From Comamonadaceae bacterium ALPHA2B (lineage in GTDB: Bacteria; Pseudomonadota; Gammaproteobacteria; Burkholderiales; Burkholderiaceae_C), in contig SCOE01000010.1 of the NCBI GenBank assembly GCA_005503065.1, positions 62,001 to 126,000 of the forward strand: a stretch of 64,000 bases of DNA. Direction: 5' to 3'. The position numbers were made by a program, and so were the translations under genes. The notes beneath the pieces are model-generated. The model ran no database searches and was not told the origin of the DNA. It saw nothing but the letters and a program-made list of their open reading frames with translations. Below, one piece after another: positions 1 through 64,000 of the stretch; position 1 is the stretch's first letter, and the number at the start of each line of letters is the position of its first letter.

Positions 1-1
1 G

Positions 2-640
2 GCCGACGCGCTGCTGCGCAGCCTGCGCACCTCGGGGGCCGCGGTGGACCACGTGGCCAACGGCTCGCAGGCCGATGCGGCGCTGATGACGAATTCCGAG
101 TTCGACCTGCTGATCCTCGACCTCGGGCTGCCCCAGATGCACGGGCTGGAGATCCTCAAGCGCCTGCGCGCACGCGGCTCGCAGATGCCGGTGCTGGTGC
201 TGACGGCGGCCGACTCGGTGGAAGAGCGCGTCAAGGGCTTGGACCACGGCGCCGACGACTACATGGCCAAGCCCTTCTCGCTGCAGGAGCTGGAGGCGCG
301 CGTGCGCGCCCTCACCCGTCGCGGCATGGGCGCCACCAGCAATGCCATCAAGCACGGCCCGCTGCTGTACGACCAGGCCGGGCGTGTCGCCACCATCGAC
401 GGCAAGATGGTCGAACTGTCGGCGCGCGAGCTGGGCCTGCTGGAGGTGCTGCTGCAGCGCGCCGGCCGCCTGGTGAGCAAGGACCAGCTGGTCGAACGCC
501 TGTGCGAATGGGGCGAGGAAGTCAGCCTCAACGCGATCGAGGTCTACATCCACCGCCTGCGCAAGAAGATCGAGAAGGGGCCGATCCGCATCGCCACCGT
601 GCGGGGGCTGGGGTACTGCCTGGAAAAAATTCCGGGGTGA
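2..640 (+). CDS. OmpR/PhoB-family response regulator (5' partial)
   Basis: DNA-binding response regulator of a two-component system. The frame is open from base 2 and stops with TGA at 638-640, so the true start lies before the window. Seen: the receiver domain keeps the phospho-acceptor Asp in LILDLGLP, the switch Thr in VLVLTAAD and the Lys in YMAKPF. It is followed by a winged-helix effector domain ending in the typical ATVRGLGYCLE hairpin. The next gene on the same strand is a sensor kinase, so the two are probably partners of the TctD/TctE or QseB/QseC class. The signal sensed cannot be read from the sequence. The 203-bp gap to the kinase is unusual for such a pair and is filled by repeats. 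Confidence 0.93.
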   Translation, partial: ADALLRSLRTSGAAVDHVANGSQADAALMTNSEFDLLILDLGLPQMHGLEILKRLRARGSQMPVLVLTAADSVEERVKGLDHGADDYMAKPFSLQELEARVRALTRRGMGATSNAIKHGPLLYDQAGRVATIDGKMVELSARELGLLEVLLQRAGRLVSKDQLVERLCEWGEEVSLNAIEVYIHRLRKKIEKGPIRIATVRGLGYCLEKIPG

Positions 641-651
641 GCGACGCAAGG

Positions 652-767
652 CGGACCGCCGTACGCGAAAGGCGCGAAGGTCACGCGAAGGACGCAAAAA
701 AGAAAATTGTTGGATGTCCTTTCGCGACCTTCGCGTAACTTTTGCGTCCTTCGCGTATGGCGGTCCG
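652..767. repeat. Long imperfect palindrome built of CGCGAAGG units
   Basis: The outer ends are inverted copies (CGGACCGCC at 652-660 against GGCGGTCCG at 759-767). Each arm is made of degenerate units such as ACGCGAAGGACGCAAAA, about 50 bp per arm around an AT-rich centre. It lies between the response regulator and its kinase. A second element of the same design lies at 59711-59822. In RNA it would fold into a long stem that could end or attenuate transcription. The origin is unknown; it may be a non-autonomous mobile palindrome. Confidence 0.8.
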
Positions 768-784
768 TGTTCGTTGCCCCAGTC

Positions 785-843
785 GCTACGAATTTGATAG
801 CTGCTCGCGCCCGCGCCACCTGCCCTTCAGCCCGATTTGACCC
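785..843 (+). repeat. Dispersed ~60-bp repeat R1, copy 1
   Basis: First of seven copies in this window of a repeat with core TTGATAGCTGC, then a GC-rich middle, then GGCC or CCGATTTG near the end. This copy ends directly at the kinase start codon (844), so it occupies the place of a ribosome binding site and no clear Shine-Dalgarno is left. Confidence 0.8.
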
Positions 844-2403
844 ATGAAAATCTTCCAGCGCGCCCAGCGTTCGCTGTTCGGGGAAATCCTGGACTGGATG
901 CTCACGCCGCTGCTGCTGCTGGTGCCGGTGAGCATCGGCGTGACCTGGCTGGTGGCCCAGGGCATCGCCAACTCGCCCTATGACCGCGCGCTGGAGCACA
1001 ACGTGCGCACGCTGGCCCGCCTGCTGCAGCGCGAGCCACCCGGCACGCCGTTCGTGCCGCCGGTGGCGCTGCGCGAGCTGCTGCGCGGCGACGACGCCGA
1101 CCACGTCTACTTCCAGATCCTCGACAGCGCCGGCGACGCCATCGCGGGCGACAGCGACCTGCCCGCGCCCAGCACGGAAGAACGGCCCGTGCCCGGCGTC
1201 GCCTACCTGCGCGATGCCCACATGCGCGGCCAGCCGGTGCGCGTGGCCTACCTGTGGCTCGAGCTGGGCGACCACGCCTCCGAAGCGGCACGCGCGCCTG
1301 CCGCCGGCGCGGGTGCAGGAGCCGCCTTCGCCCTGCAGCAGGTCGACGGCGACGCCACCGGCGCGCTGGCCGACCTCGCAGGCGCGGCACCGCGCCCGCG
1401 CGGGCTGGTGCTGGTGCAGGTGGCCGAGACGCGGGAAAAGCAGTCCGTGCTGGCCACCGAGATCATCAAGGGCGTGCTGCTGCCGCAGTTCGCCATCCTG
1501 CCGCTGGCGGTGCTGCTGATCTGGCTGGCGCTGGTGCGCGGCATCAAGCCGCTGTCGGCGGTGGAGGCGCGCATCCGCGAACGCCGGCCTGACGACCTGC
1601 GACCGCTGGACGAATCCGCGGTCCCGCTGGAGGTCGTGCCGCTGGTGTCCTCGGTCAACGAGTTGCTGGGCAAGTTGAACGACTCGATGGCCACGCAGAA
1701 GCGCTTCCTGGCCGACGCCGCCCACCAGCTCAAGACCCCGCTGGCCGGCCTGCGCATGCAGGCCGACCTGGCGCAACGCGACAACGCCGATGCCGAGGAA
1801 CTCAAGAAATCGCTCAAGCAGATCGGGCGCGCGAGCATCCGTGCCACGCACACCGTCAACCAGCTGCTGGCCCTGGCGCGGGCCGAGGGCGGCGTCGGCA
1901 CGCTCACGCGCCAGCCCTGCGACCTCGCGCGGCTGACCATCGAGGTGGTGCGCGAAATGCTGCCTCGGGCGATGGAACGGTCTCTCGACCTGGGCTACGA
2001 CGGCGCACAGCCCGGCGCCCGCGGCGTGGAGCTGCAGGGCAACGCCACGCTGCTGCGCGAGCTGATCCGCAATTTGCTGGACAACGCGATCAACTACACG
2101 CCTTCGTCGCCCGACAAGCCTGGCGTGATCACCGCCCACGTGCTCGCCGACCCCTTCGGCCACGTGCTGCTGCTGCAGGTGGAGGATTCGGGCCCGGGCA
2201 TCGCCGAGGCCGACCGCGAACTGGTCTTCGAGCCCTTCTACCGCGTGCTGGGCAACGAGGCCGACGGCTCCGGCCTGGGCCTGCCGATCGTGCGCGAGAT
2301 CGCGGGCCAGCACCGCGCGCGGGTCGAGCTGGAGGATGCGCACCCCGGGCAGCACCCGCCGGGCACGCGGGTCACGGTGCGCTTCGACACCGCGCCGGAC
2401 TGA
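844..2403 (+). CDS. Sensor histidine kinase, TctE/QseC type
   Basis: Inner-membrane kinase that phosphorylates the response regulator encoded just upstream. Seen in 519 residues: a short cytoplasmic N-terminus, a first membrane segment near residues 17-38, a periplasmic region of about 170 residues (2CSK_N-like), and a second membrane segment near 210-233. The dimerisation/phosphoacceptor helix has FLADAAHQLKTPL with His294. The ATPase domain has N-box NLLDNAINYTP, G1 EDSGPGIAE, F-box FEPFYRV and G2 GSGLGLPIV. All catalytic boxes are intact. The start at 844 is the only ATG that gives the expected membrane anchor. The stimulus is unknown; TctE relatives often respond to carboxylates. Confidence 0.93.
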   Translation: MKIFQRAQRSLFGEILDWMLTPLLLLVPVSIGVTWLVAQGIANSPYDRALEHNVRTLARLLQREPPGTPFVPPVALRELLRGDDADHVYFQILDSAGDAIAGDSDLPAPSTEERPVPGVAYLRDAHMRGQPVRVAYLWLELGDHASEAARAPAAGAGAGAAFALQQVDGDATGALADLAGAAPRPRGLVLVQVAETREKQSVLATEIIKGVLLPQFAILPLAVLLIWLALVRGIKPLSAVEARIRERRPDDLRPLDESAVPLEVVPLVSSVNELLGKLNDSMATQKRFLADAAHQLKTPLAGLRMQADLAQRDNADAEELKKSLKQIGRASIRATHTVNQLLALARAEGGVGTLTRQPCDLARLTIEVVREMLPRAMERSLDLGYDGAQPGARGVELQGNATLLRELIRNLLDNAINYTPSSPDKPGVITAHVLADPFGHVLLLQVEDSGPGIAEADRELVFEPFYRVLGNEADGSGLGLPIVREIAGQHRARVELEDAHPGQHPPGTRVTVRFDTAPD

Positions 2404-2412
2404 GCCGGCGGC

Positions 2413-2640
2413 TCAGGGCGTCGGGGCAGACGGGGCGGGGGCTGGCGTCGCGGACCCGGCGGCAGGGGCCGGCGATGCCGCCGCGGACGGCGTGCGCCGC
2501 AGCTCCAGCAACTCCGGCCGGATCTGCTGAGTGAGCCGCTGCGGCTCGCGGTCGGCCGATTCGGTCGACGCGCCGCGCGACCACAGCCAATAGCCGATGT
2601 TGGCGACGACGAGGGCGGCGAGCAGCAGGCGCAGGACCAT
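2413..2640 (-). CDS. Small membrane-anchored hypothetical protein
   Basis: A 75-residue protein with one N-terminal hydrophobic segment (LRLLLAALVVANIGYWLWS) and a C-terminal Pro/Ala-rich low-complexity tail, so probably a single-pass inner-membrane protein with the tail outside. It lies directly downstream of birA on the same strand, 24 bp after it. It converges with the kinase gene: the two stop codons are the outer ends of a TGAGCC/GGCTCA dyad at 2401-2415. Function unknown. Confidence 0.7.
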   Translation of the reverse strand: MVLRLLLAALVVANIGYWLWSRGASTESADREPQRLTQQIRPELLELRRTPSAAASPAPAAGSATPAPAPSAPTP

Positions 2641-2664
2641 GGCGGGGATTGTGCAGCGGGCGCT

Positions 2665-3477
2665 TCAGGGCAGCGTCATGTCGCGGGGCCTGACGCTGAC
2701 CTCCGAGCTATGAATCGCTTGCAGCCCGGCCGGCGTGCGCACATGCAACTCGCCGCCCGGGCCGACACCCTCGCACAAACCGGCTTGACCATCGCTGAGC
2801 ACCACCTCCCGCCCGAGCAATGCATCGCGCGCGGCGAAGCGCGGCAGCACCGGCGCGAAGCCCTGCGCCGGGAAGCGCAGCACCTCGGCCAGCAGCGGCG
2901 GCGCCAGCACCGCCAAGGCCAGCGGCGGCGTCGCGTCGGGCTGCCACTGCCGCAACCAGGCCGGCGGCGTTCGCATGGCATCGCCCTCGCGCGCGCCGAC
3001 ATTCAGGCCGATGCCGATCACCACCTGGCGGGTGTTGGCGGCGGCGCCCGGCAGCGAAGCGGTCTCTATCAGGATGCCGGCGAGCTTGCGATCCTGCACC
3101 CACAGGTCGTTGGGCCACTTGAGCTTCACGCCGGCCGTGCCTTCGGGGTCGAGCGATTCGGCCACACTCACGCCCACGGCCAGCGACAGGCCCGACCAGT
3201 CCCGCGGCGCCAGGGGCAACGCCAGCGAGAAGGTCAACGACGCGGCCGGATCGGTCGCGGCCTGGGCGCTCTGCCAGTCGCGTCCCAGGCGGCCGCGCCC
3301 CGCGGTCTGGCGTTCAGTCACGAGCAGCACGGGCCGGGCGTCGCCTGCGCGGGCACGACGCATGAGCTCGGTGTTGGTCGAATCGATGGCGTCGACGGCT
3401 TCGACGGCGATCGCGGGCTCGTGCACGGCGAGCGCGCGCCGCAGTGCATCGACCAGGGCAGGCGTCCAGGTGCTCAA
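2665..3477 (-). CDS. birA: Biotin--[acetyl-CoA-carboxylase] ligase
   Basis: Activates biotin as biotinyl-AMP and transfers it to the biotin carrier protein of acetyl-CoA carboxylase. Seen in 270 residues: the nucleotide/biotin loop GRGRLGRDW near residues 80-88, the central KLKWPNDLW motif, KLAGILIE, and the C-terminal SH3-like domain (GREVVLSDGQ). There is no N-terminal winged helix before the catalytic domain, so this is a mono-functional (class I) ligase that should not act as the biotin repressor. It abuts the SET-domain gene, whose stop is at 3478, and both are on the minus strand, suggesting co-transcription. Confidence 0.93.
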   Translation of the reverse strand: MSTWTPALVDALRRALAVHEPAIAVEAVDAIDSTNTELMRRARAGDARPVLLVTERQTAGRGRLGRDWQSAQAATDPAASLTFSLALPLAPRDWSGLSLAVGVSVAESLDPEGTAGVKLKWPNDLWVQDRKLAGILIETASLPGAAANTRQVVIGIGLNVGAREGDAMRTPPAWLRQWQPDATPPLALAVLAPPLLAEVLRFPAQGFAPVLPRFAARDALLGREVVLSDGQAGLCEGVGPGGELHVRTPAGLQAIHSSEVSVRPRDMTLP

Positions 3478-4089
3478 TCAGCCGCCCTTGCCTTTCCCGC
3501 CCTTCTTTTTCTTCTTCTTGTCCTTGCCCTTCTTGCCGGCCTTCGCGTCCTTGACCTTGCTCTTGTTTTTCTTTTTCTTCTTCTTGCCCGGCACGTCGTC
3601 GTCCTTGGGCGAGAGCAGCGTGCCGCGGCAATTCGCCGAGCCGCACCAGCACGGGAAATCCGCCAGCAGCTGCGGCGTGTAGGGCTCGTCGATGACGAGG
3701 CCGTAGTCGTAGTTCAGCTCTTCGCCGGCCGCGATGTCGCGCAGCGCCTTGATGAAGATGCGGCCGCCCTCTTCGTCGGCCTCGCAGTTGGGGTCGCAGG
3801 AGTGGTTGATCCAGCGCGCGGCGTTGCCCTTCACGCCGCCGTCGATCACGCGCTCGTCATCGATGTGGAAGTAGAAGGTGTGGTTGGGCTGCGCCGGGTC
3901 GTGCGGGTGGCGGCGCAGCGCCTCCTCCCAGTCGATCACCTCGCCCTTGTATTCGATGAGCCGCTCGCCCCGGGGGATGTCCTGCACGGCGAACACCCCG
4001 TTGCCGTGGACCCCCGAGCGCCGCGTCTGGATGCGGCGTCCGCCCGCGGGCGGCGAAGTCGATGGCGAGGAAGGGGATTTGGAAGGCAT
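3478..4089 (-). CDS. SET-domain protein-lysine methyltransferase with poly-Lys tail
   Basis: Predicted S-adenosylmethionine-dependent lysine methyltransferase of 203 residues. Seen: a SET core from about residue 20 (GVHGNGVFAVQDIPRGE), the AdoMet/pseudoknot motif RWINHSCDPN at 92-101, the catalytic ELNYDYG motif, and a post-SET-like cysteine cluster (CWCGSANCRG). The last ~35 residues are nearly pure Lys/Gly (runs of KKKKKK), as in DNA- or RNA-binding tails. I chose ATG 4089 because the SET fold begins soon after it; the frame stays open far upstream only because it runs antisense to topB. It is divergent from topB, whose product has its own Lys-rich linker, a possible substrate (inference). 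Confidence 0.88.
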   Translation of the reverse strand: MPSKSPSSPSTSPPAGGRRIQTRRSGVHGNGVFAVQDIPRGERLIEYKGEVIDWEEALRRHPHDPAQPNHTFYFHIDDERVIDGGVKGNAARWINHSCDPNCEADEEGGRIFIKALRDIAAGEELNYDYGLVIDEPYTPQLLADFPCWCGSANCRGTLLSPKDDDVPGKKKKKKNKSKVKDAKAGKKGKDKKKKKKGGKGKGG

Positions 4090-4110
4090 CGCCGAGTTCT
4101 GATAGTTTGA

Positions 4111-4163
4111 ATATGCACACATGCGCGCGTGTACACACGTACGTACGTGCGTGTGCACGCGCG
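4111..4163. other. 53-bp perfect alternating purine-pyrimidine tract (Z-DNA candidate)
   Basis: Every base from 4111 (ATATGCACAC) to 4163 (CACGCGCG) alternates purine and pyrimidine without a break. It mixes CG, CA/TG and TA steps and contains short dyads such as CGTACGTACG. Such tracts flip to left-handed Z-DNA under negative supercoiling. It lies in the divergent promoter region between the SET gene and topB, and starts 22 bp upstream of the SET start codon. Confidence 0.9.
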
Positions 4164-4266
4164 AGAGGCGCAGAGTATAGAGAGCACCCCGGAGCCCTGC
4201 CGGCGACGCCCGCCCCCATGAGGGGCCGGCCCCCTCAGGCCGGGGCGAACCCTTGAGAGACCCCAG

Positions 4267-7224
4267 ATGACGAAGACTTTGGTGATTGCGGAGAAGCCCT
4301 CGGTGGCCCAGGACATCGTGCGCGCGCTCACGCCGGTGGCCGGCAAGTTCGACAAGCACGACGAGCATTTCGAGAACGAGCAGTACGTGGTGACCAGCGC
4401 CGTGGGCCACCTGGTGGAGATCCAGGCCCCTGAGCAGTACGACGTCAAGCGCGGCAAGTGGAGCTTCGCGCACCTGCCGGTGATCCCGCCGCACTTCGAC
4501 CTCAAGCCGGTGGACAAGACCAAGACGCGCCTGAATGCCGTCGTCAAGCAGGCCAAGCGCAAGGACGTGACGCAATTGGTCAATGCCTGCGACGCGGGCC
4601 GCGAGGGCGAGCTGATCTTCCGCCTGATCGAGCAGTACGCCGGCGGCGCCAAGCCGTTGGGCAAGCCGGTCAAGCGGCTGTGGCTGCAGTCGATGACGCC
4701 GCAGGCGATCCGCGACGGCTTCGAGTCGCTGCGCACGGAGCAGCAGATGCAGGGCCTGGCCGACGCCGCGCGATCGCGCTCCGAGGCCGACTGGCTGGTC
4801 GGCATCAACGGCACGCGGGCCATGACGGCCTTCAACTCGCGCGACGGCGGCTTCTTTCTGACCACGGTGGGTCGGGTGCAGACCCCCACGCTGTCGGTGG
4901 TGGTGGAACGCGAAGAACAGATCCGCAAGTTCGTGAGCCGCGACTACTGGGAGATCCACGGCATCTTCGGCGCCGAGGCCGGCCAGTACCCGGGCAAGTA
5001 CTTCGATCCGGCCTGGAAGAAGGCCAGCGCGCCGCTGCTGCCCAACGGCGAGCCCGACCCCGAGCAGCGCGCCGACCGCGTGTGGAGCGAAGCCGAGGCG
5101 CGTGCGATTGCCGACGCCGCCCGCGGCCAGCCCGCGACGGTGACGGAGGAAAGCAAGCCGACGACCCAGGCGTCGCCGCTGCTGTTCGACCTCACCTCCC
5201 TGCAACGGGAGGCCAACAGCCGCTTCGGCTTCTCGGCCAAGACCACGCTGGCACTGGCGCAGTCGCTGTACGAACGCCACAAGGCGCTGACCTACCCCCG
5301 GACCGACTCGCGCGCGCTGCCCGAGGACTACCTGCCCGTGGTCAAGCAGACGATGGGCATGCTGGCCACGAGCGGCATGAAGCATCTGGCGCCCTTCGCG
5401 CAGCAGGCCATCGACGGCAACTACGTCAAGCCGAGCAAGCGCATCTTCGACAACGCGAAGGTGTCGGACCACTTCGCCATCATCCCCACCCTCCAGGCGC
5501 CCAGCGGCCTGTCGGATGCGGAACAGCGCCTGTACGACTTCGTGGTGCGGCGCTTCCTGTCGGTGTTCTTCCCCAGCGCCGAATTCCAGGTCACGACGCG
5601 CATCAGCACCGTGGAACGCGATGCGAAGAAGTATGCCTTCCGCTCCGATGGCAAGGTGCTGGTCAAGCCGGGCTGGATGGCCATCTACGGCAAGGAAGCC
5701 GTGAGCGAGGACGACGAGAAGGACGGCAAGAACCTGGTGCCCGTGAAGCCGGGCGAGCGGGTGAAGGTCGATTCGGTGGAACCCAAGGGCCTGAAGACGC
5801 GCCCGCCGGCCCGCTATTCCGAAGCGACGCTGCTGGGCGCCATGGAAGGTGCCGGCAAGACCATCGACGACGACGAACTGCGCGAAGCCATGCAGGAGAA
5901 GGGCCTGGGCACGCCGGCGACGCGCGCGGCGATCATCGAAGGGTTGCTCAACGAGAAGTACATGCTGCGCGAAGGCCGCGAGCTGATCCCCACCGCCAAG
6001 GCCTTCCAGCTGATGACGCTGCTGCGCGGCCTGGGCGTGGAGGAACTGTCCAAGGCCGAGCTGACGGGCGAGTGGGAATACAAGCTCGCCCAGATGGAGA
6101 AGGGCCAGCTCAGCCGCGACGCCTTCATGCGCGAGATCGCGGCCATGACCGAGCACATCGTCAAGAAGGCCAAGGAGTACGACCGCGACACGGTGCCGGG
6201 CGATTACGCGACGCTCGAGGCCCCCTGCCCCAACTGCGGCGGCATCGTGCGCGAGAACTACCGGCGCTATGCCTGCACCGGCAAGAGCGGCAGCGGCACC
6301 GACGCCTGCGGCTTCTCCTTCACCAAGTCGCCGGCGGGCCGCACCTTCGAGATCGCCGAAGCCGAACAGCTCGTGCGCGACAAGCACATCGGGCCGCTGG
6401 AAGGCTTCCGCTCCAAGGCCGGTTGGCCCTTCGTGGCCGAGATCCGCCTGGCCTTCAGCGACGAAGACCAGAACTGGAAGCTGGAGTTCGACTTCGGCGA
6501 CGACGGCAAGGACCCGGCCGAGACCGGCGAGATCGTCGACTTCAGCGGCCAGGAAAGCCTCGGGCCCTGCCCCAAGTGCAAGGGCCGCGTGTTCGAGTTC
6601 GGCGCCAACTACATCTGCGAGCACTCGGTGCCGACGCCGCAGCAGGCCGTGCCCAGCTGCGACTTCAAGACCGGCAAGGTGATCCTGCAGCAGCCGGTGG
6701 AGCCCGAGCAGGTGCGCAAGCTGCTGGCAGAGGGCAAGACCGACCTGCTCGACAAGTTCGTCAGCATGCGCACGCGCCGCACCTTCAAGGCCTTCCTGGT
6801 GTGGAATGCCGAGGAAGGCAAGGTGACCTTCGAGTTCGAGCCGCGTACCAGCAAGTTCCCCCCGCGCAAGACCTTCGCGGCCAAGGCGGCGCCGGCGAAG
6901 AAGACCGCGGCAGCCAGGAAGGCGCCGGCGGCCAAGAGCGCACCGGCCGCCAAGAAAGCGGCGGCCCCCAAGGCGCCCCGCAAGGCCGCGGCCGGCACGG
7001 GCCTCACGCCCAGCGCCGAACTCGCGGCCGTGATCGGCACCGAGCCGGTGCTGCGCACCGAGGCGACCAAGAAGCTGTGGGACTACATCAAGGCCCAGGG
7101 CCTGCAGGACCCGGCGGACAAGCGCAGCATCCGCGCCGACGCCAAGCTGCAGGCCGTGTTCGGCAAGCCCAGCGCGACCATGTTCGAGCTGGCCGGCCTG
7201 CTGGGCAAGCACCTGGCCAAGTGA
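4267..7224 (+). CDS. topB: DNA topoisomerase III with H1-like linker and C-terminal SWIB domain
   Basis: Type IA topoisomerase that relaxes and decatenates DNA through a 5'-phosphotyrosine. Seen in 985 residues: N-terminal Toprim domain (LVIAEKPSVAQDI, with CDAGREGELIF for metal binding), active-site Tyr343 in ALTYPRTDSRAL, EGAGKTIDDDELR, then two zinc-ribbon-like Cys clusters (CPNCGG; CPKCKG). Residues ~875-912 are a Lys/Ala/Pro repeat like a histone H1 tail. Residues ~913-985 read as a SWIB/MDM2 domain (LTPSAELAAVIG to FELAGLLGKHL). E. coli TopB is about 650 residues, so roughly 300 are added here. The SWIB domain and the divergent SET gene are both eukaryote-like chromatin parts, as in Chlamydia. 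Confidence 0.95.
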   Translation: MTKTLVIAEKPSVAQDIVRALTPVAGKFDKHDEHFENEQYVVTSAVGHLVEIQAPEQYDVKRGKWSFAHLPVIPPHFDLKPVDKTKTRLNAVVKQAKRKDVTQLVNACDAGREGELIFRLIEQYAGGAKPLGKPVKRLWLQSMTPQAIRDGFESLRTEQQMQGLADAARSRSEADWLVGINGTRAMTAFNSRDGGFFLTTVGRVQTPTLSVVVEREEQIRKFVSRDYWEIHGIFGAEAGQYPGKYFDPAWKKASAPLLPNGEPDPEQRADRVWSEAEARAIADAARGQPATVTEESKPTTQASPLLFDLTSLQREANSRFGFSAKTTLALAQSLYERHKALTYPRTDSRALPEDYLPVVKQTMGMLATSGMKHLAPFAQQAIDGNYVKPSKRIFDNAKVSDHFAIIPTLQAPSGLSDAEQRLYDFVVRRFLSVFFPSAEFQVTTRISTVERDAKKYAFRSDGKVLVKPGWMAIYGKEAVSEDDEKDGKNLVPVKPGERVKVDSVEPKGLKTRPPARYSEATLLGAMEGAGKTIDDDELREAMQEKGLGTPATRAAIIEGLLNEKYMLREGRELIPTAKAFQLMTLLRGLGVEELSKAELTGEWEYKLAQMEKGQLSRDAFMREIAAMTEHIVKKAKEYDRDTVPGDYATLEAPCPNCGGIVRENYRRYACTGKSGSGTDACGFSFTKSPAGRTFEIAEAEQLVRDKHIGPLEGFRSKAGWPFVAEIRLAFSDEDQNWKLEFDFGDDGKDPAETGEIVDFSGQESLGPCPKCKGRVFEFGANYICEHSVPTPQQAVPSCDFKTGKVILQQPVEPEQVRKLLAEGKTDLLDKFVSMRTRRTFKAFLVWNAEEGKVTFEFEPRTSKFPPRKTFAAKAAPAKKTAAARKAPAAKSAPAAKKAAAPKAPRKAAAGTGLTPSAELAAVIGTEPVLRTEATKKLWDYIKAQGLQDPADKRSIRADAKLQAVFGKPSATMFELAGLLGKHLAK

Positions 7225-7251
7225 ACGCGCGCGGCGCGCGCCGGCCTCGAA

Positions 7252-7875
7252 TCAGTGGACGGCCGGCCGGCGCGGCGGCGGCGGGGTGCGGTCCGTCACC
7301 TCGATCCAGCACGCGAAGAGCGGGTGCCCGTCGACGATCACCGGCGGCGCGGCGCGGTGGGCCCTGAAGCCCTCGCGCCGCAGCAGGCGTTCGATGCCCA
7401 GTGGCGAGACGGTGATCATGCGCTGCACACCGTGGGCGCGGGCCACCGTGATGGCCTCCTCGAGCAGCCCCACCGCCACGGGGGAGGAGAACTGCCCCAT
7501 CGCGCCCTGGCCCGTGGCCGTGAAGTCGACGGCGGCAAAACGCGACAGCTCCCACACCAGCGGATCGCGCGGCGGCGTCGCGCCCCCTAGCAGCTGAGGG
7601 AAGACCTCGCTCAGGAGGTACGGGCTGGTGGTGGGCAGCAGGCGTGCGGTGCCGACGATCTCCTGCTTCGCATCCCGGGCTGCGAGGTACAGCGTGCCGG
7701 CATGGTCGAACTGGTCGCGCTCGCGCCCCGGGGGCGTGTCGAGCTCCCAGCCCAGCATCTCGACGAAGACCTTGTAGCGGTACTGCTCGACGCTCTGGAG
7801 CAGTTGGGCACCGAGTTCATGGGGGCGGCCGGAGAGTACGTCCATCTGATTAATCCCGAGGTTGTATCGGGACAT
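7252..7875 (-). CDS. Acyl-homoserine-lactone synthase (LuxI family)
   Basis: Makes an N-acyl-homoserine lactone signal from S-adenosylmethionine and acyl-ACP. Seen: YRYKVFVEMLGW near residues 32-43 with the conserved Arg, Phe and Trp, then DQFD, the GTARLLPTT core, SEVFP and WELSRFA. All are hallmark LuxI positions. The start shown gives 207 residues; ATG 7845 (197 residues) is equally possible and would place the inverted repeat at 7854-7872 just upstream. The RsaM-like gene precedes it by 44 bp on the same strand and luxR lies beyond, so this is a complete sensing locus. The acyl chain length cannot be told from the sequence. Confidence 0.93.
   Translation of the reverse strand: MSRYNLGINQMDVLSGRPHELGAQLLQSVEQYRYKVFVEMLGWELDTPPGRERDQFDHAGTLYLAARDAKQEIVGTARLLPTTSPYLLSEVFPQLLGGATPPRDPLVWELSRFAAVDFTATGQGAMGQFSSPVAVGLLEEAITVARAHGVQRMITVSPLGIERLLRREGFRAHRAAPPVIVDGHPLFACWIEVTDRTPPPPRRPAVH
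7854..7872. promoter_or_regulatory. Inverted repeat TCCCGA-N7-TCGGGA near luxI start
   Basis: Perfect 6-bp arms at 7854-7859 and 7867-7872. It overlaps the first codons if luxI starts at 7875, or lies 9 bp upstream of an ATG at 7845. Size and position fit a LuxR-type box, but it does not match a classical lux-box sequence. Low confidence. Confidence 0.35.
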
Positions 7876-7919
7876 TTCAGCGCCCGGCCGAGCGCAGCGG
7901 AACTATCAGTTCTTGTAGG

Positions 7920-8312
7920 TCATGCCGCCACGGACGCGTTGCAGGCGGCCTGCCAGGCGGGCCGTTGCCAGTCGATGGCATCGATGAAGCGAGCCAGCAT
8001 CTCGAGGCTCTCCTCCAGGGGCAACGGCTCCTGGGTGTCCGACACGAGGAGCAGGTTGGTGCGCGGCAGGCCCTGGCGCACGATCCCGCCGCCCGCCGGC
8101 GTGGCCTGCCACGCCCAGTCCCATCCGATGCTCAGCGCCGGTTCGACCGGGCTGACCCACTCGGTGTAGCCCGACAGCGTGGTGGCCGCGCCGCAATGCG
8201 GGTCCGCGGGGGTGGGCTCGTCGTCCATCCCCGACAGGAGGTGCTGCAGAGGCATGCGCTCGAGCCTCCGGCGAGGCAGGTGCAGGTAGCCGTCGGACGA
8301 GAAAACTGGCAT
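7920..8312 (-). CDS. RsaM-like (DUF4902) quorum-sensing modulator
   Basis: Predicted 130-residue protein between luxI and luxR. Seen: SSDGYLHLPRRRLE, LQHLLSGMDDEP, SGYTEWVS, LSIGWDWAW, PRTNLLLVSD and FIDAIDWQRPAW, a Trp-rich pattern I recognise from RsaM/DUF4902 proteins. Family knowledge: in Burkholderia and some Pseudomonas, RsaM genes lie between the luxI and luxR homologues and lower signal production. Start 8312 is chosen because AAGGAG lies 6 bases before this ATG; upstream in-frame ATGs lack one. Its product probably limits AHL output here (inference). It is a small protein with no recognisable DNA-binding motif. Confidence 0.75.
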   Translation of the reverse strand: MPVFSSDGYLHLPRRRLERMPLQHLLSGMDDEPTPADPHCGAATTLSGYTEWVSPVEPALSIGWDWAWQATPAGGGIVRQGLPRTNLLLVSDTQEPLPLEESLEMLARFIDAIDWQRPAWQAACNASVAA

Positions 8313-8613
8313 GGAAAACTCCTTGGACAGAGGGTGCGGACACGGGGCACCTCCACCGCCCAGCTTGGGGGGCATGGAAGCGCAGATCAACCCCAGCCGG
8401 AGGCATCAGTCGACGCAAGCGCGCCAAAAAGCACATCGGCGCGGCGGAACGCAACGTCGTCGGCGTGCTCCCATCTCCGACAGAACATCCGCGCCGTTTC
8501 ATGTAAATTGAGGTTTCAGGGGGCAACAGTCGCTGCTTCTGCGGCGAACCATCCGGATCGATTCATGCCCAGCCTTCAGGCCTCGGCCATGTTTTCTTGC
8601 GAGTGGGTGCCAC
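8313..8613. other. Divergent intergenic region, rsaM-like / luxR
   Basis: 301 bp with no supportable gene. It must contain the promoters of both divergent genes. The only firm element is the AAGGAG ribosome binding site of the minus-strand gene at its left edge. I see no convincing lux box or sigma-70 pair. Confidence 0.6.
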
Positions 8614-9327
8614 GTGCCGCCGTCCACTGACCACCTGCTCACCATGCTGGATCGCGCCACCAGCGAGCAGGCGGTGTTCGACGCCCTGCGCGCCGAAACG
8701 CAGCGGCTGGGCTTCGAGCATTGCGCCTACGGCCTGCGACTGGCCGTACCGGTGTCCAACCCGAAGGTGATCACCCTCAACGACTACCCGAGCTCGTGGC
8801 AGGCGCGCTACCTCGAGGCGGGCTATCTGCACATCGATCCGAGCGTGCGGCATGGCCGGCAGAGCCAGAGCCCGCTCGTCTGGACCGACACCATGTTCGC
8901 GTCCGCGCGGCAGATGTGGGACGAGGCCAGGGACCATGGATTGCGCGTGGGATGGGCGCAGTCCAGCCTCGATGGTTTCGGCGTGGGCGGCATGCTCACG
9001 CTGTCGCGCTCGCATGAGCCGCTGACCGCGCGCGAACTGCTCGACAAGGAGAGCGCCATGCGCTGGCTCGTGCAGGCCGCCCACCTGTCGCTCTCGCGGC
9101 TCATGAAGCCGCGCTATGCGGTCCAGCCCGAAACGCCGCTCACGCCCCGCGAACTGGAGGTGCTCAAGTGGACGGCCGATGGCAAGACGGCACCGGACAT
9201 CGGCGACATCCTGGGCATTTCGGTGCCTACGGTGAACTTTCACATCAAGAACGTGGTGCACAAGATGAAGGCCGCCAACAAGACCGCGGCCGTGGTCCAG
9301 GCCCTGATGTCGGGCCTGCTCAACTGA
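8614..9327 (+). CDS. LuxR-family autoinducer-responsive transcription factor
   Basis: AHL receptor and DNA-binding regulator, 237 residues. Seen: an N-terminal autoinducer-binding domain with the conserved WxxxY and DP positions (SSWQARYLEAGYLHIDPSV), VWTD, and GFGVGGMLTLSRS. The C-terminal HTH has LTPRELEVLKWTADGKTAPDIG, then VNFHIKNVVHKM. The start shown is GTG 8614; ATG 8644 (MLDRAT) would remove only ten residues and cannot be excluded. The gene is divergent from the RsaM-like/luxI pair, so it is the cognate receptor by position. Neighbouring unknown genes on the right may be among its targets (inference). Confidence 0.93.
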   Translation: MPPSTDHLLTMLDRATSEQAVFDALRAETQRLGFEHCAYGLRLAVPVSNPKVITLNDYPSSWQARYLEAGYLHIDPSVRHGRQSQSPLVWTDTMFASARQMWDEARDHGLRVGWAQSSLDGFGVGGMLTLSRSHEPLTARELLDKESAMRWLVQAAHLSLSRLMKPRYAVQPETPLTPRELEVLKWTADGKTAPDIGDILGISVPTVNFHIKNVVHKMKAANKTAAVVQALMSGLLN

Positions 9328-9435
9328 GCCTCGGCCCCTCCGGCCGGCAACCCGGAGCTTGCCTCGGGCGCCGATGGCGGGAACCTATCAATTCTGGGAG
9401 CTTCCAGCCGCGCGGAATTTCGATCCAATCCCCGC

Positions 9436-10209
9436 ATGGGAATGTCCATGCTCCTGAACAGTGCCGAACTCCGCGTCCACCTGGCGCCCGGAGCCCTGCT
9501 CGCCTGCGAGATCCGCCGCAGCTGGGGGCGCCCGCGGGTCACGCGCAAGGCCAGCTTCCAGTGCTTTCCGGGCGAGCGGCCGGCGGCGATGCAGGCGCTT
9601 CGCGACTGGATCGAGGAGGGGCCGGAACGCCGCAGCCTGGTCTGGATCGTCGGCCCGACCGAAGCCCAGTACTTCGTGCTGCCCTGGTCGCCCGAGTGGG
9701 TCGACCCGCACACCCGCGATGCCTACGCGCGCGCGCGCTACGAGCAGCTCTATGGCCGCCAGGCGGAAGCCGCGTCCTTCTGCTTCGCCGACCCCTCGCC
9801 CGACGGCGAGCAGCTGGTGTCGTGCATCTCGGCCACGCTGCATGCCGAACTGGAAGGCTTCGCGCAGGCGTGCGGATGCGAACTGGAAGGCATCCAGCCC
9901 TCGGTCGCTGCGGTGTGGGAGCGTTTCCGAGAAGTGCTCGAGACGGAGCAAGGCACGCTGTGCATCGTCGAAGGGGATCGCCAGGCGCTGGTACGCCACG
10001 ACCGCACGCGCATCGAGGGCATCGTGGTGCGTCCCCGAAGCGCCCAGGAGCCGATCGACGCCGGCGGGTCGGGGGTCTACCGCCGCTTCTGCGCCACCCC
10101 CGAACGCGCGCCCGGCGTCGGTGCGGCGGAGTTGCGGCTGCCGGCGCAGGCCGGCTTCGACAACTCGGGCGACGCCGCCTACGCGGTGGCGCTCTGCGGC
10201 GCGCTCTGA
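9436..10209 (+). CDS. Hypothetical protein, possibly with an actin-like (PilM/GspL-type) fold
   Basis: Unrecognised 257-residue soluble protein with no signal peptide or membrane segment. Seen: LVWIVGPTEAQYFVLPWSPEW near residue 65, then a region that reads like the second half of an actin-like fold (LVSCISATLHAELEGFAQAC, GTLCIVEGDRQALVRHD). PilM- and GspL-like pilus/secretion proteins show a similar succession, but no partner secretion gene is nearby, so this is weak. It begins 108 bp after luxR on the same strand and could be read from the same region or be quorum-regulated. Confidence 0.6.
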   Translation: MGMSMLLNSAELRVHLAPGALLACEIRRSWGRPRVTRKASFQCFPGERPAAMQALRDWIEEGPERRSLVWIVGPTEAQYFVLPWSPEWVDPHTRDAYARARYEQLYGRQAEAASFCFADPSPDGEQLVSCISATLHAELEGFAQACGCELEGIQPSVAAVWERFREVLETEQGTLCIVEGDRQALVRHDRTRIEGIVVRPRSAQEPIDAGGSGVYRRFCATPERAPGVGAAELRLPAQAGFDNSGDAAYAVALCGAL

Positions 10210-10215
10210 ACCGGC

Positions 10216-10566
10216 TCAGAGATCGAGTTCACGCGACAGCCATGGCGGCGCATCGTCCAGGTCGCGAAGGAAGTAATGCCTCACCTGCGGCTCGTGGTCG
10301 AACAGCTTGGGGCGGTCGGCCGGGTCGATCGTCGGCGCCGCGGATTGGCTGCCGGTGAAGGTCTCGATGCTGGCCATCGAGTCCCAGATGGACATCACCA
10401 CCACTTCGGTGGTGCCGTCGCCGATGTCGCGGAACAACGCGCTCGCCCGCAGGTTGCCCGGCTGGGCGGCCAGCTGCGGCAGTTTCGTCGCTTCGAGGTG
10501 CGCGCGGCACTCCTCGCGCAGACCGGCGCGGATCCAGAAGGTCCAGGTGCGAAGGATTGGGTCCAT
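10216..10566 (-). CDS. Hypothetical protein, dimeric alpha-beta barrel (ABM-like)
   Basis: About 116 residues. The pattern (TWTFWIRAGLREECRAHLEA, then VVVMSIWDSMASIETFTG) fits the dimeric alpha-beta barrel of antibiotic-biosynthesis monooxygenase/stress-response proteins: a strand, a helix with a catalytic-type His missing, and a strand followed by WxSxxxIxxF. I use ATG 10566 (MDPILRT); a GTG start at 10599 would add 11 residues. It converges with the 9436 gene, 6 bp apart. Function unknown. Confidence 0.65.
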   Translation of the reverse strand: MDPILRTWTFWIRAGLREECRAHLEATKLPQLAAQPGNLRASALFRDIGDGTTEVVVMSIWDSMASIETFTGSQSAAPTIDPADRPKLFDHEPQVRHYFLRDLDDAPPWLSRELDL

Positions 10567-10800
10567 CGAGGGCAGAAGGCGGCCGGAGGGAACGCTCACG
10601 CAGGCGGAAAGCCCGCGTCGACGTCATCATGCCTCTCCGCGCGCCGTTGCCAAGCTGGAATGACAGCGGCGGGTGCGGTCTTGTTGACAGGTGTGGCGTG
10701 TTCTCCACCTCCCTGATGAAGCAAAGGCCCGTTTGAACGGCGTCGACCCGTTGAAACGAAGCATTTCGTAGCACACTGCACCCTTCGAAAGGCAGTGGAC

Positions 10801-11022
10801 ATGACAAAGGGCAAGGACGTCGACGCGCTGAGCGACAGTGCGCTGGCTCGGATGGCATGGGAAAGGCGGCGCGAGGCATTGCATGGCGATCGGCACGCCC
10901 TGCGCGCCGCGCGCGAACTCGACAAGGAACTGGGCCGCCGCGACGCGATCTACGCCAGCGGCTTCGGCGCGCTGCGGCCCGCGCGGGCGACGGCGCGGGC
11001 CTGGTGGAAGTTCTGGCACTGA
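10801..11022 (+). CDS. Small hypothetical protein
   Basis: A 73-residue Arg/Ala-rich, mostly helical protein (SALARMAWERRREALHGDR) ending in WWKFWH. GTG 10795, two codons earlier, is an alternative start. It is flanked by a 234-bp non-coding stretch on the left and converges with the acyl-CoA dehydrogenase gene. No family recognised; coding status rests on the codon pattern only. Confidence 0.5.
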   Translation: MTKGKDVDALSDSALARMAWERRREALHGDRHALRAARELDKELGRRDAIYASGFGALRPARATARAWWKFWH

Positions 11023-11038
11023 GCTCCGCCCGACCGCC

Positions 11039-12187
11039 CTAGAGCGCCCGCGAGATCACTTCCTTCATGATCTCGCTGGTGCCGCCGTAGATGCGTTGCA
11101 CCCGGGCATCGGCGTACATGCGCGTGACCATGTACTCGTTCATGAAGCCGTAGCCACCATGCAGCTGGACCAGCTCGTCGAGCACGCGGCCTTGCGCCTC
11201 CGAGCCCCACAGCTTGGCCATCGACGCCGTGGCGGTGTCCAGCGTGCCGGCCACCAGCTGCTCCACGCAACGGTCGATGAAAGCCCGCCCCACCATGATC
11301 TGTGTCGCCACCTCGGCCAGCTTGAAGCGGGTGTTCTGCATCTCGGCGATCGGCTTGCCGAAAGCCTGGCGCTCGCGCACATAGGCCAGCGTGGCCTCGT
11401 AGGCGCCCTCCATGCAGGCCAGCGCACTGAGACCGATGATGAGCCGCTCGTAGGGCAGGTCGCTCATGAGCTGGAAGAAGCCCTGGCCCTCCTGGCCGCC
11501 GAGCAGGCTGTCTTGCGGGACGCGCACCGCGTCGAAGAACAGTTCCGAAGTGTCCTGCGCCTTCATGCCCATCTTGTCGAGCACGCGGCCCACCTTGAAG
11601 CCCGCGCGGCCCTCCGTCTCCACAATAAGAATCGACGTTCCGCGCGCGCCCTGCGCCGGGTCGGTCTTGCACACCACCAGGATCACGCCCGCGAGGTAGC
11701 CGTTGGTGATGAAGGTCTTGCTGCCGTCGACCACGTAGGCATCGCGATCGCGGACGGCGCGCGTACGGATGCCCTGCAGGTCCGAACCCGCGCCGGGCTC
11801 GGTCATCGCGATCGCTCCGACGAGCTCGCCCCGTGCCATGGCCGGCAGGTACTTCTGCTTCTGTGCCTCGGTGCCGTGGTTGAGGAAGTAATGCGCCACG
11901 ATCGAATGCACCGAGTTGCTCATGCCGGTGAGCCCGCGGCGCGCCATCTCCTCGTGGATGACGGCCTCGTGGCGGAAGTCGCCCCCGCCGCCGCCGTAGG
12001 CCTCGGGGATGTCGGTGCACAGCAGGCCCAGTTCACCGGCACGGCGCCAGATCGCATGGCCCACGTGGCCGCGGCGCCGCGCCTCTTCGTCCTGCGGCGC
12101 CATCTCGGCGTCGATGAAGCGCGCCGCGGTGTCGCGCAGGCTGTCGAGTTCCTCGTTGGCCCAGGAACGCTTGAACTGCAATGGCAT
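11039..12187 (-). CDS. Acyl-CoA dehydrogenase
   Basis: FAD enzyme that introduces the alpha-beta double bond into acyl-CoA, 382 residues. Seen: the N-terminal helical domain, the substrate/FAD motif AIAMTEPGAGSDLQGIRT, FITNGYLAGVILVV, the RQAFGKPIAEMQ helix of the C-terminal domain and the YGGTSEIMKEVI terminus. Start ATG 12187 has GAGG 7 bases upstream. It is the last gene of a same-strand cluster (SDR, thiolase, CoA ligase, racemase, dehydrogenase), 17 bp after the racemase gene. Substrate is probably a branched or long acyl-CoA, because a racemase is next to it (inference). Confidence 0.93.
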   Translation of the reverse strand: MPLQFKRSWANEELDSLRDTAARFIDAEMAPQDEEARRRGHVGHAIWRRAGELGLLCTDIPEAYGGGGGDFRHEAVIHEEMARRGLTGMSNSVHSIVAHYFLNHGTEAQKQKYLPAMARGELVGAIAMTEPGAGSDLQGIRTRAVRDRDAYVVDGSKTFITNGYLAGVILVVCKTDPAQGARGTSILIVETEGRAGFKVGRVLDKMGMKAQDTSELFFDAVRVPQDSLLGGQEGQGFFQLMSDLPYERLIIGLSALACMEGAYEATLAYVRERQAFGKPIAEMQNTRFKLAEVATQIMVGRAFIDRCVEQLVAGTLDTATASMAKLWGSEAQGRVLDELVQLHGGYGFMNEYMVTRMYADARVQRIYGGTSEIMKEVISRAL

Positions 12188-12204
12188 GAAGGTCCTCGTG
12201 AATG

Positions 12205-13287
<1,083 letters not shown>

Positions 13288-13305
13288 GCCGTGTTCCTCG
13301 TGGTC

Positions 13306-14949
13306 TCAGGCGCCCGGCAACACGTGGTCGCGGTACTGCTCGCGCAGCTTGGTCTTCAGCAGCTTGCCGGTGGCGGTGTGCGGCAGCTCCTTCACGAAGA
13401 CCACGTCGTCGGGCAGCCACCATTTCGCGATGCGTGTGGAGAGGAAGTCCAGCACCGAGGCCTTGTCCACCGCCTGCCCCTCGCGTGCCACGACGATGAG
13501 CAGCGGCCGCTCCTGCCACTTCGGATGCGCCACGCCGATGATGGCGGCCTCCGCCACGCCGGGGTGGCCCATGGCGGCGTTCTCGACGTCGATGGACGAA
13601 ATCCACTCGCCGCCCGACTTGATGACGTCCTTGGCGCGATCGACGAGCTGCAGGTAGCCGTCGGCGTCGATGGTGGCCACGTCGCCCGTGCTGAAGAAGC
13701 CTTCCTCGTCGATCGGCGAGCCGCCCTCGCCCTTGAAATACCCGGACGCGATCCACGGGCCGCGCACGCGCAGGTGGCCGCGCGACACGCCGTCCCAGGG
13801 CTGCACCTCGCCCGCATCGTCGACCAGTTTCAGGTCCACACCCCAGACGCCCCGGCCCTGCTTGAGCTTGACCTGGGTGAGCGCTTCGCCGTCCAGGCCC
13901 TCATGGCGCGGCAGCAGCTTGCTGATGACGCCGATGGGGCTGGTCTCGGTCATGCCCCAGCCCTGGGTCACCTCGACCCCGAACTGCCGCTCGAAGCGCT
14001 CGAGCATCGCGCGCGACACCGCTGCGCCGCCGATGCCCACCCGCTTGAGCCCGAGCGCCTTCGGCTCGAGCTCGGGATGCGCATCGATGTGCTGGAAGAG
14101 CATGAGCCACACCGTGGGCACGCCCTGCGAGAAGGTGACCCTTTCCTGCGCCATGAGCTCGTAGACGCTTTGGCCGTCCAGGTGCGGCCCCGGCAGCACG
14201 AGCCGCGTGCCCACCATCGCCGCAGCATAGGGCGTGCCCCAGGCGTTGGCATGGAACATCGGCACGATGAGCATGACCGTCTCGGACGAGTTCAGGCCGA
14301 AGGTGTCGGGAGCCAGCTCCATGAGGCTGTGCAGCACCGTGGAGCGGTGCGAATACAGCACGCCCTTGGGGTTGCCCGTGGTGCCGGAGGTGTAGCACAG
14401 CGACGACGCGAGCCGCTCGTCGAACTCGGGCCAGACGAACGCGTCGGGCTGCGCGTCGAGCAGTTCGTCCCAGCACAGAAGCTGCGGCACGTCGATGCGC
14501 GGCATGTGCTCGCGCGAGGTCATCGCGACGTAGGCGCGCACCGTCTTGAGCTTTGGCGCCAGCTTCTCGACCAGCGGCGCGAAGGTCACGTCGAAGAAGA
14601 GCACCTGGTCTTCGGCGTGGTTCACGATGTACTCGATCTGCTCGGGAAAGAGCCGCGGGTTGACGGTGTGCAGCACCGAGCCCGCGCCCGACACGCCGAA
14701 GTACATCGACAGGTGGCGATAACTGTTCCAGGCCAGCGTGCCGACGCGATCGCCCTGGCCCACGCCGAGCTGCTTCAGGGCATGGGCGACGCGGCAGGCG
14801 TCGCGCCGGATGCCGGCCCAGGTCGTGCGGTAGGTGCCGCCCTCGGGCAGGCGCGAGACGATGTCGACGTCGGGATGGAAGCGCGCTGCATGCTCGATGA
14901 GCGACGAGATGAGCAGCGGACGGTCCTGCATGAGGCCGTACAGGGGCAT
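13306..14949 (-). CDS. Long-chain fatty-acid--CoA ligase (AMP-forming)
   Basis: Acyl-adenylate/thioester-forming enzyme, 547 residues. Seen: the P-loop-like [17 protein letters not shown], the adenylate motif [11 protein letters not shown], the hinge region STGDVATID and [16 protein letters not shown], and the C-terminal Lys in TATGKLLKT. It activates the fatty acid for the downstream racemase and dehydrogenase genes. 155 bp separate it from the upstream thiolase gene; that gap holds only a GC-rich hairpin-forming stretch. ATG 14949 gives the normal family N-terminus. Confidence 0.94.
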
Positions 14950-15104
14950 GGGTGGTCTCCTTCTGTCCCGTTCTCTCGGACGCCAATGCCTGAGGCGTGG
15001 CGGGCTGCCGCGTCAGGGCACCCGCGGAACTGGCTCTGCCAGGCCGCCGGGTGCGCCCCCTTCGCGAAGCAGAAGGGGGAGCGGCGAAGCGGCTTGGGGG
15101 ATGC

Positions 15105-16289
15105 TTAGAGTTTCTCGACGATGGTCACGTTGGCCATTCCGCCGCCTTCGCACATGGTCTGCAGGCCGTAGCGCCCGCCGCGGTCGTGCAGCGCATGGAC
15201 CAGCGTGGTCATCAGCTTGGTGCCCGAGGCGCCGAGCGGGTGGCCCAGCGCGATGGCGCCGCCGTTGACGTTCAGCCGCGCCGGATCGGCGCCGGTCACC
15301 TGCAGCCAGGCGAGCGGGACGGGTGCGAAGGCCTCGTTGACTTCGAAGAGGTCGATGTCGTCGACCGTGAGGCCGGCCTTCTTCAGCGCGCGCTGCGTGG
15401 CGGGGATGGGCGCCTCGAGCATGATGACCGGGTCGTGGCCGATCATGGTCATGTGGTGGATGCGCGCGAGCGGCTTCACGCCCAGGGCCTTGAGGCCACG
15501 CTCGTTGACCACCATCACGCCGGTGGCGCCGTCGGCGATCTGGCTGGCCGTGGCGGCCGTGCAGCGGCCACCTTCCTGGATGAGCTTGACGCCGGCGATG
15601 GCATCGAGTGTGGCGTTGAAGCGGATGCCCTCGTCGACGGCGTGCGGCTGGCCTTCGCCTTCCGCTGCGCCATCGGCGCTGCGCACGGCCACCGGCAAGA
15701 TCTCCTTGGCGAAGCGGCCTTCCTTCGTGGCGGCGGCGGCGCGCAGGTGGCTCTGCAAGGCATAGGCGTCGAGCTGCTCCTTCGAGAGCGCGTACTTCTT
15801 CGCCATCATCTCGGCGCCGATGAACTGGCTGAACTCGATGCGTGGGTAGCGCTTCTGCATCGCCGGGCTCATGTAGTAGCCCATGCCGGCCTGGCGCGGC
15901 ATCTCGCTGGTGCTGAACATGGGCACGCGCGTCATGCTCTCCACACCGGCCGCGATGACGACGTCCATGCTGCCGCTCATCACCGCCTGCGCCGCGAAGT
16001 GCAGCGCCTGCTGCGAGGAACCGCACTGCCGGTCGACCGAGGTGCCGGGCACCGACTCGGGCAGCGACGAGGCCAGCACCGCGTTGCGCGCGACGTTGAT
16101 GCCCTGCTCGGCGGTCTGGCTGACGCAGCCCATGATGACGTCCTCGACCAGCGCCGGATCGGCGTCGGCGCGCCGCACCAGTTCGTCGATGACCTGTGCC
16201 GCGAGGTCGACCGGGTGCCAGCCCGAGAGCTTGCCCTTGCGTTTGCCGGCCGCGGTGCGGGTGGCGGCGACGATGAATGCTTCTGCCAT
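15105..16289 (-). CDS. Acetyl-CoA C-acyltransferase (thiolase)
   Basis: Thiolytic last step of beta-oxidation, 394 residues. Seen: nucleophile Cys89 in VDRQCGSSQQAL, GVESMTRVPM, NGGAIALGHPLGASG with the catalytic His, and the second Cys in CEGGGMANVTIVE near the C-terminus. The N-terminus AFIVAATRTAAGKRKGKL is typical of FadA-like degradative thiolases. It belongs to the same-strand acyl-CoA cluster, but a 738-bp repeat-rich gap separates it from the SDR gene upstream, so it may have its own promoter. Confidence 0.94.
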   Translation of the reverse strand: MAEAFIVAATRTAAGKRKGKLSGWHPVDLAAQVIDELVRRADADPALVEDVIMGCVSQTAEQGINVARNAVLASSLPESVPGTSVDRQCGSSQQALHFAAQAVMSGSMDVVIAAGVESMTRVPMFSTSEMPRQAGMGYYMSPAMQKRYPRIEFSQFIGAEMMAKKYALSKEQLDAYALQSHLRAAAATKEGRFAKEILPVAVRSADGAAEGEGQPHAVDEGIRFNATLDAIAGVKLIQEGGRCTAATASQIADGATGVMVVNERGLKALGVKPLARIHHMTMIGHDPVIMLEAPIPATQRALKKAGLTVDDIDLFEVNEAFAPVPLAWLQVTGADPARLNVNGGAIALGHPLGASGTKLMTTLVHALHDRGGRYGLQTMCEGGGMANVTIVEKL

Positions 16290-16396
16290 GGTGTGTGTCT
16301 CCTGTGCGCGGGCGTCTTCGGATTGTGGGCCGGGGCTTCCGGTGGGTCGGTCGTCGGAACGGACGATTTTGGTCGCTGGCTGCGTTGCGGGGGATC

Positions 16397-16463
16397 GTCA
16401 CGTTTGTGACGGGTTTGGCTGAAACGCCCGGCTGGCTTGCGCTGGCGGGCGATTGCACTTTCG
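16397..16463 (+). repeat. Dispersed repeat R2, copy 1
   Basis: Begins GTCACGTTTGTGACGGG, continues AACGCCCGGCTGGC and ends CGATTGCACTTTC. It shares these three blocks in the same order and spacing with 45149-45214, and more loosely with 16942-17009. Confidence 0.75.
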
Positions 16464-16597
16464 CTTTTCTGTGGATTTCTTCAGACGGTTTCGGCGCAGT
16501 GGGCCTGGACCGGGCGCGCGATCGGCCGGCAATGCGCGGGCGCGTTCGGTTTGGTCGCTGCTCCCCCGACCCCTACCCGCGTTGGGTCCTCCAACAA

Positions 16598-16657
16598 CCG
16601 TTCGGGTTGAGCTTGTCGAAACCCTGCGCAGCGCTTCGACAAGCTCAGCGCGAACGG
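16598..16657. repeat. REP-like hairpin (TTCGACAAGCTCAGC type)
   Basis: Arms of about 22 bp (CCGTTCGGGTTGAGCTTGTC side against GACAAGCTCAGCGCGAACGG side) around a 14-base loop, with only a few mismatches. Sequences of this kind are widely scattered in Comamonadaceae and some other proteobacteria. It lies downstream of the SDR gene and could act as a transcript 3' end. Confidence 0.75.
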
Positions 16658-16941
16658 GGATGGGGCGTTCAAAGAGGGAAGGAAGAAAGTGAAGCGCAGC
16701 GGTTCAGGGCGGTGGTCGTGGGCCTGCGGGCGCAGGCGCCATTCGCGGCGCCGTGCAGTCCCTCAAGCACGTCGATGGACAGCGAGCACACAGCACGCAC
16801 AGCAAGCCGGTCAGCGCGAGCCAGCGCCGGAGAACGCAGGCCCGCGGCCGCCGCCGGCGCCCCCGCCCGTCGTGCCGGCCGATCAACGCCGACGACGGAT
16901 CAAGCCCCATCAAGCCGTCCAAAACCCGCCAACACAAGAAA

Positions 16942-17009
16942 GTAACGAACGTGACGATGTCGGCCATAACGCAGACACAGCAAGCGCCACAGCCCGATTG
17001 CACTTCGAC
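16942..17009 (+). repeat. Dispersed repeat R2, diverged copy 2
   Basis: Shares the blocks ACGAACGTGACGATGTCGGC, AACGC, and CCGATTGCACTTCG with the copies at 16397 and 45149; the middle is more diverged. Confidence 0.55.
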
Positions 17010-17027
17010 CGAAGGCGACAGACAGCC

Positions 17028-17822
17028 TCAACGCGGCGCCATCCGTATCGCCCCATCCAGCCGTACGCTCTCGCCGTTGAAGTAGCCCAGCCGGATCATC
17101 GTCTCCGCCAGTTCGGCGTACTCGTCCGGCTGCCCCAGCCGCTTGGGGAAAGGCACCGACGCGGCCAGCGCCGCCTTCACGTTCTCGGGCGCACCTTGCA
17201 ACAGCGGCGTGTCGAAGATGCCCGGCAGGATGGTGTTGATGCGGATGCCCTCGGCCATCAGGTCGCGGGCAATCGGCAGCGTCATGCCCACCACGCCCGC
17301 CTTGGACGCCGAATACGCCGCCTGCCCCATCTGCCCGTCCTGGGCGGCCACCGACGCGGTGCACACGATCGCGCCGCGTTCGTTCGAATGGAAAGCGTCG
17401 TCCAGCGGATCGAGCGTCAGCATCCCGGCCGCCGAACGGGCGATGCAGCGGAACGTGCCTACCAGATTGATCTGGATGATGCGGTCGAAATTGGTCAGCG
17501 GAAAGTGCCGGATCTCGCCCGTCGCCTTGTCGCGGCTGGCCGTCTTCACCGCGTTGCCGGTGCCCGCGCAGTTGACCAGCACACGCTCCTGGCCGTGCGC
17601 CGCACGGGCCCGCGCGAAGCCCGCCTCCACCTGCGCGTCCGAGGTCACATCGACCGGGCAGAACACCCCGCCGATCTCGCGCGCCAGCGCCTCGCCGGCC
17701 GCTTCACTGAGGTCGAACAGCGCCACCTTCACCCCGTGGCGCGCGAGCCGCCGCGCCGTGGCCGCGCCCAGGCCGGACGCACCGCCGGTGATGACGGCGG
17801 CAATGGAGGCATCGAGTTGCAT
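17028..17822 (-). CDS. SDR-family 3-hydroxyacyl-CoA dehydrogenase (HSD17B10-like)
   Basis: NAD-dependent short-chain dehydrogenase, 264 residues, likely for the 3-hydroxyacyl-CoA step. Seen: nucleotide motif ITGGASGLGAAT, Asp in LFDLSEA (NAD preference), NCAGTGNAVKT, catalytic Ser in VCTASVAAQ and YSASKAG, and C-terminal YFNGESVRLDGAIRM typical of type-2 3-hydroxyacyl-CoA dehydrogenases. The true start is ATG 17822 (MQLDASIAAV); the frame continues upstream only as antisense to the next gene. It is first of the acyl-CoA cluster and divergent from the MalT-like regulator, 162 bp apart. Confidence 0.92.
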   Translation of the reverse strand: MQLDASIAAVITGGASGLGAATARRLARHGVKVALFDLSEAAGEALAREIGGVFCPVDVTSDAQVEAGFARARAAHGQERVLVNCAGTGNAVKTASRDKATGEIRHFPLTNFDRIIQINLVGTFRCIARSAAGMLTLDPLDDAFHSNERGAIVCTASVAAQDGQMGQAAYSASKAGVVGMTLPIARDLMAEGIRINTILPGIFDTPLLQGAPENVKAALAASVPFPKRLGQPDEYAELAETMIRLGYFNGESVRLDGAIRMAPR

Positions 17823-17984
17823 GCGAGAGTTCCTGTGATGTGAGCGACAGAAAGTCCGGGCGACTCTAGGCATCGCCCCGGCTTGTCGCCATCGTCCAAA
17901 GCGACGAAAGTGCCGGGCTGCCTGCCCCGGCGTCCGGCGCGCGACTGCGCCGCTGCCACCCGGCCTGCACAGTGCTTCTTCTGC

Positions 17985-20693
17985 ATGACCTCGCCCACCG
18001 TCGACCTCCCGCCGCGCCGCGCCGCCGTGCTGCCCGCCAAGCTCGCCCCGCCCGGCGCCGAGCCCGCGCAGGTGCCGCGCGACGCCATCGCCCGGCAGCT
18101 CGACGCCGCCGCGCATGCCCGCCTGGTGCTGGTGCGCGCGCCGGCCGGCTTCGGCAAGACCACGGCCATGCGGCAGATGCACGCGCGCTGCGCGCAGGCC
18201 GGCCGCGCCACCGCGTGGCTCACGCTCGATGCCGCCGACAACGATGTGCCGCGCTTTCTCCACTGCCTGGCCGCCGCGGTGCACGCCCTCGAAGCCGCAG
18301 GCCCGGCCGGCCCGGGGACTGGCGTTGACGCCATCGAGGCCCTCGCGCGCGAGGACCGGCCCTTCACCCTCTTCCTCGACGACTTCGAGATGCTCCAGAG
18401 CCCCGCCGTGCTGGGCCTGGTGCGCCAGCTGGTCGAACAGCTGCCGGCGCGCGCGCAGCTCGTCGTCGGCTCGCGCAGCCTGCCCGAACTGGGCCTGGGA
18501 CGCCTGCGCGCGCGTGGCCAGCTGGTCGAGATCGACGCGGGCCAGCTGCGTTTCTCCGACGCCGAGGCCGAGCGCTTCTTCCGCCTGCGCGGCATCGCCC
18601 TGCCACGCGAGCCGCTGGCGCAGCTCATGCGCAAGACCGAGGGCTGGATCGGCGCGCTGTGGCTGGTCGCGCTGGCCCTCGAGAGGCACGGGCCCGAGAG
18701 CGACTTCGTGCAGCGCTTCTCCGGCTCCGACCGCGCCGTCGCCGACTACCTCGCCGAGGACGTGCTGGAGCACCAGCCGCCCGAGGTGCGCGACTTCCTG
18801 CTGCGCACCAGCATCCTGCGCACGCTCGATGCGGCCGTGTGCCAGGCCCTCGTTCCGCGCACGGACTGCGCGCGGATGTTGCGGCACCTCGACGCGGAGC
18901 ACCTGTTCCTCACGCCGCTGGACGCCGACGGCCAGGGCTACCGCTACCACAGCCTCTTCGCCGACTTCCTGCGCGGCCAGCTGGCACGCGAGCAGCCTGA
19001 CGCGCTGGCGCGGCTGCATCTGGCCGCTTCCGGCTGGTATGAAGCCGCCGGCCGGCCCGTGCCCGCGATCGACCACGCCATCGAAGGCGGTGACCACCCG
19101 CACGCGCTGCAGTTGCTGGGGCGGCATGCGGAGTCGTTCCTGGAGGACGGCCGCATGCGGCTGCTGACGCGCTGGTTCGGCAGCCTGCCGGCGGACCGGC
19201 TCGCGACGCAGCCGCGGCTGCAGGTGGTCGCCGTGTGGGCCGAGTGCTTCACCCATGGGCCGTGGCGGGCGCTCCAGCGGCTGGAAGCCAGCGGCTGCAT
19301 CGGCAGCACCGACCCGGTCGTGCAGGCGCACGTCAACGCGCTGCAGCCACTGCTCGAAGCCATGATGGACCGCGCCGAAAGCGCCTGTGCCATCGGCCGC
19401 GAGAGCCTGGCGCGGCTGCCCAGCGAACGCGCCTTCGCCGACAGCGCGCTGGCCAACGCCATGGCGCACATCGTCTCGGTGATGGGCGAGCCGCACGAAG
19501 CGCACCGCCTGCTCGACGCGGCGCGCCGCACCCAGGCCGGCAGCATCTTCAACCGCATGTACACCGAGTCGCTCGAAGGCATGCTGGACCTGTCCGAAGG
19601 GCGGCTGCGCCACGCCGCGGCGCGCTTTCGCATGGCCGTGAGCGCCACGCCGCGCGCCGCCAGCTACCTGCCGACGCACGGCAACGCCTGGGCCGGCGTG
19701 CTGCACGCGGGCGTGGTCTACGAGCAGAACGACCTCGACGCTGCCGACCAACTGCTCAACGTCTACCTGCCGCTGGCGCGCGACGTGGGCCTGCCCGACC
19801 ACGTGATCGCCAGCCATTGCATGCGCAGCCGCATCGCCTGGCTGCGCGGCGACGTCGATGCCGCGTCGTTGCTATTGACCGAACTCGAGTACCTCGGCCA
19901 CGACCGCCAGCTGCCGCGGGTGGTGTGCAGCGCGCGGCTGGAGATGGCGCGCCTGCTGGTGCTGCAGGGCCACGGCCGGGCCGCGCAGGAAATGCTGGCG
20001 CGCGCCGACGACGGCGCGGTGTGGGCGCGCGTGCAGCGCCTGCGCCTGCCGGCCCACGAGGTGGACGATCTCGCGATCGGGCGCTGGCGCTGGGCCCTGC
20101 ATTTCGGCGACGCGGCCGCCACCATCGACGCGTTGAACGACGCCGCCCATGCTGCGGAGGCCGCGGCGCGCCGGCATCGCGCGCTGAAGCTGCGCACCCT
20201 CCTGGCCCTCGCGCAATGGCGTGCCGGCCGGCGGGCTCTGGCGGCCGACACCCTCGCCGAGGTGCTCCGAACGACGGCGCAGGAAGGATTCATGCGGCTG
20301 CTGCTGGACGAAGGGCCGCTGCTGGCGCCGCTGCTGCGCCTGCTGCAAGGCGAGCGCCGGCGGGTGGACGAGGCCGGCCCGCTGTTCGCTGACCATCTGG
20401 CGCAGTTGCTGGCGCAGATCGGCGAGGCGGCCGCGGACACCGATCCCGACGATGCGCCCTCGGCCGGCCCCGCCTCCACCGTCGCCGGCCTGCCGACCGA
20501 GGCGCTCACGCGCAAGGAGCTGCGCGTGCTGCAACTGCTGGCCGAGGGCTACTCCAACTCGGCCATGGCCGAGAAGCTCTTCGTGTCGGACAGCACGGTG
20601 CGCACCCACCTGCGCAACATCAACCTCAAGCTCGGCGCCCGCAGCCGCACCCAGGCCGTGGCGCTGGCGCGTCGGCTCGGGCTCATGCGTTGA
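17985..20693 (+). CDS. MalT-like large LuxR-family transcriptional activator (STAND ATPase)
   Basis: 902 residues. Seen: an N-terminal P-loop (APAGFGKTTAMRQM), Walker B-like LFLDDFEML, a long helical repeat region in the middle, and a C-terminal LuxR HTH (LTRKELRVLQLLAEG, then VRTHLRNINLKLGA). This is the MalT/signal-transduction-ATPase design, in which an inducer and ATP drive oligomerisation and activation. Start ATG 17985 places the P-loop at the usual distance; the frame stays open upstream but that part looks non-coding. It is divergent from the SDR gene and so is the likely regulator of the acyl-CoA cluster, perhaps sensing an acyl-CoA (inference). Confidence 0.9.
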   Translation: MTSPTVDLPPRRAAVLPAKLAPPGAEPAQVPRDAIARQLDAAAHARLVLVRAPAGFGKTTAMRQMHARCAQAGRATAWLTLDAADNDVPRFLHCLAAAVHALEAAGPAGPGTGVDAIEALAREDRPFTLFLDDFEMLQSPAVLGLVRQLVEQLPARAQLVVGSRSLPELGLGRLRARGQLVEIDAGQLRFSDAEAERFFRLRGIALPREPLAQLMRKTEGWIGALWLVALALERHGPESDFVQRFSGSDRAVADYLAEDVLEHQPPEVRDFLLRTSILRTLDAAVCQALVPRTDCARMLRHLDAEHLFLTPLDADGQGYRYHSLFADFLRGQLAREQPDALARLHLAASGWYEAAGRPVPAIDHAIEGGDHPHALQLLGRHAESFLEDGRMRLLTRWFGSLPADRLATQPRLQVVAVWAECFTHGPWRALQRLEASGCIGSTDPVVQAHVNALQPLLEAMMDRAESACAIGRESLARLPSERAFADSALANAMAHIVSVMGEPHEAHRLLDAARRTQAGSIFNRMYTESLEGMLDLSEGRLRHAAARFRMAVSATPRAASYLPTHGNAWAGVLHAGVVYEQNDLDAADQLLNVYLPLARDVGLPDHVIASHCMRSRIAWLRGDVDAASLLLTELEYLGHDRQLPRVVCSARLEMARLLVLQGHGRAAQEMLARADDGAVWARVQRLRLPAHEVDDLAIGRWRWALHFGDAAATIDALNDAAHAAEAAARRHRALKLRTLLALAQWRAGRRALAADTLAEVLRTTAQEGFMRLLLDEGPLLAPLLRLLQGERRRVDEAGPLFADHLAQLLAQIGEAAADTDPDDAPSAGPASTVAGLPTEALTRKELRVLQLLAEGYSNSAMAEKLFVSDSTVRTHLRNINLKLGARSRTQAVALARRLGLMR

Positions 20694-20799
20694 GGAGCGG
20701 CGGTCGTGCGGCGGAAGAAGGCCCATCGTTCCAGCGCGCGATGCGCGACGAAGGGTTTTGTCACAGCGTCCGGACGGCGCCCCGGCCTATAGTGCAGCG

Positions 20800-21000
20800 A
20801 TGACCTTCCTTCATTCGAACGCTTGGCGGCGCCTGGCGGCGCTGGCCGCCAGTGCGGCCGTCCTGTTGATCACCGGCTGCGCCAGCGGCGGGGCCGCGCC
20901 CGATGGCGCTGCGGCCGGCGCCAGCCGCGGCAGCGTCGAGGTGTTCGGCGTCATCGACGCCGGCGTGAGCCACGTCACCAACAAGTCCGACCGGCACTGA
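20800..21000 (+). CDS. Small lipoprotein
   Basis: 66 residues. Seen: a signal peptide with hydrophobic core LAALAASAAVLLITG and lipobox ITGC, followed by a short Gly/Ala linker and SVEVFGVIDAGVSHVTNKS. The last part resembles the first strand of Burkholderiales porins (VTLYGVIDAG), which is odd in such a short protein. It follows the MalT-like gene by 106 bp. Function unknown; probably outer-membrane anchored. Confidence 0.65.
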   Translation: MTFLHSNAWRRLAALAASAAVLLITGCASGGAAPDGAAAGASRGSVEVFGVIDAGVSHVTNKSDRH

Positions 21001-21012
21001 AGCGCGCCGCGC

Positions 21013-21903
21013 TCAGCGCCGCAGCAGCGCCTGGCGCAGCATGCGCGCGGCGCGGTCGCGAATGCGGCCCGGCATGTTGCGATGCGCGCGCCGCGGCTGC
21101 ACCTTGGCCGTGGCGCAGGCCCACAGGAAGTCGTGCAGGATCGGCGTGTCGTTGATCGTCTCGGTGCTGCCGTACTTGTGGAATTCCGGGTGCCACTGCG
21201 TGGCCGCGATGTAGCCGCGCCCGCCGCGGTCGGGCTGTCGGCGGATCGCTTCGGGCACGCGGTCGGGCAGGCTCCAGGCCTCGACCTCGAAGCCCGGTGC
21301 CAGCCCCTTGATGCCCTGATGGTGGATGCTGTTGACGCGCGCGGTCTGCACGTCGGGATACAGCCTGGCCAGGCGCGTGCCCGGCACGATCTCGATGGCG
21401 TGGAAATTCTGGTCGTAGGTCACCGGGTCACGGTGGCGCAGCGTCTCGGGGTGGCCGTGCTGCTCCTCGATGTCCTGGTAGAGCGTGCCGCCGAAGGCCA
21501 CGTTGATGAGCTGCAGGCCGCGGCACACGCCGAAGATGGGCTTGCCGGCCTGCTCGAAGGCCTCGACCAGGGCCAGGTCGTACAGGTCGCGGATGCGGTC
21601 GCCGATCCAGGCGTCCTTGAGCGGTTCCTCGCCATAGCTGCCGGGCCAGACGTCGGCGCCGCCGTGCATGACCACGCCGTCGAGCCACTCGGCGTAGTGG
21701 CCCAGCGTGGTGTCGCCGCGCGCCGTGTCGCCGGTGGGGCAGGGCACCATGACCACCATCGCGCCGGCCGACATCAGCCAGTGCGCGATCGACTGCTCGA
21801 CGTACTGCAGCGTCTTGTTGGTGAAGAGCGAGCGCGCCGGATCAGCGTGGGAGAAGCAGGCCGAGAGGCCGATCTTGAGGCGTGCTGCGACGGGCTGCGA
21901 CAT
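21013..21903 (-). CDS. Gamma-glutamyl-gamma-aminobutyrate hydrolase-like class I amidotransferase
   Basis: Peptidase C26 family, 296 residues. Seen: N-terminal RLKIGLSACFSHADP, HGGADVWPGSYGEEP, the nucleophile Cys in GVCRGLQLINVAFGG, and the His-x-Glu of the triad in ATQWHPEFH. This fits PuuD-type hydrolases that release GABA or glutamate from a gamma-glutamyl compound. ATG 21903 is chosen because the conserved domain starts seven residues later; ATG 21930 would add nine residues. It stands alone and converges with the small lipoprotein gene. Confidence 0.88.
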   Translation of the reverse strand: MSQPVAARLKIGLSACFSHADPARSLFTNKTLQYVEQSIAHWLMSAGAMVVMVPCPTGDTARGDTTLGHYAEWLDGVVMHGGADVWPGSYGEEPLKDAWIGDRIRDLYDLALVEAFEQAGKPIFGVCRGLQLINVAFGGTLYQDIEEQHGHPETLRHRDPVTYDQNFHAIEIVPGTRLARLYPDVQTARVNSIHHQGIKGLAPGFEVEAWSLPDRVPEAIRRQPDRGGRGYIAATQWHPEFHKYGSTETINDTPILHDFLWACATAKVQPRRAHRNMPGRIRDRAARMLRQALLRR

Positions 21904-22031
21904 GGGGATGAGGTCTGGCGCGGAATGCAAAGTTCATTCTGCGCCGCACGGCCGGGGCAGCCTGTCGGCCAAGCCCCCGACGTGTGGAATGCGCCACAGC
22001 CGATTCGGCGGACCCCAGGCGGCGGGCCGGT

Positions 22032-22304
22032 TTCGGCAAGGACCGTGCCAAGCGGTTACAATCCCGGGTCTTTCGTTCGCACGCCGCCCGAGCCACGCCG
22101 GGTCCGGCGCACGCACCGCCGATGCTTCGGTGCGTCCACCGCCCCCCCCCTCTCTGCGTGCGGCGAAGGCTGCCCCGGGGCGCAGCATCGCGGTTCGCGC
22201 CGCGCCACCGGGCACCGATCGTTCACCGGGTGAGCCACAGAAGCGGGCCGCCCCGGCGGCCGGCCACCGTGAGGCCAGGCGCCATCCGTTTTTGAAGGAT
22301 ACAC
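22032..22304 (+). promoter_or_regulatory. Candidate promoter and long 5' leader of infA
   Basis: TACAAT at 22057-22062 is a good -10 hexamer; a weak TTCGGC or TCGGCA lies 18-19 bp upstream. Transcription from it would give a leader of about 235 nt, GC-rich with several dyads and a C-tract, ending in GAAGGATACAC before the ATG. Much of the 401-bp gap between the amidotransferase-like gene and infA is this leader; nothing else is seen. Confidence 0.5.
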
Positions 22305-22556
22305 ATGGCCAAGGAAGAACTCATCGAGATGCAGGGCGCCGTCACCGAAGTGCTGCCCGACTCCCGCTACCGCGTGACGCTGGAGAACGGCCACGAGGTC
22401 ATCGCCTACAGCGGCGGCAAGGTGCGCAAGAACCACATCCGCATCATTCTGGGCGACAAGGTCTCGCTCGAGATGTCGCCCTACGACCTGACCAAGGGCC
22501 GCATCACCTTCCGCCACCTCGAGCGCCGCGGCCCGCCGCCGACCGGCTCGCGCTGA
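22305..22556 (+). CDS. infA: Translation initiation factor IF-1 (long variant)
   Basis: Binds the 30S A site during initiation. Seen in 83 residues: an S1-like OB fold ([49 protein letters not shown]), co-linear with IF-1. Family length is 72, so the C-terminal RGPPPTGSR region is an extension. Betaproteobacteria commonly have a second IF-1 gene outside the ribosomal-protein operon; this stand-alone copy is probably that one. Ribosome binding site GAAGGA lies 5 bases from ATG. A long leader precedes it and a strong terminator follows, so it is monocistronic. Confidence 0.93.
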
Positions 22557-22572
22557 GCGCACGACACCACGC

Positions 22573-22600
22573 AAAAGGGCCTCCTCGGAGGCCCTTTTCC
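22573..22600 (+). terminator. Rho-independent terminator of infA
   Basis: Arms AAAAGGGCCTC and GAGGCCCTTTT around CTCG, followed by CC. The A/T-rich stem ends make it usable in both directions, so it also serves the convergent monooxygenase gene. Confidence 0.9.
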
Positions 22601-22618
22601 TTGGCTGCGCGGTCCGGC

Positions 22619-23911
22619 TCAGGCCGCCTGCAACCGCTGCGCCGCCCTGTGTGCGGAACGCCCGGCCGCATGCGTGGCGATCGCGTCGCCCAGGAAGGCG
22701 GCGTCGCGCGCGATGCCCGAGAAGCGCCCCGAACCCCAGGTGTGCAGCCAGGGCAGGCCGAGGAAGTACAGCCCCGGTTCGCGCGTCACGCCGCGCAGGT
22801 GCACCGGATGGCCGCGGCCGTTGAAGACCGGCGCATCCACCCAGGCGAAGTCCGGCGCGAAGCCGATGCACCACACCACGCTGGTGATGCCCGCCGCCGC
22901 GAGGTCGAGCCGGGTGCGTTCCTCGCCCGGCGTCCACACGGGCTCGTACATAGAGGGCGGCGGCGCCTCGATGCCCTTCGCGGCGATGTGCTTGTCGATC
23001 GAGGCGTTGATGCCGTTGTAGATGCGGTCGGCATGGTCCAGGTTGTCGCGCAGGTTGGGCAGGAACTGCAGCGCGCCGTCGTCGAAGCCCTCGAGCTGGC
23101 CGTACAGCTGCATGCCCTCGCGCGCGAAGCGGCGCAGGTCGATGTCGCGCCCGCCGTCGCGGCCGGTGACATAGTGGTTGGTGTTGTCGCGCACGCCCTC
23201 GCGCAGCGGGTGCTGCGTGACCGGCATGTCGTAGTAGCCCATGTCGGCCAGCCAGTCGACCACCTCCTTGCCGCGGTAGAAGCGCGCGCAGCGCGGGGCG
23301 TTGCCGGTGGCCAGCACGACCTGCCGGCCCGCCAGGTGCAGGTCCTCGGCGATCTGCGCGCCCGACTGGCCGCAGCCCACCACCAGCACCGCGCCCTCGG
23401 GCAGCTGCGCGGGGTTGCGGTACTGCGCCGAGTGGTACTGCACGACCGAGGCGGGCAGCTTCTCGGCCATGCGCGGCACCACGGGCTTGTGGTAGCCGCC
23501 CGAGGCCACCACCACCTGGTCGGCGGTGTAGAGGCCCTCGCTGGTCTGCACCTGCCAGCGCTCGTGCTCGCCGGCGCGCGACACCTTCTCCACCGACACG
23601 CCCTCGATCGCGGGTGCCTTCACCTGCGCGACGAAGCCGGCGAGCCAGTCGTTGATCTGGTCCTTGACCATGAAGCCGTGCGGATCGTCGCCCCGGTACG
23701 GCCAGCCGGGCAGATGGCACTGCCAGTTCGGCGTGACGAGGCAGAAGGTGTCCCAGCGCTGCGTGCGCCAGCTGTGCACGAGGCTGCGCTTCTCGATGAC
23801 GAGGTGGTCGATGCCGCGCTGCTGGAGTTCATGGCTGAGCGACAGGCCGGCCTGGCCGCCGCCGACGATGACGACGCTGTAGTGGCTGCGTCCGCCGTAG
23901 GGATGGGACAT
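22619..23911 (-). CDS. MSMEG_0569-family flavin-dependent monooxygenase (Nit1C cluster)
   Basis: Flavoprotein oxidoreductase of 430 residues. Seen: FAD motif VVIVGGGQAGLSLS near residue 13, WRTQRWDTFCLVTPNW, the NADPH motif VLVVGCGQSGAQIAED, and the C-terminal FLGLPWLHTWGSGRF. This is the YUC/FMO-like class found as the last gene of Nit1C clusters. It is the 3'-most gene of eight same-strand genes and ends just before the infA terminator. It may oxidise the amine or nitrile-derived product made by the rest of the cluster (inference); the substrate is not known. Confidence 0.9.
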   Translation of the reverse strand: MSHPYGGRSHYSVVIVGGGQAGLSLSHELQQRGIDHLVIEKRSLVHSWRTQRWDTFCLVTPNWQCHLPGWPYRGDDPHGFMVKDQINDWLAGFVAQVKAPAIEGVSVEKVSRAGEHERWQVQTSEGLYTADQVVVASGGYHKPVVPRMAEKLPASVVQYHSAQYRNPAQLPEGAVLVVGCGQSGAQIAEDLHLAGRQVVLATGNAPRCARFYRGKEVVDWLADMGYYDMPVTQHPLREGVRDNTNHYVTGRDGGRDIDLRRFAREGMQLYGQLEGFDDGALQFLPNLRDNLDHADRIYNGINASIDKHIAAKGIEAPPPSMYEPVWTPGEERTRLDLAAAGITSVVWCIGFAPDFAWVDAPVFNGRGHPVHLRGVTREPGLYFLGLPWLHTWGSGRFSGIARDAAFLGDAIATHAAGRSAHRAAQRLQAA

Positions 23912-23940
23912 GGGAGTTCCTTGGAAGGGTTCGGTCGTTG

Positions 23941-24225
23941 TCAGTCGAAGGCCAGCACCGCGACCTCGGCGTCCGGCTGGTGGGCGAAGCGCCCGGCGAT
24001 CTCCTCGATCTGCGCGAGCTGGTCCATGGCCTGCGAGCAGGCGAAGCCGTACTTGGCACGCACCCGCTCCGACGCGATGCCCAGCGCCTCACGCGTGCGC
24101 GCCAGGAAATCGGGCAGCGGGTAACGCACGCCCGGCTGCAGGAAGTCCTGAACCACCAGCGAGGGCGAGTAGCAGCGCGTCTCGCTGGCGTCGGGCCAGC
24201 GGACGTGGAAATGCATGACGGGCAT
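23941..24225 (-). CDS. MSMEG_0570-family small protein (Nit1C cluster)
   Basis: 94-residue soluble protein with MHFHVRWPDASETRCYSPSL and PLPDFLARTREALGIASERV, a pattern recognised in the MSMEG_0570 nitrogen-starvation family. No catalytic motif is visible. It lies 12 bp after the glycosyltransferase gene and 29 bp before the monooxygenase gene. The role is unknown; small size and fixed position suggest a subunit or chaperone for a neighbour (inference). Confidence 0.85.
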   Translation of the reverse strand: MPVMHFHVRWPDASETRCYSPSLVVQDFLQPGVRYPLPDFLARTREALGIASERVRAKYGFACSQAMDQLAQIEEIAGRFAHQPDAEVAVLAFD

Positions 24226-24237
24226 CGAAAGGTCCTT

Positions 24238-25437
24238 TCAGGCGGCCTGCGCCAGGGCAGGCGCCGCGTGCGCCAGGCCGGCGCGGTAGAGCTGCACATG
24301 CCGCGCCGCGCTGGCAGGCCAGCTGAAGCGACGGGCGAGGCGCGCGGCGCTGGCCGCCGTGCGCTGCGCGTCACCCGTGTTGAGTGCCCGCACGAGCGCG
24401 TCGGCGATCGACGGTGCCGACAGGGGGTCGGCCCACGACACGTCCGCGTCGGTGAGGTGGTCGGTGAAGGGCGCGATGCGCGACGCGACCACCGGCACGC
24501 CGCTGGCCAGCGCCTCGAGCACGACGAGGCCGAAGCCCTCGCGCGTGGAGGGCATCGCCACCACGTCGGCCAGGCGGTACAGCCGCGGCATGTCGGCATC
24601 GGCGATGGCGCCGAGCAGCTGCACCGGCTGCCCCGGGCCCACGCGCCAGCCCAGCGCGGCCAGCGTTTCGTCGAAGCGGCGTGCGTAGGCGGCATGGTCC
24701 AGCAGGCTCGCGCCGCCGGCGATGAGCAGACGCGCCCCGGGCCGTGCCGCGTGCAATCGCGTGAAGGCCTGCAGCAGGCGCACCGTGTTCTTGCGCTCCT
24801 CGACGCCGCCCATCGCCAGCACGATGGGGCCGCCGGCTTCGATGCCGAGCCGCTGCACCAGCGCCACGTCCTCGGGCTGCGCGACCGGCGAGAAGCGCGC
24901 CATGTCGATGCCGTTGTCGACCTGCATCGCCTCGACACCGTGCGCTTCGGCCAGGTGCTCGCGCCACAGCCGGCTCACGGCGAAGACCTGCGTCGCGGCC
25001 TCGAAGGCGCGCTGCTGCCACTGCATGAGTTGCGGCTCGTCGAAGTGGTCGAGGTGATGCACCGTGCGCACGAAACCGCCGATGCGCCCGCCGGCCTGCA
25101 GGTCGGCCAGCGCATTGCCCCCGATCGAATCGTGCGTGTGCCAGACGTCGAAGTGCTCGCCGCGCGCGAGCAGGCCCCCGAGGTGCCGCGTGAAGGCGTC
25201 GATGCGGCTGCGCACCATGGCGACCATGTCGCGCGGCGTGCCGGCCACGGGCACCAGCGACACGCGGCACGCCGGCTCGCGGAACAGGCGCTGGCCCGGC
25301 GCCGCCGGCGCGAACACGGTGACCGCGTGGCCGGCCGCGTGCAGCGCATTCGCCAGCTCCAGCGTGTGCACCACGCCGCCGCGCGGGTTGACCGAATGCG
25401 TGAGCAGCGCGATGCGCAGAGATGCGTCTTCAGGCAT
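24238..25437 (-). CDS. MSMEG_0565-family GT4 glycosyltransferase (Nit1C cluster)
   Basis: 399 residues with a GT-B fold. Seen: N-terminal IALLTHSVNPRGGVVHTLEL, the domain linker WHTHDSIGG, the donor-binding PSTREGFGLVVLEALASGVP with the conserved E-x7-E, and ASRIAPFTDHL. ATG 25437 fixes the family N-terminus and overlaps the stop of the AIR-synthase-like gene by 8 bp, indicating coupled translation. It implies that the cluster product, or a carrier of it, is glycosylated (inference). Confidence 0.9.
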   Translation of the reverse strand: MPEDASLRIALLTHSVNPRGGVVHTLELANALHAAGHAVTVFAPAAPGQRLFREPACRVSLVPVAGTPRDMVAMVRSRIDAFTRHLGGLLARGEHFDVWHTHDSIGGNALADLQAGGRIGGFVRTVHHLDHFDEPQLMQWQQRAFEAATQVFAVSRLWREHLAEAHGVEAMQVDNGIDMARFSPVAQPEDVALVQRLGIEAGGPIVLAMGGVEERKNTVRLLQAFTRLHAARPGARLLIAGGASLLDHAAYARRFDETLAALGWRVGPGQPVQLLGAIADADMPRLYRLADVVAMPSTREGFGLVVLEALASGVPVVASRIAPFTDHLTDADVSWADPLSAPSIADALVRALNTGDAQRTAASAARLARRFSWPASAARHVQLYRAGLAHAAPALAQAA

Positions 25438-26437
25438 GGACTGGCTCCCGGGCGGGCAGCGACGACGGCGGCTGGATGAAGGGCGCCGCGTCCAGGTCCC
25501 ACAGCAGCGCATCCTCGCCGCCGGCGCGCACCTGCACGCGGCGCGAGGCGTCGACCTCGCCGACCACCGCGCAGGCGATGTCGCGCGCCGCGAAGCGCGC
25601 CAGCACCGTCGCCGCATGGGCCGGCGGCACGCTCAGCACGAAGCCGTAGCTCGGGAAGGACGCCAGCCAGCGCATCAGCGGCACGCCGGGCGGCCTCGGC
25701 AGCGCGTCGATGTGGATGCGCGCCCCCACGCCGGAGCATTCCAGCAGCATCAGTGCTGTGCCCACGGCACCGGCCATGCTGATGTCCTTGGCGGCGGCGC
25801 ACAGGCCCTCCTCGGCCAGCGCGGGCAGCAGCTCCAGGTCGGCGCGCAGGCGCGCCGCCGGCGCCTTCGTCGAGGCGTTCCAGTACGGGAAGGGCTCCTC
25901 GTAGCCGCCGCGCAGGTCCACCGCCATCAGCAGCAGGTCGCCCGGCCGTGCATCGAAGCTGGTCAGCAGGCGCCGCGCGTGGCCGAGGATGGCCACGGCC
26001 AGCTGCGGCCGCTCGCTGCGGTTGTTGCTGTGGCCGCCGACCACCGGCACGCCGTAACGCGCCGCCGCCTCGGCCAGGCCGCGCAGCACCTCGTCGCCGG
26101 GACTGCTGCCGGTGCTCCACAGCGCGTCGACCACGGCCGTGGGCCGGCCGCCCATGGCGTAGATGTCGCTCACGTTGACCATCACGCCGCAGTAGCCGGC
26201 GAACCAGGGCATGCGGACGATGAAGTCCTCGACCAGCCCCTCGATGGCGAAGAGCAGGTAGCCGCCATGCCCGTCGGGGATGGCCGCGCAGTCGTCGCCC
26301 ACCGGCACCGCCTGGGCCAGGGCCGCCGCGCCGCCGGGCAGTGCGCGGCCGAGCGTGGCCATCACCTCGCTGATGTCGCGCTTGTGCGCGAAGCCGCGTG
26401 TGGCGCGCAGGGCCTCGGCGATCTCCTGCGCGGTCAT
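25430..26437 (-). CDS. sll0787-family AIR-synthase-like protein (Nit1C cluster)
   Basis: 335 residues resembling the PurM/HypE/ThiL ATP-dependent fold. Seen: VGDDCAAIPDGHGGYLLFA, VNVSDIYAMGGRPTAVVDAL, VVGGHSNN, and AAKDISMAGAVGTALMLLE of the second half. Such enzymes activate an amide or carbonyl with ATP. The start ATG 26437 overlaps the GNAT stop codon (ATGA). In mycobacteria the GNAT and this domain are fused (MSMEG_0567); here they are two coupled genes. Confidence 0.88.
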   Translation of the reverse strand: MTAQEIAEALRATRGFAHKRDISEVMATLGRALPGGAAALAQAVPVGDDCAAIPDGHGGYLLFAIEGLVEDFIVRMPWFAGYCGVMVNVSDIYAMGGRPTAVVDALWSTGSSPGDEVLRGLAEAAARYGVPVVGGHSNNRSERPQLAVAILGHARRLLTSFDARPGDLLLMAVDLRGGYEEPFPYWNASTKAPAARLRADLELLPALAEEGLCAAAKDISMAGAVGTALMLLECSGVGARIHIDALPRPPGVPLMRWLASFPSYGFVLSVPPAHAATVLARFAARDIACAVVGEVDASRRVQVRAGGEDALLWDLDAAPFIQPPSSLPAREPVHA

Positions 26438-26994
26438 GGCGCCACCCTCGCGCGCGTGACGTAGCCGCTCACCGGGTCGTGGCACGGCGGGTAGACGTCC
26501 AGGTCGGCCTGCATCCGCGCATGCGGCCGGCCGTGGAGGGCCGTCTCCCCGAGCACGCGCCAGCCCAGCTTGGCGAAGAGCGGCACGTTCTGCCGCTGCA
26601 CCTGGGCCAGGAAGGTGGTGCAGCCCAGCGCGTGGGCGCGCGAGACGGCCAGGCGGATCAGCGTCGCGCCCAGGTGCCCCTGGCTGCGGAAGGCCGGGTG
26701 CACCGCCAGGCGCGAGCCCCACCACTCGCTTGCTGCCTCGCCGCGGTGGATGCGCACCGTGCCCACCACCTGCTCGGGCATGCCGGCGGTGCAGGACATG
26801 GCCACCAGCAACTGCGCGTCGTCGTCGATCGCGTCGCGGTCGTCGCGCGCGAAGATGCCCTGCTCGATGCAGAACACCGCGCGGCGCAGGGCCATGGCCT
26901 CGTCGCGTTCCCAGGGCTGCTGGGCCTCGCGCACCAGGTACTCGACCGGGGTGTAGACGAGCGCCAGTTCGCTCAGGTCGTCGGCGTGCAGCAT
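26434..26994 (-). CDS. MSMEG_0567/sll0786-family GNAT acetyltransferase (Nit1C cluster)
   Basis: 186-residue N-acetyltransferase. Seen: the N-terminal recognition part VYTPVEYLVREAQQPWERDEA, acetyl-CoA motif A region LAVHPAFRSQGHLGATLI with the R/Q-x-x-G-x-G/A loop slightly altered (RSQGHL), and QVQRQNVPLFAKLGW. It lies 9 bp downstream of the radical SAM gene and is translationally coupled to the AIR-synthase-like gene. It may protect an amine intermediate (inference). Confidence 0.88.
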   Translation of the reverse strand: MLHADDLSELALVYTPVEYLVREAQQPWERDEAMALRRAVFCIEQGIFARDDRDAIDDDAQLLVAMSCTAGMPEQVVGTVRIHRGEAASEWWGSRLAVHPAFRSQGHLGATLIRLAVSRAHALGCTTFLAQVQRQNVPLFAKLGWRVLGETALHGRPHARMQADLDVYPPCHDPVSGYVTRARVAP

Positions 26995-28036
26995 GGGCGT
27001 GCCTCAGCTTTCGTACACCGACAGCGACGAACAGGCGCCGCACTTGCCGCAGCCGGCCTTGATGTCGCCCGAGCGCAGGCCCGCCGCCGCCACGCGCGCG
27101 CCCAACGGCTCGAGGATGCCGCGCATGAACTCGGGCGAGGGGGCCGGATGGTCTTCCAGCGGCGTGCCGCTGATCGGCACGAAGGGCACGACGAAGGGGT
27201 ACACGCCCAGCGCCAGCAGCTTGTCGCTGATGTCCAGGATGGCCTCGCGCGAATCGCCCAGGCCGGCCAGGATGTAGGTGCTGACCTGGCCGCGGCCGAA
27301 GACGCGCACCGCGGCCTCGAAGGCGCCGAGGTAGCGCTCGACCGGCACGCTGGCCTTGCCGGGCATGATCTTCTCGCGCACCTCGGGCGTCACCACCTCC
27401 AGGTGCATGCCCAGCGTGTCGATGCCGGCGGCGTGCATGCGCGCGAACCAGCGGTCGTCGTCGGGCGGCTCGCACTGGCCCTGGATGGGAATGTCGACCG
27501 CCGCCTTGATCGCGAAGGCGCTCTCGCACAGGATGGCGGCGCCGCGGTCGGTGGCGTTGGGCGTTCCGGTGGTCAGCACCATGTGCTTCACGCCGTCGAG
27601 CAGCACGGCAGCGCGGGCCACCTCGGCGAGCTGCTCGGGCGTCTTGCGCGCCACGGTGCGCCCGGCCGCCAGCGACTGGCCGATCGCGCAGAACTTGCAG
27701 GTCTTCCTGCGGCTCTCGTAGCGGATGCAGGTCTGCAGCACGGTGGTGGCGAGCACGTCGCTGCCGTGCAGCGTGGCGATGTGCGAGTAGGGCACGCCGT
27801 CGAAGGTCTGCATCGCGTAGAAGCGCGGCTGCTTCGGGAAGCTGATGCTGGCGATCGGGATGCTGCCGCGCATCACCCGGCTCACGCCGCGCGCATCGGG
27901 CGCCTCGGCGGTGAAGGGCGAGTGCCAGGCCGTGGAGGTGTGCACCGGCACCATGATCGTGTGGCCGTCGACGGTGACGGCCTTGTGGTCCGACGGGCCC
28001 GCGCCGCCGCGGCGGCTGGAGGCGCCCGCCGCCGGG

Positions 28037-29083
<1,047 letters not shown>

Positions 29084-29099
29084 GATCAACGCCGCCCGG

Positions 29100-29160
29100 C
29101 CGCCCGAAGGCACTGAGCGCCCCCTGCGGGGGGCAGCGATACACGCAATGATGAGCGTGG
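29100..29160. repeat. Intercistronic GC hairpin between MSMEG_0572-like and nitrilase genes
   Basis: Contains GCGCCCCCTGCGGGGGGC, a strong stem with a 3-base loop, followed by a GAGCGTGGGGGCTTC tail. Similar sequences are common after genes in Comamonadaceae. Within the cluster it could partly stop transcription after the first gene or stabilise its mRNA. Confidence 0.55.
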
Positions 29161-29168
29161 GGGCTTCA

Positions 29169-29651
<483 letters not shown>

Positions 29652-29758
29652 GGGGTACTCCGTTGGGATTGAACAAAGAGGGGTTGCGTGCCGGGCCGAA
29701 GCCACGTCGCCGCGCTGTTCTCTTCGCATTCGATGTGCCAGCCGCGCAGCGCCGCCGT

Positions 29759-30008
29759 GCGATCAAGCTGCGATCAACACGCAGCCGTGCGGCACGGCGC
29801 GCCGAAAAAAATCTTGGGGCCCCTCGAAGGGCCGGCCTGCGGCCCTCGCGCGGCGGTCCCGGTGCACCGATCCGACGCGCCGTGCATGCGATCAATGCAC
29901 CCGATCAAGGGGGTTGATCGCACCCGATCGATGCGCTTCTCTCCCCTGGCGCGGGCACGCTTTCTGCACGTTGATCGGTGTGTGCATGCAATCAATGGAT
30001 GCAATCAA
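29759..30008. promoter_or_regulatory. Array of nine GCGATCAA-like octamers between Nit1C and the MocR-type regulator
   Basis: Copies: GCGATCAA 29759, 29770 and 29888; CCGATCAA 29901; inverted TTGATCGC 29914; CCGATCGA 29924; inverted TTGATCGG 29971; GCAATCAA 29988 and 30001. Spacings of 11 or 13 bp between pairs put them on one face of the helix. The last copy touches the GTG start of the regulator. The 357-bp gap between the first cluster gene and the regulator contains nothing else recognisable. GntR/MocR regulators bind such direct repeats, so this is a probable operator (inference). Confidence 0.75.
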
Positions 30009-31406
30009 GTGACTACCCCGTCGATCACCACCCACTGGCGCCGGCAGCTGCGCGCCAGCGCCAAGCCGGCGTACCTGCTGCTGGCGGACCTGATCGCCGA
30101 CGACATCCGCACCGGGCGCCTGGGCGTGCGCGACCGCCTGCCCACGCTGCGCGAGCTCGCCGCCGATCTGGCGCTCAACTACACGACGGTGGCGCGCGGC
30201 TATGCCGAAGCGCGCAAGCGCGGCCTGATCGACTCGCGCGCCGGCACCGGCACCTTCATCCGCTCCGGCTCGCCGAGCCTGCGCCTGCGCGGCGGCAGCG
30301 GGGCCGAGATGACGATGAACATGCCGCCCGAGCCGGCCGACGAGCACCTGCTCGCGCGCCTGCACGAGGGCATGGCACGCGCCTGCACGCAGGCCGACTT
30401 CTACGGCCTGATGCGCTACCAGGACTTCGGCGGTGCCGCGCAGGACCGCGAGGCCGCGATGCATTGGCTGCGTCCGCACGTGCCGGATGCAGGCATCGAC
30501 CGCATCCTGGTGTGCCCCGGCATCCACAGCGTGCTGACGGCGCTGTTCTCGCTGCTGGCGCGGCCGGGCGAGCTGATCTGCGTCGAGTCGCTCACCTACC
30601 CGGGCGTGAAGGCCATCGCGGCGCAGCTGGGCGTGCAGCTGCATGCGCTTCAGCTGGACGACGACGGCCCGATCGCCGACGCCTTCGAGCACGCCTGCAA
30701 GACGCTCAAGCCCAAGGCGCTGTACTGCAACCCGACGCTGCTGAACCCGACCACCATGACCGTCTCGCGCGCGCGGCGAGAGGCGCTGGCCGATGTGGCG
30801 CTGCGCTACGCGGTGCCGATCATCGAGGACGACGCCTACGGCATGCTGCCGCGCCAGATCCCGCCCGCCCTGGCCACGCTGGCACCGGCGCTGACCTACT
30901 ACGTGACCGGCTTCGCCAAGTGCTTCGGTGCCGGCCTGCGCACCGCCTACGTGTGCGCGCCGACGGCGCGGCTGGCGCAGCGGCTGGCCGGCGCCATGCG
31001 GGCGACGACCGTGATGGCCTCGCCCGTGACCAACGCGCTGACGACGATGTGGGTGGAGGACGGCACCGCCGACGCCATGCTGCAGGCGGTGCGCGCCGAA
31101 TCGGTGGCGCGGCAGGCGCTGGCGGCGCGCCACCTGGGCGAGCACGGCCTGCAGGCGCATCCGGAGGGTTTCCACGCCTGGTTGCCGCTGACGCCCGGGT
31201 GGAGTCCGGTGGAGTTCGCCTCCTACCTGCGCACGCAGAACGTCGGCGTGGTGGCGAGCGCCGCCTTCTCGACCGACGGCGACCCACCCGACGCCGTGCG
31301 CATCTGCCTGGGCGGGCCGATGGGGCGCGAGGACTGCGACGAGGCGCTGCGGCTCATTGCCGACACGCTGACGCACCCGCAGCATCCGCACGCGACGCTG
31401 GGCTGA
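30009..31406 (+). CDS. GntR/MocR-family regulator with aminotransferase-like domain
   Basis: 465 residues. Seen: an N-terminal GntR winged helix (LLADLIADDIRTGRLGVRDRLP, TLRELAADLALNYTTVARGY, AGTGTFI) joined to a fold-type I PLP domain: CPGIHSVLTALF, YPGVKAIAAQ, YCNPTLLNPT, IIEDDAYGML and the Lys region YYVTGFAKCFGAGLRTAYV, where the PLP Lys is present. GTG 30009 is chosen because it leaves the normal 17 residues before the helix-turn-helix. There is no clear ribosome binding site, only an octamer copy. It is divergent from the Nit1C cluster and is its likely regulator, sensing an amino compound through PLP (inference). Confidence 0.88.
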   Translation: MTTPSITTHWRRQLRASAKPAYLLLADLIADDIRTGRLGVRDRLPTLRELAADLALNYTTVARGYAEARKRGLIDSRAGTGTFIRSGSPSLRLRGGSGAEMTMNMPPEPADEHLLARLHEGMARACTQADFYGLMRYQDFGGAAQDREAAMHWLRPHVPDAGIDRILVCPGIHSVLTALFSLLARPGELICVESLTYPGVKAIAAQLGVQLHALQLDDDGPIADAFEHACKTLKPKALYCNPTLLNPTTMTVSRARREALADVALRYAVPIIEDDAYGMLPRQIPPALATLAPALTYYVTGFAKCFGAGLRTAYVCAPTARLAQRLAGAMRATTVMASPVTNALTTMWVEDGTADAMLQAVRAESVARQALAARHLGEHGLQAHPEGFHAWLPLTPGWSPVEFASYLRTQNVGVVASAAFSTDGDPPDAVRICLGGPMGREDCDEALRLIADTLTHPQHPHATLG

Positions 31407-31420
31407 GTGCGGGATGCCTC

Positions 31421-31482
31421 GTTGCTACTGATTTGATCGCTGCCTGCGGCCTGTCCACGGGCGCCGCGGGCCGATTCGACTT
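31421..31482 (+). repeat. Dispersed repeat R1, copy 2
   Basis: Core TGATTTGATCGCTGC, then GGGCGCCGCGGGCCGATTCG. It lies between two convergent genes. Confidence 0.75.
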
Positions 31483-31495
31483 GGAAACCGAGCGC

Positions 31496-31861
31496 TCAGT
31501 GGCGCAGCGGCGGCAGGATCTGGTGGCGGTCCACCCAGCGCGCGGCCTCGTGCTCGGCGAGCCGCAGCGCCTCCTCGGCCGACGTGCACGGCACGGCATC
31601 GAGCGCGATGGCGATGCCGGCACTGGGCCCGGCGTCGGCCTGGTACAGCACCCGCGGCGCAAACAGGCCGGATGCCAGTTCGTCGGCCATGCACACAAAG
31701 GTACAGCCGCGGTATTCGTAGGCCTGCCCCGCCGGCGGCGGCACGCGTGTGGCGGCACCCGCGGCGGCCAGCGCCTGCGCCGCGCGGCGCCAGGGCCATC
31801 GGTCGACGTGTGCGTCCATCGGCAGTCGCAGGGAGGCTTCGGCGGCAGGCATCAGGTCCAT
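31496..31861 (-). CDS. Hypothetical protein
   Basis: 121 residues from ATG 31861 (MPAAEAS at 31852 is an alternative). Cytoplasmic-looking, with VPPPAGQAYEYRGCTFVCMADELASGLFAPRVLYQAD and a C-terminal helix rich in Ala/Glu (SAEEALRLAEHEAARWVDRH). No family recognised and no operon partner. Coding status is supported by third-position GC bias. Confidence 0.6.
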   Translation of the reverse strand: MDLMPAAEASLRLPMDAHVDRWPWRRAAQALAAAGAATRVPPPAGQAYEYRGCTFVCMADELASGLFAPRVLYQADAGPSAGIAIALDAVPCTSAEEALRLAEHEAARWVDRHQILPPLRH

Positions 31862-32081
31862 GGCGGCGAGTCTCTTCCCGCCATGCCAGGCCGCGTTTGT
31901 GGACAAGTGCCCGCCGCCGCGAAAGCGCCAGTCCCGAAGCCGTGCAGGACAACATCCCGACCCGCGTGCGACCCTGCGCAACGGCCTTGTGCGGTGGCAT
32001 CCTCACGCATCGGTCGGCAAGCCCCTGCATGCCGGCATTTCTTCAAGCAACCACCAAGAGCTGTTCCAGAGGTACACGCAC

Positions 32082-32714
32082 ATGATCAAGATCGGAATCG
32101 TCGACGACCACGCCGTGGTGCGCGCAGGCCTGCGCGACTTCTTCGCCACCCATGTGGACCTGAGGGTCGCGGGCGAGGCATCCTCCGGCCGCGAGGCCAT
32201 CGACTTGGTGCGCAACACCGAGATCGACGTGCTGGTGATGGACCTGTCGATGCCCGGGCAGAGCGGCATCGACGCACTGGCGATGATCCGCGCCAAGGCG
32301 CCCGACGTCGGCATCCTCATCCTCAGCGGCTATCCCGAAGAGCACTACGCGATGAACCTCATCCGCCAGGGCGCCTCGGGCTACCTGAACAAGGACTGCG
32401 AGCCCGATGAGATCGTCAAGGCCGTGCGCACCATCGCGCTGGGCCGCCGCTACATCACGCCGGCCGTGGCCGACCTGCTGGCCAACCAGCTGGGCAAGAA
32501 GGAGAACACCGCGCCGCACGAACAGCTGTCCGAGCGCGAGTTCCAGGTCTTCCTCAAGCTGGCCAAGGGCGAGACGGTGGGCAAGATCGGCGACGACCTG
32601 TCGCTGTCGGTCAAGACCATCAGCACCTACCGCACGCGCCTGATGGAAAAGCTCAACCTGCAGACCAACAGCGACCTCACCTACTACGCGATGAAGTCGC
32701 AGCTCATCGATTGA
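32082..32714 (+). CDS. NarL/FixJ-family response regulator
   Basis: 210 residues. Seen: receiver IGIVDDHAVVRAGLRDFF with the acidic pair, phospho-acceptor Asp in LVMDLSMPGQSG, Ser in LILSGYPEE, Lys in GYLNKD. The C-terminal LuxR-type HTH has LSEREFQVFLKLAKGETVGKIG and VKTISTYRTRLMEKL. It is close to UvrY/GacA in layout. ATG 32082 has AGAGG upstream. No sensor kinase is adjacent, so its partner is elsewhere. Confidence 0.93.
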   Translation: MIKIGIVDDHAVVRAGLRDFFATHVDLRVAGEASSGREAIDLVRNTEIDVLVMDLSMPGQSGIDALAMIRAKAPDVGILILSGYPEEHYAMNLIRQGASGYLNKDCEPDEIVKAVRTIALGRRYITPAVADLLANQLGKKENTAPHEQLSEREFQVFLKLAKGETVGKIGDDLSLSVKTISTYRTRLMEKLNLQTNSDLTYYAMKSQLID

Positions 32715-32766
32715 TCTCGCCACGGGGCACCGCCCACGGGGGGTCCCGAGCCGCGACACTCGCGGC

Positions 32767-33105
32767 ATGACCGATGCCTACGCCGGCGACGAATCGCAGA
32801 TCCAGCCGCCGCCTTCCTTCCTCGCCCTCTACACCGACGCGCGGCACCAGCGGCTGAGCCTGCCGCTGGCCGAAGTGCGGGCCCGCTACGAGCTCTGCGA
32901 AGACCTGGCCCAGGCGCTGACGGAGCATGCCCGCACGCTCTCGCAAGGCGGCAGCGTCTCGGACGACGAGGTCCTGCACCGCTGCCACGCGGGCCTGGCG
33001 ACGCCCGAATCCGGCCTGTCGCCGGCCGAAGCCGAGTGGGTGGTGCGGCGCCTGGCCGAACTGCTGGATTGGTCACAACCCGAGGCTTTCTTGCCGCCCG
33101 CTTGA
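32767..33105 (+). CDS. Conserved small hypothetical protein
   Basis: 112 residues, mostly helical: PPSFLALYTDARHQRLSLPL, ARYELCEDLAQALTEHARTL, then SVSDDEVLHRCHAGL. I recall similar short proteins in Burkholderiales, sometimes labelled as having chaperone activity, but no ATPase motif is visible. It follows the NarL-type regulator by 52 bp on the same strand. Confidence 0.65.
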   Translation: MTDAYAGDESQIQPPPSFLALYTDARHQRLSLPLAEVRARYELCEDLAQALTEHARTLSQGGSVSDDEVLHRCHAGLATPESGLSPAEAEWVVRRLAELLDWSQPEAFLPPA

Positions 33106-33199
33106 GGCCGGGTGCGCTGGGCGACCCCCACCCGGTGCGATGATTTCTCCCATACGACGAAATGCCTGCATTTCGCAGACGTTGCAGGGAGGAATCAGG

Positions 33200-33667
33200 G
33201 TGGACAAGCTGCAGGCCTACATCGGGGCCCTCGAACTCGCGATCCGCGCACTCGACAGCACTTTCGTGCGCGCCAATGCCGCAGAAGTGGTGCGGCCTCG
33301 CCAGTCGCTGTCGACGCGCTGGCGCATGTCGCCCTCGGAGCGCGCGCTGGCCGAGCGGGCCGAGACCGCCGCTTACGACGCGGCGCCCGACCACTGGGGC
33401 TCGCGGCTCGCGCTCATGTCGGCCTTCGAGGCGCTGCATGCCTCGCTGCGCGTGATCGCCTCGGCTTCGGCCCACAGCAATCCGGCCTCCAACGCCTGGC
33501 GCGACGCGGCGGCCCGGGCAAGGGAAGCGGCACGGCTCGCGCTGGAGGCGGCTGCCGTGTTCGAGGACCCCGGGCTGCCCCCGACGGGGCACGCGCAGGC
33601 GGCCGCCGACACCGACGACGCGGCCGCAACAGGTTCGGCGCCTGACGGTTTGCTATCGATTCGATAG
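33200..33667 (+). CDS. Hypothetical protein whose 3' end is formed by repeat R1
   Basis: 155 residues from GTG 33200, which is preceded by GGGAGGAATCAGG, a good ribosome binding site. An all-helical, Ala-rich protein (ALELAIRALDSTFVRANAAE, AALEAAAVFEDP). The final codons and TAG stop (DGLLSIR) are supplied by a copy of dispersed repeat R1 that starts at 33650, so the original C-terminus may have been replaced. No family recognised. Confidence 0.6.
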   Translation: MDKLQAYIGALELAIRALDSTFVRANAAEVVRPRQSLSTRWRMSPSERALAERAETAAYDAAPDHWGSRLALMSAFEALHASLRVIASASAHSNPASNAWRDAAARAREAARLALEAAAVFEDPGLPPTGHAQAAADTDDAAATGSAPDGLLSIR

Positions 33668-33710
33668 CTGTTACCACAGACTGGGCGGGCATCGCAGGCC
33701 GATTCGGCCC
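33650..33710 (+). repeat. Dispersed repeat R1, copy 3
   Basis: TGCTATCGATTCGATAGCTG, then GGGCGGGCATCGCAGGCCG and ATTCGGCCC. The left end overlaps the 3' end of the hypothetical gene and supplies its TAG. Confidence 0.8.
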
Positions 33711-33807
33711 TGCACCTCCCAGGTGTGTCGGCTGCGGCTCAGCGTGTGGTCCTGTGGCGCGGTAGGCTCGGCGGCAGAGACAAGACGCCCGACCCGCAGA
33801 CCCGACC

Positions 33808-35112
33808 ATGAGCCTTCGCGCCCCTTCGGAAAGCGCCGCCCCCGCGCCCCCTTCCGCACCATCCACCGCAACGCCTGCCGCCACCGTCGTGCGCAGCCCT
33901 TGGGGCATGCTGCTGGTGCTGAGCACGGCCTTCATGCTGAGCCAGGCCTTCCGCACCATCGCCGCCATCATGGCCGCGCCGCTGGCGGCCGACTTCGGCC
34001 TTTCGGCGCAGGCGCTGGGCCTGTTCGCCGGCGCCTTCCATTTCGCCTTCGGGGCGCTGCAGCTGTTCATGGGCATCGGCATCGACATGAAGGGGCTGCG
34101 GCGCACGGTCGTGGTGGCCTTTCCGCTGGCGATCGTCGGCGCCGTGGTGTCGGCGCTGGCGCCGAGCTTTGCGGTGCTGGTCGTGGGGCAGGTGCTGATC
34201 GGGGTGGGCTGCGCACCGGCCTTCCTGGTGTGCACGGTGTTCATCGCCCGGCATTTCGCGCCCCAACGCTTCGCAGCGGTATCGGGCGCCATCCTGGGCC
34301 TGGGCAGCATGGGCATGCTGCTCACCGGCACGCCGCTGGCGTGGCTGATCGAGGCCAGTTCGTGGCGCATGGGCTTCTGGGTGCTGGCCGGCTGCTCCGC
34401 CCTGGCCTGGCTCGCCATCGCGGCGGTGGTGCGCGAACCCGAGCTGCCCGCCACGGGCCCGCGCGAGTCGCTGGGCCAGGCGGTGCGCACCTTCGGCACG
34501 CTGTTCGCGCTGCCGCACACGGCCGGCATCGTGGCGCTGGCGCTGGTCACCTACGCCTCCTTCGTCGCGCTGCGCGGCCTGTGGCTCGGGCCGATGCTGA
34601 TGCAGCGCCACGGCTATTCGCTGGTGGAGAGCGGCAACGTGGCCGTGCTGATGACGGTGATCGCGCTGGTGGGCCCGCCCCTGTTCGGCCGGCTCGACCC
34701 CGGTCCGGCGCGGCGGCGGCGCTGGATCGTCGGCTTCACCCTCGCGGCGGCGGCGCTGTTCGGCGTGCTGGCGGTGGACACGCATGCGGCGGTCGACGTC
34801 GGCCTGGTGCTGGCCATCGGGCTGCTGTCGGGCTACATGGTGCTGCAGTACCCGGACGTGAAGGGCGCCTACGCGCCGGCCGTCACGGGCCGCGCGATGG
34901 CCCTGTTCACCATGGCGATGTTCCTGGGCGTGGCCTTGATGCAGTGGATCACCGGCACCATCGCGTCGGCCGCGCAGGCGCACGGCGTCGAGCCCTTCCT
35001 GGCGGTATACGCCAGCATCGCGGCCATGCTGGTGGCGGGCGTGCTGGCCTACGTGTGGCTGCCGCAACCGCCCGTGCCCGGGTTGGCCCCGCGGAGCCCC
35101 GCGGGGCGCTGA
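33808..35112 (+). CDS. Major facilitator superfamily transporter
   Basis: 434 residues with 12 predicted membrane segments. Seen: an N-terminal ~30-residue Pro/Ala-rich cytoplasmic tail, then SPWGMLLVLSTAFMLSQAF, GAFHFAFGALQLFMGIGID and the loop 2-3 motif DMKGLRRTVV, as well as RHFAPQRFAAVSG. A secondary transporter of the inner membrane, probably proton-coupled. The substrate cannot be told. It is a single gene, convergent with the CYTH/CHAD gene. Confidence 0.88.
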   Translation: MSLRAPSESAAPAPPSAPSTATPAATVVRSPWGMLLVLSTAFMLSQAFRTIAAIMAAPLAADFGLSAQALGLFAGAFHFAFGALQLFMGIGIDMKGLRRTVVVAFPLAIVGAVVSALAPSFAVLVVGQVLIGVGCAPAFLVCTVFIARHFAPQRFAAVSGAILGLGSMGMLLTGTPLAWLIEASSWRMGFWVLAGCSALAWLAIAAVVREPELPATGPRESLGQAVRTFGTLFALPHTAGIVALALVTYASFVALRGLWLGPMLMQRHGYSLVESGNVAVLMTVIALVGPPLFGRLDPGPARRRRWIVGFTLAAAALFGVLAVDTHAAVDVGLVLAIGLLSGYMVLQYPDVKGAYAPAVTGRAMALFTMAMFLGVALMQWITGTIASAAQAHGVEPFLAVYASIAAMLVAGVLAYVWLPQPPVPGLAPRSPAGR

Positions 35113-35122
35113 CCGACGCTCC

Positions 35123-36640
35123 TCAGTCGCCGGCCTTCCTTCCCCTCCAGAAGGGCACGGCCTTCCTGGGCAGCCGGCGCAGGACGCGTCGCACGTCGCG
35201 GCCCGAGGCCTCGTGCCGGGCCTGCAGCCAGCCGACCGCGAACCAGGCCCGCGCATCGTGGGCCGTGCGCGCGCGGTACAGCGCCAGCGCCACGGCCTCA
35301 TCGTTGAAGCGGCCGAGGCTGTCCTGGGCCGGCCGCAACCGGGCGAGGTAGCGCGCCGCCGCCTTCGGCCGGAACAGGGGCGCAGCGAACTCCGCGAGAT
35401 AGCGCAGGCGCTTCATGCGCTTGCGCACGCGGTGCTGGGCGTCGGCGTCGAGCGTGTCGAAGCGCTCGCCATCACGCAGCACCTGGCGGTGCAGCCTGCG
35501 CAGGCGATCGCGCAGGTGCCGGCGTGCATCCGTGGCGTCCAGGCCGGGCGTTGTGGCAGGGTCGGGCGGCGCCGCGCCATGCCCGATCAACGCCACCAGA
35601 ACGGCCTGGAAGGCAGGTGCCCGCACCGCGGCGCCGGGGTCGTCCGACGTGTTGGCGTCGTCGCCCATGTCGACGGGTGGCGCGCCCGCGGTCTCGAGTG
35701 CGGCCTGCGCCTGCGCGAGCACCAGCGCGCGGTCGCGCCGCACACCGAGCATGCGGAACACCTCGACCAGCGGCGCCTCCCAGGCCGGGTCGAGCCCGGG
35801 CGCCAGTGCATCGAGCTCGCGCAGCGCCGTACGCAGGCGGCGCAGGCCGATGCGCAGCTGGTGCACCTGCTCGTCGTCGCTGCTGCCGGCCGCGACTTCG
35901 CTGGCGTTGGGCAGCATCTGAGCCAAGCAATGCGCGATCGCGGCCTGCTGCAGGGCATGGCCGTCCAGGCCCGCGAACGAGGGCGGCACAGGCGCCGCCT
36001 TCGCCGCCGGCACCGCGACGGCACCGTGCAGCAGGCGTTCGCCGCGCTCGGCCTTGGAGACGGTGCTGAACCACAGCCCGTGGCGCTGCGACCAGGCCTG
36101 CGCCAGCGCGACCAGGCCGCGCACGTCGCCGCGAAGCAATTCCAGTTCGAGCTCGCACACCTGCGCCTCGCGCAGCGCACCGTCGGCACCGTGCGCGCGG
36201 ATGCGGCCGATGTCGAGCGCGAGCTCGACGCTCGCGCCACCGCTGCGCATTTCGCGCGTCAGCCGCTCGATGTCGGTGGCGTAGCTCTCACGCAGCGGCC
36301 CGTCCGCATCGCGCAGCACGGCCAGCAATCGGTCGCCAACCGGCGTGCCGGCATGCTGCTGCGGATCGGCCACCGGCGCGTCGCCGCCCGCCTGCGGGCC
36401 GAGGTCGACGTTGTGCTCCCAGCGCTGCAGCGGGCCATCGCCGGCGGCCTTGACCGTCTGCACCCAGCGCGGCCCTTCCAGGCGCAGGCGCAGCACCATG
36501 CCCGCGGCGGCAAGCGCGCCGCCCGGCGTGTCGACGTAGTGCGCCTGCAGGCGCGTGCGACGCACGGCGCCACGGCGCATCGCCGCCTCGACGGCCTGGA
36601 GCCGCTCGGGCGGGATGCAGAACTTGAACTCGATTTCCAT
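35123..36640 (-). CDS. CYTH and CHAD domain-containing protein
   Basis: 505 residues. Seen: an N-terminal CYTH/triphosphate-tunnel domain with the signature EIEFKF at residues 2-7 and alternating charged strands (VLRLRLEG, WVQTVKAAG, WEHNVDL); then from about residue 270 a CHAD domain with VHQLRIGLRRLRTAL and HRVRKRMKRLRYLAEF. CYTH enzymes cleave tripolyphosphate or related substrates and CHAD binds polyphosphate. ATG 36640 is the only start that leaves the EXEXK motif at the N-terminus. It is divergent from the transglutaminase-like gene. Confidence 0.92.
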   Translation of the reverse strand: MEIEFKFCIPPERLQAVEAAMRRGAVRRTRLQAHYVDTPGGALAAAGMVLRLRLEGPRWVQTVKAAGDGPLQRWEHNVDLGPQAGGDAPVADPQQHAGTPVGDRLLAVLRDADGPLRESYATDIERLTREMRSGGASVELALDIGRIRAHGADGALREAQVCELELELLRGDVRGLVALAQAWSQRHGLWFSTVSKAERGERLLHGAVAVPAAKAAPVPPSFAGLDGHALQQAAIAHCLAQMLPNASEVAAGSSDDEQVHQLRIGLRRLRTALRELDALAPGLDPAWEAPLVEVFRMLGVRRDRALVLAQAQAALETAGAPPVDMGDDANTSDDPGAAVRAPAFQAVLVALIGHGAAPPDPATTPGLDATDARRHLRDRLRRLHRQVLRDGERFDTLDADAQHRVRKRMKRLRYLAEFAAPLFRPKAAARYLARLRPAQDSLGRFNDEAVALALYRARTAHDARAWFAVGWLQARHEASGRDVRRVLRRLPRKAVPFWRGRKAGD

Positions 36641-36819
36641 GGACAGGCCGAAGCCACGGGCGATGCGGATCACGCGATGCTCGCACAGCCTCGCGGACGC
36701 GAGCTTGACCGGGATCGACCTGCGCGGCATCCGCCCATGCAGGCGCGCGGCATCCGCCGACGCCGCGCACGCAGGCCGCACGCCACACTGCCGCGCCCCC
36801 TCGAAATCCCACCACCGCC

Positions 36820-37611
36820 ATGCGCCTCAAAGCCACCAACCTGCTGCGCGTCAGCAACGAACAGCCCTGCCCCGTCGTCGCCATGCTCCGCCCGCGCAGC
36901 GGCCTGGCGCAATGGATGGTCAGCGAGCGCTACGAACTCAAGCCCTGGGTGCCGACCATCGAGTACACCGATCCCTCGGGCAACCTGTGCCAGCGCTTCA
37001 CCGTGCCGGCCGGCGGCATGTGCATCGAGGTCGAGGTGGTGATGGAGACCGAAGATGCGCTGGCCGTCGCGCCCGATGCGGCGCCCACGCCGGTGGAACA
37101 GCTTCCCGACCATGCCCTCATGTACCTGCTGCAGAGCCGCTACTGCCCGTCGGACAGGATGGAGGATCGCGCGCGCGAGATCGTGAAGGGGATGCAGCCG
37201 GGCTATGCGCAGGTCGAGGGCATCCGCCGCTGGATCCACGAGAACCTGAAGTACGAATACGGCGTGAGCGACGCCAGCACCGACGCGCTGGGCACGCTGG
37301 AGAACGGCGCCGGCGTGTGCCGCGACTTCTCCCACGTGGGCATCGCGCTCACGCGCGCGCTGCACATTCCGGCGCGCCAGGTGGTGGGCTATCTGTACGA
37401 GCTCGATCCGATGGACATGCACGCCTGGTTCGAGGCTTTTCTCGATGGCCGCTGGTACACCTTCGATGCCACGCAGAGCGAACCGCGCGGCGGCCGCATC
37501 GTGGTGGGCTACGGCCGCGACGCGGCCGACGTGGCGTTCATCTCCAACTACGGGCCGCTGGAGATCGACGAGATGCAGGTGCAGGTGACGCGCGTCGACA
37601 GCCAGGATTGA
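36820..37611 (+). CDS. Transglutaminase-like cysteine peptidase family protein
   Basis: 263 residues. Seen: an N-terminal beta domain (MLRPRSGLAQWMVSERYEL) and a transglutaminase-like core with the Cys in GAGVCRDFSHVGIALTRAL, the His in DMHAWFEAFLDGRWYTFD and the Asp in that same WYTFDATQ, completing a Cys-His-Asp triad. There is no signal peptide, so it is cytoplasmic. Family members act as peptidases or amide-forming enzymes; no substrate can be assigned. Confidence 0.88.
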   Translation: MRLKATNLLRVSNEQPCPVVAMLRPRSGLAQWMVSERYELKPWVPTIEYTDPSGNLCQRFTVPAGGMCIEVEVVMETEDALAVAPDAAPTPVEQLPDHALMYLLQSRYCPSDRMEDRAREIVKGMQPGYAQVEGIRRWIHENLKYEYGVSDASTDALGTLENGAGVCRDFSHVGIALTRALHIPARQVVGYLYELDPMDMHAWFEAFLDGRWYTFDATQSEPRGGRIVVGYGRDAADVAFISNYGPLEIDEMQVQVTRVDSQD

Positions 37612-37653
37612 GAAAGGGCGCCGCACGCGCCGCGCCCGGAGCCACTGGAACGC

Positions 37654-37962
37654 TCAGTTCCAGCCGCGGTGCCAGCCGTAGCGCGGGTGGTACCAGCCCC
37701 AGCCGTAACGCGGGTGGTAGCGCCACGCATAGCCCGGCGCGGGCATGGCGTAGTTCGGCTCGACGTACACCACGCCCGGGGGCGGGGCGTAGCGCTCGAT
37801 GACGACCGGAGGCGCGGGCTCGACCACGACCGGCGGCGGCGGCCGGTGGTGAACCGGTGGCGGCGGGGGCGGCGGCGCCACCACGCAACCGCCGAGCACC
37901 AGTGCCAGGAGGCCTGAGGCGGCCAGCGCCGAACGGGATCTGTGTGTTGTTGTGGGTTTCAT
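37654..37962 (-). CDS. Pro-rich small lipoprotein with YHPRYGW repeats
   Basis: 102 residues. Seen: signal peptide with SGLLALVLGG and lipobox LGGC; a run of Pro after the lipid Cys; then a C-terminal aromatic/His region with a tandem repeat (WRYHPRYGWGW, WYHPRYGWHRGW). Probably a cell-envelope protein on the outer membrane. It is flanked by 192 bp without genes upstream. Confidence 0.75.
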   Translation of the reverse strand: MKPTTTHRSRSALAASGLLALVLGGCVVAPPPPPPPVHHRPPPPVVVEPAPPVVIERYAPPPGVVYVEPNYAMPAPGYAWRYHPRYGWGWYHPRYGWHRGWN

Positions 37963-38154
37963 GGCTGCATGGAGTTGAAGGCAAGCCGACCGCGCAGCGT
38001 CGAGGCGACGCGCTTTCGAACCGGCCGGCCGTCGTTCAACGCCCACTGCACAGGGCCGATGACAGCGCATGTGTCAACGTTGGTATCGGGTTGTTGTCGG
38101 CGTGCAGCGCGACATGTCCGCTGCAGGGCCGGTGGTCATGCAGCGGTCAGCTTG

Positions 38155-39324
38155 TCAGGGGCGCACGGCTTTGCGATGCATGCGTCGCGAAGCGCGCACG
38201 GCTTTTCTCTGGCGCTTCTGCCAGCCCGACACCACCGCACTCGCGACCGTCGCGGCACCCAGCCACAGCAGCTGCTTCATCAGTCCTTCGGTCGCACGCT
38301 GCACCCGTGCATCGATCTCGGCCTGCGCTGCCGCCGTGCGCGCCAGCGCGGCATGGTCGGGCACGTCGGTGACGACCGGCGCCGCGCCGGCGGCGGATGC
38401 GACCTCCGCAGGCGCCGCGTCGGTGCCCGCCTGGGCCACCGCCGCGGCGGCTTCGGTCGCGGCCACGGCCTGCGCGCCAGCCACCGAGCCGTGCGCGTGG
38501 GCATACACCTTGGTGAACTCTGCGCCCAAGAGGAAGATCTGTGCGGCGTAATAGACCCACGCCAGCAGCACCACCAGCGAACCGGCCGCCGCGTAGGACT
38601 CGTTCATCCCGCTCTTGCCCAGGTACAGGCCGATCACGAACTTGCCCACCTCGAACAGCACCGCGGTCACGGCGGCGCCGATCCACACGTCGTGCCAGGC
38701 GATGGGCGCGGTGGGCATGAACTTGAAGATCATCGCGAAGAGCAGCGTGGTGATGCCGATGGAGACCGCGATGTTGAGCACCTGCAGCAGCACCGCCCAG
38801 CCCGGCAGGTAGCCGCCGGCCCAGGTGCCGAAGGCGGCCACGATGGTGCTCACCAGCAGCGACACCATCAGCAGGAAGGCCAGCGCCAGGATGAGCCCGA
38901 AGGACAGCACCCGGGCCCGCAACAGCGACCACACGCCGCTGGGCTTGGCGGCGGCGGGCACATGCCAGATGCGGTCCAGCGCGCTCTGCAGCTCGGCGAA
39001 CACCGTGGTCGCACCGACCAGCAGCACGCCCACGCTCAGCAGCCCCGCCAGCAGGCCCTTGGACGGCTCGCTCGCGCTCTTGACCAGGCCCTGCACCGCC
39101 AGCGCGCCGTCGCGCCCGATGAAGCCCGAGAGCTGCGCCACGATCTCCCCCTGAACCGCTTCGCGCCCGAACAGGGCACCGGCCACGGCGATCACGATCA
39201 CCAGCAGCGGCGCAAGCGAGAACACGGTGTAGTAGCTGATCGCGGCGCCCATGCTGGGCGCGAAGTCGTCGGACCAGGCGGTGACCGCCTTCTTGCCGAG
39301 GTCGAGGAACTGCTTGGGCTGCAT
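38155..39324 (-). CDS. YihY/BrkB-family inner-membrane protein
   Basis: 389 residues. Seen: the N-terminal YihY signature (WSDDFAPSMGAAISYYTVFSLAPLLVI), five to six further membrane segments, GIWHVP-like RIWHVPAAAKPSG in the loop, and AWVYYAAQIFLLGAEFTKVYA at the end of the core. The last ~100 residues are an Ala-rich extension with a basic terminus, longer than usual for the family. Function in the family is not settled; the old ribonuclease BN label is wrong. Confidence 0.9.
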   Translation of the reverse strand: MQPKQFLDLGKKAVTAWSDDFAPSMGAAISYYTVFSLAPLLVIVIAVAGALFGREAVQGEIVAQLSGFIGRDGALAVQGLVKSASEPSKGLLAGLLSVGVLLVGATTVFAELQSALDRIWHVPAAAKPSGVWSLLRARVLSFGLILALAFLLMVSLLVSTIVAAFGTWAGGYLPGWAVLLQVLNIAVSIGITTLLFAMIFKFMPTAPIAWHDVWIGAAVTAVLFEVGKFVIGLYLGKSGMNESYAAAGSLVVLLAWVYYAAQIFLLGAEFTKVYAHAHGSVAGAQAVAATEAAAAVAQAGTDAAPAEVASAAGAAPVVTDVPDHAALARTAAAQAEIDARVQRATEGLMKQLLWLGAATVASAVVSGWQKRQRKAVRASRRMHRKAVRP

Positions 39325-39509
39325 GGCGGCGGCGTGGTGGGCGTTGATCGCCGATCATGGGTCCACGCGGCGCCCTGCACGATCCGCCGGACGCGATGGC
39401 GCGGGTAGGCCAAGAGGCTGCCCGCGGCATCGCCCCGCGCGGACAGGGCGCGCCGGATGCGCCGAGAATGCGCGACCGATCCCCGATCCCTTTCCAGCAT
39501 CCGCTCGTC

Positions 39510-39989
39510 ATGACCATCACCAAGGACACCGTCGTCACCCTCCGCTACAAGGTTTCCGACCCCAAGACCGGCCAGCTCATCGAAGCGGCCAAGGAGCCCA
39601 TGGCCTACCTGCATGGCGGCTACGACAACACGCTGCCCAAGATCGAGGAAGCCCTCGAGGGCAAGGACGCCGGCTTCCAGACCACGCTGACGCTGGCGCC
39701 CGCCGACGCCTTCGGCGAGCGCGACGAGTCGCTGGTGCGCACCATCCCCAAGAGCGAGTTCCCGCCCGGCGTGAAGGTCGGCGGGCAGTTGCAGGGCCAG
39801 CTCGATGACGGCACGCAGCGCGTGTTCAACGTCGTCAAGATCAAGGGCCCGCAGGTGCTGCTCGACGGCAACCACCCCTGGGCCGGCCGCACGCTGAAGT
39901 TCGGCCTCACCGTCGTCGGCGTGCGGCCGGCCACCGAGGAAGAGATCGCCCACCGGCATGTGCACGGGGCGGGCGGGCATCACCACTGA
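39510..39989 (+). CDS. SlyD-like FKBP-type peptidyl-prolyl isomerase
   Basis: 159 residues. Seen: KDTVVTLRYKVSDPKTGQLIE, the FKBP/IF-domain arrangement with PEDAFGE-type PADAFGERDESLV, DGNHPWAGRTLKFGLTVVGV, and a short His-rich tail HVHGAGGHHH that should bind nickel or other metals. It is a folding helper and possible metallochaperone in the cytoplasm. ATG 39510 starts the family N-terminus. The gene is divergent from yihY. Confidence 0.92.
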   Translation: MTITKDTVVTLRYKVSDPKTGQLIEAAKEPMAYLHGGYDNTLPKIEEALEGKDAGFQTTLTLAPADAFGERDESLVRTIPKSEFPPGVKVGGQLQGQLDDGTQRVFNVVKIKGPQVLLDGNHPWAGRTLKFGLTVVGVRPATEEEIAHRHVHGAGGHHH

Positions 39990-40003
39990 GGGCGCCGGCT
40001 GGT

Positions 40004-40870
40004 ATGGCCCGCGATGAAGAGATCGCTTCGGGACCTCGCCGCTGGCTGGAGCCGATCCCTGCGCTGCTCGGAGGGCTACTTACGGCGACTTCCGCCGTTG
40101 GCATCGTGCTGGCCTTGCTGGGCTATGGCGTTGCGCTTGCCGTGCAAAGCCGCTTCGCCCTCCCAAGTTCGATGGCGTTCACATCGACGCTTGACCTGTT
40201 CGGCCTTGGCGGATGGGCGGTGCTTCGCGTCCTCGCCGCAGCGTCGCAATGGAAGAGTTGGGAGTTCTACGCCGAACTCGGAAAGCAGATTTGGGACTAC
40301 TCGCTTCGGGTGTACGGCTACGCGCTGGCGATGGGCTCCATCTATCTGGTATTTGCGATGTTGCGTCTCGCGGTGCGCCGTTGGCTGGCGCCGGGCGTCA
40401 GGTCGCAAAGAGTCTCCGATGTGCGAGCATTCATCCGAGGCAGGTCCTGGCTCCTGAACGCGGTTGCAGGCACGGTCAGTGTTGCGTTCACGCTCGCCTC
40501 GCTGCCGCTCGCCCTTCTGGCCGGCCTGGTGATCCTGGTCATCGTCTGCTTTGCGCTCGCGGCAATTCCGACCATGGGCCTTTCAGCGGGCGAGGCGTAC
40601 ATCGACGAGTGGGTTATCAGGCCGACAGAGTGCCTTCCGGTGAAATCCAGGGAAGCTCGCCTGCAAGTTACTAAGACGCTCCCGACGTCATCAGTGCCGA
40701 AGAAATACGGCGTGCCGTGCATCGCTGTCGTACAGCGTGATGGGCCGGTTGAGAAAGGCCGCCTAGTATTCGGTACCGCGAATGCCGTCATCCTCTACGA
40801 CCCGGCGAGTGGCGTCGCAAAACGTGTCAGCTTGGACAACAGCAAGGTCGAGGTGATCGCACAGCTCTAA
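40004..40870 (+). CDS. Hypothetical multi-pass membrane protein with atypical codon use
   Basis: 288 residues with four predicted membrane segments (near residues 20-45, 60-80, 105-125 and 150-190), then a soluble C-terminal domain of ~85 residues with VPCIAVVQRDGPVEKGRLVFG. Codons such as CTA, CTT, GTA, AGT and ACT are frequent here and rare in the neighbours, and GC is visibly lower. It starts 14 bp after the FKBP gene. It looks like a recent arrival or strain-specific gene. No family recognised. Confidence 0.7.
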   Translation: MARDEEIASGPRRWLEPIPALLGGLLTATSAVGIVLALLGYGVALAVQSRFALPSSMAFTSTLDLFGLGGWAVLRVLAAASQWKSWEFYAELGKQIWDYSLRVYGYALAMGSIYLVFAMLRLAVRRWLAPGVRSQRVSDVRAFIRGRSWLLNAVAGTVSVAFTLASLPLALLAGLVILVIVCFALAAIPTMGLSAGEAYIDEWVIRPTECLPVKSREARLQVTKTLPTSSVPKKYGVPCIAVVQRDGPVEKGRLVFGTANAVILYDPASGVAKRVSLDNSKVEVIAQL

Positions 40871-40889
40871 GCGGCAGAAGCGCGGTCGG

Positions 40890-41021
40890 TCAGGATCGCG
40901 TGCTTTCATCGTCCTGACCCGTGGCCCGTGGGTGATGCGCCAAAGCCAACAGGAACACGAAGCCCACTCCGCTAAGCACCGCGATGGCCGTGAGCCAATC
41001 GAGCGTGGTGTCGATGTCCAT
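40890..41021 (-). CDS. 43-residue membrane microprotein
   Basis: Reading from ATG 41021: MDIDTTLDWLTAIAVLSG, one hydrophobic helix continuing through FVFLLALAH, then a polar tail ending DDESTRS. It starts 9 bp after the stop of the membrane gene at 41031-41552 on the same strand, so it is probably translated by coupling and may be a small subunit of it. No Shine-Dalgarno of its own is visible. Confidence 0.5.
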   Translation of the reverse strand: MDIDTTLDWLTAIAVLSGVGFVFLLALAHHPRATGQDDESTRS

Positions 41022-41030
41022 GGCAGCGGC

Positions 41031-41552
41031 TCAGCGGGTGAAGGTGTTGGCCACGCGGCGCGAGGCGATGAAGTAGGGCACGCCCACGGCGCACAGCAGC
41101 GCCAGGGGCACGGCGGCGCGCCAGGGGTTGGTCACGGCGCCCCAGGCCACGGGCAGCTGACCGGCCCACAGGGCGCCGATGCCCTGCAGTCCCAGGGCCA
41201 GGCCGAAGAAGGCGATGACGCGGCCCGGCGCGCTGGCGCGGCGGCGGAAGAAGGCCACGGCGGCCCACACGCCGACCACGAAACCGACGATGCCTGCGAG
41301 GATCTCGAAGTGCAGCAGCGAAGGCAGCAGCGGGTGGTAGCCCGCGGCAGCCGGCGAGGCCAGCTGCTCCCAGGCGCCGGGCTGCAGCAATTGATGGACC
41401 GTGCGCAGCGCATCCGCCAGCAGGTACAGCGGCGCGGCCAGCAGCGCCAGGGCCGGCAGGAGCAGCCAGCCGGCCAGGCCTTCGGGACCGGGTCCCGGTG
41501 CGGCCAGCGGGGCACGCGCCGGCGGTGGGAACGAGGAGGAGGACAACAGCAT
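41031..41552 (-). CDS. Membrane protein, DUF2569-like
   Basis: 173 residues with four membrane segments: GWLLLPALALLAAPLYLLAD, FEILAGIVGFVVGVWAAVAFF, IAFFGLALGLQGIGALWAG and AAVPLALLCAVGVPYFIAS, ending with the basic tail RRVANTFTR. The pattern of a Gly-Gly-Trp-Leu start and PYF-x-x-S-x-R-V end recalls DUF2569 proteins. ATG 41552 is used; upstream in-frame codons lie in non-coding sequence. Function unknown. Confidence 0.7.
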   Translation of the reverse strand: MLLSSSSFPPPARAPLAAPGPGPEGLAGWLLLPALALLAAPLYLLADALRTVHQLLQPGAWEQLASPAAAGYHPLLPSLLHFEILAGIVGFVVGVWAAVAFFRRRASAPGRVIAFFGLALGLQGIGALWAGQLPVAWGAVTNPWRAAVPLALLCAVGVPYFIASRRVANTFTR

Positions 41553-41704
41553 CGCGGCAACTCCACGGTGACGGACGGCCCCAGCGTAGCGCGGGCCGCC
41601 ATGTCCCTGCACGGGCATTGGGCATAGAACCCCTCCGCCATTGGTTCGACGGGAAAACCCCGGCGCTTCCCGGTGCGCGGGCCGCGGCCCAGGGCTGGCG
41701 CGCT

Positions 41705-42082
41705 TCAGTGCAGCGAGAGGTTGCCGCAGTAGGCGAGGAATTCCTCGAGCTCGCTGGACTTGTCGAAGACGGCGTTGGCGCCCAGCTCGGCGCAGCGCTC
41801 GCGCATGGCCGGCGTGGCGTAATTGCTCAGCACCACCACGCGCTGGTCGGGCCGGCGCCGCTTGCAGGCCTCGACCACGCCGAGGCCCGATCCGTCCTTG
41901 AGGAAGAGATCGATCACCGCCAGCCGCCAGTCGGCCGCATGGTCGCGGGTGAGCCAGGCGATCGCGTCCTCCTGCCCCTCGGCAATGCCGACGACCTGCG
42001 TGTCGCCCAGTTCCTCCATGGTGGGGATGAGGCTGTGGCGGATGAGGGCGTTGTCTTCGACGAGAAAGGCGGGAGCGGGCAT
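41705..42082 (-). CDS. Receiver-only response regulator, paralog 1 of 3
   Basis: 125 residues, a single CheY-like receiver with no output domain. Seen: FLVEDNALIRHSLIPTMEEL, phospho-acceptor Asp in AVIDLFLKDGSGLGV, Ser in VVVLSNYATP and Lys in AVFDKSSELEEF. It is closely related along its whole length to the products at 50316 and 56377. No histidine kinase is adjacent, so it probably works as a phosphotransfer sink or protein-binding switch (inference). The sequence AGTGGAACTTAA (42112-42123) upstream resembles AGTGGACGTTAA upstream of paralog 2. Confidence 0.9.
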   Translation of the reverse strand: MPAPAFLVEDNALIRHSLIPTMEELGDTQVVGIAEGQEDAIAWLTRDHAADWRLAVIDLFLKDGSGLGVVEACKRRRPDQRVVVLSNYATPAMRERCAELGANAVFDKSSELEEFLAYCGNLSLH

Positions 42083-42206
42083 GCGGGACCCAGTGATGTG
42101 TTGTGCTGCTGAGTGGAACTTAAGGCCGCGCGTGCCGTTGTCAGTGGGTGCGAGGCCGGCTGCCCGCGCAGGACCAGACCTACGCCGCGGTGCAACACGC
42201 TTCGGT

Positions 42207-42269
42207 ATGCTCCTGAATTCATAGCATCTTGCGCAGACTGGACGGGCGCTTTGGGCCTATTCGACCTGA
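42207..42269 (+). repeat. Dispersed repeat R1, copy 4
   Basis: ATGCTCCTGAATTCATAGC, then GACGGGCGCTTTGGGCC and TATTCGACC. It is very close to copy 5 at 52426. It lies between divergent genes, upstream of the antiporter gene. Confidence 0.8.
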
Positions 42270-42369
42270 GGATTTGAGGCGACCGCCGGTACAATGCACG
42301 CTGGGTGTCCGGCGCTTCCTGCCGGGCAGGTTCATGCGCAGGTCGGGCCGCCGCGCGGTTGGACTTCGC

Positions 42370-43641
42370 ATGCACACCCTGTCGTCTCCCACGGCCGTCC
42401 AGGTCGTCGCCGCCGCGCTTTTCGCGCTGGCCCTCATCCACACCTTCGCTGCGCGCCAGTTCGAGCGCCTGGCGCACCGCTACCCGCGCCACGGCGGGCT
42501 GTTCCACCTGCTGGGCGAGGTCGAAGTCGTGTTCGGCGCCTGGGCCATCGTGCTGGTGGCCGCGATGGCGCTGCTGCAGGGCGGCGCGCAGGCGCTGGCG
42601 TATGCCGAGTCGCGCCAGTACACGGAGCCGCTCTTCGTCTTCGCGGTGATGGTGGTGGCCGCCTCGCGCCCGATCCTGGTCGCGGTGCAGGCGGGCGTCG
42701 ATGCGCTGGCCCGCGTGCTGCCACTGCCCACACCGCTCGTGCGCGCCTGGCTGGGGCTGGCGGGCGTGCCGCTGCTGGGCTCGCTCATCACCGAACCGGC
42801 GGCGATGACGCTGGCGGCCCTGATGCTTGCGCCGCAGGTCTTCCACGCCGGCGTGCCGCAGCGGCTGAAGTACTTCGCGCTGGGCGTGCTGTTCGTCAAC
42901 GTGTCCATCGGCGGGACGCTGAGTGCCTTCGCAGCGCCACCGGTGCTGATGGTGGCGGCGGCCTGGGGCTGGGACTCGCTGTTCATGCTGCAGACCTTCG
43001 GCTGGAAGGCGGCGATCGCGGTCGTGGCCAACGCCACGCTGGCCACTTTCGCGCTGCGGCGGCACCTGCTTGCGCAGCCCGCGCCGGCCGGCCTGGCCGC
43101 GCCCGGCATGCCGCCGCTGGCGGTGGTGCTCGCGCACTTCGGCTTCCTGGCCGGCGTGGTGCTGCTGGCGCACCACCCGGTGGCCTTCCTCGGCCTGTTC
43201 CTGATGTTCGTGGGCTACACCGCGGCGTACCCGAGGCACCAGAGCCCCTTGATCATCAAGGAAGCGCTGCTGGTGGCCTTCTTTCTCGCGGGCCTGGTGG
43301 TGCTGGGCGGCCTGCAGCAGTGGTGGCTGCAGCCCATCGTGTCGGGGCTGTCGTCGGGCACGCTCTTCGTGGGTGCCGCGGCGCTCACGGCCATCACCGA
43401 CAACGCGGCGCTGACCTACCTGGGCTCGCTGATCGAGGGCATGAGCGAATCGGCGCGCTACAGCCTGGTGGCCGGCGCGGTGGCGGGCGGCGGGCTGACG
43501 GTGATCGCCAACGCGCCCAACCCGGCCGGCGTGGCGCTGCTCAAGGCCGGCTTCGACGACGGCGCGGTGGGCGCGGGCGGCCTGCTGCTGGGCGCCCTGC
43601 TGCCCACCGCCATCGCGCTGGCGGCGCTGTGGTGGCTGTGA
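42370..43641 (+). CDS. Putative Na+/H+ antiporter
   Basis: 423 residues with about 11 membrane segments. Seen: PLLGSLITEPAAMTLAALML, NVSIGGTLSAFAAPPVLMVA, AALTAITDNAALTYLGSLIEG and VIANAPNPAGVALLKAGF, the paired TEPA/TDNA and GGTLS/NAPNP motifs of the putative Na+/H+ antiporter family related to NhaD/CitMHS transporters. ATG 42370 fixes a normal N-terminus; TACAAT at 42290-42295 is a possible -10. A single gene, convergent with an amidase gene. Confidence 0.88.
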   Translation: MHTLSSPTAVQVVAAALFALALIHTFAARQFERLAHRYPRHGGLFHLLGEVEVVFGAWAIVLVAAMALLQGGAQALAYAESRQYTEPLFVFAVMVVAASRPILVAVQAGVDALARVLPLPTPLVRAWLGLAGVPLLGSLITEPAAMTLAALMLAPQVFHAGVPQRLKYFALGVLFVNVSIGGTLSAFAAPPVLMVAAAWGWDSLFMLQTFGWKAAIAVVANATLATFALRRHLLAQPAPAGLAAPGMPPLAVVLAHFGFLAGVVLLAHHPVAFLGLFLMFVGYTAAYPRHQSPLIIKEALLVAFFLAGLVVLGGLQQWWLQPIVSGLSSGTLFVGAAALTAITDNAALTYLGSLIEGMSESARYSLVAGAVAGGGLTVIANAPNPAGVALLKAGFDDGAVGAGGLLLGALLPTAIALAALWWL

Positions 43642-43654
43642 GGCAGGCGCCGCC

Positions 43655-45079
43655 TCAGGGCTGCGGATCGACCGGCATCGGCGGCACGCCGCGCGCCTCG
43701 ATGGCCTCGCCGGCCTCGAGCAGCAGGTCTTCGCGGAAACGCGTGGCCGTGAGCTGCACGCCGACCGGCGCGATGCCGTGCGGCCCCTCGGCCAGGCCGG
43801 TGCTCACGACCAGCCCCGGCAGGCCGACGAAGGGCAGCGCGATCATGGTTGTCTGCGCGGCCCAGACGCGGGCATAGCGCTGCGGGCCCTGCAGGTCGGC
43901 ATCGACCTCGAAGGGCAGTTCGCCCGAGGCGGGCAGCAGCACCAGCGGGTAGCGTTCGGCCAGGAAGCGCTGCCAGGCGCGCGCCACGGTGGCGCGGCGC
44001 GACAGCACGGCCAGCACCTGCTCGGCCTTGACCTCCCCGACCAGCTCGAACTGCCCGCGCAACGCGGCCAGCGCACCGGTGTCGCCCTCGCGCTCGGCGG
44101 TGGCCAGCTGGGTGGCGTAGCCGTCACCCATCCACAGCGTGACCTGGTCGGCCACGGCGGCCTTCAGCGGCGGCAGCGCATCGACCTCGTCGACCGTCCA
44201 GCCGGCGTCGCGCAGGCGCGCGGCGGCTTCGTGCAGGGCGGACTCGACCTCGGGCACGGTGTCCATGCCGTCCGGCCGCACGCACAGCGCCGCCAGGCGC
44301 GGCACCGGCGCGCCCACCAGCGGCACGGGCATGTGCCACGCGTCGCGCGGGTCGGGCTGCGCCATCGCGGCCAGGCCCAGGCGCAGGTCGCCCACCTGGC
44401 GCGCGATCGGGCCGGAGACGGCGGTGATCTGCGGCCCGATGGCGCGCTCCGGCCCCGAGGCGTTCCACGCCGGCACGCGCCCGAGGCTGGGCCGCAGGCC
44501 ATGCACGCCGCAGGCGTAGGCCGGATAGCGGATCGAGCCGGCGATGTCGGTGCCGTGCGCCAGCGCACCGATGCCCGCGGCCACCGCCGAGGCCGCGCCG
44601 CCCGACGAACCGCCGGGCGTGAGGGCAGCGTTGCGGGGATTGCGCGTGCGCCCGTGCAGCCGGTTGTCGGTGAACCAGCGGTAGCTGAAGGCCGGCGTGT
44701 TGGTGCGGCCCAGCAGCACGGCGCCGGCGCGCAGCAGGTTGTCGGCCACCGGGCTGTTCGTTTGCGCGACCAGGTCCTTCTGCAGGGTGACGCCGTTGGT
44801 CGTGGCGAAGCCGGCCTGGTCCGTGTTGACCTTGACGGTGACCGGCACGCCGGCGAGCGGGCCGACCGCCTCGCCACGCGCCAGTGCGGCATCGACCTCG
44901 GCGGCCCGCTGCAGCACGGCGTCGGGCCGGTGCTCGACGACGGCGTTGAGCCGCGGATTGACGGCATCGAGCCGCGCGAGCGCATCGCGCGCAACCTCGG
45001 TGGCGGAGAGCTTGCGCTGGGCGATCAGCGCGGCGAGGCGGGTGGCGGACAGGCGCCAGAGTTCGTCGGAAGAAGGCAT
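43655..45079 (-). CDS. Amidase-signature family protein (first of two)
   Basis: 474 residues. Seen: catalytic Lys in VPVTVKVNTDQAGF, the Gly/Ser signature PGGSSGGAASAVAAGIG with the cis-Ser, and nucleophile Ser in GTDIAGSIRYPAYACG. It hydrolyses an amide; the exact substrate is unknown. It shares organisation but little detail with the second amidase at 56904. ATG 45079 begins a typical AS-family N-terminus (ELWRLSATRLAALIAQRKLS). Confidence 0.92.
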   Translation of the reverse strand: MPSSDELWRLSATRLAALIAQRKLSATEVARDALARLDAVNPRLNAVVEHRPDAVLQRAAEVDAALARGEAVGPLAGVPVTVKVNTDQAGFATTNGVTLQKDLVAQTNSPVADNLLRAGAVLLGRTNTPAFSYRWFTDNRLHGRTRNPRNAALTPGGSSGGAASAVAAGIGALAHGTDIAGSIRYPAYACGVHGLRPSLGRVPAWNASGPERAIGPQITAVSGPIARQVGDLRLGLAAMAQPDPRDAWHMPVPLVGAPVPRLAALCVRPDGMDTVPEVESALHEAAARLRDAGWTVDEVDALPPLKAAVADQVTLWMGDGYATQLATAEREGDTGALAALRGQFELVGEVKAEQVLAVLSRRATVARAWQRFLAERYPLVLLPASGELPFEVDADLQGPQRYARVWAAQTTMIALPFVGLPGLVVSTGLAEGPHGIAPVGVQLTATRFREDLLLEAGEAIEARGVPPMPVDPQP

Positions 45080-45148
45080 GGCGCGGGTGTAGCGGCTGGG
45101 CAAGCCGCTGTCCAGCCCGGGCACCGAACGATCGGTCCCGCAGCGATC

Positions 45149-45214
45149 GTCACGAATGTGACGAATTCGGCCGCAACGCCCGGCTGGCGTGGGCTGCAGG
45201 CCGATTGCACTTTG
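45149..45214 (+). repeat. Dispersed repeat R2, copy 3
   Basis: GTCACGAATGTGACGAATTC, then GCAACGCCCGGCTGGC and CCGATTGCACTTTG. It matches 16397-16463 block by block. It lies between the TonB-receptor 3' end and the amidase 5' end. Confidence 0.75.
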
Positions 45215-45223
45215 GCATTCTTG

Positions 45224-47329
45224 CTAGAAGTTCCAGCGCGCCGACACGCGCACGCTGCGCGGCTCCATCGGGTGCACATGGCGGTCGTCGATGCCGCCGC
45301 CGCACGCGCCGCTGGCGACTTCGCGCGCCGAGCAGGAGGCATACCAGTACTCGATGTCGTTGCCCTTGCGGCCCGCGAGGTTGAACACCTGCAACCCGAG
45401 CGTGAGCTGCCGGTTCACCGCGTAGGTGGTGCCGAGGTTCAGCACCGTGAGCGGGCGCGAGCGCACCGTGTTCGTCGTGTCCAGCGCCCGCGCGCCCATG
45501 TAGCGCAGGCGAAGCGAGCTGGTCCACGGCCCCTGCTGCCACACCACGCCGGCGGCGACCACGCGCTCGACGGCGTTGTCGATGAAGTTGCCCTCACCCT
45601 CGGGCGCCGGGCCGCGCAAGCGCGCGCGGGAGAAGGCAGCATCGGCCTCCACGCGCCAGTGCGGGTCGATCTGCCAGCGCAGCGTCGCCTCGATGCCACG
45701 GCGCCTGCTGGCGCGGCCGGGCTCGGTGGTGCCGGCATCGCCCACGTAGACCAGCTCCGAATCGAGCCGCAGCTGCCACAGCGCGGCCGTCAGCGTGAGC
45801 GCCTGGCTCGGCTGGAAGCGCCATCCGACTTCGGCTCCCCTGCCCTGGACCAGCGCCGGCACGCGCTCGGCGGCCTCGCCGGTCTGCGGGTCGAGCGCGA
45901 TGGTGGCACCGCGCACGTCGTTGCTGTGCAAGCCCACGCCGGCGTTGAGGTACAGCTCGTGCGATGGCGCCACGGTCCAGGCGAGACCGGCCTTGGGGCT
46001 GAACTGCCCGTCGTGCCCGCGCCCGCTGTTGAGGGCGCCGTACACCGGCTCGCGGCCGCGCACGTCGTAGCGCAGCCAGTCGCCGCGCAGGCCCAGGTAG
46101 CCGCGGAAGGCGTCGGTGAAGTTCACGAGCTGCTGGCCATAGAGCGACACGAGGTCCTGCGAGACCTGGTCGTCGCGGACGGTGCCGGTGCGCTGGCGCG
46201 CCACGGTCGGGTAGAGCCCCACCTCGCCGATGCGGTCGCCGCGCCACTGGGCGCCGAAGCTCAGCACGCCGTCGAGCGTGCCCAGCTTCACCGGGCGCAC
46301 GTGCGCGGCCTGCGCGCCGAAGACGCGGCGCCGGTCGGTCTGCTCGAACTGGTCGCCCTGCTCGGGGTGGTTCAGGAAGTAAGTGAAGTCCGAGAAGAGG
46401 TCGAAGCGGTAGTCGATCGCATAGGCGCTCAGCGTCGTCTCCCCCTCGGGACCCTTGTCGAACCACTGGCCCGACACCGACAGCCGGCGCGTGCGGCCGC
46501 CATCGGTGGCGTTCATGCTGCCGAAGCGCGAGAGTTCACCGCTGTCGATCAGCCGCTGGGGCACCTGGTCGGTCGACTTCCAGCGGCTCTGGTAGGCCAT
46601 GCCGGTGAGGCTGAAGCCGCGCGCGGGCGTGCCCTGCGCATAGCGCAGCACCGCGTTCGCCTTGCGCAGGCGCTCGGGCACCTGCCACGGGCCGTCGTTG
46701 CCTTCGAGCTCGACGGCGCCGAGCCAGGTCTGGTCCTGCACGGTGCGCGAGCCGGCGGCCAGCAGGCGGCGGAAGGCGTGCGCGCCCAGCGTGATCTCTG
46801 CGAAGGGCCGTTCCAGCGCGCTGACGTAGTCCAGGCCGGCGCTGCCTGCAAGCGAGAAGTCGCCGCCGTCGGCGAAGTAGGGGCCCTTGCGGTAGCGCAC
46901 GCCCGACACGAGCTCGGGGATGAGGAAGTTCAGGTCCGCGAAGCCCTGGCCATGGCCGTGCGTGGGCATGTTGACGGGCATGCCGTCGACGGTGACGGCG
47001 AAGTCGGTGCCGTGGTCGAGGTTGAAGCCACGCAGGAAGTACTGGTTGGCCTTGCCGTCGCCCGAGTGCTGCGTTGCGACCACGCCGGGCACGGCCTCGA
47101 CGATGTCGCCCGGCCGCAGCTTGGGCCGCGACTGGAAGGACGCCTTCTCGGCCGCGCCCTCGCTGGCACTGTCGGCGCTGCCGATGGCCGCATCGCGCGG
47201 GCCCTGGACCTGCACCTCGGGCAGGTGTGCAACGGCCGAAGTGGGTTGGGCGAGCGCCGTGCCCGTGGCGCCGGCGGCCCCGGCCAGCACGATGCCCAGG
47301 CGCCGCACGATGCGCTGTGCGCAAGTCAT
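45224..47329 (-). CDS. TonB-dependent outer-membrane receptor
   Basis: 701 residues. Seen: a signal peptide (RLGIVLAGAAGATGTALA), plug domain with RPGDIVEAVPGVVATQHSG, FLRGFNLDHGTDFAVTVDG and THGHGQGFADLNFLIPELV, then a 22-strand barrel ending in aromatic VSARWNF. It imports a chelated metal or other scarce solute using TonB energy. The His-rich plug loop and the presence of nikR 2.4 kb away hint at metal uptake, but this is weak. ATG 47329 has AAGGAAG just upstream; ATG 47374 (MKNINLL) is an alternative. It lies 105 bp downstream of an AraC-type gene on the same strand. Confidence 0.92.
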   Translation of the reverse strand: MTCAQRIVRRLGIVLAGAAGATGTALAQPTSAVAHLPEVQVQGPRDAAIGSADSASEGAAEKASFQSRPKLRPGDIVEAVPGVVATQHSGDGKANQYFLRGFNLDHGTDFAVTVDGMPVNMPTHGHGQGFADLNFLIPELVSGVRYRKGPYFADGGDFSLAGSAGLDYVSALERPFAEITLGAHAFRRLLAAGSRTVQDQTWLGAVELEGNDGPWQVPERLRKANAVLRYAQGTPARGFSLTGMAYQSRWKSTDQVPQRLIDSGELSRFGSMNATDGGRTRRLSVSGQWFDKGPEGETTLSAYAIDYRFDLFSDFTYFLNHPEQGDQFEQTDRRRVFGAQAAHVRPVKLGTLDGVLSFGAQWRGDRIGEVGLYPTVARQRTGTVRDDQVSQDLVSLYGQQLVNFTDAFRGYLGLRGDWLRYDVRGREPVYGALNSGRGHDGQFSPKAGLAWTVAPSHELYLNAGVGLHSNDVRGATIALDPQTGEAAERVPALVQGRGAEVGWRFQPSQALTLTAALWQLRLDSELVYVGDAGTTEPGRASRRRGIEATLRWQIDPHWRVEADAAFSRARLRGPAPEGEGNFIDNAVERVVAAGVVWQQGPWTSSLRLRYMGARALDTTNTVRSRPLTVLNLGTTYAVNRQLTLGLQVFNLAGRKGNDIEYWYASCSAREVASGACGGGIDDRHVHPMEPRSVRVSARWNF

Positions 47330-47434
47330 CTTCCTTGCTTCTCCTCGTTGTATGAGTAAATTGATATTCTTCATACATTGTGGAGATGCAGCCATACGCC
47401 ATCCGGCGAACGCGCTGCATTCGCGGGACAACGT

Positions 47435-48364
47435 TCAGGCCGCGGCCCGCGACGCCCGCGCGTAGGCCGTCGGCGTCTGGCCGATGTGCCGCGCGAAGGC
47501 GACGCTGAAGGCACTGCCCGAGCCGTAGCCCACGCGCTCGGCGATTTCCGCCGCCTTCAGCCGGCCCTCTCGCAGCAGCTCCCTGGCGATCTCCATGCGC
47601 CAGGCCAGGAGGTATTCCATCGGCGCAAGGCCCACCGCGCGCGTGAAGCGTTCGTAGAAGCTCGAACGCGAGAGCGCCGCCGCCCGCGCCAGGCGCTCGA
47701 CGGTCCAGGGCTGGTCGACACCGGCATGCATCTGCTCCAGCGCAACGGCCAGGCGCGAGTCGCCCAGGCCGCGCAGCAGGCCGGGCGGCGCCTGCTCCGG
47801 CGGCGTGGCGCGCATCGCCTCGACGAGCAGCAGTTCGACCAGGCGCGCGCGCACGAAGTCGCCGCCCGGGCGTGGGTCGGCGCTTTCCTCGGCCACCATG
47901 CGCACCAGCGCCGACAGCCGCGACGAACCCCGCACGCACACGACGCCGGGCAGCAGCGCGACGAGCAGGGCCGGGTCCGCGCGGTCGAAGACGAAGGCGC
48001 CGCCCAGGGAGCGCATGTCCGGCGGGCCGGAGGCTGCGCCGTAGCGCAGCGCGCGGCCACCGGTGGGCAGCGCGTGCGGGTCCATGGCCACGGGCGCCGC
48101 CGCATCGCTGCTGGCGAGCGTGAAGGCCGGCGTGCGCGGCAGCAGCACGAAGTCGCCTGCGCCGACCTCGATCGGTTCATGCCCGTCGACGGCGAGGTGG
48201 CAGGTGCCCTCCAGAAAGATACAGAAGGAGGGCCGGCCGTAGGCGGCGAAGCGCACGGCCCAGTCGCCCTTGCCGCTGATGGCATTGGCGAACACCGCGC
48301 GGGGGTGCAGGAGCGCCACCACCTGCGAGAGCGCGTCGGGAGGGTCCGGACGATCGCTAAACAA
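47435..48364 (-). CDS. AraC-family transcriptional regulator with cupin sensor
   Basis: 309 residues. Seen: an N-terminal cupin (AVRFAAYGRPSFCIFLEGTC, EVGAGDFVLLPRTPAF) of the Cupin_6 kind, then two HTH motifs (WTVERLARAAALSRSSFYERF, and AEIAERVGYGSGSAFSVAFARHIG). The first in-frame start available is TTG 48364, so the exact start is uncertain. It is divergent from the SDR gene at 48449, an arrangement common for AraC-cupin/SDR pairs in which the regulator controls the dehydrogenase (inference). Confidence 0.88.
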   Translation of the reverse strand: MFSDRPDPPDALSQVVALLHPRAVFANAISGKGDWAVRFAAYGRPSFCIFLEGTCHLAVDGHEPIEVGAGDFVLLPRTPAFTLASSDAAAPVAMDPHALPTGGRALRYGAASGPPDMRSLGGAFVFDRADPALLVALLPGVVCVRGSSRLSALVRMVAEESADPRPGGDFVRARLVELLLVEAMRATPPEQAPPGLLRGLGDSRLAVALEQMHAGVDQPWTVERLARAAALSRSSFYERFTRAVGLAPMEYLLAWRMEIARELLREGRLKAAEIAERVGYGSGSAFSVAFARHIGQTPTAYARASRAAA

Positions 48365-48448
48365 TCGCGGACTCTGTCATATCGAACATCCGGCCATGCT
48401 GGCCTACGCTGCAGCCTTCGTCAACCCACACCTGCGAAGGACCCCCCC

Positions 48449-49222
48449 ATGAAAACCGCCCTCGTCACCGGCTGCTCGTCCGGCTACGGCCTCGAGATCG
48501 CCCGCCACTTCCACGCCATGGGCTGGCGTGTCGTCGCCACCATGCGCCAGCCCCGGCCGGCACTGCTGCCGGTCTCCGACACCCTTGCCGTCCTGCCGCT
48601 GGACGTGAAGGATGCACAGAGCATCGCGCGTCTGGTCGCCGCGGCCGGGCCGGTCGACGTGCTGGTCAACAACGCCGGACTCGGCCTCTTCGGCGCCTTC
48701 GAGGCCACGCCATTGGCGACCGTGCGCGAGATCTTCGAGACCAACACCTTCGGCACGATGGCCATGTGCCAGGCCTTCATCCCGCAGTGGCGCGAACGCC
48801 GTTCGGGCATGGTGGTCAACGTGACGTCGAGCGCGACGCTGGCGCCCTTCCCGCTCGTGGCCGCCTACACGGCCAGCAAGTCGGCCATCGAGGGCTTCAC
48901 CGAATCGCTGGCGCTCGAGCTGGCCGCCTTCGGCGTGCGTGCACGGCTGGTCGAACCGGGCTACTGCCCCGACACGCGCTTCGCCGCCAACGGCTCGGAA
49001 AGGATGCAGGGGCTGATCCCCGAGGCCTATGGCCGCTATGCACAAGGCGTCTTCGAGCAGCTTGCCGGCGTCGGCGAAACGACGCGGCCCACCGACGTGG
49101 CGCAGGCGGTGTGGCAGGCCGCGAACGACCCGTCGGATCGCCTGCGCTTCGCGGCGGGCGCGGACGCGGTGGCCCTGGTGCGGGCGGGAAGCGGCGTCAG
49201 TGCCGATGCGTGCGCGGCCTGA
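48449..49222 (+). CDS. SDR-family oxidoreductase
   Basis: 257 residues. Seen: nucleotide motif LVTGCSSGYGLEIARHF, Arg in ATMRQPRPA suggesting NADP preference, NNAGLGLFGAFE, catalytic Ser in NVTSSATL and YTASKSAIEG. The substrate is unknown. ATG 48449 follows AAGGACCCCCCC. It is divergent from the AraC regulator with an 84-bp promoter region between them. Confidence 0.9.
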   Translation: MKTALVTGCSSGYGLEIARHFHAMGWRVVATMRQPRPALLPVSDTLAVLPLDVKDAQSIARLVAAAGPVDVLVNNAGLGLFGAFEATPLATVREIFETNTFGTMAMCQAFIPQWRERRSGMVVNVTSSATLAPFPLVAAYTASKSAIEGFTESLALELAAFGVRARLVEPGYCPDTRFAANGSERMQGLIPEAYGRYAQGVFEQLAGVGETTRPTDVAQAVWQAANDPSDRLRFAAGADAVALVRAGSGVSADACAA

Positions 49223-49243
49223 GGCGGCCCCGCGGGCCGTCGC

Positions 49244-49672
49244 TCATTCAGTGCTGCCCAGCCGCTCCAGCGCGGCCCGGCGGCTCAGTTGCTTGAGGGC
49301 GCCGAGCTGGCGCACCTGTTCGGGCCTCGGGCGCACCTGGCCCTGCTCCCAGAGGTAGACGCTCGCGCCGCTCATGCCCACCAGCCGGCCGTAGTCGGCC
49401 GCGGAGAGGCCGAGCTTCTTGCGGTGCGCCGCCAACCGGGTCGCGCTGAAACGGTACTGCCGGTCCTCGGCGGGTTGTGCCTTCACTTCGGCCGAGCGGG
49501 CGCGGCCGGCCTGACGCAGTTCCTTCTGCAATGCGGCGACCTCGCGCCGCAGGGCCGCGATGGCACTGCGCTGCTGGACGCTGGCCTTCTTGAGGCTCTC
49601 GATTTCCGACCGGACTTCCTTGCGCGCGACGCGCGCAATCTCCGCCTTGAGGATGGATGCGATGTTGGCCAT
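49244..49672 (-). CDS. Coiled-coil HTH (XRE-like) protein
   Basis: 142 residues. Seen: an N-terminal coiled coil (IARVARKEVRSEIESLKKAS, ALRREVAALQKELRQ) and a C-terminal Cro/CI-type helix-turn-helix (HRKKLGLSAADYGRLVGMSG, VYLWEQGQVRPRPEQVRQL). The order, with dimerising coil first, differs from typical phage repressors. Likely a DNA-binding protein; target unknown. Confidence 0.8.
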   Translation of the reverse strand: MANIASILKAEIARVARKEVRSEIESLKKASVQQRSAIAALRREVAALQKELRQAGRARSAEVKAQPAEDRQYRFSATRLAAHRKKLGLSAADYGRLVGMSGASVYLWEQGQVRPRPEQVRQLGALKQLSRRAALERLGSTE

Positions 49673-49714
49673 GGGGCGGGATTGTCTCAGGCCCCAGCGG
49701 CCGGGCCGCCGCGC

Positions 49715-50218
49715 TCAGTTCAGCGGCCTGAAATGCGTGTGCGCGTGGCCGCCGTGCGCATGCGCGCGGCCGGCCGCGCCCAGCGGCACCAGGTGGATGT
49801 TCCCGTGCCGCACGCCGCGCAGCGCGATGAGCTGCTGCGCGCAGGCCTGCACCGCGGGCGTCGGGCCGCGCAGGACCACGGTCTCCAGGCAGTGGTCGTG
49901 GTCGAGGTGGGTGTGCAGGCTGGTGATGACGAGGTCGTGGTGGTCGTGCTGCAGGTCGAGCACGCGGGCCGTCACGGTCTGTTCGTGGTGGTCATACACG
50001 TAGCTCACGCTGGCCACGCACCATGGCGCCTCGCCGCGCGCCCTGCGCGCGCCGGCGGCCTTCGCAGGCCCGTCGGCGGGGCCGAGCGATGCGCTTCCCA
50101 GGCGCGACCGGATCAGGTCCCGGACGGCTTCCGAGCGGTTGTCGTAACCCTGCTCGGCGATGAAGGCATCGAACTGCTGGGCGAGCGCATCGTCGAGGGA
50201 GATGGTGAAGCGTTGCAT
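49715..50218 (-). CDS. nikR: Nickel-responsive regulator NikR
   Basis: 167 residues. Seen: an N-terminal ribbon-helix-helix (RFTISLDDALAQQFDAFIAE, RSEAVRDLIRSRLG) and a C-terminal ACT-like metal domain with VSYVYDHHEQTVTARVLDLQ and SLHTHLDHDHCLE, which contains the His/His/Cys nickel site. The last ~20 residues are His-rich (AHAHGGHAHTH), longer than E. coli NikR. It represses nickel uptake when nickel is sufficient. No nik transporter genes are adjacent; the TonB receptor at 45224 is the nearest uptake gene. Confidence 0.92.
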   Translation of the reverse strand: MQRFTISLDDALAQQFDAFIAEQGYDNRSEAVRDLIRSRLGSASLGPADGPAKAAGARRARGEAPWCVASVSYVYDHHEQTVTARVLDLQHDHHDLVITSLHTHLDHDHCLETVVLRGPTPAVQACAQQLIALRGVRHGNIHLVPLGAAGRAHAHGGHAHTHFRPLN

Positions 50219-50315
50219 GGCGGACTCGTCGCGCGGCGGGATGCCGGCGCGCCATGTTAGGGGGTTGCCGCAGGCGCCGCGGCGTGCTGCCGCGCGATCC
50301 GCCCACGCACGTCGC

Positions 50316-50702
50316 TCAGGCAGCCCCGGGCGCCGCCATGCGGTTGCAGTAGTCGATGAACGCCTCGAGCTCGTTGGACTTGTCGAACACCGCGTCGGCC
50401 CCGGCCTCGCGGCAGCGGCGCCGCATGTCGGCCGTGGCGTAGTTGCTCAGGACCACTGCCCGTTGCGCGGGGCTGCGCGCACGCAGGTGGCGCAGCACGC
50501 CCAGGCCGGAACCCTGGGCGAGGAACAGGTCGACCACGGCCAGGTCCCAGCCACCAGCGTGCGCCGCCAGCCACCGCGCGGAGTCATCCTCGCCCGCCGC
50601 GTCGGCCACCACCTGTGCGGCGGCCAGTTCTTCGAGGGTGGGGATGAGGCTGTCGCGGATGGTGGCGTTGTCTTCGACGAGAAAAATGCGGAGGGGGGGC
50701 AT
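50316..50702 (-). CDS. Receiver-only response regulator, paralog 2 of 3
   Basis: 128 residues. Seen: FLVEDNATIRDSLIPTLEEL, phospho-acceptor Asp in AVVDLFLAQGSGLGV, Ser in AVVLSNYAT and Lys in AVFDKSNELEAF. A single receiver with no output domain and no adjacent kinase. AGTGGACGTTAA at 50718-50729 lies 16 bp before the start and resembles the sequence before paralog 1. Confidence 0.9.
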   Translation of the reverse strand: MPPLRIFLVEDNATIRDSLIPTLEELAAAQVVADAAGEDDSARWLAAHAGGWDLAVVDLFLAQGSGLGVLRHLRARSPAQRAVVLSNYATADMRRRCREAGADAVFDKSNELEAFIDYCNRMAAPGAA

Positions 50703-50813
50703 GGACGAGGGAACGAGAGTGGACGTTAACCTCGTTGTCCACCGCGGCGTGGGCGCCGCGCGCGCTGGCTGGAGTCGGACGCCGCCTACGACGGACGGCA
50801 GGGGCGCGGTCCC

Positions 50814-51107
50814 TCAGCCCTTCTTCGCAGGCGGGGCGCCGCCGGCACTCTGCCCCAGTTCGTCGTGCACCTGCTGCAGCCGATCGACCGATTCGCTGAG
50901 CTGCTTCTCGACTTCCACGCTCTGGTCCAGCGCCTGGGCGACTTCGCCGACCTGCACATGGTCTGGCAGCTTTTCCTCCAGCACCGTGTTGACCACGGCC
51001 AGGTTGTCCGCCGCCTGGCGGATCTCGGCCGCCACTTCCTTGGCTTTGTCGATCGTCTGTTCCAGCGAGGCCTGCGCGTCGGCGGCCTCCTTCTTCTCAG
51101 GGCTCAT
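50814..51107 (-). CDS. Small coiled-coil hypothetical protein
   Basis: 97 residues, almost entirely helical with heptads (ASLEQTIDKAKEVAAEIRQA, VEVEKQLSESVDRLQQVHDE) and a short Lys-rich end. It is acidic overall and cytoplasmic. It is unlike any family I recognise. It lies 111 bp upstream of paralog 2 on the same strand. Confidence 0.65.
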   Translation of the reverse strand: MSPEKKEAADAQASLEQTIDKAKEVAAEIRQAADNLAVVNTVLEEKLPDHVQVGEVAQALDQSVEVEKQLSESVDRLQQVHDELGQSAGGAPPAKKG

Positions 51108-51346
51108 GCATGCTCCTGCAGCGGCGTGGCGCCGTGCGAAGAGGCGATGGTAGCGCTGCGCCCGCACGCGGGATACCTCAAAAGACGCAACGGCGCCGCA
51201 ACCCCGCGGCCGCCCGGCGGCGCGATCGTTCCATGGGTGGACCGGCCCGTCCTGCCTGCGGGGCTTCCACAATCGGCACCGAGGCCCCATCTTCGGGGCA
51301 TGGCGCGGCAGTCCGGCTGCGCAGTCCCGTCTCCAGGATCATTGCC

Positions 51347-52396
51347 ATGTCCAGTTCCCCCGTCCTCCAAGTGCGCCCGCTCGGCTTTCCGTGGGCCACC
51401 GTCGACCCTTTCCTCTTCTGCGCCTACCACGACGACGCCTACCCGCGCGCCGATGCGCAGATGCGCCCGGACGCGCCGCTCGAAGGCCGCGAGATCGGCG
51501 CCGACTTCAGCCGCAAGGACGGCTGGAGCATGTACCACGGCGAGGCGGTGCCCGGCTTTCCCGGCCACCCGCACCGCGGCTTCGAGACCGTGACCATCGT
51601 GCGCCGCGGGCTGATCGACCATGCCGACTCGCTCGGCGCGGCGGCGCGCTTCGGCCGCGGCGACGTGCAGTGGCTCACCGCCGGCCGCGGCATCCAGCAT
51701 TCGGAGATGTTCCCGCTGCTCAACCAGGACCAGGACAACCCGCTGGAGCTGTTCCAGATCTGGCTGAACCTGCCGGCGCGCAACAAGATGGTCGAGCCGC
51801 ACTTCACCATGTTCTGGGCCGACCGCATCCCGCGCCTGACGGCCACCGACGCCGCGGGCCGCCACACCGACGTGAGCGTGATCGCCGGCCGCCTGCAGCC
51901 CGAGGCCGACGGCGCCGCGCCGATCGATCCGCTGGCGCCGCCGCCCGATTCGTGGGCCGCGCAGGCGGATTCGGACGTGGCCATCTGGACGCTGCGCATG
52001 GACCCCGGCGCGCGCTGGACGCTGCCGGCCGCGGCGGGCGACGGCACGCGCCGCACGCTGTACTTCTTCAAGGGCGAGCAGGTGACGATCGGCGGCCAGG
52101 CGGTGCAGGGGCCGGCGGCCATCGCGCTGCAGGCCGACGTGCCGGTGGAGCTGGTCAACGGCGATGCGGCGCAGGGCGAGTTCCTGCTGCTGCAGGGCCG
52201 CCCGATCGGCGAGCCGGTGGCGCAGTACGGTCCCTTCGTGATGAACACGCAGGCCGAGATCATGCAGGCCATGAACGACTACCGCCGCACCCAGTTCGGC
52301 GGCTGGCCCTGGCCGGACCACGCGCCGGTGCACGGGCGCGACCCGGCGCGCTTCGCCCGCCATCCGGACGGGCGGCGCGAGGAAGCGGCGGCCTGA
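51347..52396 (+). CDS. Pirin-family protein
   Basis: 349 residues, two cupin domains. Seen: FPGHPHRGFETVTIVRRGLIDHADSLG with the metal-binding His residues, GDVQWLTAGRGIQHSEM completing the site, and the pirin C-terminal half with PLELFQIWLNLPARNK. Longer than usual (~290) because of a Pro-rich insert (PIDPLAPPPDSWA). Pirins are Fe cupins with quercetinase or redox-regulator roles; the role here is unknown. ATG 51347 gives the conserved start. Confidence 0.9.
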   Translation: MSSSPVLQVRPLGFPWATVDPFLFCAYHDDAYPRADAQMRPDAPLEGREIGADFSRKDGWSMYHGEAVPGFPGHPHRGFETVTIVRRGLIDHADSLGAAARFGRGDVQWLTAGRGIQHSEMFPLLNQDQDNPLELFQIWLNLPARNKMVEPHFTMFWADRIPRLTATDAAGRHTDVSVIAGRLQPEADGAAPIDPLAPPPDSWAAQADSDVAIWTLRMDPGARWTLPAAAGDGTRRTLYFFKGEQVTIGGQAVQGPAAIALQADVPVELVNGDAAQGEFLLLQGRPIGEPVAQYGPFVMNTQAEIMQAMNDYRRTQFGGWPWPDHAPVHGRDPARFARHPDGRREEAAA

Positions 52397-52425
52397 GGCA
52401 TCGCGGCGGCGACCGAGCCGCTGCG

Positions 52426-52488
52426 ATGCTCCTGATTTCATAGCTGCTTGCCCAGGCGGGACGGGCGCTTCGGGCCAATTCGGCGACC
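52426..52488 (+). repeat. Dispersed repeat R1, copy 5
   Basis: ATGCTCCTGATTTCATAGC, then GCGGGACGGGCGCTTCGGGCC and AATTCGGCG. It lies between the pirin gene and the MerR promoter. Confidence 0.8.
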
Positions 52489-52514
52489 CGGCGCCATTCG
52501 CCTGCATTTTTCGC

Positions 52515-52545
52515 TTGACCTGGAGTGCACTCCAACTCCTAGCAT
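52515..52545 (+). promoter_or_regulatory. MerR-type promoter/operator with 19-bp spacer
   Basis: -35 TTGACC (52515-52520) and -10 TAGCAT (52540-52545) are 19 bp apart, the overlong spacer typical of MerR-activated promoters. The spacer holds the near-perfect dyad TGGAGTGCACTCCA. The gene's own product is the likely activator. The -10 element ends only 6 bp before ATG 52552. Confidence 0.85.
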
Positions 52546-52551
52546 GGGGGC

Positions 52552-53079
52552 ATGACCTCTTCCCTCGCCCCCTGCCAAGCTTCCGCCACCCCTGTCGGCG
52601 CCTCGCCGCCGGGTGACGTCAATCCTTCCCCGCTGCTGCACATGACCATCGGCCAGGTGTCGCGCGCAACCGGGATGTCGGCCGACACGCTGCGCTACTA
52701 CGAGCGCATGGCCCTGCTGGCGCCGCCGCGCGACGCGGGCCGCCGGCGCCACTATGGCCCGCAGGACCTGCTCACACTGAGCTTCGTCGCCCGCATGCGC
52801 GCCACCGACATGCCGCTGGCCGAGATCCGGACCTACCTGGCGCTGGCGGCGCAGGGCGACGCGACCGCCGAGGCGCGCCGGGCCCTGCTCGAGGCGCATC
52901 GCATGCGCGTGCAGGCCCAGCTCAAGGCCTCGGCCGAAGCGCTGGAGGTGATCGACTTCAAGCTCCAGCACTTCGACGAACTCTCGCGCAAGATCAAGCT
53001 GGCCACGGCCGATGCGCAGCCCGGCGCCTTCACCCTGCCTGCCTCGCGCAGTTCGCGCGGCGAGGCGGCGGCGGCCTGA
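52552..53079 (+). CDS. MerR-family transcriptional regulator
   Basis: Up to 175 residues. Seen: N-terminal winged HTH from residue 31 (MTIGQVSRATGMSADTLRYY) with ERMALLAPPRDAGRRRHYG, then a dimerisation helix; no metal-binding Cys pair is present, as in the AdhR/aldehyde- or small-molecule-sensing group. The conserved fold starts at ATG 52642, but the promoter at 52515-52545 places the transcript start almost at ATG 52552. So either a leaderless message encodes a 30-residue extension, or translation starts at 52642 after a ~90-nt leader. Confidence 0.88.
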   Translation: MTSSLAPCQASATPVGASPPGDVNPSPLLHMTIGQVSRATGMSADTLRYYERMALLAPPRDAGRRRHYGPQDLLTLSFVARMRATDMPLAEIRTYLALAAQGDATAEARRALLEAHRMRVQAQLKASAEALEVIDFKLQHFDELSRKIKLATADAQPGAFTLPASRSSRGEAAAA

Positions 53080-53167
53080 GAAGGTGTGAAAGCTCGCGCG
53101 CCGGCGCCTGCAACTGGCGGTGCGCGCTGACGCCCGCCAGGCCTGCCAGTCGCCACAATCGGGGGCG

Positions 53168-53641
53168 ATGTCCCCCTCCCTCTACGCCACCCTCGACCCG
53201 CTGCGTGCAGCGCTCCAGCGCGAGGGCCTGGCCGGGGGCCTGCGCTTCCTCAACGCGCGCGTGCCGCACCGCTACACGGCCGCCTACCGGGTGCAGCAGG
53301 ACACGCTGGTCAACCTCGACCTGTTCGACAAGGCCGGCGAGGTGCGCCCCGAGTTCCTCGCCTCGGTGCCCTTCGAGGACAGCTTCTGCCAGTTCGTGCT
53401 GCGCGACGGGCAATTCCGCACCGAATGCACGGCGGAGGATGGCCGCCTGGACGGCCACCGCTACCAGGGCGTGATGGGCGCCTACCACGGCGTGCCGCTG
53501 GTGGACGACCACGGCGGCCTGTTCGGCACGCTGTGCCATTTCGACACGGCCGACCGCACGCTGCCCGACGAGGAGTTCGCCTTCCTGCAGAAGGCCGCGC
53601 GCCTGATGTCGGCAGTGGTGACGCGCCAGGCGGCGCGCTAG
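53168..53641 (+). CDS. GAF-domain protein
   Basis: 157 residues, a single GAF domain: RFLNARVPHRYTAAYRVQQD, VPFEDSFCQFVLRDGQF, YQGVMGAYHGVPLVDDHGGL and FGTLCHFDT. Small GAF-only proteins bind small ligands or act as redox-sensitive sensors; the two Cys residues could matter. It converges with mntH: both stop codons share the four bases CTAG (53638-53641). Confidence 0.8.
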   Translation: MSPSLYATLDPLRAALQREGLAGGLRFLNARVPHRYTAAYRVQQDTLVNLDLFDKAGEVRPEFLASVPFEDSFCQFVLRDGQFRTECTAEDGRLDGHRYQGVMGAYHGVPLVDDHGGLFGTLCHFDTADRTLPDEEFAFLQKAARLMSAVVTRQAAR

Positions 53642-54960
53642 AAGCCGGCCAGCACCGAGGCGACCAGCCACACGTTGGCGGCGCCGATGGTCCCGAACAG
53701 CCCCCAGGCCACCGCGCGCAGCACCGGGCCGTTGGCGAAATCGCCCATCAGCGCCCGGTCGCTGGTGAAGCGGATCAGCGGCCAGATCGCGAAGGGGAGC
53801 TGGAAGCTCAGCACCACCTGGCTGAGCACCAGCATCTTGCCCACGCCGCCGTCGCCGAACCACCACACGCCCACGAAGGCCGGCACCAGCGCCAGCGCAC
53901 GGGTGATGAGGCGGCGCTGCCAGCAGGGGATCTTCAGGTCGAGAAAACCTTCCATGATGATCTGGCCCGCGATGGTGCCGGTGAAGGTGGAGCTCTGCCC
54001 GGAGGCCAGCAGCGCAATGCCGAACAGCGTGGCCGCCAGCGCGCTGCCGACGATGGGTTCGATGAGGCGGTAGGCATCCTCGATCTCGGCCACCTCGCGG
54101 TGGCCGCTGCCGTGGAAGGCACTGGCGGCCAGGATCAGGATCGCGGCGTTGACGAACAGGGCCAGCGTGAGCGAGATGACCGCGTCGAGCGTGCCCAGCG
54201 TGACGGCCTCGCGCCTGGCGGCCTCGGTCTTCGCGACCAGCCGCGTCTGCACGATGGACGAATGCAGGTACAGGTTGTGCGGCATCACCGTGGCACCGAC
54301 GATGCCGATGGCCAGGTACAGCGCGCCGGGCTGCTGCAGCCGCTCCAGGCTGGGGCCGAAGCCCATGGCCACGCCGAACCAGTTGGGCTGCGACATCGCC
54401 AGCTCGACCACGAAGCAGCCGGCGATGGTCGTGACCAGGCCGAGCACGATCGCCTCGACGCGGCGAAAGCCCGCGCCCTGCAGGCCGAGCACGAGCAGCG
54501 TGTCGAAGGCCGTGATGGCGATGCCCACCGGAATCGACACGCCGAACAGCAGATGCAGCGCCAGCGCGCTGCCCAGCACCTCGGCCAGGTCGCAGGCCAC
54601 GATGGCCAGTTCGGCGCCGAGCCAGAGGAAGCGGTTGGTGCGCGGGCCGTAGTGGTCGCGGCAGGCCCGCGCGAGGTCCTTGCCGGCGACCAGGCCCAGG
54701 CGCACGCACAGGGTCTGCAGCAGCATCGCGGCCAGGCTGGCCAGCAGCACGACGAAGAGCAGGCCGTAGCCGAAGCGCGAGCCGGCCTCGATGTCGGTGG
54801 CCCAGTTGCCCGGGTCCATGTAGCCCACCGACACCAGCAGGCCCGGCCCGGCGAAGCGCAGCAGCTTCTTCCACAGCGGCAGCCCCGGATCGACCGCCAC
54901 GCTGCCTTTGACTTCGGACGGGCAGAACGGGGCGGTGGCGGTGCGGGGCAGGCGGTACAT
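53638..54960 (-). CDS. mntH: NRAMP-family Mn2+/divalent metal transporter
   Basis: 440 residues, about 11 membrane segments. Seen: the metal-binding TM1 motif DPGNWATD, the TM6 motif VMPHNLYLHSSIVQTR, and the transport signature LASGQSSTFTGTIAGQI. It imports Mn2+ with protons. It begins at ATG 54960 and ends exactly overlapping the GAF gene stop. No MntR site is obvious upstream. Confidence 0.93.
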   Translation of the reverse strand: MYRLPRTATAPFCPSEVKGSVAVDPGLPLWKKLLRFAGPGLLVSVGYMDPGNWATDIEAGSRFGYGLLFVVLLASLAAMLLQTLCVRLGLVAGKDLARACRDHYGPRTNRFLWLGAELAIVACDLAEVLGSALALHLLFGVSIPVGIAITAFDTLLVLGLQGAGFRRVEAIVLGLVTTIAGCFVVELAMSQPNWFGVAMGFGPSLERLQQPGALYLAIGIVGATVMPHNLYLHSSIVQTRLVAKTEAARREAVTLGTLDAVISLTLALFVNAAILILAASAFHGSGHREVAEIEDAYRLIEPIVGSALAATLFGIALLASGQSSTFTGTIAGQIIMEGFLDLKIPCWQRRLITRALALVPAFVGVWWFGDGGVGKMLVLSQVVLSFQLPFAIWPLIRFTSDRALMGDFANGPVLRAVAWGLFGTIGAANVWLVASVLAGF

Positions 54961-55003
54961 CGGCGCCGATGATAGGAGCGGACGCGGCGGCCATGGCTTG
55001 GCA

Positions 55004-55067
55004 ATCGCTATGGTTTCGATAGCTGATGGCGCCCATCCCGCGGGCGCTGCAGGCCGATTTGGTCTGA
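55004..55067 (+). repeat. Dispersed repeat R1, copy 6
   Basis: ATCGCTATGGTTTCGATAGC, then GCGGGCGCTGCAGGCCGATT and TGGTCTG. It lies between mntH and the glycosylase gene. Confidence 0.8.
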
Positions 55068-55073
55068 AATTGC

Positions 55074-55670
55074 TCAGCGCGCCCGGCGCGCGGCCGCCGG
55101 GAAGGGCCGGCTCAGGAAGCGCGAGCCCTGCTCGCCGAAGCGCCACGGGATCTCGACCGCCTTGCTGATGCCGATGCGCGGGCCCGCCTGCACGAGCACC
55201 AGGGGGGCGGCATCGGCGGCCAGCAGTTCGAAGGGCGGCGCGTCGAGCCGGTGGCCGTTGAAGCTCGCGTCCACGCCCAGGGCCTGCCCCACGCGGCCCG
55301 GGCCGGCGGCCAGCAGGCGCTCGTCCTCCACACCGCGGCGGCGGCGCATCGTGGCGAGACCGTGCGTCGGTTGCAGCGCGCGGATCAGCACGCCGGCGCC
55401 GTGACCCTCCTCGCGGCAGACGAAGTTGAGGCACCAGTGGATGCCGTAGGAGCGGTACACGTACGCCCGCCCCGGCGGCCCGAACATGGCGGCGTTGCGC
55501 ACCGTCGGCCCGCCGTAGGTATGCGAGGCCGGGTCGTCGCGGTCGTAGGCCTCGGTCTCGACGATGCGGCCGCCCACACCCTCGACCAGCACCGTGACGC
55601 CGATGAGGGCACGGGCGACTTCTTCGGACGGACGGGCGAAGTCCAGGCCGGCCAGGCGGTGCCCGCTCAT
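55074..55670 (-). CDS. DNA-3-methyladenine glycosylase (AAG/MPG family)
   Basis: 198 residues. Excises alkylated purines from DNA. Seen: ARALIGVTVLVEGVGGRIVETEAYD with the catalytic Glu, ASHTYGGPTVRNAAMFGPPG, YVYRSYGIHWCLNFV, LIRALQP and GPGRVGQALGV. Start ATG 55670; ATG 55703 is possible and adds 11 residues. A single gene. Confidence 0.92.
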   Translation of the reverse strand: MSGHRLAGLDFARPSEEVARALIGVTVLVEGVGGRIVETEAYDRDDPASHTYGGPTVRNAAMFGPPGRAYVYRSYGIHWCLNFVCREEGHGAGVLIRALQPTHGLATMRRRRGVEDERLLAAGPGRVGQALGVDASFNGHRLDAPPFELLAADAAPLVLVQAGPRIGISKAVEIPWRFGEQGSRFLSRPFPAAARRAR

Positions 55671-55780
55671 GCGTCGCCCGCCCCGGTCGAGACGCGCCGC
55701 CATGCGGGCTGCCGGGGTGGCGCGGCGCGTGCGAATTCGGCTAGATTGCCGGCCTTGGCAACCACAGGGAAGGCAGCACG

Positions 55781-56368
55781 ATGAAGCAGGTCCGGGTCTG
55801 CCGCGGTGCCCGCGTGAAGCACTTCCACCAGGATGTGCTGCTGTACGGCGAATGGATCGAGGCGACGGCCGAGGCCGTCGAAGACTGCGGCTCCATCGAG
55901 GCACTGGGCAACGAGCTCTTCGGCCCCGGCAGCCACTGGGTCGAGCACCGCGAGATCGACCCCGAACGGGTGCTGCCCGAGCAGGCGGTGCTGCGGGTGA
56001 TCGACGAGAGCCTGCGGGCGTGGCTCGACGACCGCATGGACCTGCACATGCGCTACTTCACCTCCGGGGCGACGCTCGTCACACCGCTGGGGGGCTGCCA
56101 CCGCGGCCACGCCGACGTGCGCGCCGCCTTCACGCGCGAGCGCGCGGCCATGCCCGGGCTGCGCATGGCGGTGCAGGAACGGCAGCTCAGCCACCCGGCA
56201 CCGGGAACCTGCATCGTGATGATGGAGGGCTCGATCTTCCATTCGGGCATGCCGCATCCCGAACGCTGGGCCAGCACGCAGACGCTGGTGCTCGAGGCCG
56301 ACGGGCAATGGCGCATCGCCTCGCACCAGGTCCATCACGTGCGCCGGGAAGTGGGCGCCATCGCGTAG
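55781..56368 (+). CDS. Hypothetical protein with SnoaL/NTF2-like C-terminal half
   Basis: 195 residues. The first ~70 residues are unfamiliar (CRGARVKHFHQDVLLYGEWIE). The rest resembles an NTF2/SnoaL fold: MRYFTSGATLVTPLGGCHRG, FTRERAAMPGLRMAVQERQL, IVMMEGSIFHSG and ASTQTLVLEADGQWRIASHQ. GGGAAGG precedes ATG 55781. It converges with paralog 3 of the receiver proteins. Function unknown. Confidence 0.7.
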   Translation: MKQVRVCRGARVKHFHQDVLLYGEWIEATAEAVEDCGSIEALGNELFGPGSHWVEHREIDPERVLPEQAVLRVIDESLRAWLDDRMDLHMRYFTSGATLVTPLGGCHRGHADVRAAFTRERAAMPGLRMAVQERQLSHPAPGTCIVMMEGSIFHSGMPHPERWASTQTLVLEADGQWRIASHQVHHVRREVGAIA

Positions 56369-56376
56369 CGAGGCCC

Positions 56377-56769
56377 TCACGCCAGCGGCGCCATCTGCGA
56401 GGGCCGGTCCTGGCTGCAGTAGTCGAAGAAGGCGTCGAGCTCGTTCGACTTGTCGAACACCGCGTCGGCGCCCAGTGCGAGGCAGCGCGCGCGGATGTCG
56501 GGCGTGGCGTAGTTGGTCAGCACCACCACGCGCTGGTGCGGGCGGCGCGGCGTGCAGGCATTCAGCACGCCCAGGCCCGAACCCTCGCGCAGGAAGAGGT
56601 CGATCACCGCGAGGTGCCACAGGCCGGCATGCTCGCGCAGCCACGCGGTGGCCTGGGCCTCGGTTTCGGCCACGCCCACCACGGGCGCGTCGGCGAGGTC
56701 GGACAACGTCGGGATGAGGTTGTCCCGGATGGTCGGGTTGTCTTCGACGAGAAAGGTCAGCAGGGCCAT
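56377..56769 (-). CDS. Receiver-only response regulator, paralog 3 of 3
   Basis: 130 residues. Seen: FLVEDNPTIRDNLIPTLSDL, phospho-acceptor Asp in AVIDLFLREGSGLGV, Thr in VVVLTNYATP and Lys in AVFDKSNELDAF. It shares the whole chain with the products at 41705 and 50316 and, like them, lacks an output domain and a neighbouring kinase. Confidence 0.9.
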   Translation of the reverse strand: MALLTFLVEDNPTIRDNLIPTLSDLADAPVVGVAETEAQATAWLREHAGLWHLAVIDLFLREGSGLGVLNACTPRRPHQRVVVLTNYATPDIRARCLALGADAVFDKSNELDAFFDYCSQDRPSQMAPLA

Positions 56770-56903
56770 GCAAGGTACCGGGCGGCTGTGCGCGGCAGTG
56801 TACGCATCGGGCGGGACGGCGCCCAAGGCCCGCCCGGCAGACCCCAGAATCGCCGGGTGCACCGTCGCCCATCGGGCCGCCCCCGCGCAACCAGGAGATT
56901 GCG

Positions 56904-58319
56904 ATGACAGCCGCCATGCCAACCGAGGACCCCGCCGCCCTGCTCGACCAAGGCGCCCGCGCCTGCGCGCGCGCCATGGCCGAGGGCCACACCACCGCCG
57001 CGGCGCTGTGCGAGACGGCCATCGCCCGCATCGAGGCGCGCGACGGCACGCTCAACGCCGTGGTGCTGCGCGACTTCGCCCGTGCCCGCGAGCAGGCGCG
57101 CGAGGCCGACGCGCGGCGCGCCCGCGGCGAGCGCCCGCCGCTGCTGGGCGTGCCGATGACGGTGAAGGAGTCCTTCAACATCGCGGGCCTGCCGACGAGC
57201 TGGGGATTGCCGCCCTTTCGCGGCTTCATGCCCTCCGCCGACGCAGCCGCGGTGCAGCGGCTCAAGGCCGCCGGCGCGGTGATCCTCGGCAAGACCAACG
57301 TGCCGCCTGCGCTGGCCGACTGGCAGAGCGCCAACCCGATCCACGGCCGCACGCTGCATCCGCTGGACGCTTCGCGCACGCCGGGCGGCTCGTCCGGCGG
57401 CAGCGCCGCGGCGCTGGCGGCCGGGCTGGTCGCCCTGGAACTCGGTTCGGACCTGATGGGCTCGCTGCGCATCCCGGCGCATTTCTGCGGCGTATGGGCG
57501 CACAAGCCGAGCGTGGGCGTGCTGCCGATGCGCGGCCACGCCTTCCCCGGCACGCCGGACACGCTGGGGCCGCCACCCGACCTGCCCACCGTGATCGGTC
57601 CCCTGGCGCGCCATGCACACGACCTGCGCCTGGCGATGCAGGTGCTGGCCGGCCCCGACATGCCGATGGCGCAGGCCTGGCAGTTGCGATTGCCGCCATC
57701 GAGAAGCACCGATCCCGCGCAGTGGCAGGTGCTGGTGCTGGACCGCCATCCGCTGGCCTCGGCCTCGCAGGCGGTGCTCGGCGCGCTGGACGAAGCGGCA
57801 GCGCGCCTGGGCCGCCAGGGCAGCACCATCACAAGGGTGGCCGATCTGCCCGCCGGCGCGCTGCCCGATCTCGCTCGCTTGCACCGGACCTACCTGCGCC
57901 ACGTGCAGACCGTGCTGGGCGCCTTCGAGCCCGGCGCCTCGTGCGACATGACGGCGCACGAATGGATCCGTCTCTCTGCCGAGCGCGGTCAACTGAGAGG
58001 GCAGTGCTTCGCGTTGCTGGAGCGCTTCGACGCGGTCATCGCGCCGGCCTTCGGGAGCGCGGCTTTCCCCCACGTCGACGAGCCGGACTGGGAACGGCGC
58101 ACCTTGCTGATCGATGGGGTGGCCACGCCCTATGGCGTACAAGGTGCGTGGTCGAGCCTCGCGTCGCTGGCCGGGCTGCCCGCGACCGTGGTGCCGGTCA
58201 TGCGGGACGCGCAGGGCCTGCCACTGGGTGTGCAGGTGATCGGCCCCTGGCTGCACGACCTGGGCGCGATCGAGGTGGCGGCGCGCATCGGCGAGGAAGG
58301 CGCGCCGCCCCCGGCGTGA
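56904..58319 (+). CDS. Amidase-signature family protein (second of two)
   Basis: 471 residues. Seen: catalytic Lys in VPMTVKESFNIAG, signature PGGSSGGSAAALAAGLVALE and nucleophile Ser in GSDLMGSLRIPAHFCG. Ribosome binding site AGGAG lies 7 bp before ATG. The C-terminal half (LPLGVQVIGPWLHDLGAIEV) is typical of broad-range amidases. It converges with the microprotein gene at 58320. Confidence 0.93.
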   Translation: MTAAMPTEDPAALLDQGARACARAMAEGHTTAAALCETAIARIEARDGTLNAVVLRDFARAREQAREADARRARGERPPLLGVPMTVKESFNIAGLPTSWGLPPFRGFMPSADAAAVQRLKAAGAVILGKTNVPPALADWQSANPIHGRTLHPLDASRTPGGSSGGSAAALAAGLVALELGSDLMGSLRIPAHFCGVWAHKPSVGVLPMRGHAFPGTPDTLGPPPDLPTVIGPLARHAHDLRLAMQVLAGPDMPMAQAWQLRLPPSRSTDPAQWQVLVLDRHPLASASQAVLGALDEAAARLGRQGSTITRVADLPAGALPDLARLHRTYLRHVQTVLGAFEPGASCDMTAHEWIRLSAERGQLRGQCFALLERFDAVIAPAFGSAAFPHVDEPDWERRTLLIDGVATPYGVQGAWSSLASLAGLPATVVPVMRDAQGLPLGVQVIGPWLHDLGAIEVAARIGEEGAPPPA

Positions 58320-58397
58320 TCAATACACGCCGAAGAGCTTGAGCAGGATGATGACGCTGATGGGCACGCCGAGCAGCCAGAGGACGATGGATTTCAT
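58320..58397 (-). CDS. 25-residue membrane microprotein
   Basis: A single hydrophobic helix starting MKSIVLWLLGVPISVIILL and ending LFGVY. GGAG lies 7 bases before ATG 58397. Very similar tiny proteins recur in many proteobacteria, so I take it as real despite its size. It abuts the amidase stop codon on the opposite strand. Function unknown. Confidence 0.75.
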   Translation of the reverse strand: MKSIVLWLLGVPISVIILLKLFGVY

Positions 58398-58514
58398 GCA
58401 GGTCTCCGTGTGAAAACAGTGAGATGCATGATCCGCAGCACCGGCTGCGTGGGCGTGCCGGCGCGCACAGGCGCGCCCCGTAGGAGCGCCCGCCGCCTCG
58501 ATGCGGGTGAGCAC

Positions 58515-58579
58515 CTCTGCTACCAAAAAGATAGCTGCCCGCGCAGGTGGGACGGGCGCTGCAGGCCAAAATGACCTGC
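58515..58579 (+). repeat. Dispersed repeat R1, copy 7
   Basis: CTACCAAAAAGATAGCTGCC, then GTGGGACGGGCGCTGCAGGC and CAAAATGACC. It lies between the microprotein gene and the gap terminator. Confidence 0.8.
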
Positions 58580-58621
58580 AAACACGCTGTCGCTGCAGTC
58601 CACCGCCGGGAGCGCGCAGCC

Positions 58622-58648
58622 CAAAGAAAACGCGCCCGAAGGCGCGTT
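58622..58648 (-). terminator. Rho-independent terminator of gap
   Basis: On the minus strand: AACGCGCC, tetraloop TTCG, GGCGCGTT, followed by TTCTTT. A perfect 8-bp stem with a stable UUCG loop, 22 bp after the gap stop codon. Confidence 0.92.
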
Positions 58649-58670
58649 CCTGATCAGCGAGTGCCGCTCG

Positions 58671-59822
<1,152 letters not shown>

Positions 59823-59836
59823 TCCGTATTCGGATG

Positions 59837-61936
59837 TCAAGCCAGCACCGCTTCCACGGTCGCCGCGACGTTCTCGGGCGTGAAGCCGAAGTGCTTGAAC
59901 AGCACGGGCGCGGGCGCCGATTCGCCGTACGTGTCGATGCCGACCACGGCCGACACGCCGTACTTCCACCAGCCGCCGGTGCAGCCCATCTCGACGGCGA
60001 TGCGCGGGATCTTCTTGGGCAATACGGCCTTCTTGTAGCCGACGTCCTGGCGGTCGAAGGTGGTGGTCGAGGGCATCGACACCACGCGCACGGCGATCTT
60101 CTTGGCTGCCAGCAGCTTCTGCGCGGCCAGGGCCAGCGGCACTTCCGAGCCGGTGGCGATGATGATGGCGGCGGTCTTCTTGCTCTTGAGGCCGACGGCC
60201 TCGGGCTCGGCCAGCACGTAGGCGCCCTTGGCGATGTCGCTCAGGTCGCTCTTGGGCGAATAGGCGATGTTCTGGCGCGAGAGCAGCAGCGCGGTGGGGC
60301 GCGCCTGGTTCTGCAGCGCCACGGCCCAGGCCACGGCGGTCTCGGCCGTGTCCGACGGACGCCAGACGTCGAGGTTGGGGATCAGGCGCAGCGAGGCGGC
60401 ATGCTCGATCGACTGGTGCGTCGGGCCGTCCTCGCCCAGGCCGATGGAGTCGTGCGTGAAAACGTGGATGACGCGGCGCTTCATCAGCGCGGCCATGCGG
60501 ATGGCGTTGCGGCTGTAGTCGCTGAAGGTCAGGAACGTGCCGCCGTAGGGGATGTAGCCGCCATGCAGCGCGATGCCGTTCATGATGGCGGCCATGCCGA
60601 ACTCGCGCACGCCATAGTTGATGTGGCGGCCGATGACGCCCTGCGGCGTGGCGGCGGCCGCATCGGGCTTGGACTCGTCCTCGGCGCCGTGCTTGGCCTC
60701 CACCGCCGGCACGTTCATGACCACGGCACCGGTCCTGGCGTCGAAGCGCAGGGCGGCGGTGCTCTTGGTGTTGGTGAGGTTGGAGCCGGTGAGGTCGGCG
60801 CTGCCGCCGAGCATCTCGGGCAGGGCGGCGGTGAAGGCCTCGAGCGCGAGCTGGCTGGCCTTGCGGCTGGCGACGGTCTCGCCCTTGCTGTGGGCCGCCA
60901 CGATGGTGTCGAAGGCCACTTGATGGAAGTCGGCGGGCAGCTCGCCCTTCATGCGGCGCGTGAACTCGTCGGCCAGCTTCGGATAGGCGGCGATGTAGGC
61001 GGCGAAACGGTCGTCCCAGTCGGCCTCGACCTTCGCACCCGCGGCACGGTGGTTCCAGTCGTCGTAGACGGCCTGCGGAATCACGAACGGCGGCTCGGTC
61101 CAGCCCAGGGCTTCGCGCGTGAGCTTGATCTCGTCGGGGCCCAGCGCTTCGCCGTGGGCCTTGGCGGTGCCGGCGCGGTTGGGGCTGCCCTTGCCGATCG
61201 TGGTCTTGCAGATGATCAGCGTCGGCTTGTCTTCGGACTTCTTCGCCTTGGCGATGGCGTCGGAGACGGCCTTGACGCTGTTGCCGTCGATCGGGCCGAT
61301 CACGTTCCACTCGTAGGCCTTGAAGCGCTCGGCGGTGTGGTCGACGAACCAGGGCTTGACTTGGCCGTCGATGCTGATGCCGTTGTCGTCGTACAGCGCG
61401 ATGAGCTTGTTGAGCTTCCAGGCGCCGGCCAGGGCGCAGGCCTCGTGGCTGATGCCTTCCATCAGGCAGCCGTCGCCCAGGAAGGCGTAGGTGTGGTGGT
61501 CGACGATGGCGTGGCCCGGGCGGTTGAACTCGGCGGCCAGCAGCTTCTCGGCCAGGGCGAAGCCGACGGCGTTGGTGATGCCCTGGCCCAGCGGGCCGGT
61601 GGTGGTTTCCACGCCGGGGGTGACGTCCACTTCCGGATGGCCGGCCGTCTTGCTGTGCAGCTGGCGGAAGTTCTTGATCTCTTCGATGGGCAGGTCGTAG
61701 CCCGTGAGGTGCAGCACGGCGTACTGCAGCATGGACGCGTGGCCGTTCGACAGGATAAAGCGGTCGCGGTCGAACCAGTGCGGGTTGGCCGGGTTGTAGC
61801 GCAGGTGCTCGCCCCACAGTGCGACGGCCATCTCGGCCATACCCATCGGCGCGCCGGGGTGGCCGGAGTTGGCTTGTTGAACGGCGTCCATTGCCAACGC
61901 GCGGATCGCGTTGGCCATCAAGGCTTGGTTGGCCAT
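59837..61936 (-). CDS. tkt: Transketolase
   Basis: Thiamine-diphosphate enzyme of the pentose phosphate and Calvin cycles, 699 residues. Seen: [37 protein letters not shown], the ThDP/Mg motif [31 protein letters not shown] (broken here), [18 protein letters not shown] and a C-terminal domain. ATG 61936 gives the standard start. It is upstream of gap and divergent from speD. Confidence 0.96.
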
Positions 61937-62100
61937 CGGGGGCTTTCGGGGGAGAGGGAAAGGAGGAGAGCCCTCAATTTTAGCGAGCGGGGTGACCGGC
62001 ATCCTGCAAAGCCTCCCGGACCCTGCGCGGGCGTCGCGTATTGCAGTGAGCGCCGCGCGCGTCCGGGCCCGGGCGACGACGGGCTGCTAGAGTCCGCGCC

Positions 62101-62490
62101 ATGCAGGGCCTGCACCTCACCGCCGACCTCCACGACTGCCAGTGCGCACCGCGCTGGCTGGTCGACGCCGAGGCGCTGGGCGCCCACTGTGCAGCCGCCG
62201 TCCGGAGCGCCGGCCTGCAGCCGGTGGGCCAGCTCTTCCATCGCTTTCCCGACACGGCCGAAGGCCCTGGCGGCGTGACGGCGACGGTGCTGCTGGCCGA
62301 ATCGCACCTGTGCGTGCACACCTGGCCGGAGCGGTGCGCCGTGACGCTGGACGTCTACGTGTGCAATTTCGGCGGCGACCATTCGGCCAAGGCGCGGCAG
62401 CTGCTCGAGGCGCTGGTGGCGCTGTTCGCCCCGCGCGAAACGGTACGCCAGTCCCTGCAACGCGGAAGGGTTCCGGTGCATGCCGACTGA
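62101..62490 (+). CDS. speD: S-adenosylmethionine decarboxylase proenzyme, short class
   Basis: 129 residues; self-cleaves to form a pyruvoyl cofactor and makes decarboxylated AdoMet for spermidine synthesis. Seen: the cleavage site Ser68 in LLAESHLCVHTWPE, the catalytic His, and VYVCNFGG with the catalytic Cys. It is the short bacterial/archaeal form (~120-130) and not the long E. coli form. No speE is visible in the window. Its last codons overlap the start of the next gene by 11 bp. Confidence 0.92.
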   Translation: MQGLHLTADLHDCQCAPRWLVDAEALGAHCAAAVRSAGLQPVGQLFHRFPDTAEGPGGVTATVLLAESHLCVHTWPERCAVTLDVYVCNFGGDHSAKARQLLEALVALFAPRETVRQSLQRGRVPVHAD

Positions 62491-63226
62491 GGGCGTGCTT
62501 GCCAGCGCCATGCTGCTCGCCGCCGGCCGCGGCGAGCGCATGCGGCCGCTGACCGACCACACGCCCAAGCCGCTGCTGCCGGTGCGCGGCAAGCCGCTGA
62601 TGCAATGGCCCATGGAGGCACTGGCCGCGGGCGGCGTCACCCGCCTGGTGGTCAACACCGCTTGGCTGGGCGAGCACATTTCAAGCCATTTCGGCCCGCA
62701 GGCCGCATGGGACGGGCGCGGGGCGCTATCGATTTCATACTCCGACGAGGGCCGCGACTTCGGCGGCGCCCTGGAGACCGCCGGCGGCATCGTGCGCGCC
62801 CTGCCCCTGCTCGACGAGGTGTTCTGGGTCGCGGCGGGCGATGTGTTCGCGCCGGATTTCCGCTTCTCGCCCGAGGCGCTGGCGCGCTTTCGCGCCGGCG
62901 ACGCGCTGGCCCACCTCTGGCTGGTGCCCAATCCTGCCCACAACCCGAAGGGCGACTTCGGCCTGGACGAGGATGGCCGCGCGCGCAACGTGCCGGCCGA
63001 TGCCGGCGTGCCGCGCTACACCTTCTCGACCATCGGCCTGTACCGCGCTGCCCTGTTCGCGCCGCCCTACTGCAGCATCCCGCCGGGCAACCCGGACGGT
63101 GCCAAGGCGGCACTGGCGCCGATCCTGCGGGCCGCCATGGACGACGGCCGCGTCAGCGCCGAGCTGTACGCCGGACGCTGGACCGACGTCGGCACGCCGG
63201 AGCGGCTCGCGCAGCTGCAGCGCTGA
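62480..63226 (+). CDS. MurU-like nucleotidyltransferase
   Basis: 248 residues. Seen: LLAAGRGERMRPLTDHTPKP with the signature Gly-x-Gly-x-Arg and Lys, LVVNTAWLGEHI, LETAGGIVRALPLL, the Asp of AAGDVFAPDF and NPKGDFGLDEDG. This matches N-acetylmuramate-1-phosphate uridylyltransferase (cell-wall recycling) in motif order. ATG 62480 overlaps the end of speD, so both genes are probably co-translated. Confidence 0.85.
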   Translation: MPTEGVLASAMLLAAGRGERMRPLTDHTPKPLLPVRGKPLMQWPMEALAAGGVTRLVVNTAWLGEHISSHFGPQAAWDGRGALSISYSDEGRDFGGALETAGGIVRALPLLDEVFWVAAGDVFAPDFRFSPEALARFRAGDALAHLWLVPNPAHNPKGDFGLDEDGRARNVPADAGVPRYTFSTIGLYRAALFAPPYCSIPPGNPDGAKAALAPILRAAMDDGRVSAELYAGRWTDVGTPERLAQLQR

Positions 63227-63250
63227 CGCCGCACCGGCCGCCGCGCCGGC

Positions 63251-64000
63251 TCAGGGGATGTTGGCCGATGTGACCTGGAATGCGCCGCCGGGCAGGGCGA
63301 AGTCGCCGCCGTACTCGAACGGGTCGCCGTTGCCGCTGCCCATCCCGCAGCCATTGGGCGCACCGCAGGCGCTGCCGCCGTAGTTGTGCATGATCACCGG
63401 CCCATAGCGGTAGTTGCGCAGCGCGCGTCCGCCGTAGTCGGCCACCGAGACCACGTACGACTCCGTCCCGTGGTTGTCCGTGTCCTCCGCCGCGATCGGG
63501 TCCACCAGCCGCGTGTCCTTGAGCGTGCGCACCACCGAGCCGCTGTTGCCGTCGCCGGCAAAGCGCACCCACTGCAGCTGGCGGTCTCCGCGCGAGGTCA
63601 CGATCACCTCTCGGGTGATGTCCGGGTACACCGCATTGCCCGCCTTCTCCTTGACCAGCGCGATGCCCGTGGGGTTGCGTCCCACCGCCACCGCGCCGAC
63701 CTCCACGATGCTCGCGGCCGAGCCGTTGCCCGCCGTGGGGTAGTCGCCCAGGTTGAAGATGTGCAGCTGCCCGTCCTGCGTGGCCACCCAGGCGCGTCGG
63801 TTGGCGCCCCACGCGTAGGTCTTCACCGCCGTGGGCCGGTTGGCCATCGACACCGTCTTGATGACCGTGGGCGTCTGAGCGGGGGCGCCGGCGAAGGTGC
63901 GCGGCCACTGCGAGTCGGCCGGGCCCACCGAGGTCGTGACGCTGTAGTCCGCGTCGCTGCCGAAGTACATGCTCTGGTAGTACGCGAACAGCGGCCGCAG
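63251..64000 (-). CDS. Secreted or periplasmic repeat protein, start beyond window (partial)
   Basis: The frame is open to base 64000 and continues past it; upstream codons read LRPLFAYYQS before Met at 63970. The visible 250 residues suggest beta-propeller-like strands: AVKTYAWGANRRAWVATQDG, LHIFNLGDYPTAGNGSA, VAVGRNPTGIALVKEKAG, VIVTSRGDRQLQWVRFAGDG and VVSVADYGGRALRNYRYGP. A Gly/Cys-rich stretch (SACGAPNGCGMGSGNGDP) lies near the C-terminus. No family named; it probably acts outside the cytoplasm. Confidence 0.65.
   Translation of the reverse strand: MRPLFAYYQSMYFGSDADYSVTTSVGPADSQWPRTFAGAPAQTPTVIKTVSMANRPTAVKTYAWGANRRAWVATQDGQLHIFNLGDYPTAGNGSAASIVEVGAVAVGRNPTGIALVKEKAGNAVYPDITREVIVTSRGDRQLQWVRFAGDGNSGSVVRTLKDTRLVDPIAAEDTDNHGTESYVVSVADYGGRALRNYRYGPVIMHNYGGSACGAPNGCGMGSGNGDPFEYGGDFALPGGAFQVTSANIP

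Follow-up and report, generated by a model that had tools for sequence, protein, structure and literature searches.

Results

Within the 64 kb window (the whole stretch of DNA that was analysed), a predicted SET-domain protein lysine methyltransferase gene (positions 3478..4089, minus strand; 203 aa; Pfam SET) and topB, encoding a DNA topoisomerase III with a C-terminal SWIB domain (4267..7224, plus strand; 985 aa; Topoisom_bac E 2e-108), diverge from starts lying 177 bp apart. Directly 3' of the SET gene, on the same strand, is a gene for a BirA-type biotin-protein ligase (2665..3477, minus strand). The SET domain spans 3700..4005 on the minus strand (residues 29-130; Pfam SET E 8e-26), and from about residue 168 the protein has a Lys-rich C-terminal tail (3481..3588, minus strand) that is unconserved across the family. 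An alignment of 14 sequences shows no variation at NHxC, Y129 or the post-SET cysteines, and the 203-aa protein carries the NHxC, the catalytic Tyr region and the post-SET Cys that mark a SET domain; judged from its sequence, the domain is complete.

TopB combines Toprim and type IA topoisomerase domains and scores above the cut-off of the TopB model, which assigns it, as a prediction, to the DNA topoisomerases III. It also matches NCBIfam NF011313 (PRK14724) over positions 1-988 of 988 (1939.5 bits; cut-off 1088), so that the full TopB-SWIB architecture is already known as a named model. A Lys/Ala-rich, H1-like linker (6874..7002, plus strand; residues ~870-912) leads into the SWIB domain (7006..7215, plus strand), and the C-termini of relatives are also Lys/Ala-rich. 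The initial annotation had described a SET protein with a poly-Lys tail head to head with a topoisomerase III carrying a Lys/Ala linker and a SWIB domain, the last at residues ~913-985; Pfam matches to SET, Topoisom_bac and SWIB bear this out, SWIB being matched at residues 914-983 (E 4e-24; 84.8 bits against a gathering score of 25).

The pair is not confined to this genome: SET and topB are head to head in 108/108 family genomes with both genes readable on one piece, and in 80/80 of a named genome set that overlaps the first family set (at least one genome in common). A SET match was found in 112/120 family genomes; the gap counts omit four of these 112 (G017, G043, G065 and G110), in which the topB start was not on the fetched piece, and the locus of G017, read directly, again has SET head to head with topB. 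Three of the eight genomes without a SET match (G057, G089 and G102) had no readable topB start, and SET can disappear from family genomes while TopB remains. In other families, SET and topB are adjacent, tail to tail, in 4 of the 32 SET pieces fetched, all four from a single family (f6). These comparisons support the view that SET and topB belong together.

SWIB is present on 31 of the 74 complete TopB proteins of the family, and a tail with at least 10 Lys occurs on 36/179 SET pieces, some of which share one genome. SWIB and the Lys-rich SET tail are thus lineage additions, and SET plus SWIB cannot be the glue of the pair; the stable pairing of a SET methyltransferase with topoisomerase III reaches well past the lineages with the SWIB fusion. 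Many TopB proteins of the family end in a Lys/Ala-rich C-terminus, whether or not they have SWIB, so the tail may still be methylated. Some SWIB protein is found in 118/120 family genomes, so that more genomes have the parts together in one cell than have them fused, and this genome encodes a free 158-aa H1-like SWIB protein that is as good a methylation candidate as the TopB tail. The chlamydial Hc1 family has 0 matches in this genome.

Between SET and topB lies a 53-bp perfect alternating purine-pyrimidine (RY) tract (4111..4163), predicted to be Z-DNA-prone. It had been overlooked in the first reading of this DNA. The tract is the sole RY run of at least 24 bp in the 6.0-Mb genome and holds 15/15 of its 24-bp RY windows; the next-longest run in the window is 16 bp. 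A chance origin is rejected both by this uniqueness and by 2000 dinucleotide shuffles of the gap, in which the longest RY run is 21 bp at most, and the whole-genome counts likewise reject a genome-wide RY surplus as its source. PMC4060949 reports, against a realistic null, a suppression of RY patterns in beta-proteobacteria, Burkholderia among them. In a simple B-Z model with assumed energies, the tract has a P(Z) of 0.58 at a sigma of -0.04 and 0.97 at -0.045, while the remaining sites within 5 kb have a P(Z) of at most 0.017. The tract joins a long RY run to a predicted flip at physiological superhelicity, given those assumed energies. No known RNA family was identified at 3900-4400, where five matches (E up to 1) all fall far below gathering scores.

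Across the 108 genomes, the longest RY run in the SET-topB gap has a median of 23.5 bp, reaching at least 18 bp in 80 and at least 24 bp in 54; in the named set the median is 25 bp, and the gap holds the longest run of the piece in 72/80. Runs of at least 24 bp occur anywhere in 72/120 genomes over both RY phases (67/120 in one phase). Among the 69 with such a run and a readable gap, the gap itself contains one in 54, the runs lie only elsewhere in 15, and 38 have none outside the gap. Runs upstream of topB in G017 and G065 are 29 and 23 bp. Seven places in relatives have long RY runs elsewhere, one (L278) in a His/Thr-repeat reading frame with a similar repeat in another (L277); inspection by eye of the frames adjoining these seven revealed no topoisomerase. 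Upstream of the 26 best-scoring topB genes from other families there are no long runs in any case (longest 12, median 8).

Nor is the tract indispensable, given that seven of the 108 genomes keep the pair with runs of merely 6-9 bp in the gap and that two of five SET-less genomes (G026 and G093) were found to have no tract upstream of topB. Of the other three, G024 and G073 retain 21- and 17-bp runs at topB and G038 has interrupted alternation upstream of it (longest 11); both the run and the right-hand motif described below can persist at topB in SET-less family genomes. No link between tract and SWIB was seen, the median run being 19 bp in 31 SWIB genomes versus 25 bp in 43 without.

In 33 pairs, in which the reference had to have a long tract and the tract length of the partner was unconstrained, transversions make up 14/74 substitutions in the tract versus 329/557 in the flanks (P 4e-11), and even and odd indels stand at 34:11 in the tract versus 113:175 in the flanks (P 7e-6). 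An earlier pair comparison gave even indels and a transition excess with long tracts in both partners, a choice that favours that result. Alternation is thus retained while the tract sequences diverge. The YR step that favours Z-DNA least, TA, is depleted relative to class-preserving shuffles (79 versus 119.6, sd 8.0). The tract is also strand-asymmetric, with 80% G among purines and 62% C among pyrimidines, and the G share of purines is 0.90 in SWIB-less versus 0.76 in SWIB genomes. Lengths vary widely, a fixed core or spacing is not evident, and many tracts are not simple repeats. Inverted repeats in the tracts show no excess over class-preserving shuffles, on which ground a cruciform or hairpin role is rejected; hairpins show a weak excess (mean z -0.26, se 0.10).

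Two promoter-like motifs flank the tract. The proposed topB extended -10 (TG-A-TAGTTT; 4100..4108, plus strand) ends 2 bp before it, and relatives share its position and form (TGnTAnnTT or TACATT). The proposed SET-birA -10 (TATACT on the minus strand; 4174..4179) lies 10 bp from the tract and is TACAAT in most relatives. ATT[GC]TA, letters set by the search pattern itself, occurs within 60 nt to the right of the tract at 81/85 loci; this genome is among the four without it and has AGTATA at the same place. No conserved -35 accompanies the right-hand motif. A strict sigma-70 consensus scan of 3950-4400 called zero promoters, neither proposed -10 included, so that the promoter reading rests on the comparison between species. 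By simple best-hexamer scoring with no shuffle control, the best topB-direction site is left of the tract in 60/70 gaps and the best SET-direction site right of it in only 47/70. Alternation of at least 0.8 precedes the motif in 76/104 gaps and follows it in 1/75, the motif having been anchored in 104/107 gaps by choosing, among several candidates, the one with the most preceding alternation. Promoter-like -10 motifs face each other across the tract, with putative transcription starts there.

Discussion

Here, we tentatively propose, at somewhat less than an even chance, that the gap contains a natural element coupling topB transcription to superhelicity through a shared start region that flips to Z-DNA. 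More doubtful is its fuller form, a family-wide B-Z switch in which the topB and SET-operon promoters are face to face, their start region is selected for left-handedness, and twist gates both a twist-changing enzyme and a possible modifier of that enzyme's tail.

Under this proposal, the gap before topB would act as a conserved regulatory element, its essential property being RY alternation, typically over ~18-56 bp. It is flanked by two opposing -10 motifs, of which one points to topB and the other to SET-birA. Given the positions of these facing motifs, transcription in either direction would cross the tract first. Negative superhelicity would convert it from B-DNA to left-handed Z-DNA, near a sigma of -0.04 in the simple model, and the Z-form tract would halt RNA polymerase that has just initiated at either promoter. 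Each polymerase passage would leave the tract underwound, shutting the opposite promoter until topoisomerase relaxes the DNA, and in this way local DNA twist and topoisomerase activity would govern the transcription of topoisomerase III and SET-birA. As for the SET enzyme, its probable substrates would be lysines in Lys/Ala-rich H1-like sequences, whether on the tail of TopB or on the free SWIB protein. We infer the sign of the topB response to superhelicity: if high negative superhelicity blocks transcription, the cell would have less of an enzyme that takes out negative supercoils, which runs counter to simple homeostasis. In the excerpt of PMC9458453, inhibition of topoisomerase I in Dickeya had no detected effect on topB. 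The strand asymmetry of the tract is unpredicted by Z-DNA alone and counts against a Z-DNA reading.

The initial annotation took SET and topB for a bacterial chromatin module, with the Lys-rich TopB tail or an H1-like protein as the possible substrate of SET. This reading is compatible with a Z-DNA switch and in its own right rather unlikely. Its foundation stands, in that the pair is conserved wherever both genes can be read (and is adjacent in the other orientation in the four pieces from outside the family), the SET and post-SET residues are intact and TopB bears Lys/Ala tails; in C. pneumoniae, according to the excerpt of PMC3980110, cpnSET methylates the H1-like Hc1. What fell away is the generality of SWIB and of the poly-Lys SET tail: SET, SWIB and H1-like parts are not consistently together as in a Chlamydia-type module, SWIB often being absent while the pair stays. 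SET is moreover lost in some genomes that retain TopB, and the same excerpt states that C. trachomatis NUE did not methylate Hc1.

An unlikely alternative for the tract itself is that a protein (a regulator, TopB or the SET protein) binds it and recognises its shape or purine/pyrimidine class, in which case Z-DNA would be unnecessary. Flanking motifs conserved on both sides, a conserved property rather than sequence, and the confinement of long runs to the gap in over half of the genomes that have them would suggest such a dedicated site, but wide length variation with no evident fixed core or spacing is unlike a usual operator, and the depletion of TA steps agrees with B-Z energetics.

We hold equally improbable a role in early transcription or in RNA, whether through promoter-proximal pauses at YG steps or through overlapping 5' leaders that pair and cause interference between topB and SET transcripts. 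The published pause consensus is G-10, Y-1, G+1, which a GY tract satisfies at every second base; the G(T/C) strand bias in the topB sense fits, and both leaders would include the tract, provided that the -10 motifs are right. Against this, the hairpin excess is weak and inverted repeats are unenriched, and complementary leaders would arise from any sequence, alternation being unneeded. Very improbable is a functionless degenerate dinucleotide microsatellite kept by slippage and transition-biased mutation: slippage and deamination would also yield even indels and a transition excess, and the pair can persist with a short tract or none, but the tract recurs at one locus family-wide while rare elsewhere in the same genomes, was not seen upstream of the 26 best-scoring other-family topB genes, and is in many cases not a simple repeat.

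How does the locus compare with known systems? The nearest solved chain to the SET protein is the MLL1/KMT2A SET domain (chain 7u5v, E 2e-25). Within NCBIfam the protein matches the LegAS4/AnkI model alone, falling far short of the cut-off (42.7 bits versus 550); B. thailandensis BtSET is classed as LegAS4-like in the excerpt of PMC3980110, and the present gene differs from LegAS4-like bacterial SET genes in its setting, adjoining birA and topB. NF011313, which TopB matches over its full length, is a protein-only model, and the SET neighbour and RY tract lie outside it. For Chlamydiae, a chromatin complex of SET, SWIB and topoisomerase has already been proposed (excerpt of PMC6426960), and the chlamydial SET (NUE/cpnSET), SWIB and topoisomerase I-SWIB (excerpts of PMC6426960 and PMC3980110) are the same three parts as here. 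As far as those excerpts go, SWIB is fused there to topoisomerase I and here to topoisomerase III, and, unlike in Chlamydiae, the SET gene and topB here diverge from either side of an RY tract.

The proposed B-Z switch would follow the same logic as gyrA, gyrB and topA, in that a topoisomerase gene is controlled by DNA twist. The promoters of those three genes are supercoiling-responsive, and we know of no RY tract at any of them. To our knowledge, the function of Z-DNA in bacteria is an old open question that has been studied mostly with engineered inserts. In the 1985 system of Peck and Wang, Z-DNA reportedly blocks bacterial RNA polymerase in vitro from an engineered insert. The arrangement proposed here has the same alternating tract downstream of a start and the same control by negative supercoiling, and differs in being a natural element found at one locus family-wide. 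Such an element, which lies by a topoisomerase gene, is the only one of its kind in this genome and drifts in sequence within the RY pattern, makes the function of bacterial Z-DNA directly testable, since point changes that keep the alternation and those that break it should differ in effect.

Results

Between the divergent SET and topB genes lies a tract of perfect purine-pyrimidine (RY) alternation, ATATGCACACATGCGCGCGTGTACACACGTACGTACGTGCGTGTGCACGCGCG (4111-4163, 53 bp); the second-longest RY run of the window is 16. Searched with a 24-bp RY pattern, the window gives 15 hits, every one inside the tract (0.03 in shuffles), and the whole 6.0-Mb genome yields the same 15 and none more.

The flanking genes have the anatomy given in the initial annotation, with SET at 3478-4089 (minus strand, 203 aa) and topB at 4267-7224 (plus strand, 985 aa). 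Pfam places the SET domain at residues 29-130 of the former and a SWIB domain at residues 914-983 of TopB, along with Topoisom_bac, Toprim and two Toprim_Crpt stretches. Since NCBIfam model PRK14724 covers TopB over its full length, the TopB-SWIB fusion is an already known protein. The SET protein retains the NHxC and post-SET cysteine pattern (14-sequence alignment), and its nearest solved structure is the MLL1 SET domain. At the nearest named locus, in Xenophilus aerolatus DSM 19424, SET is 94% identical and the 53-bp tract is identical, so that the window probably comes from a Xenophilus (Comamonadaceae). A birA-type (biotin-protein ligase) frame with a TTG start (2665-3478) begins right where SET ends, on the same strand, which suggests that the two form one transcript. 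A LuxI-type autoinducer-synthase gene (7252-7875, minus) adjoins topB and is followed by a 237-aa frame (8614-9327, plus) that is LuxR-like by eye.

The pair had been read as a chromatin-like module, a reading that the results support in part. Of 120 family genomes, 112 encode a SET protein and 118 a SWIB protein, and in all 108 genomes with SET and the topB start on one piece the genes are head to head, so that the pairing stands well beyond this genome; the distance from SET residue 20 to the topB start is at most 400 bp in 101, 400-1000 bp in 6 and 8 kb in 1. The accompanying protein features are far less constant, however, with SWIB on TopB in 31 of the 74 genomes with a complete TopB and a Lys-rich SET tail (at least 10 Lys) on 36 of 179 pieces (median 2 Lys); TopB often ends in a Lys/Ala-rich stretch whether or not it has SWIB. 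Two more SET-domain matches occur in the window's own genome (contigs C36 and C45; pieces L002, L003, L037, L038), the one on C36, a 174-aa frame, without a Lys-rich tail. Contig C18 of that genome encodes a free 158-aa protein (piece L034, 1495-1971, minus) in which AKKAAP-type H1-like repeats precede a SWIB domain; it is a plausible SET substrate.

Other families of the order supplied 32 SET pieces, of which 4 carry topB. All 4 come from one family (f6; L156, L163, L164, L174); in them the two genes adjoin tail to tail, and neither the tract nor SWIB is present. Four other-family genomes (G176, G216, G256, G259) have SET some 4-17 kb from topB, and two more (G150, G194) have it about 12 kb away if the contig is circular. 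Because SET is near topB in other families too, the neighbourhood may be older than its head-to-head form.

The tract recurs across the family. In the 108 gaps the longest RY run has a median of 23.5 bp, reaching at least 16 in 85, 18 in 80, 20 in 70 and 24 in 54, and in 81 of 107 gaps no more than 1 in 100 dinucleotide shuffles equals it. Runs of at least 24, in either phase and anywhere, were found in 72 genomes; of the 69 whose gap could be read, the gap itself contains one in 54 (in 38 of which the rest of the genome has none), and 15 have theirs only elsewhere. The 80 named loci are all head to head, with a median gap run of 25 that is the longest of its piece in 72. Many gaps whose perfect run is short have interrupted alternation at the same spot, and some (e.g. 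L008, L107, L111, L123) have little or none. In two relatives, long runs outside the topB gap, at L278 (2131-2192) and L277 (2234-2267), are CACACG-type repeats; that of L278 lies inside a His/Thr-repeat reading frame and so represents an RY tract of another origin.

In 26 other-family genomes (best-scoring loci listed), the longest RY run ahead of topB reaches 12 at most (median 8). Five family genomes have no SET match but a readable topB start. Two of these keep RY runs of 21 and 17 bp at topB (G024 and G073), one has interrupted alternation (G038) and two have none upstream of topB (G026 and G093). The motif ATTGTA remains in all but G093, and in the same four (L180, L181, L182, L184) the frame now opposite topB looks BirA-like by eye. 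As it is retained in some SET-less genomes, the element can outlive SET, which strengthens its link to topB and weakens that to SET: the element goes with topB and with the SET-birA transcript on the other side, not with SET by itself.

Promoter-like elements border the tract. On its left many relatives have an extended -10-like TGnTAnnTT or TTTGGGTACATTGAA directed at topB, in some cases preceded by TTGACA at 16 bp (L120, L074); in this genome the element is TGATAGTTT (4100-4108). On its right, pattern search finds ATT[GC]TA in 81 of 85 gaps, often as GGATTGTAGG; in 55 of those 81 its spacing to the tract is 7-11 nt, and on the SET strand it reads TACAAT. The right-hand element of this genome is TATACT (4174-4179, minus). 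Three results count against reading these elements as facing promoters. A strict consensus promoter scan gave nothing at the window's SET-topB gap, no -35 was found for the right-hand element in relatives' gaps, and when 70 gaps were scored simply for their best sites, the top topB-direction site fell left of the tract in 60 but the top SET-direction site fell right of it in only 47. Strongly recurrent beside the tract (window 4174-4180 and relatives) with no -35 partner, GGATTGTAGG may have a role beyond that of a promoter element.

In 33 related gap pairs, picked by flank similarity and with no condition on the partner's tract, substitutions comprise 60 transitions and 14 transversions in the tract vs 228 and 329 in the flanks (Fisher P 4e-11), and 34 of 45 tract indels are of even length vs 113 of 288 in flanks (P 7e-6). 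Where both partners bear a tract (31 pairs), transitions to transversions stand at 58:7 vs 226:342. Across 114 distinct tracts, TA steps are depleted against alternation-keeping shuffles (79 vs 119.6, sd 8.0), AT steps are not, and inverted repeats show no excess (6.08 vs 6.18). Together, the substitution, indel and step data argue that alternation with Z-favourable steps is conserved more than sequence or palindrome.

Discussion

We regard the alternating tract as a more interesting object than the gene pair it separates. What might its role be? From their positions we propose that the two -10-like elements would direct transcription toward one another, and that either transcript would begin by running through the tract. 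A one-segment B-Z model with assumed energies, over a 5-kb domain (2000-7000), gives the tract a P(Z) of 0.58 at sigma -0.04 and 0.97 at -0.045, with at most 0.017 at other sites, and predicts that it would flip to Z-DNA under negative supercoiling near these values. Z-DNA immediately beyond a start would be expected to halt polymerase, as Peck and Wang reportedly observed in vitro in 1985. On the modelled flip and such a block we base the proposal of a twist-gated start region common to topB and SET-birA. Z-DNA gives no explanation for the G-bias of the topB strand, where purines are 80% G and pyrimidines only 62% C (an asymmetry greater in the SWIB-less group), so that the tract might instead or also act through RNA or pausing.

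Titles and abstract openings among the literature matches listed contain no description of an alternating-tract element at topB, a weak absence as most subscription papers lay outside the search, and the same literature yielded nothing on Z-DNA with Burkholderia and topoisomerase III. On SET together with SWIB and topoisomerase there is a paper on Waddlia, in which a chromatin complex of these parts is proposed for Chlamydiae (PMC6426960).
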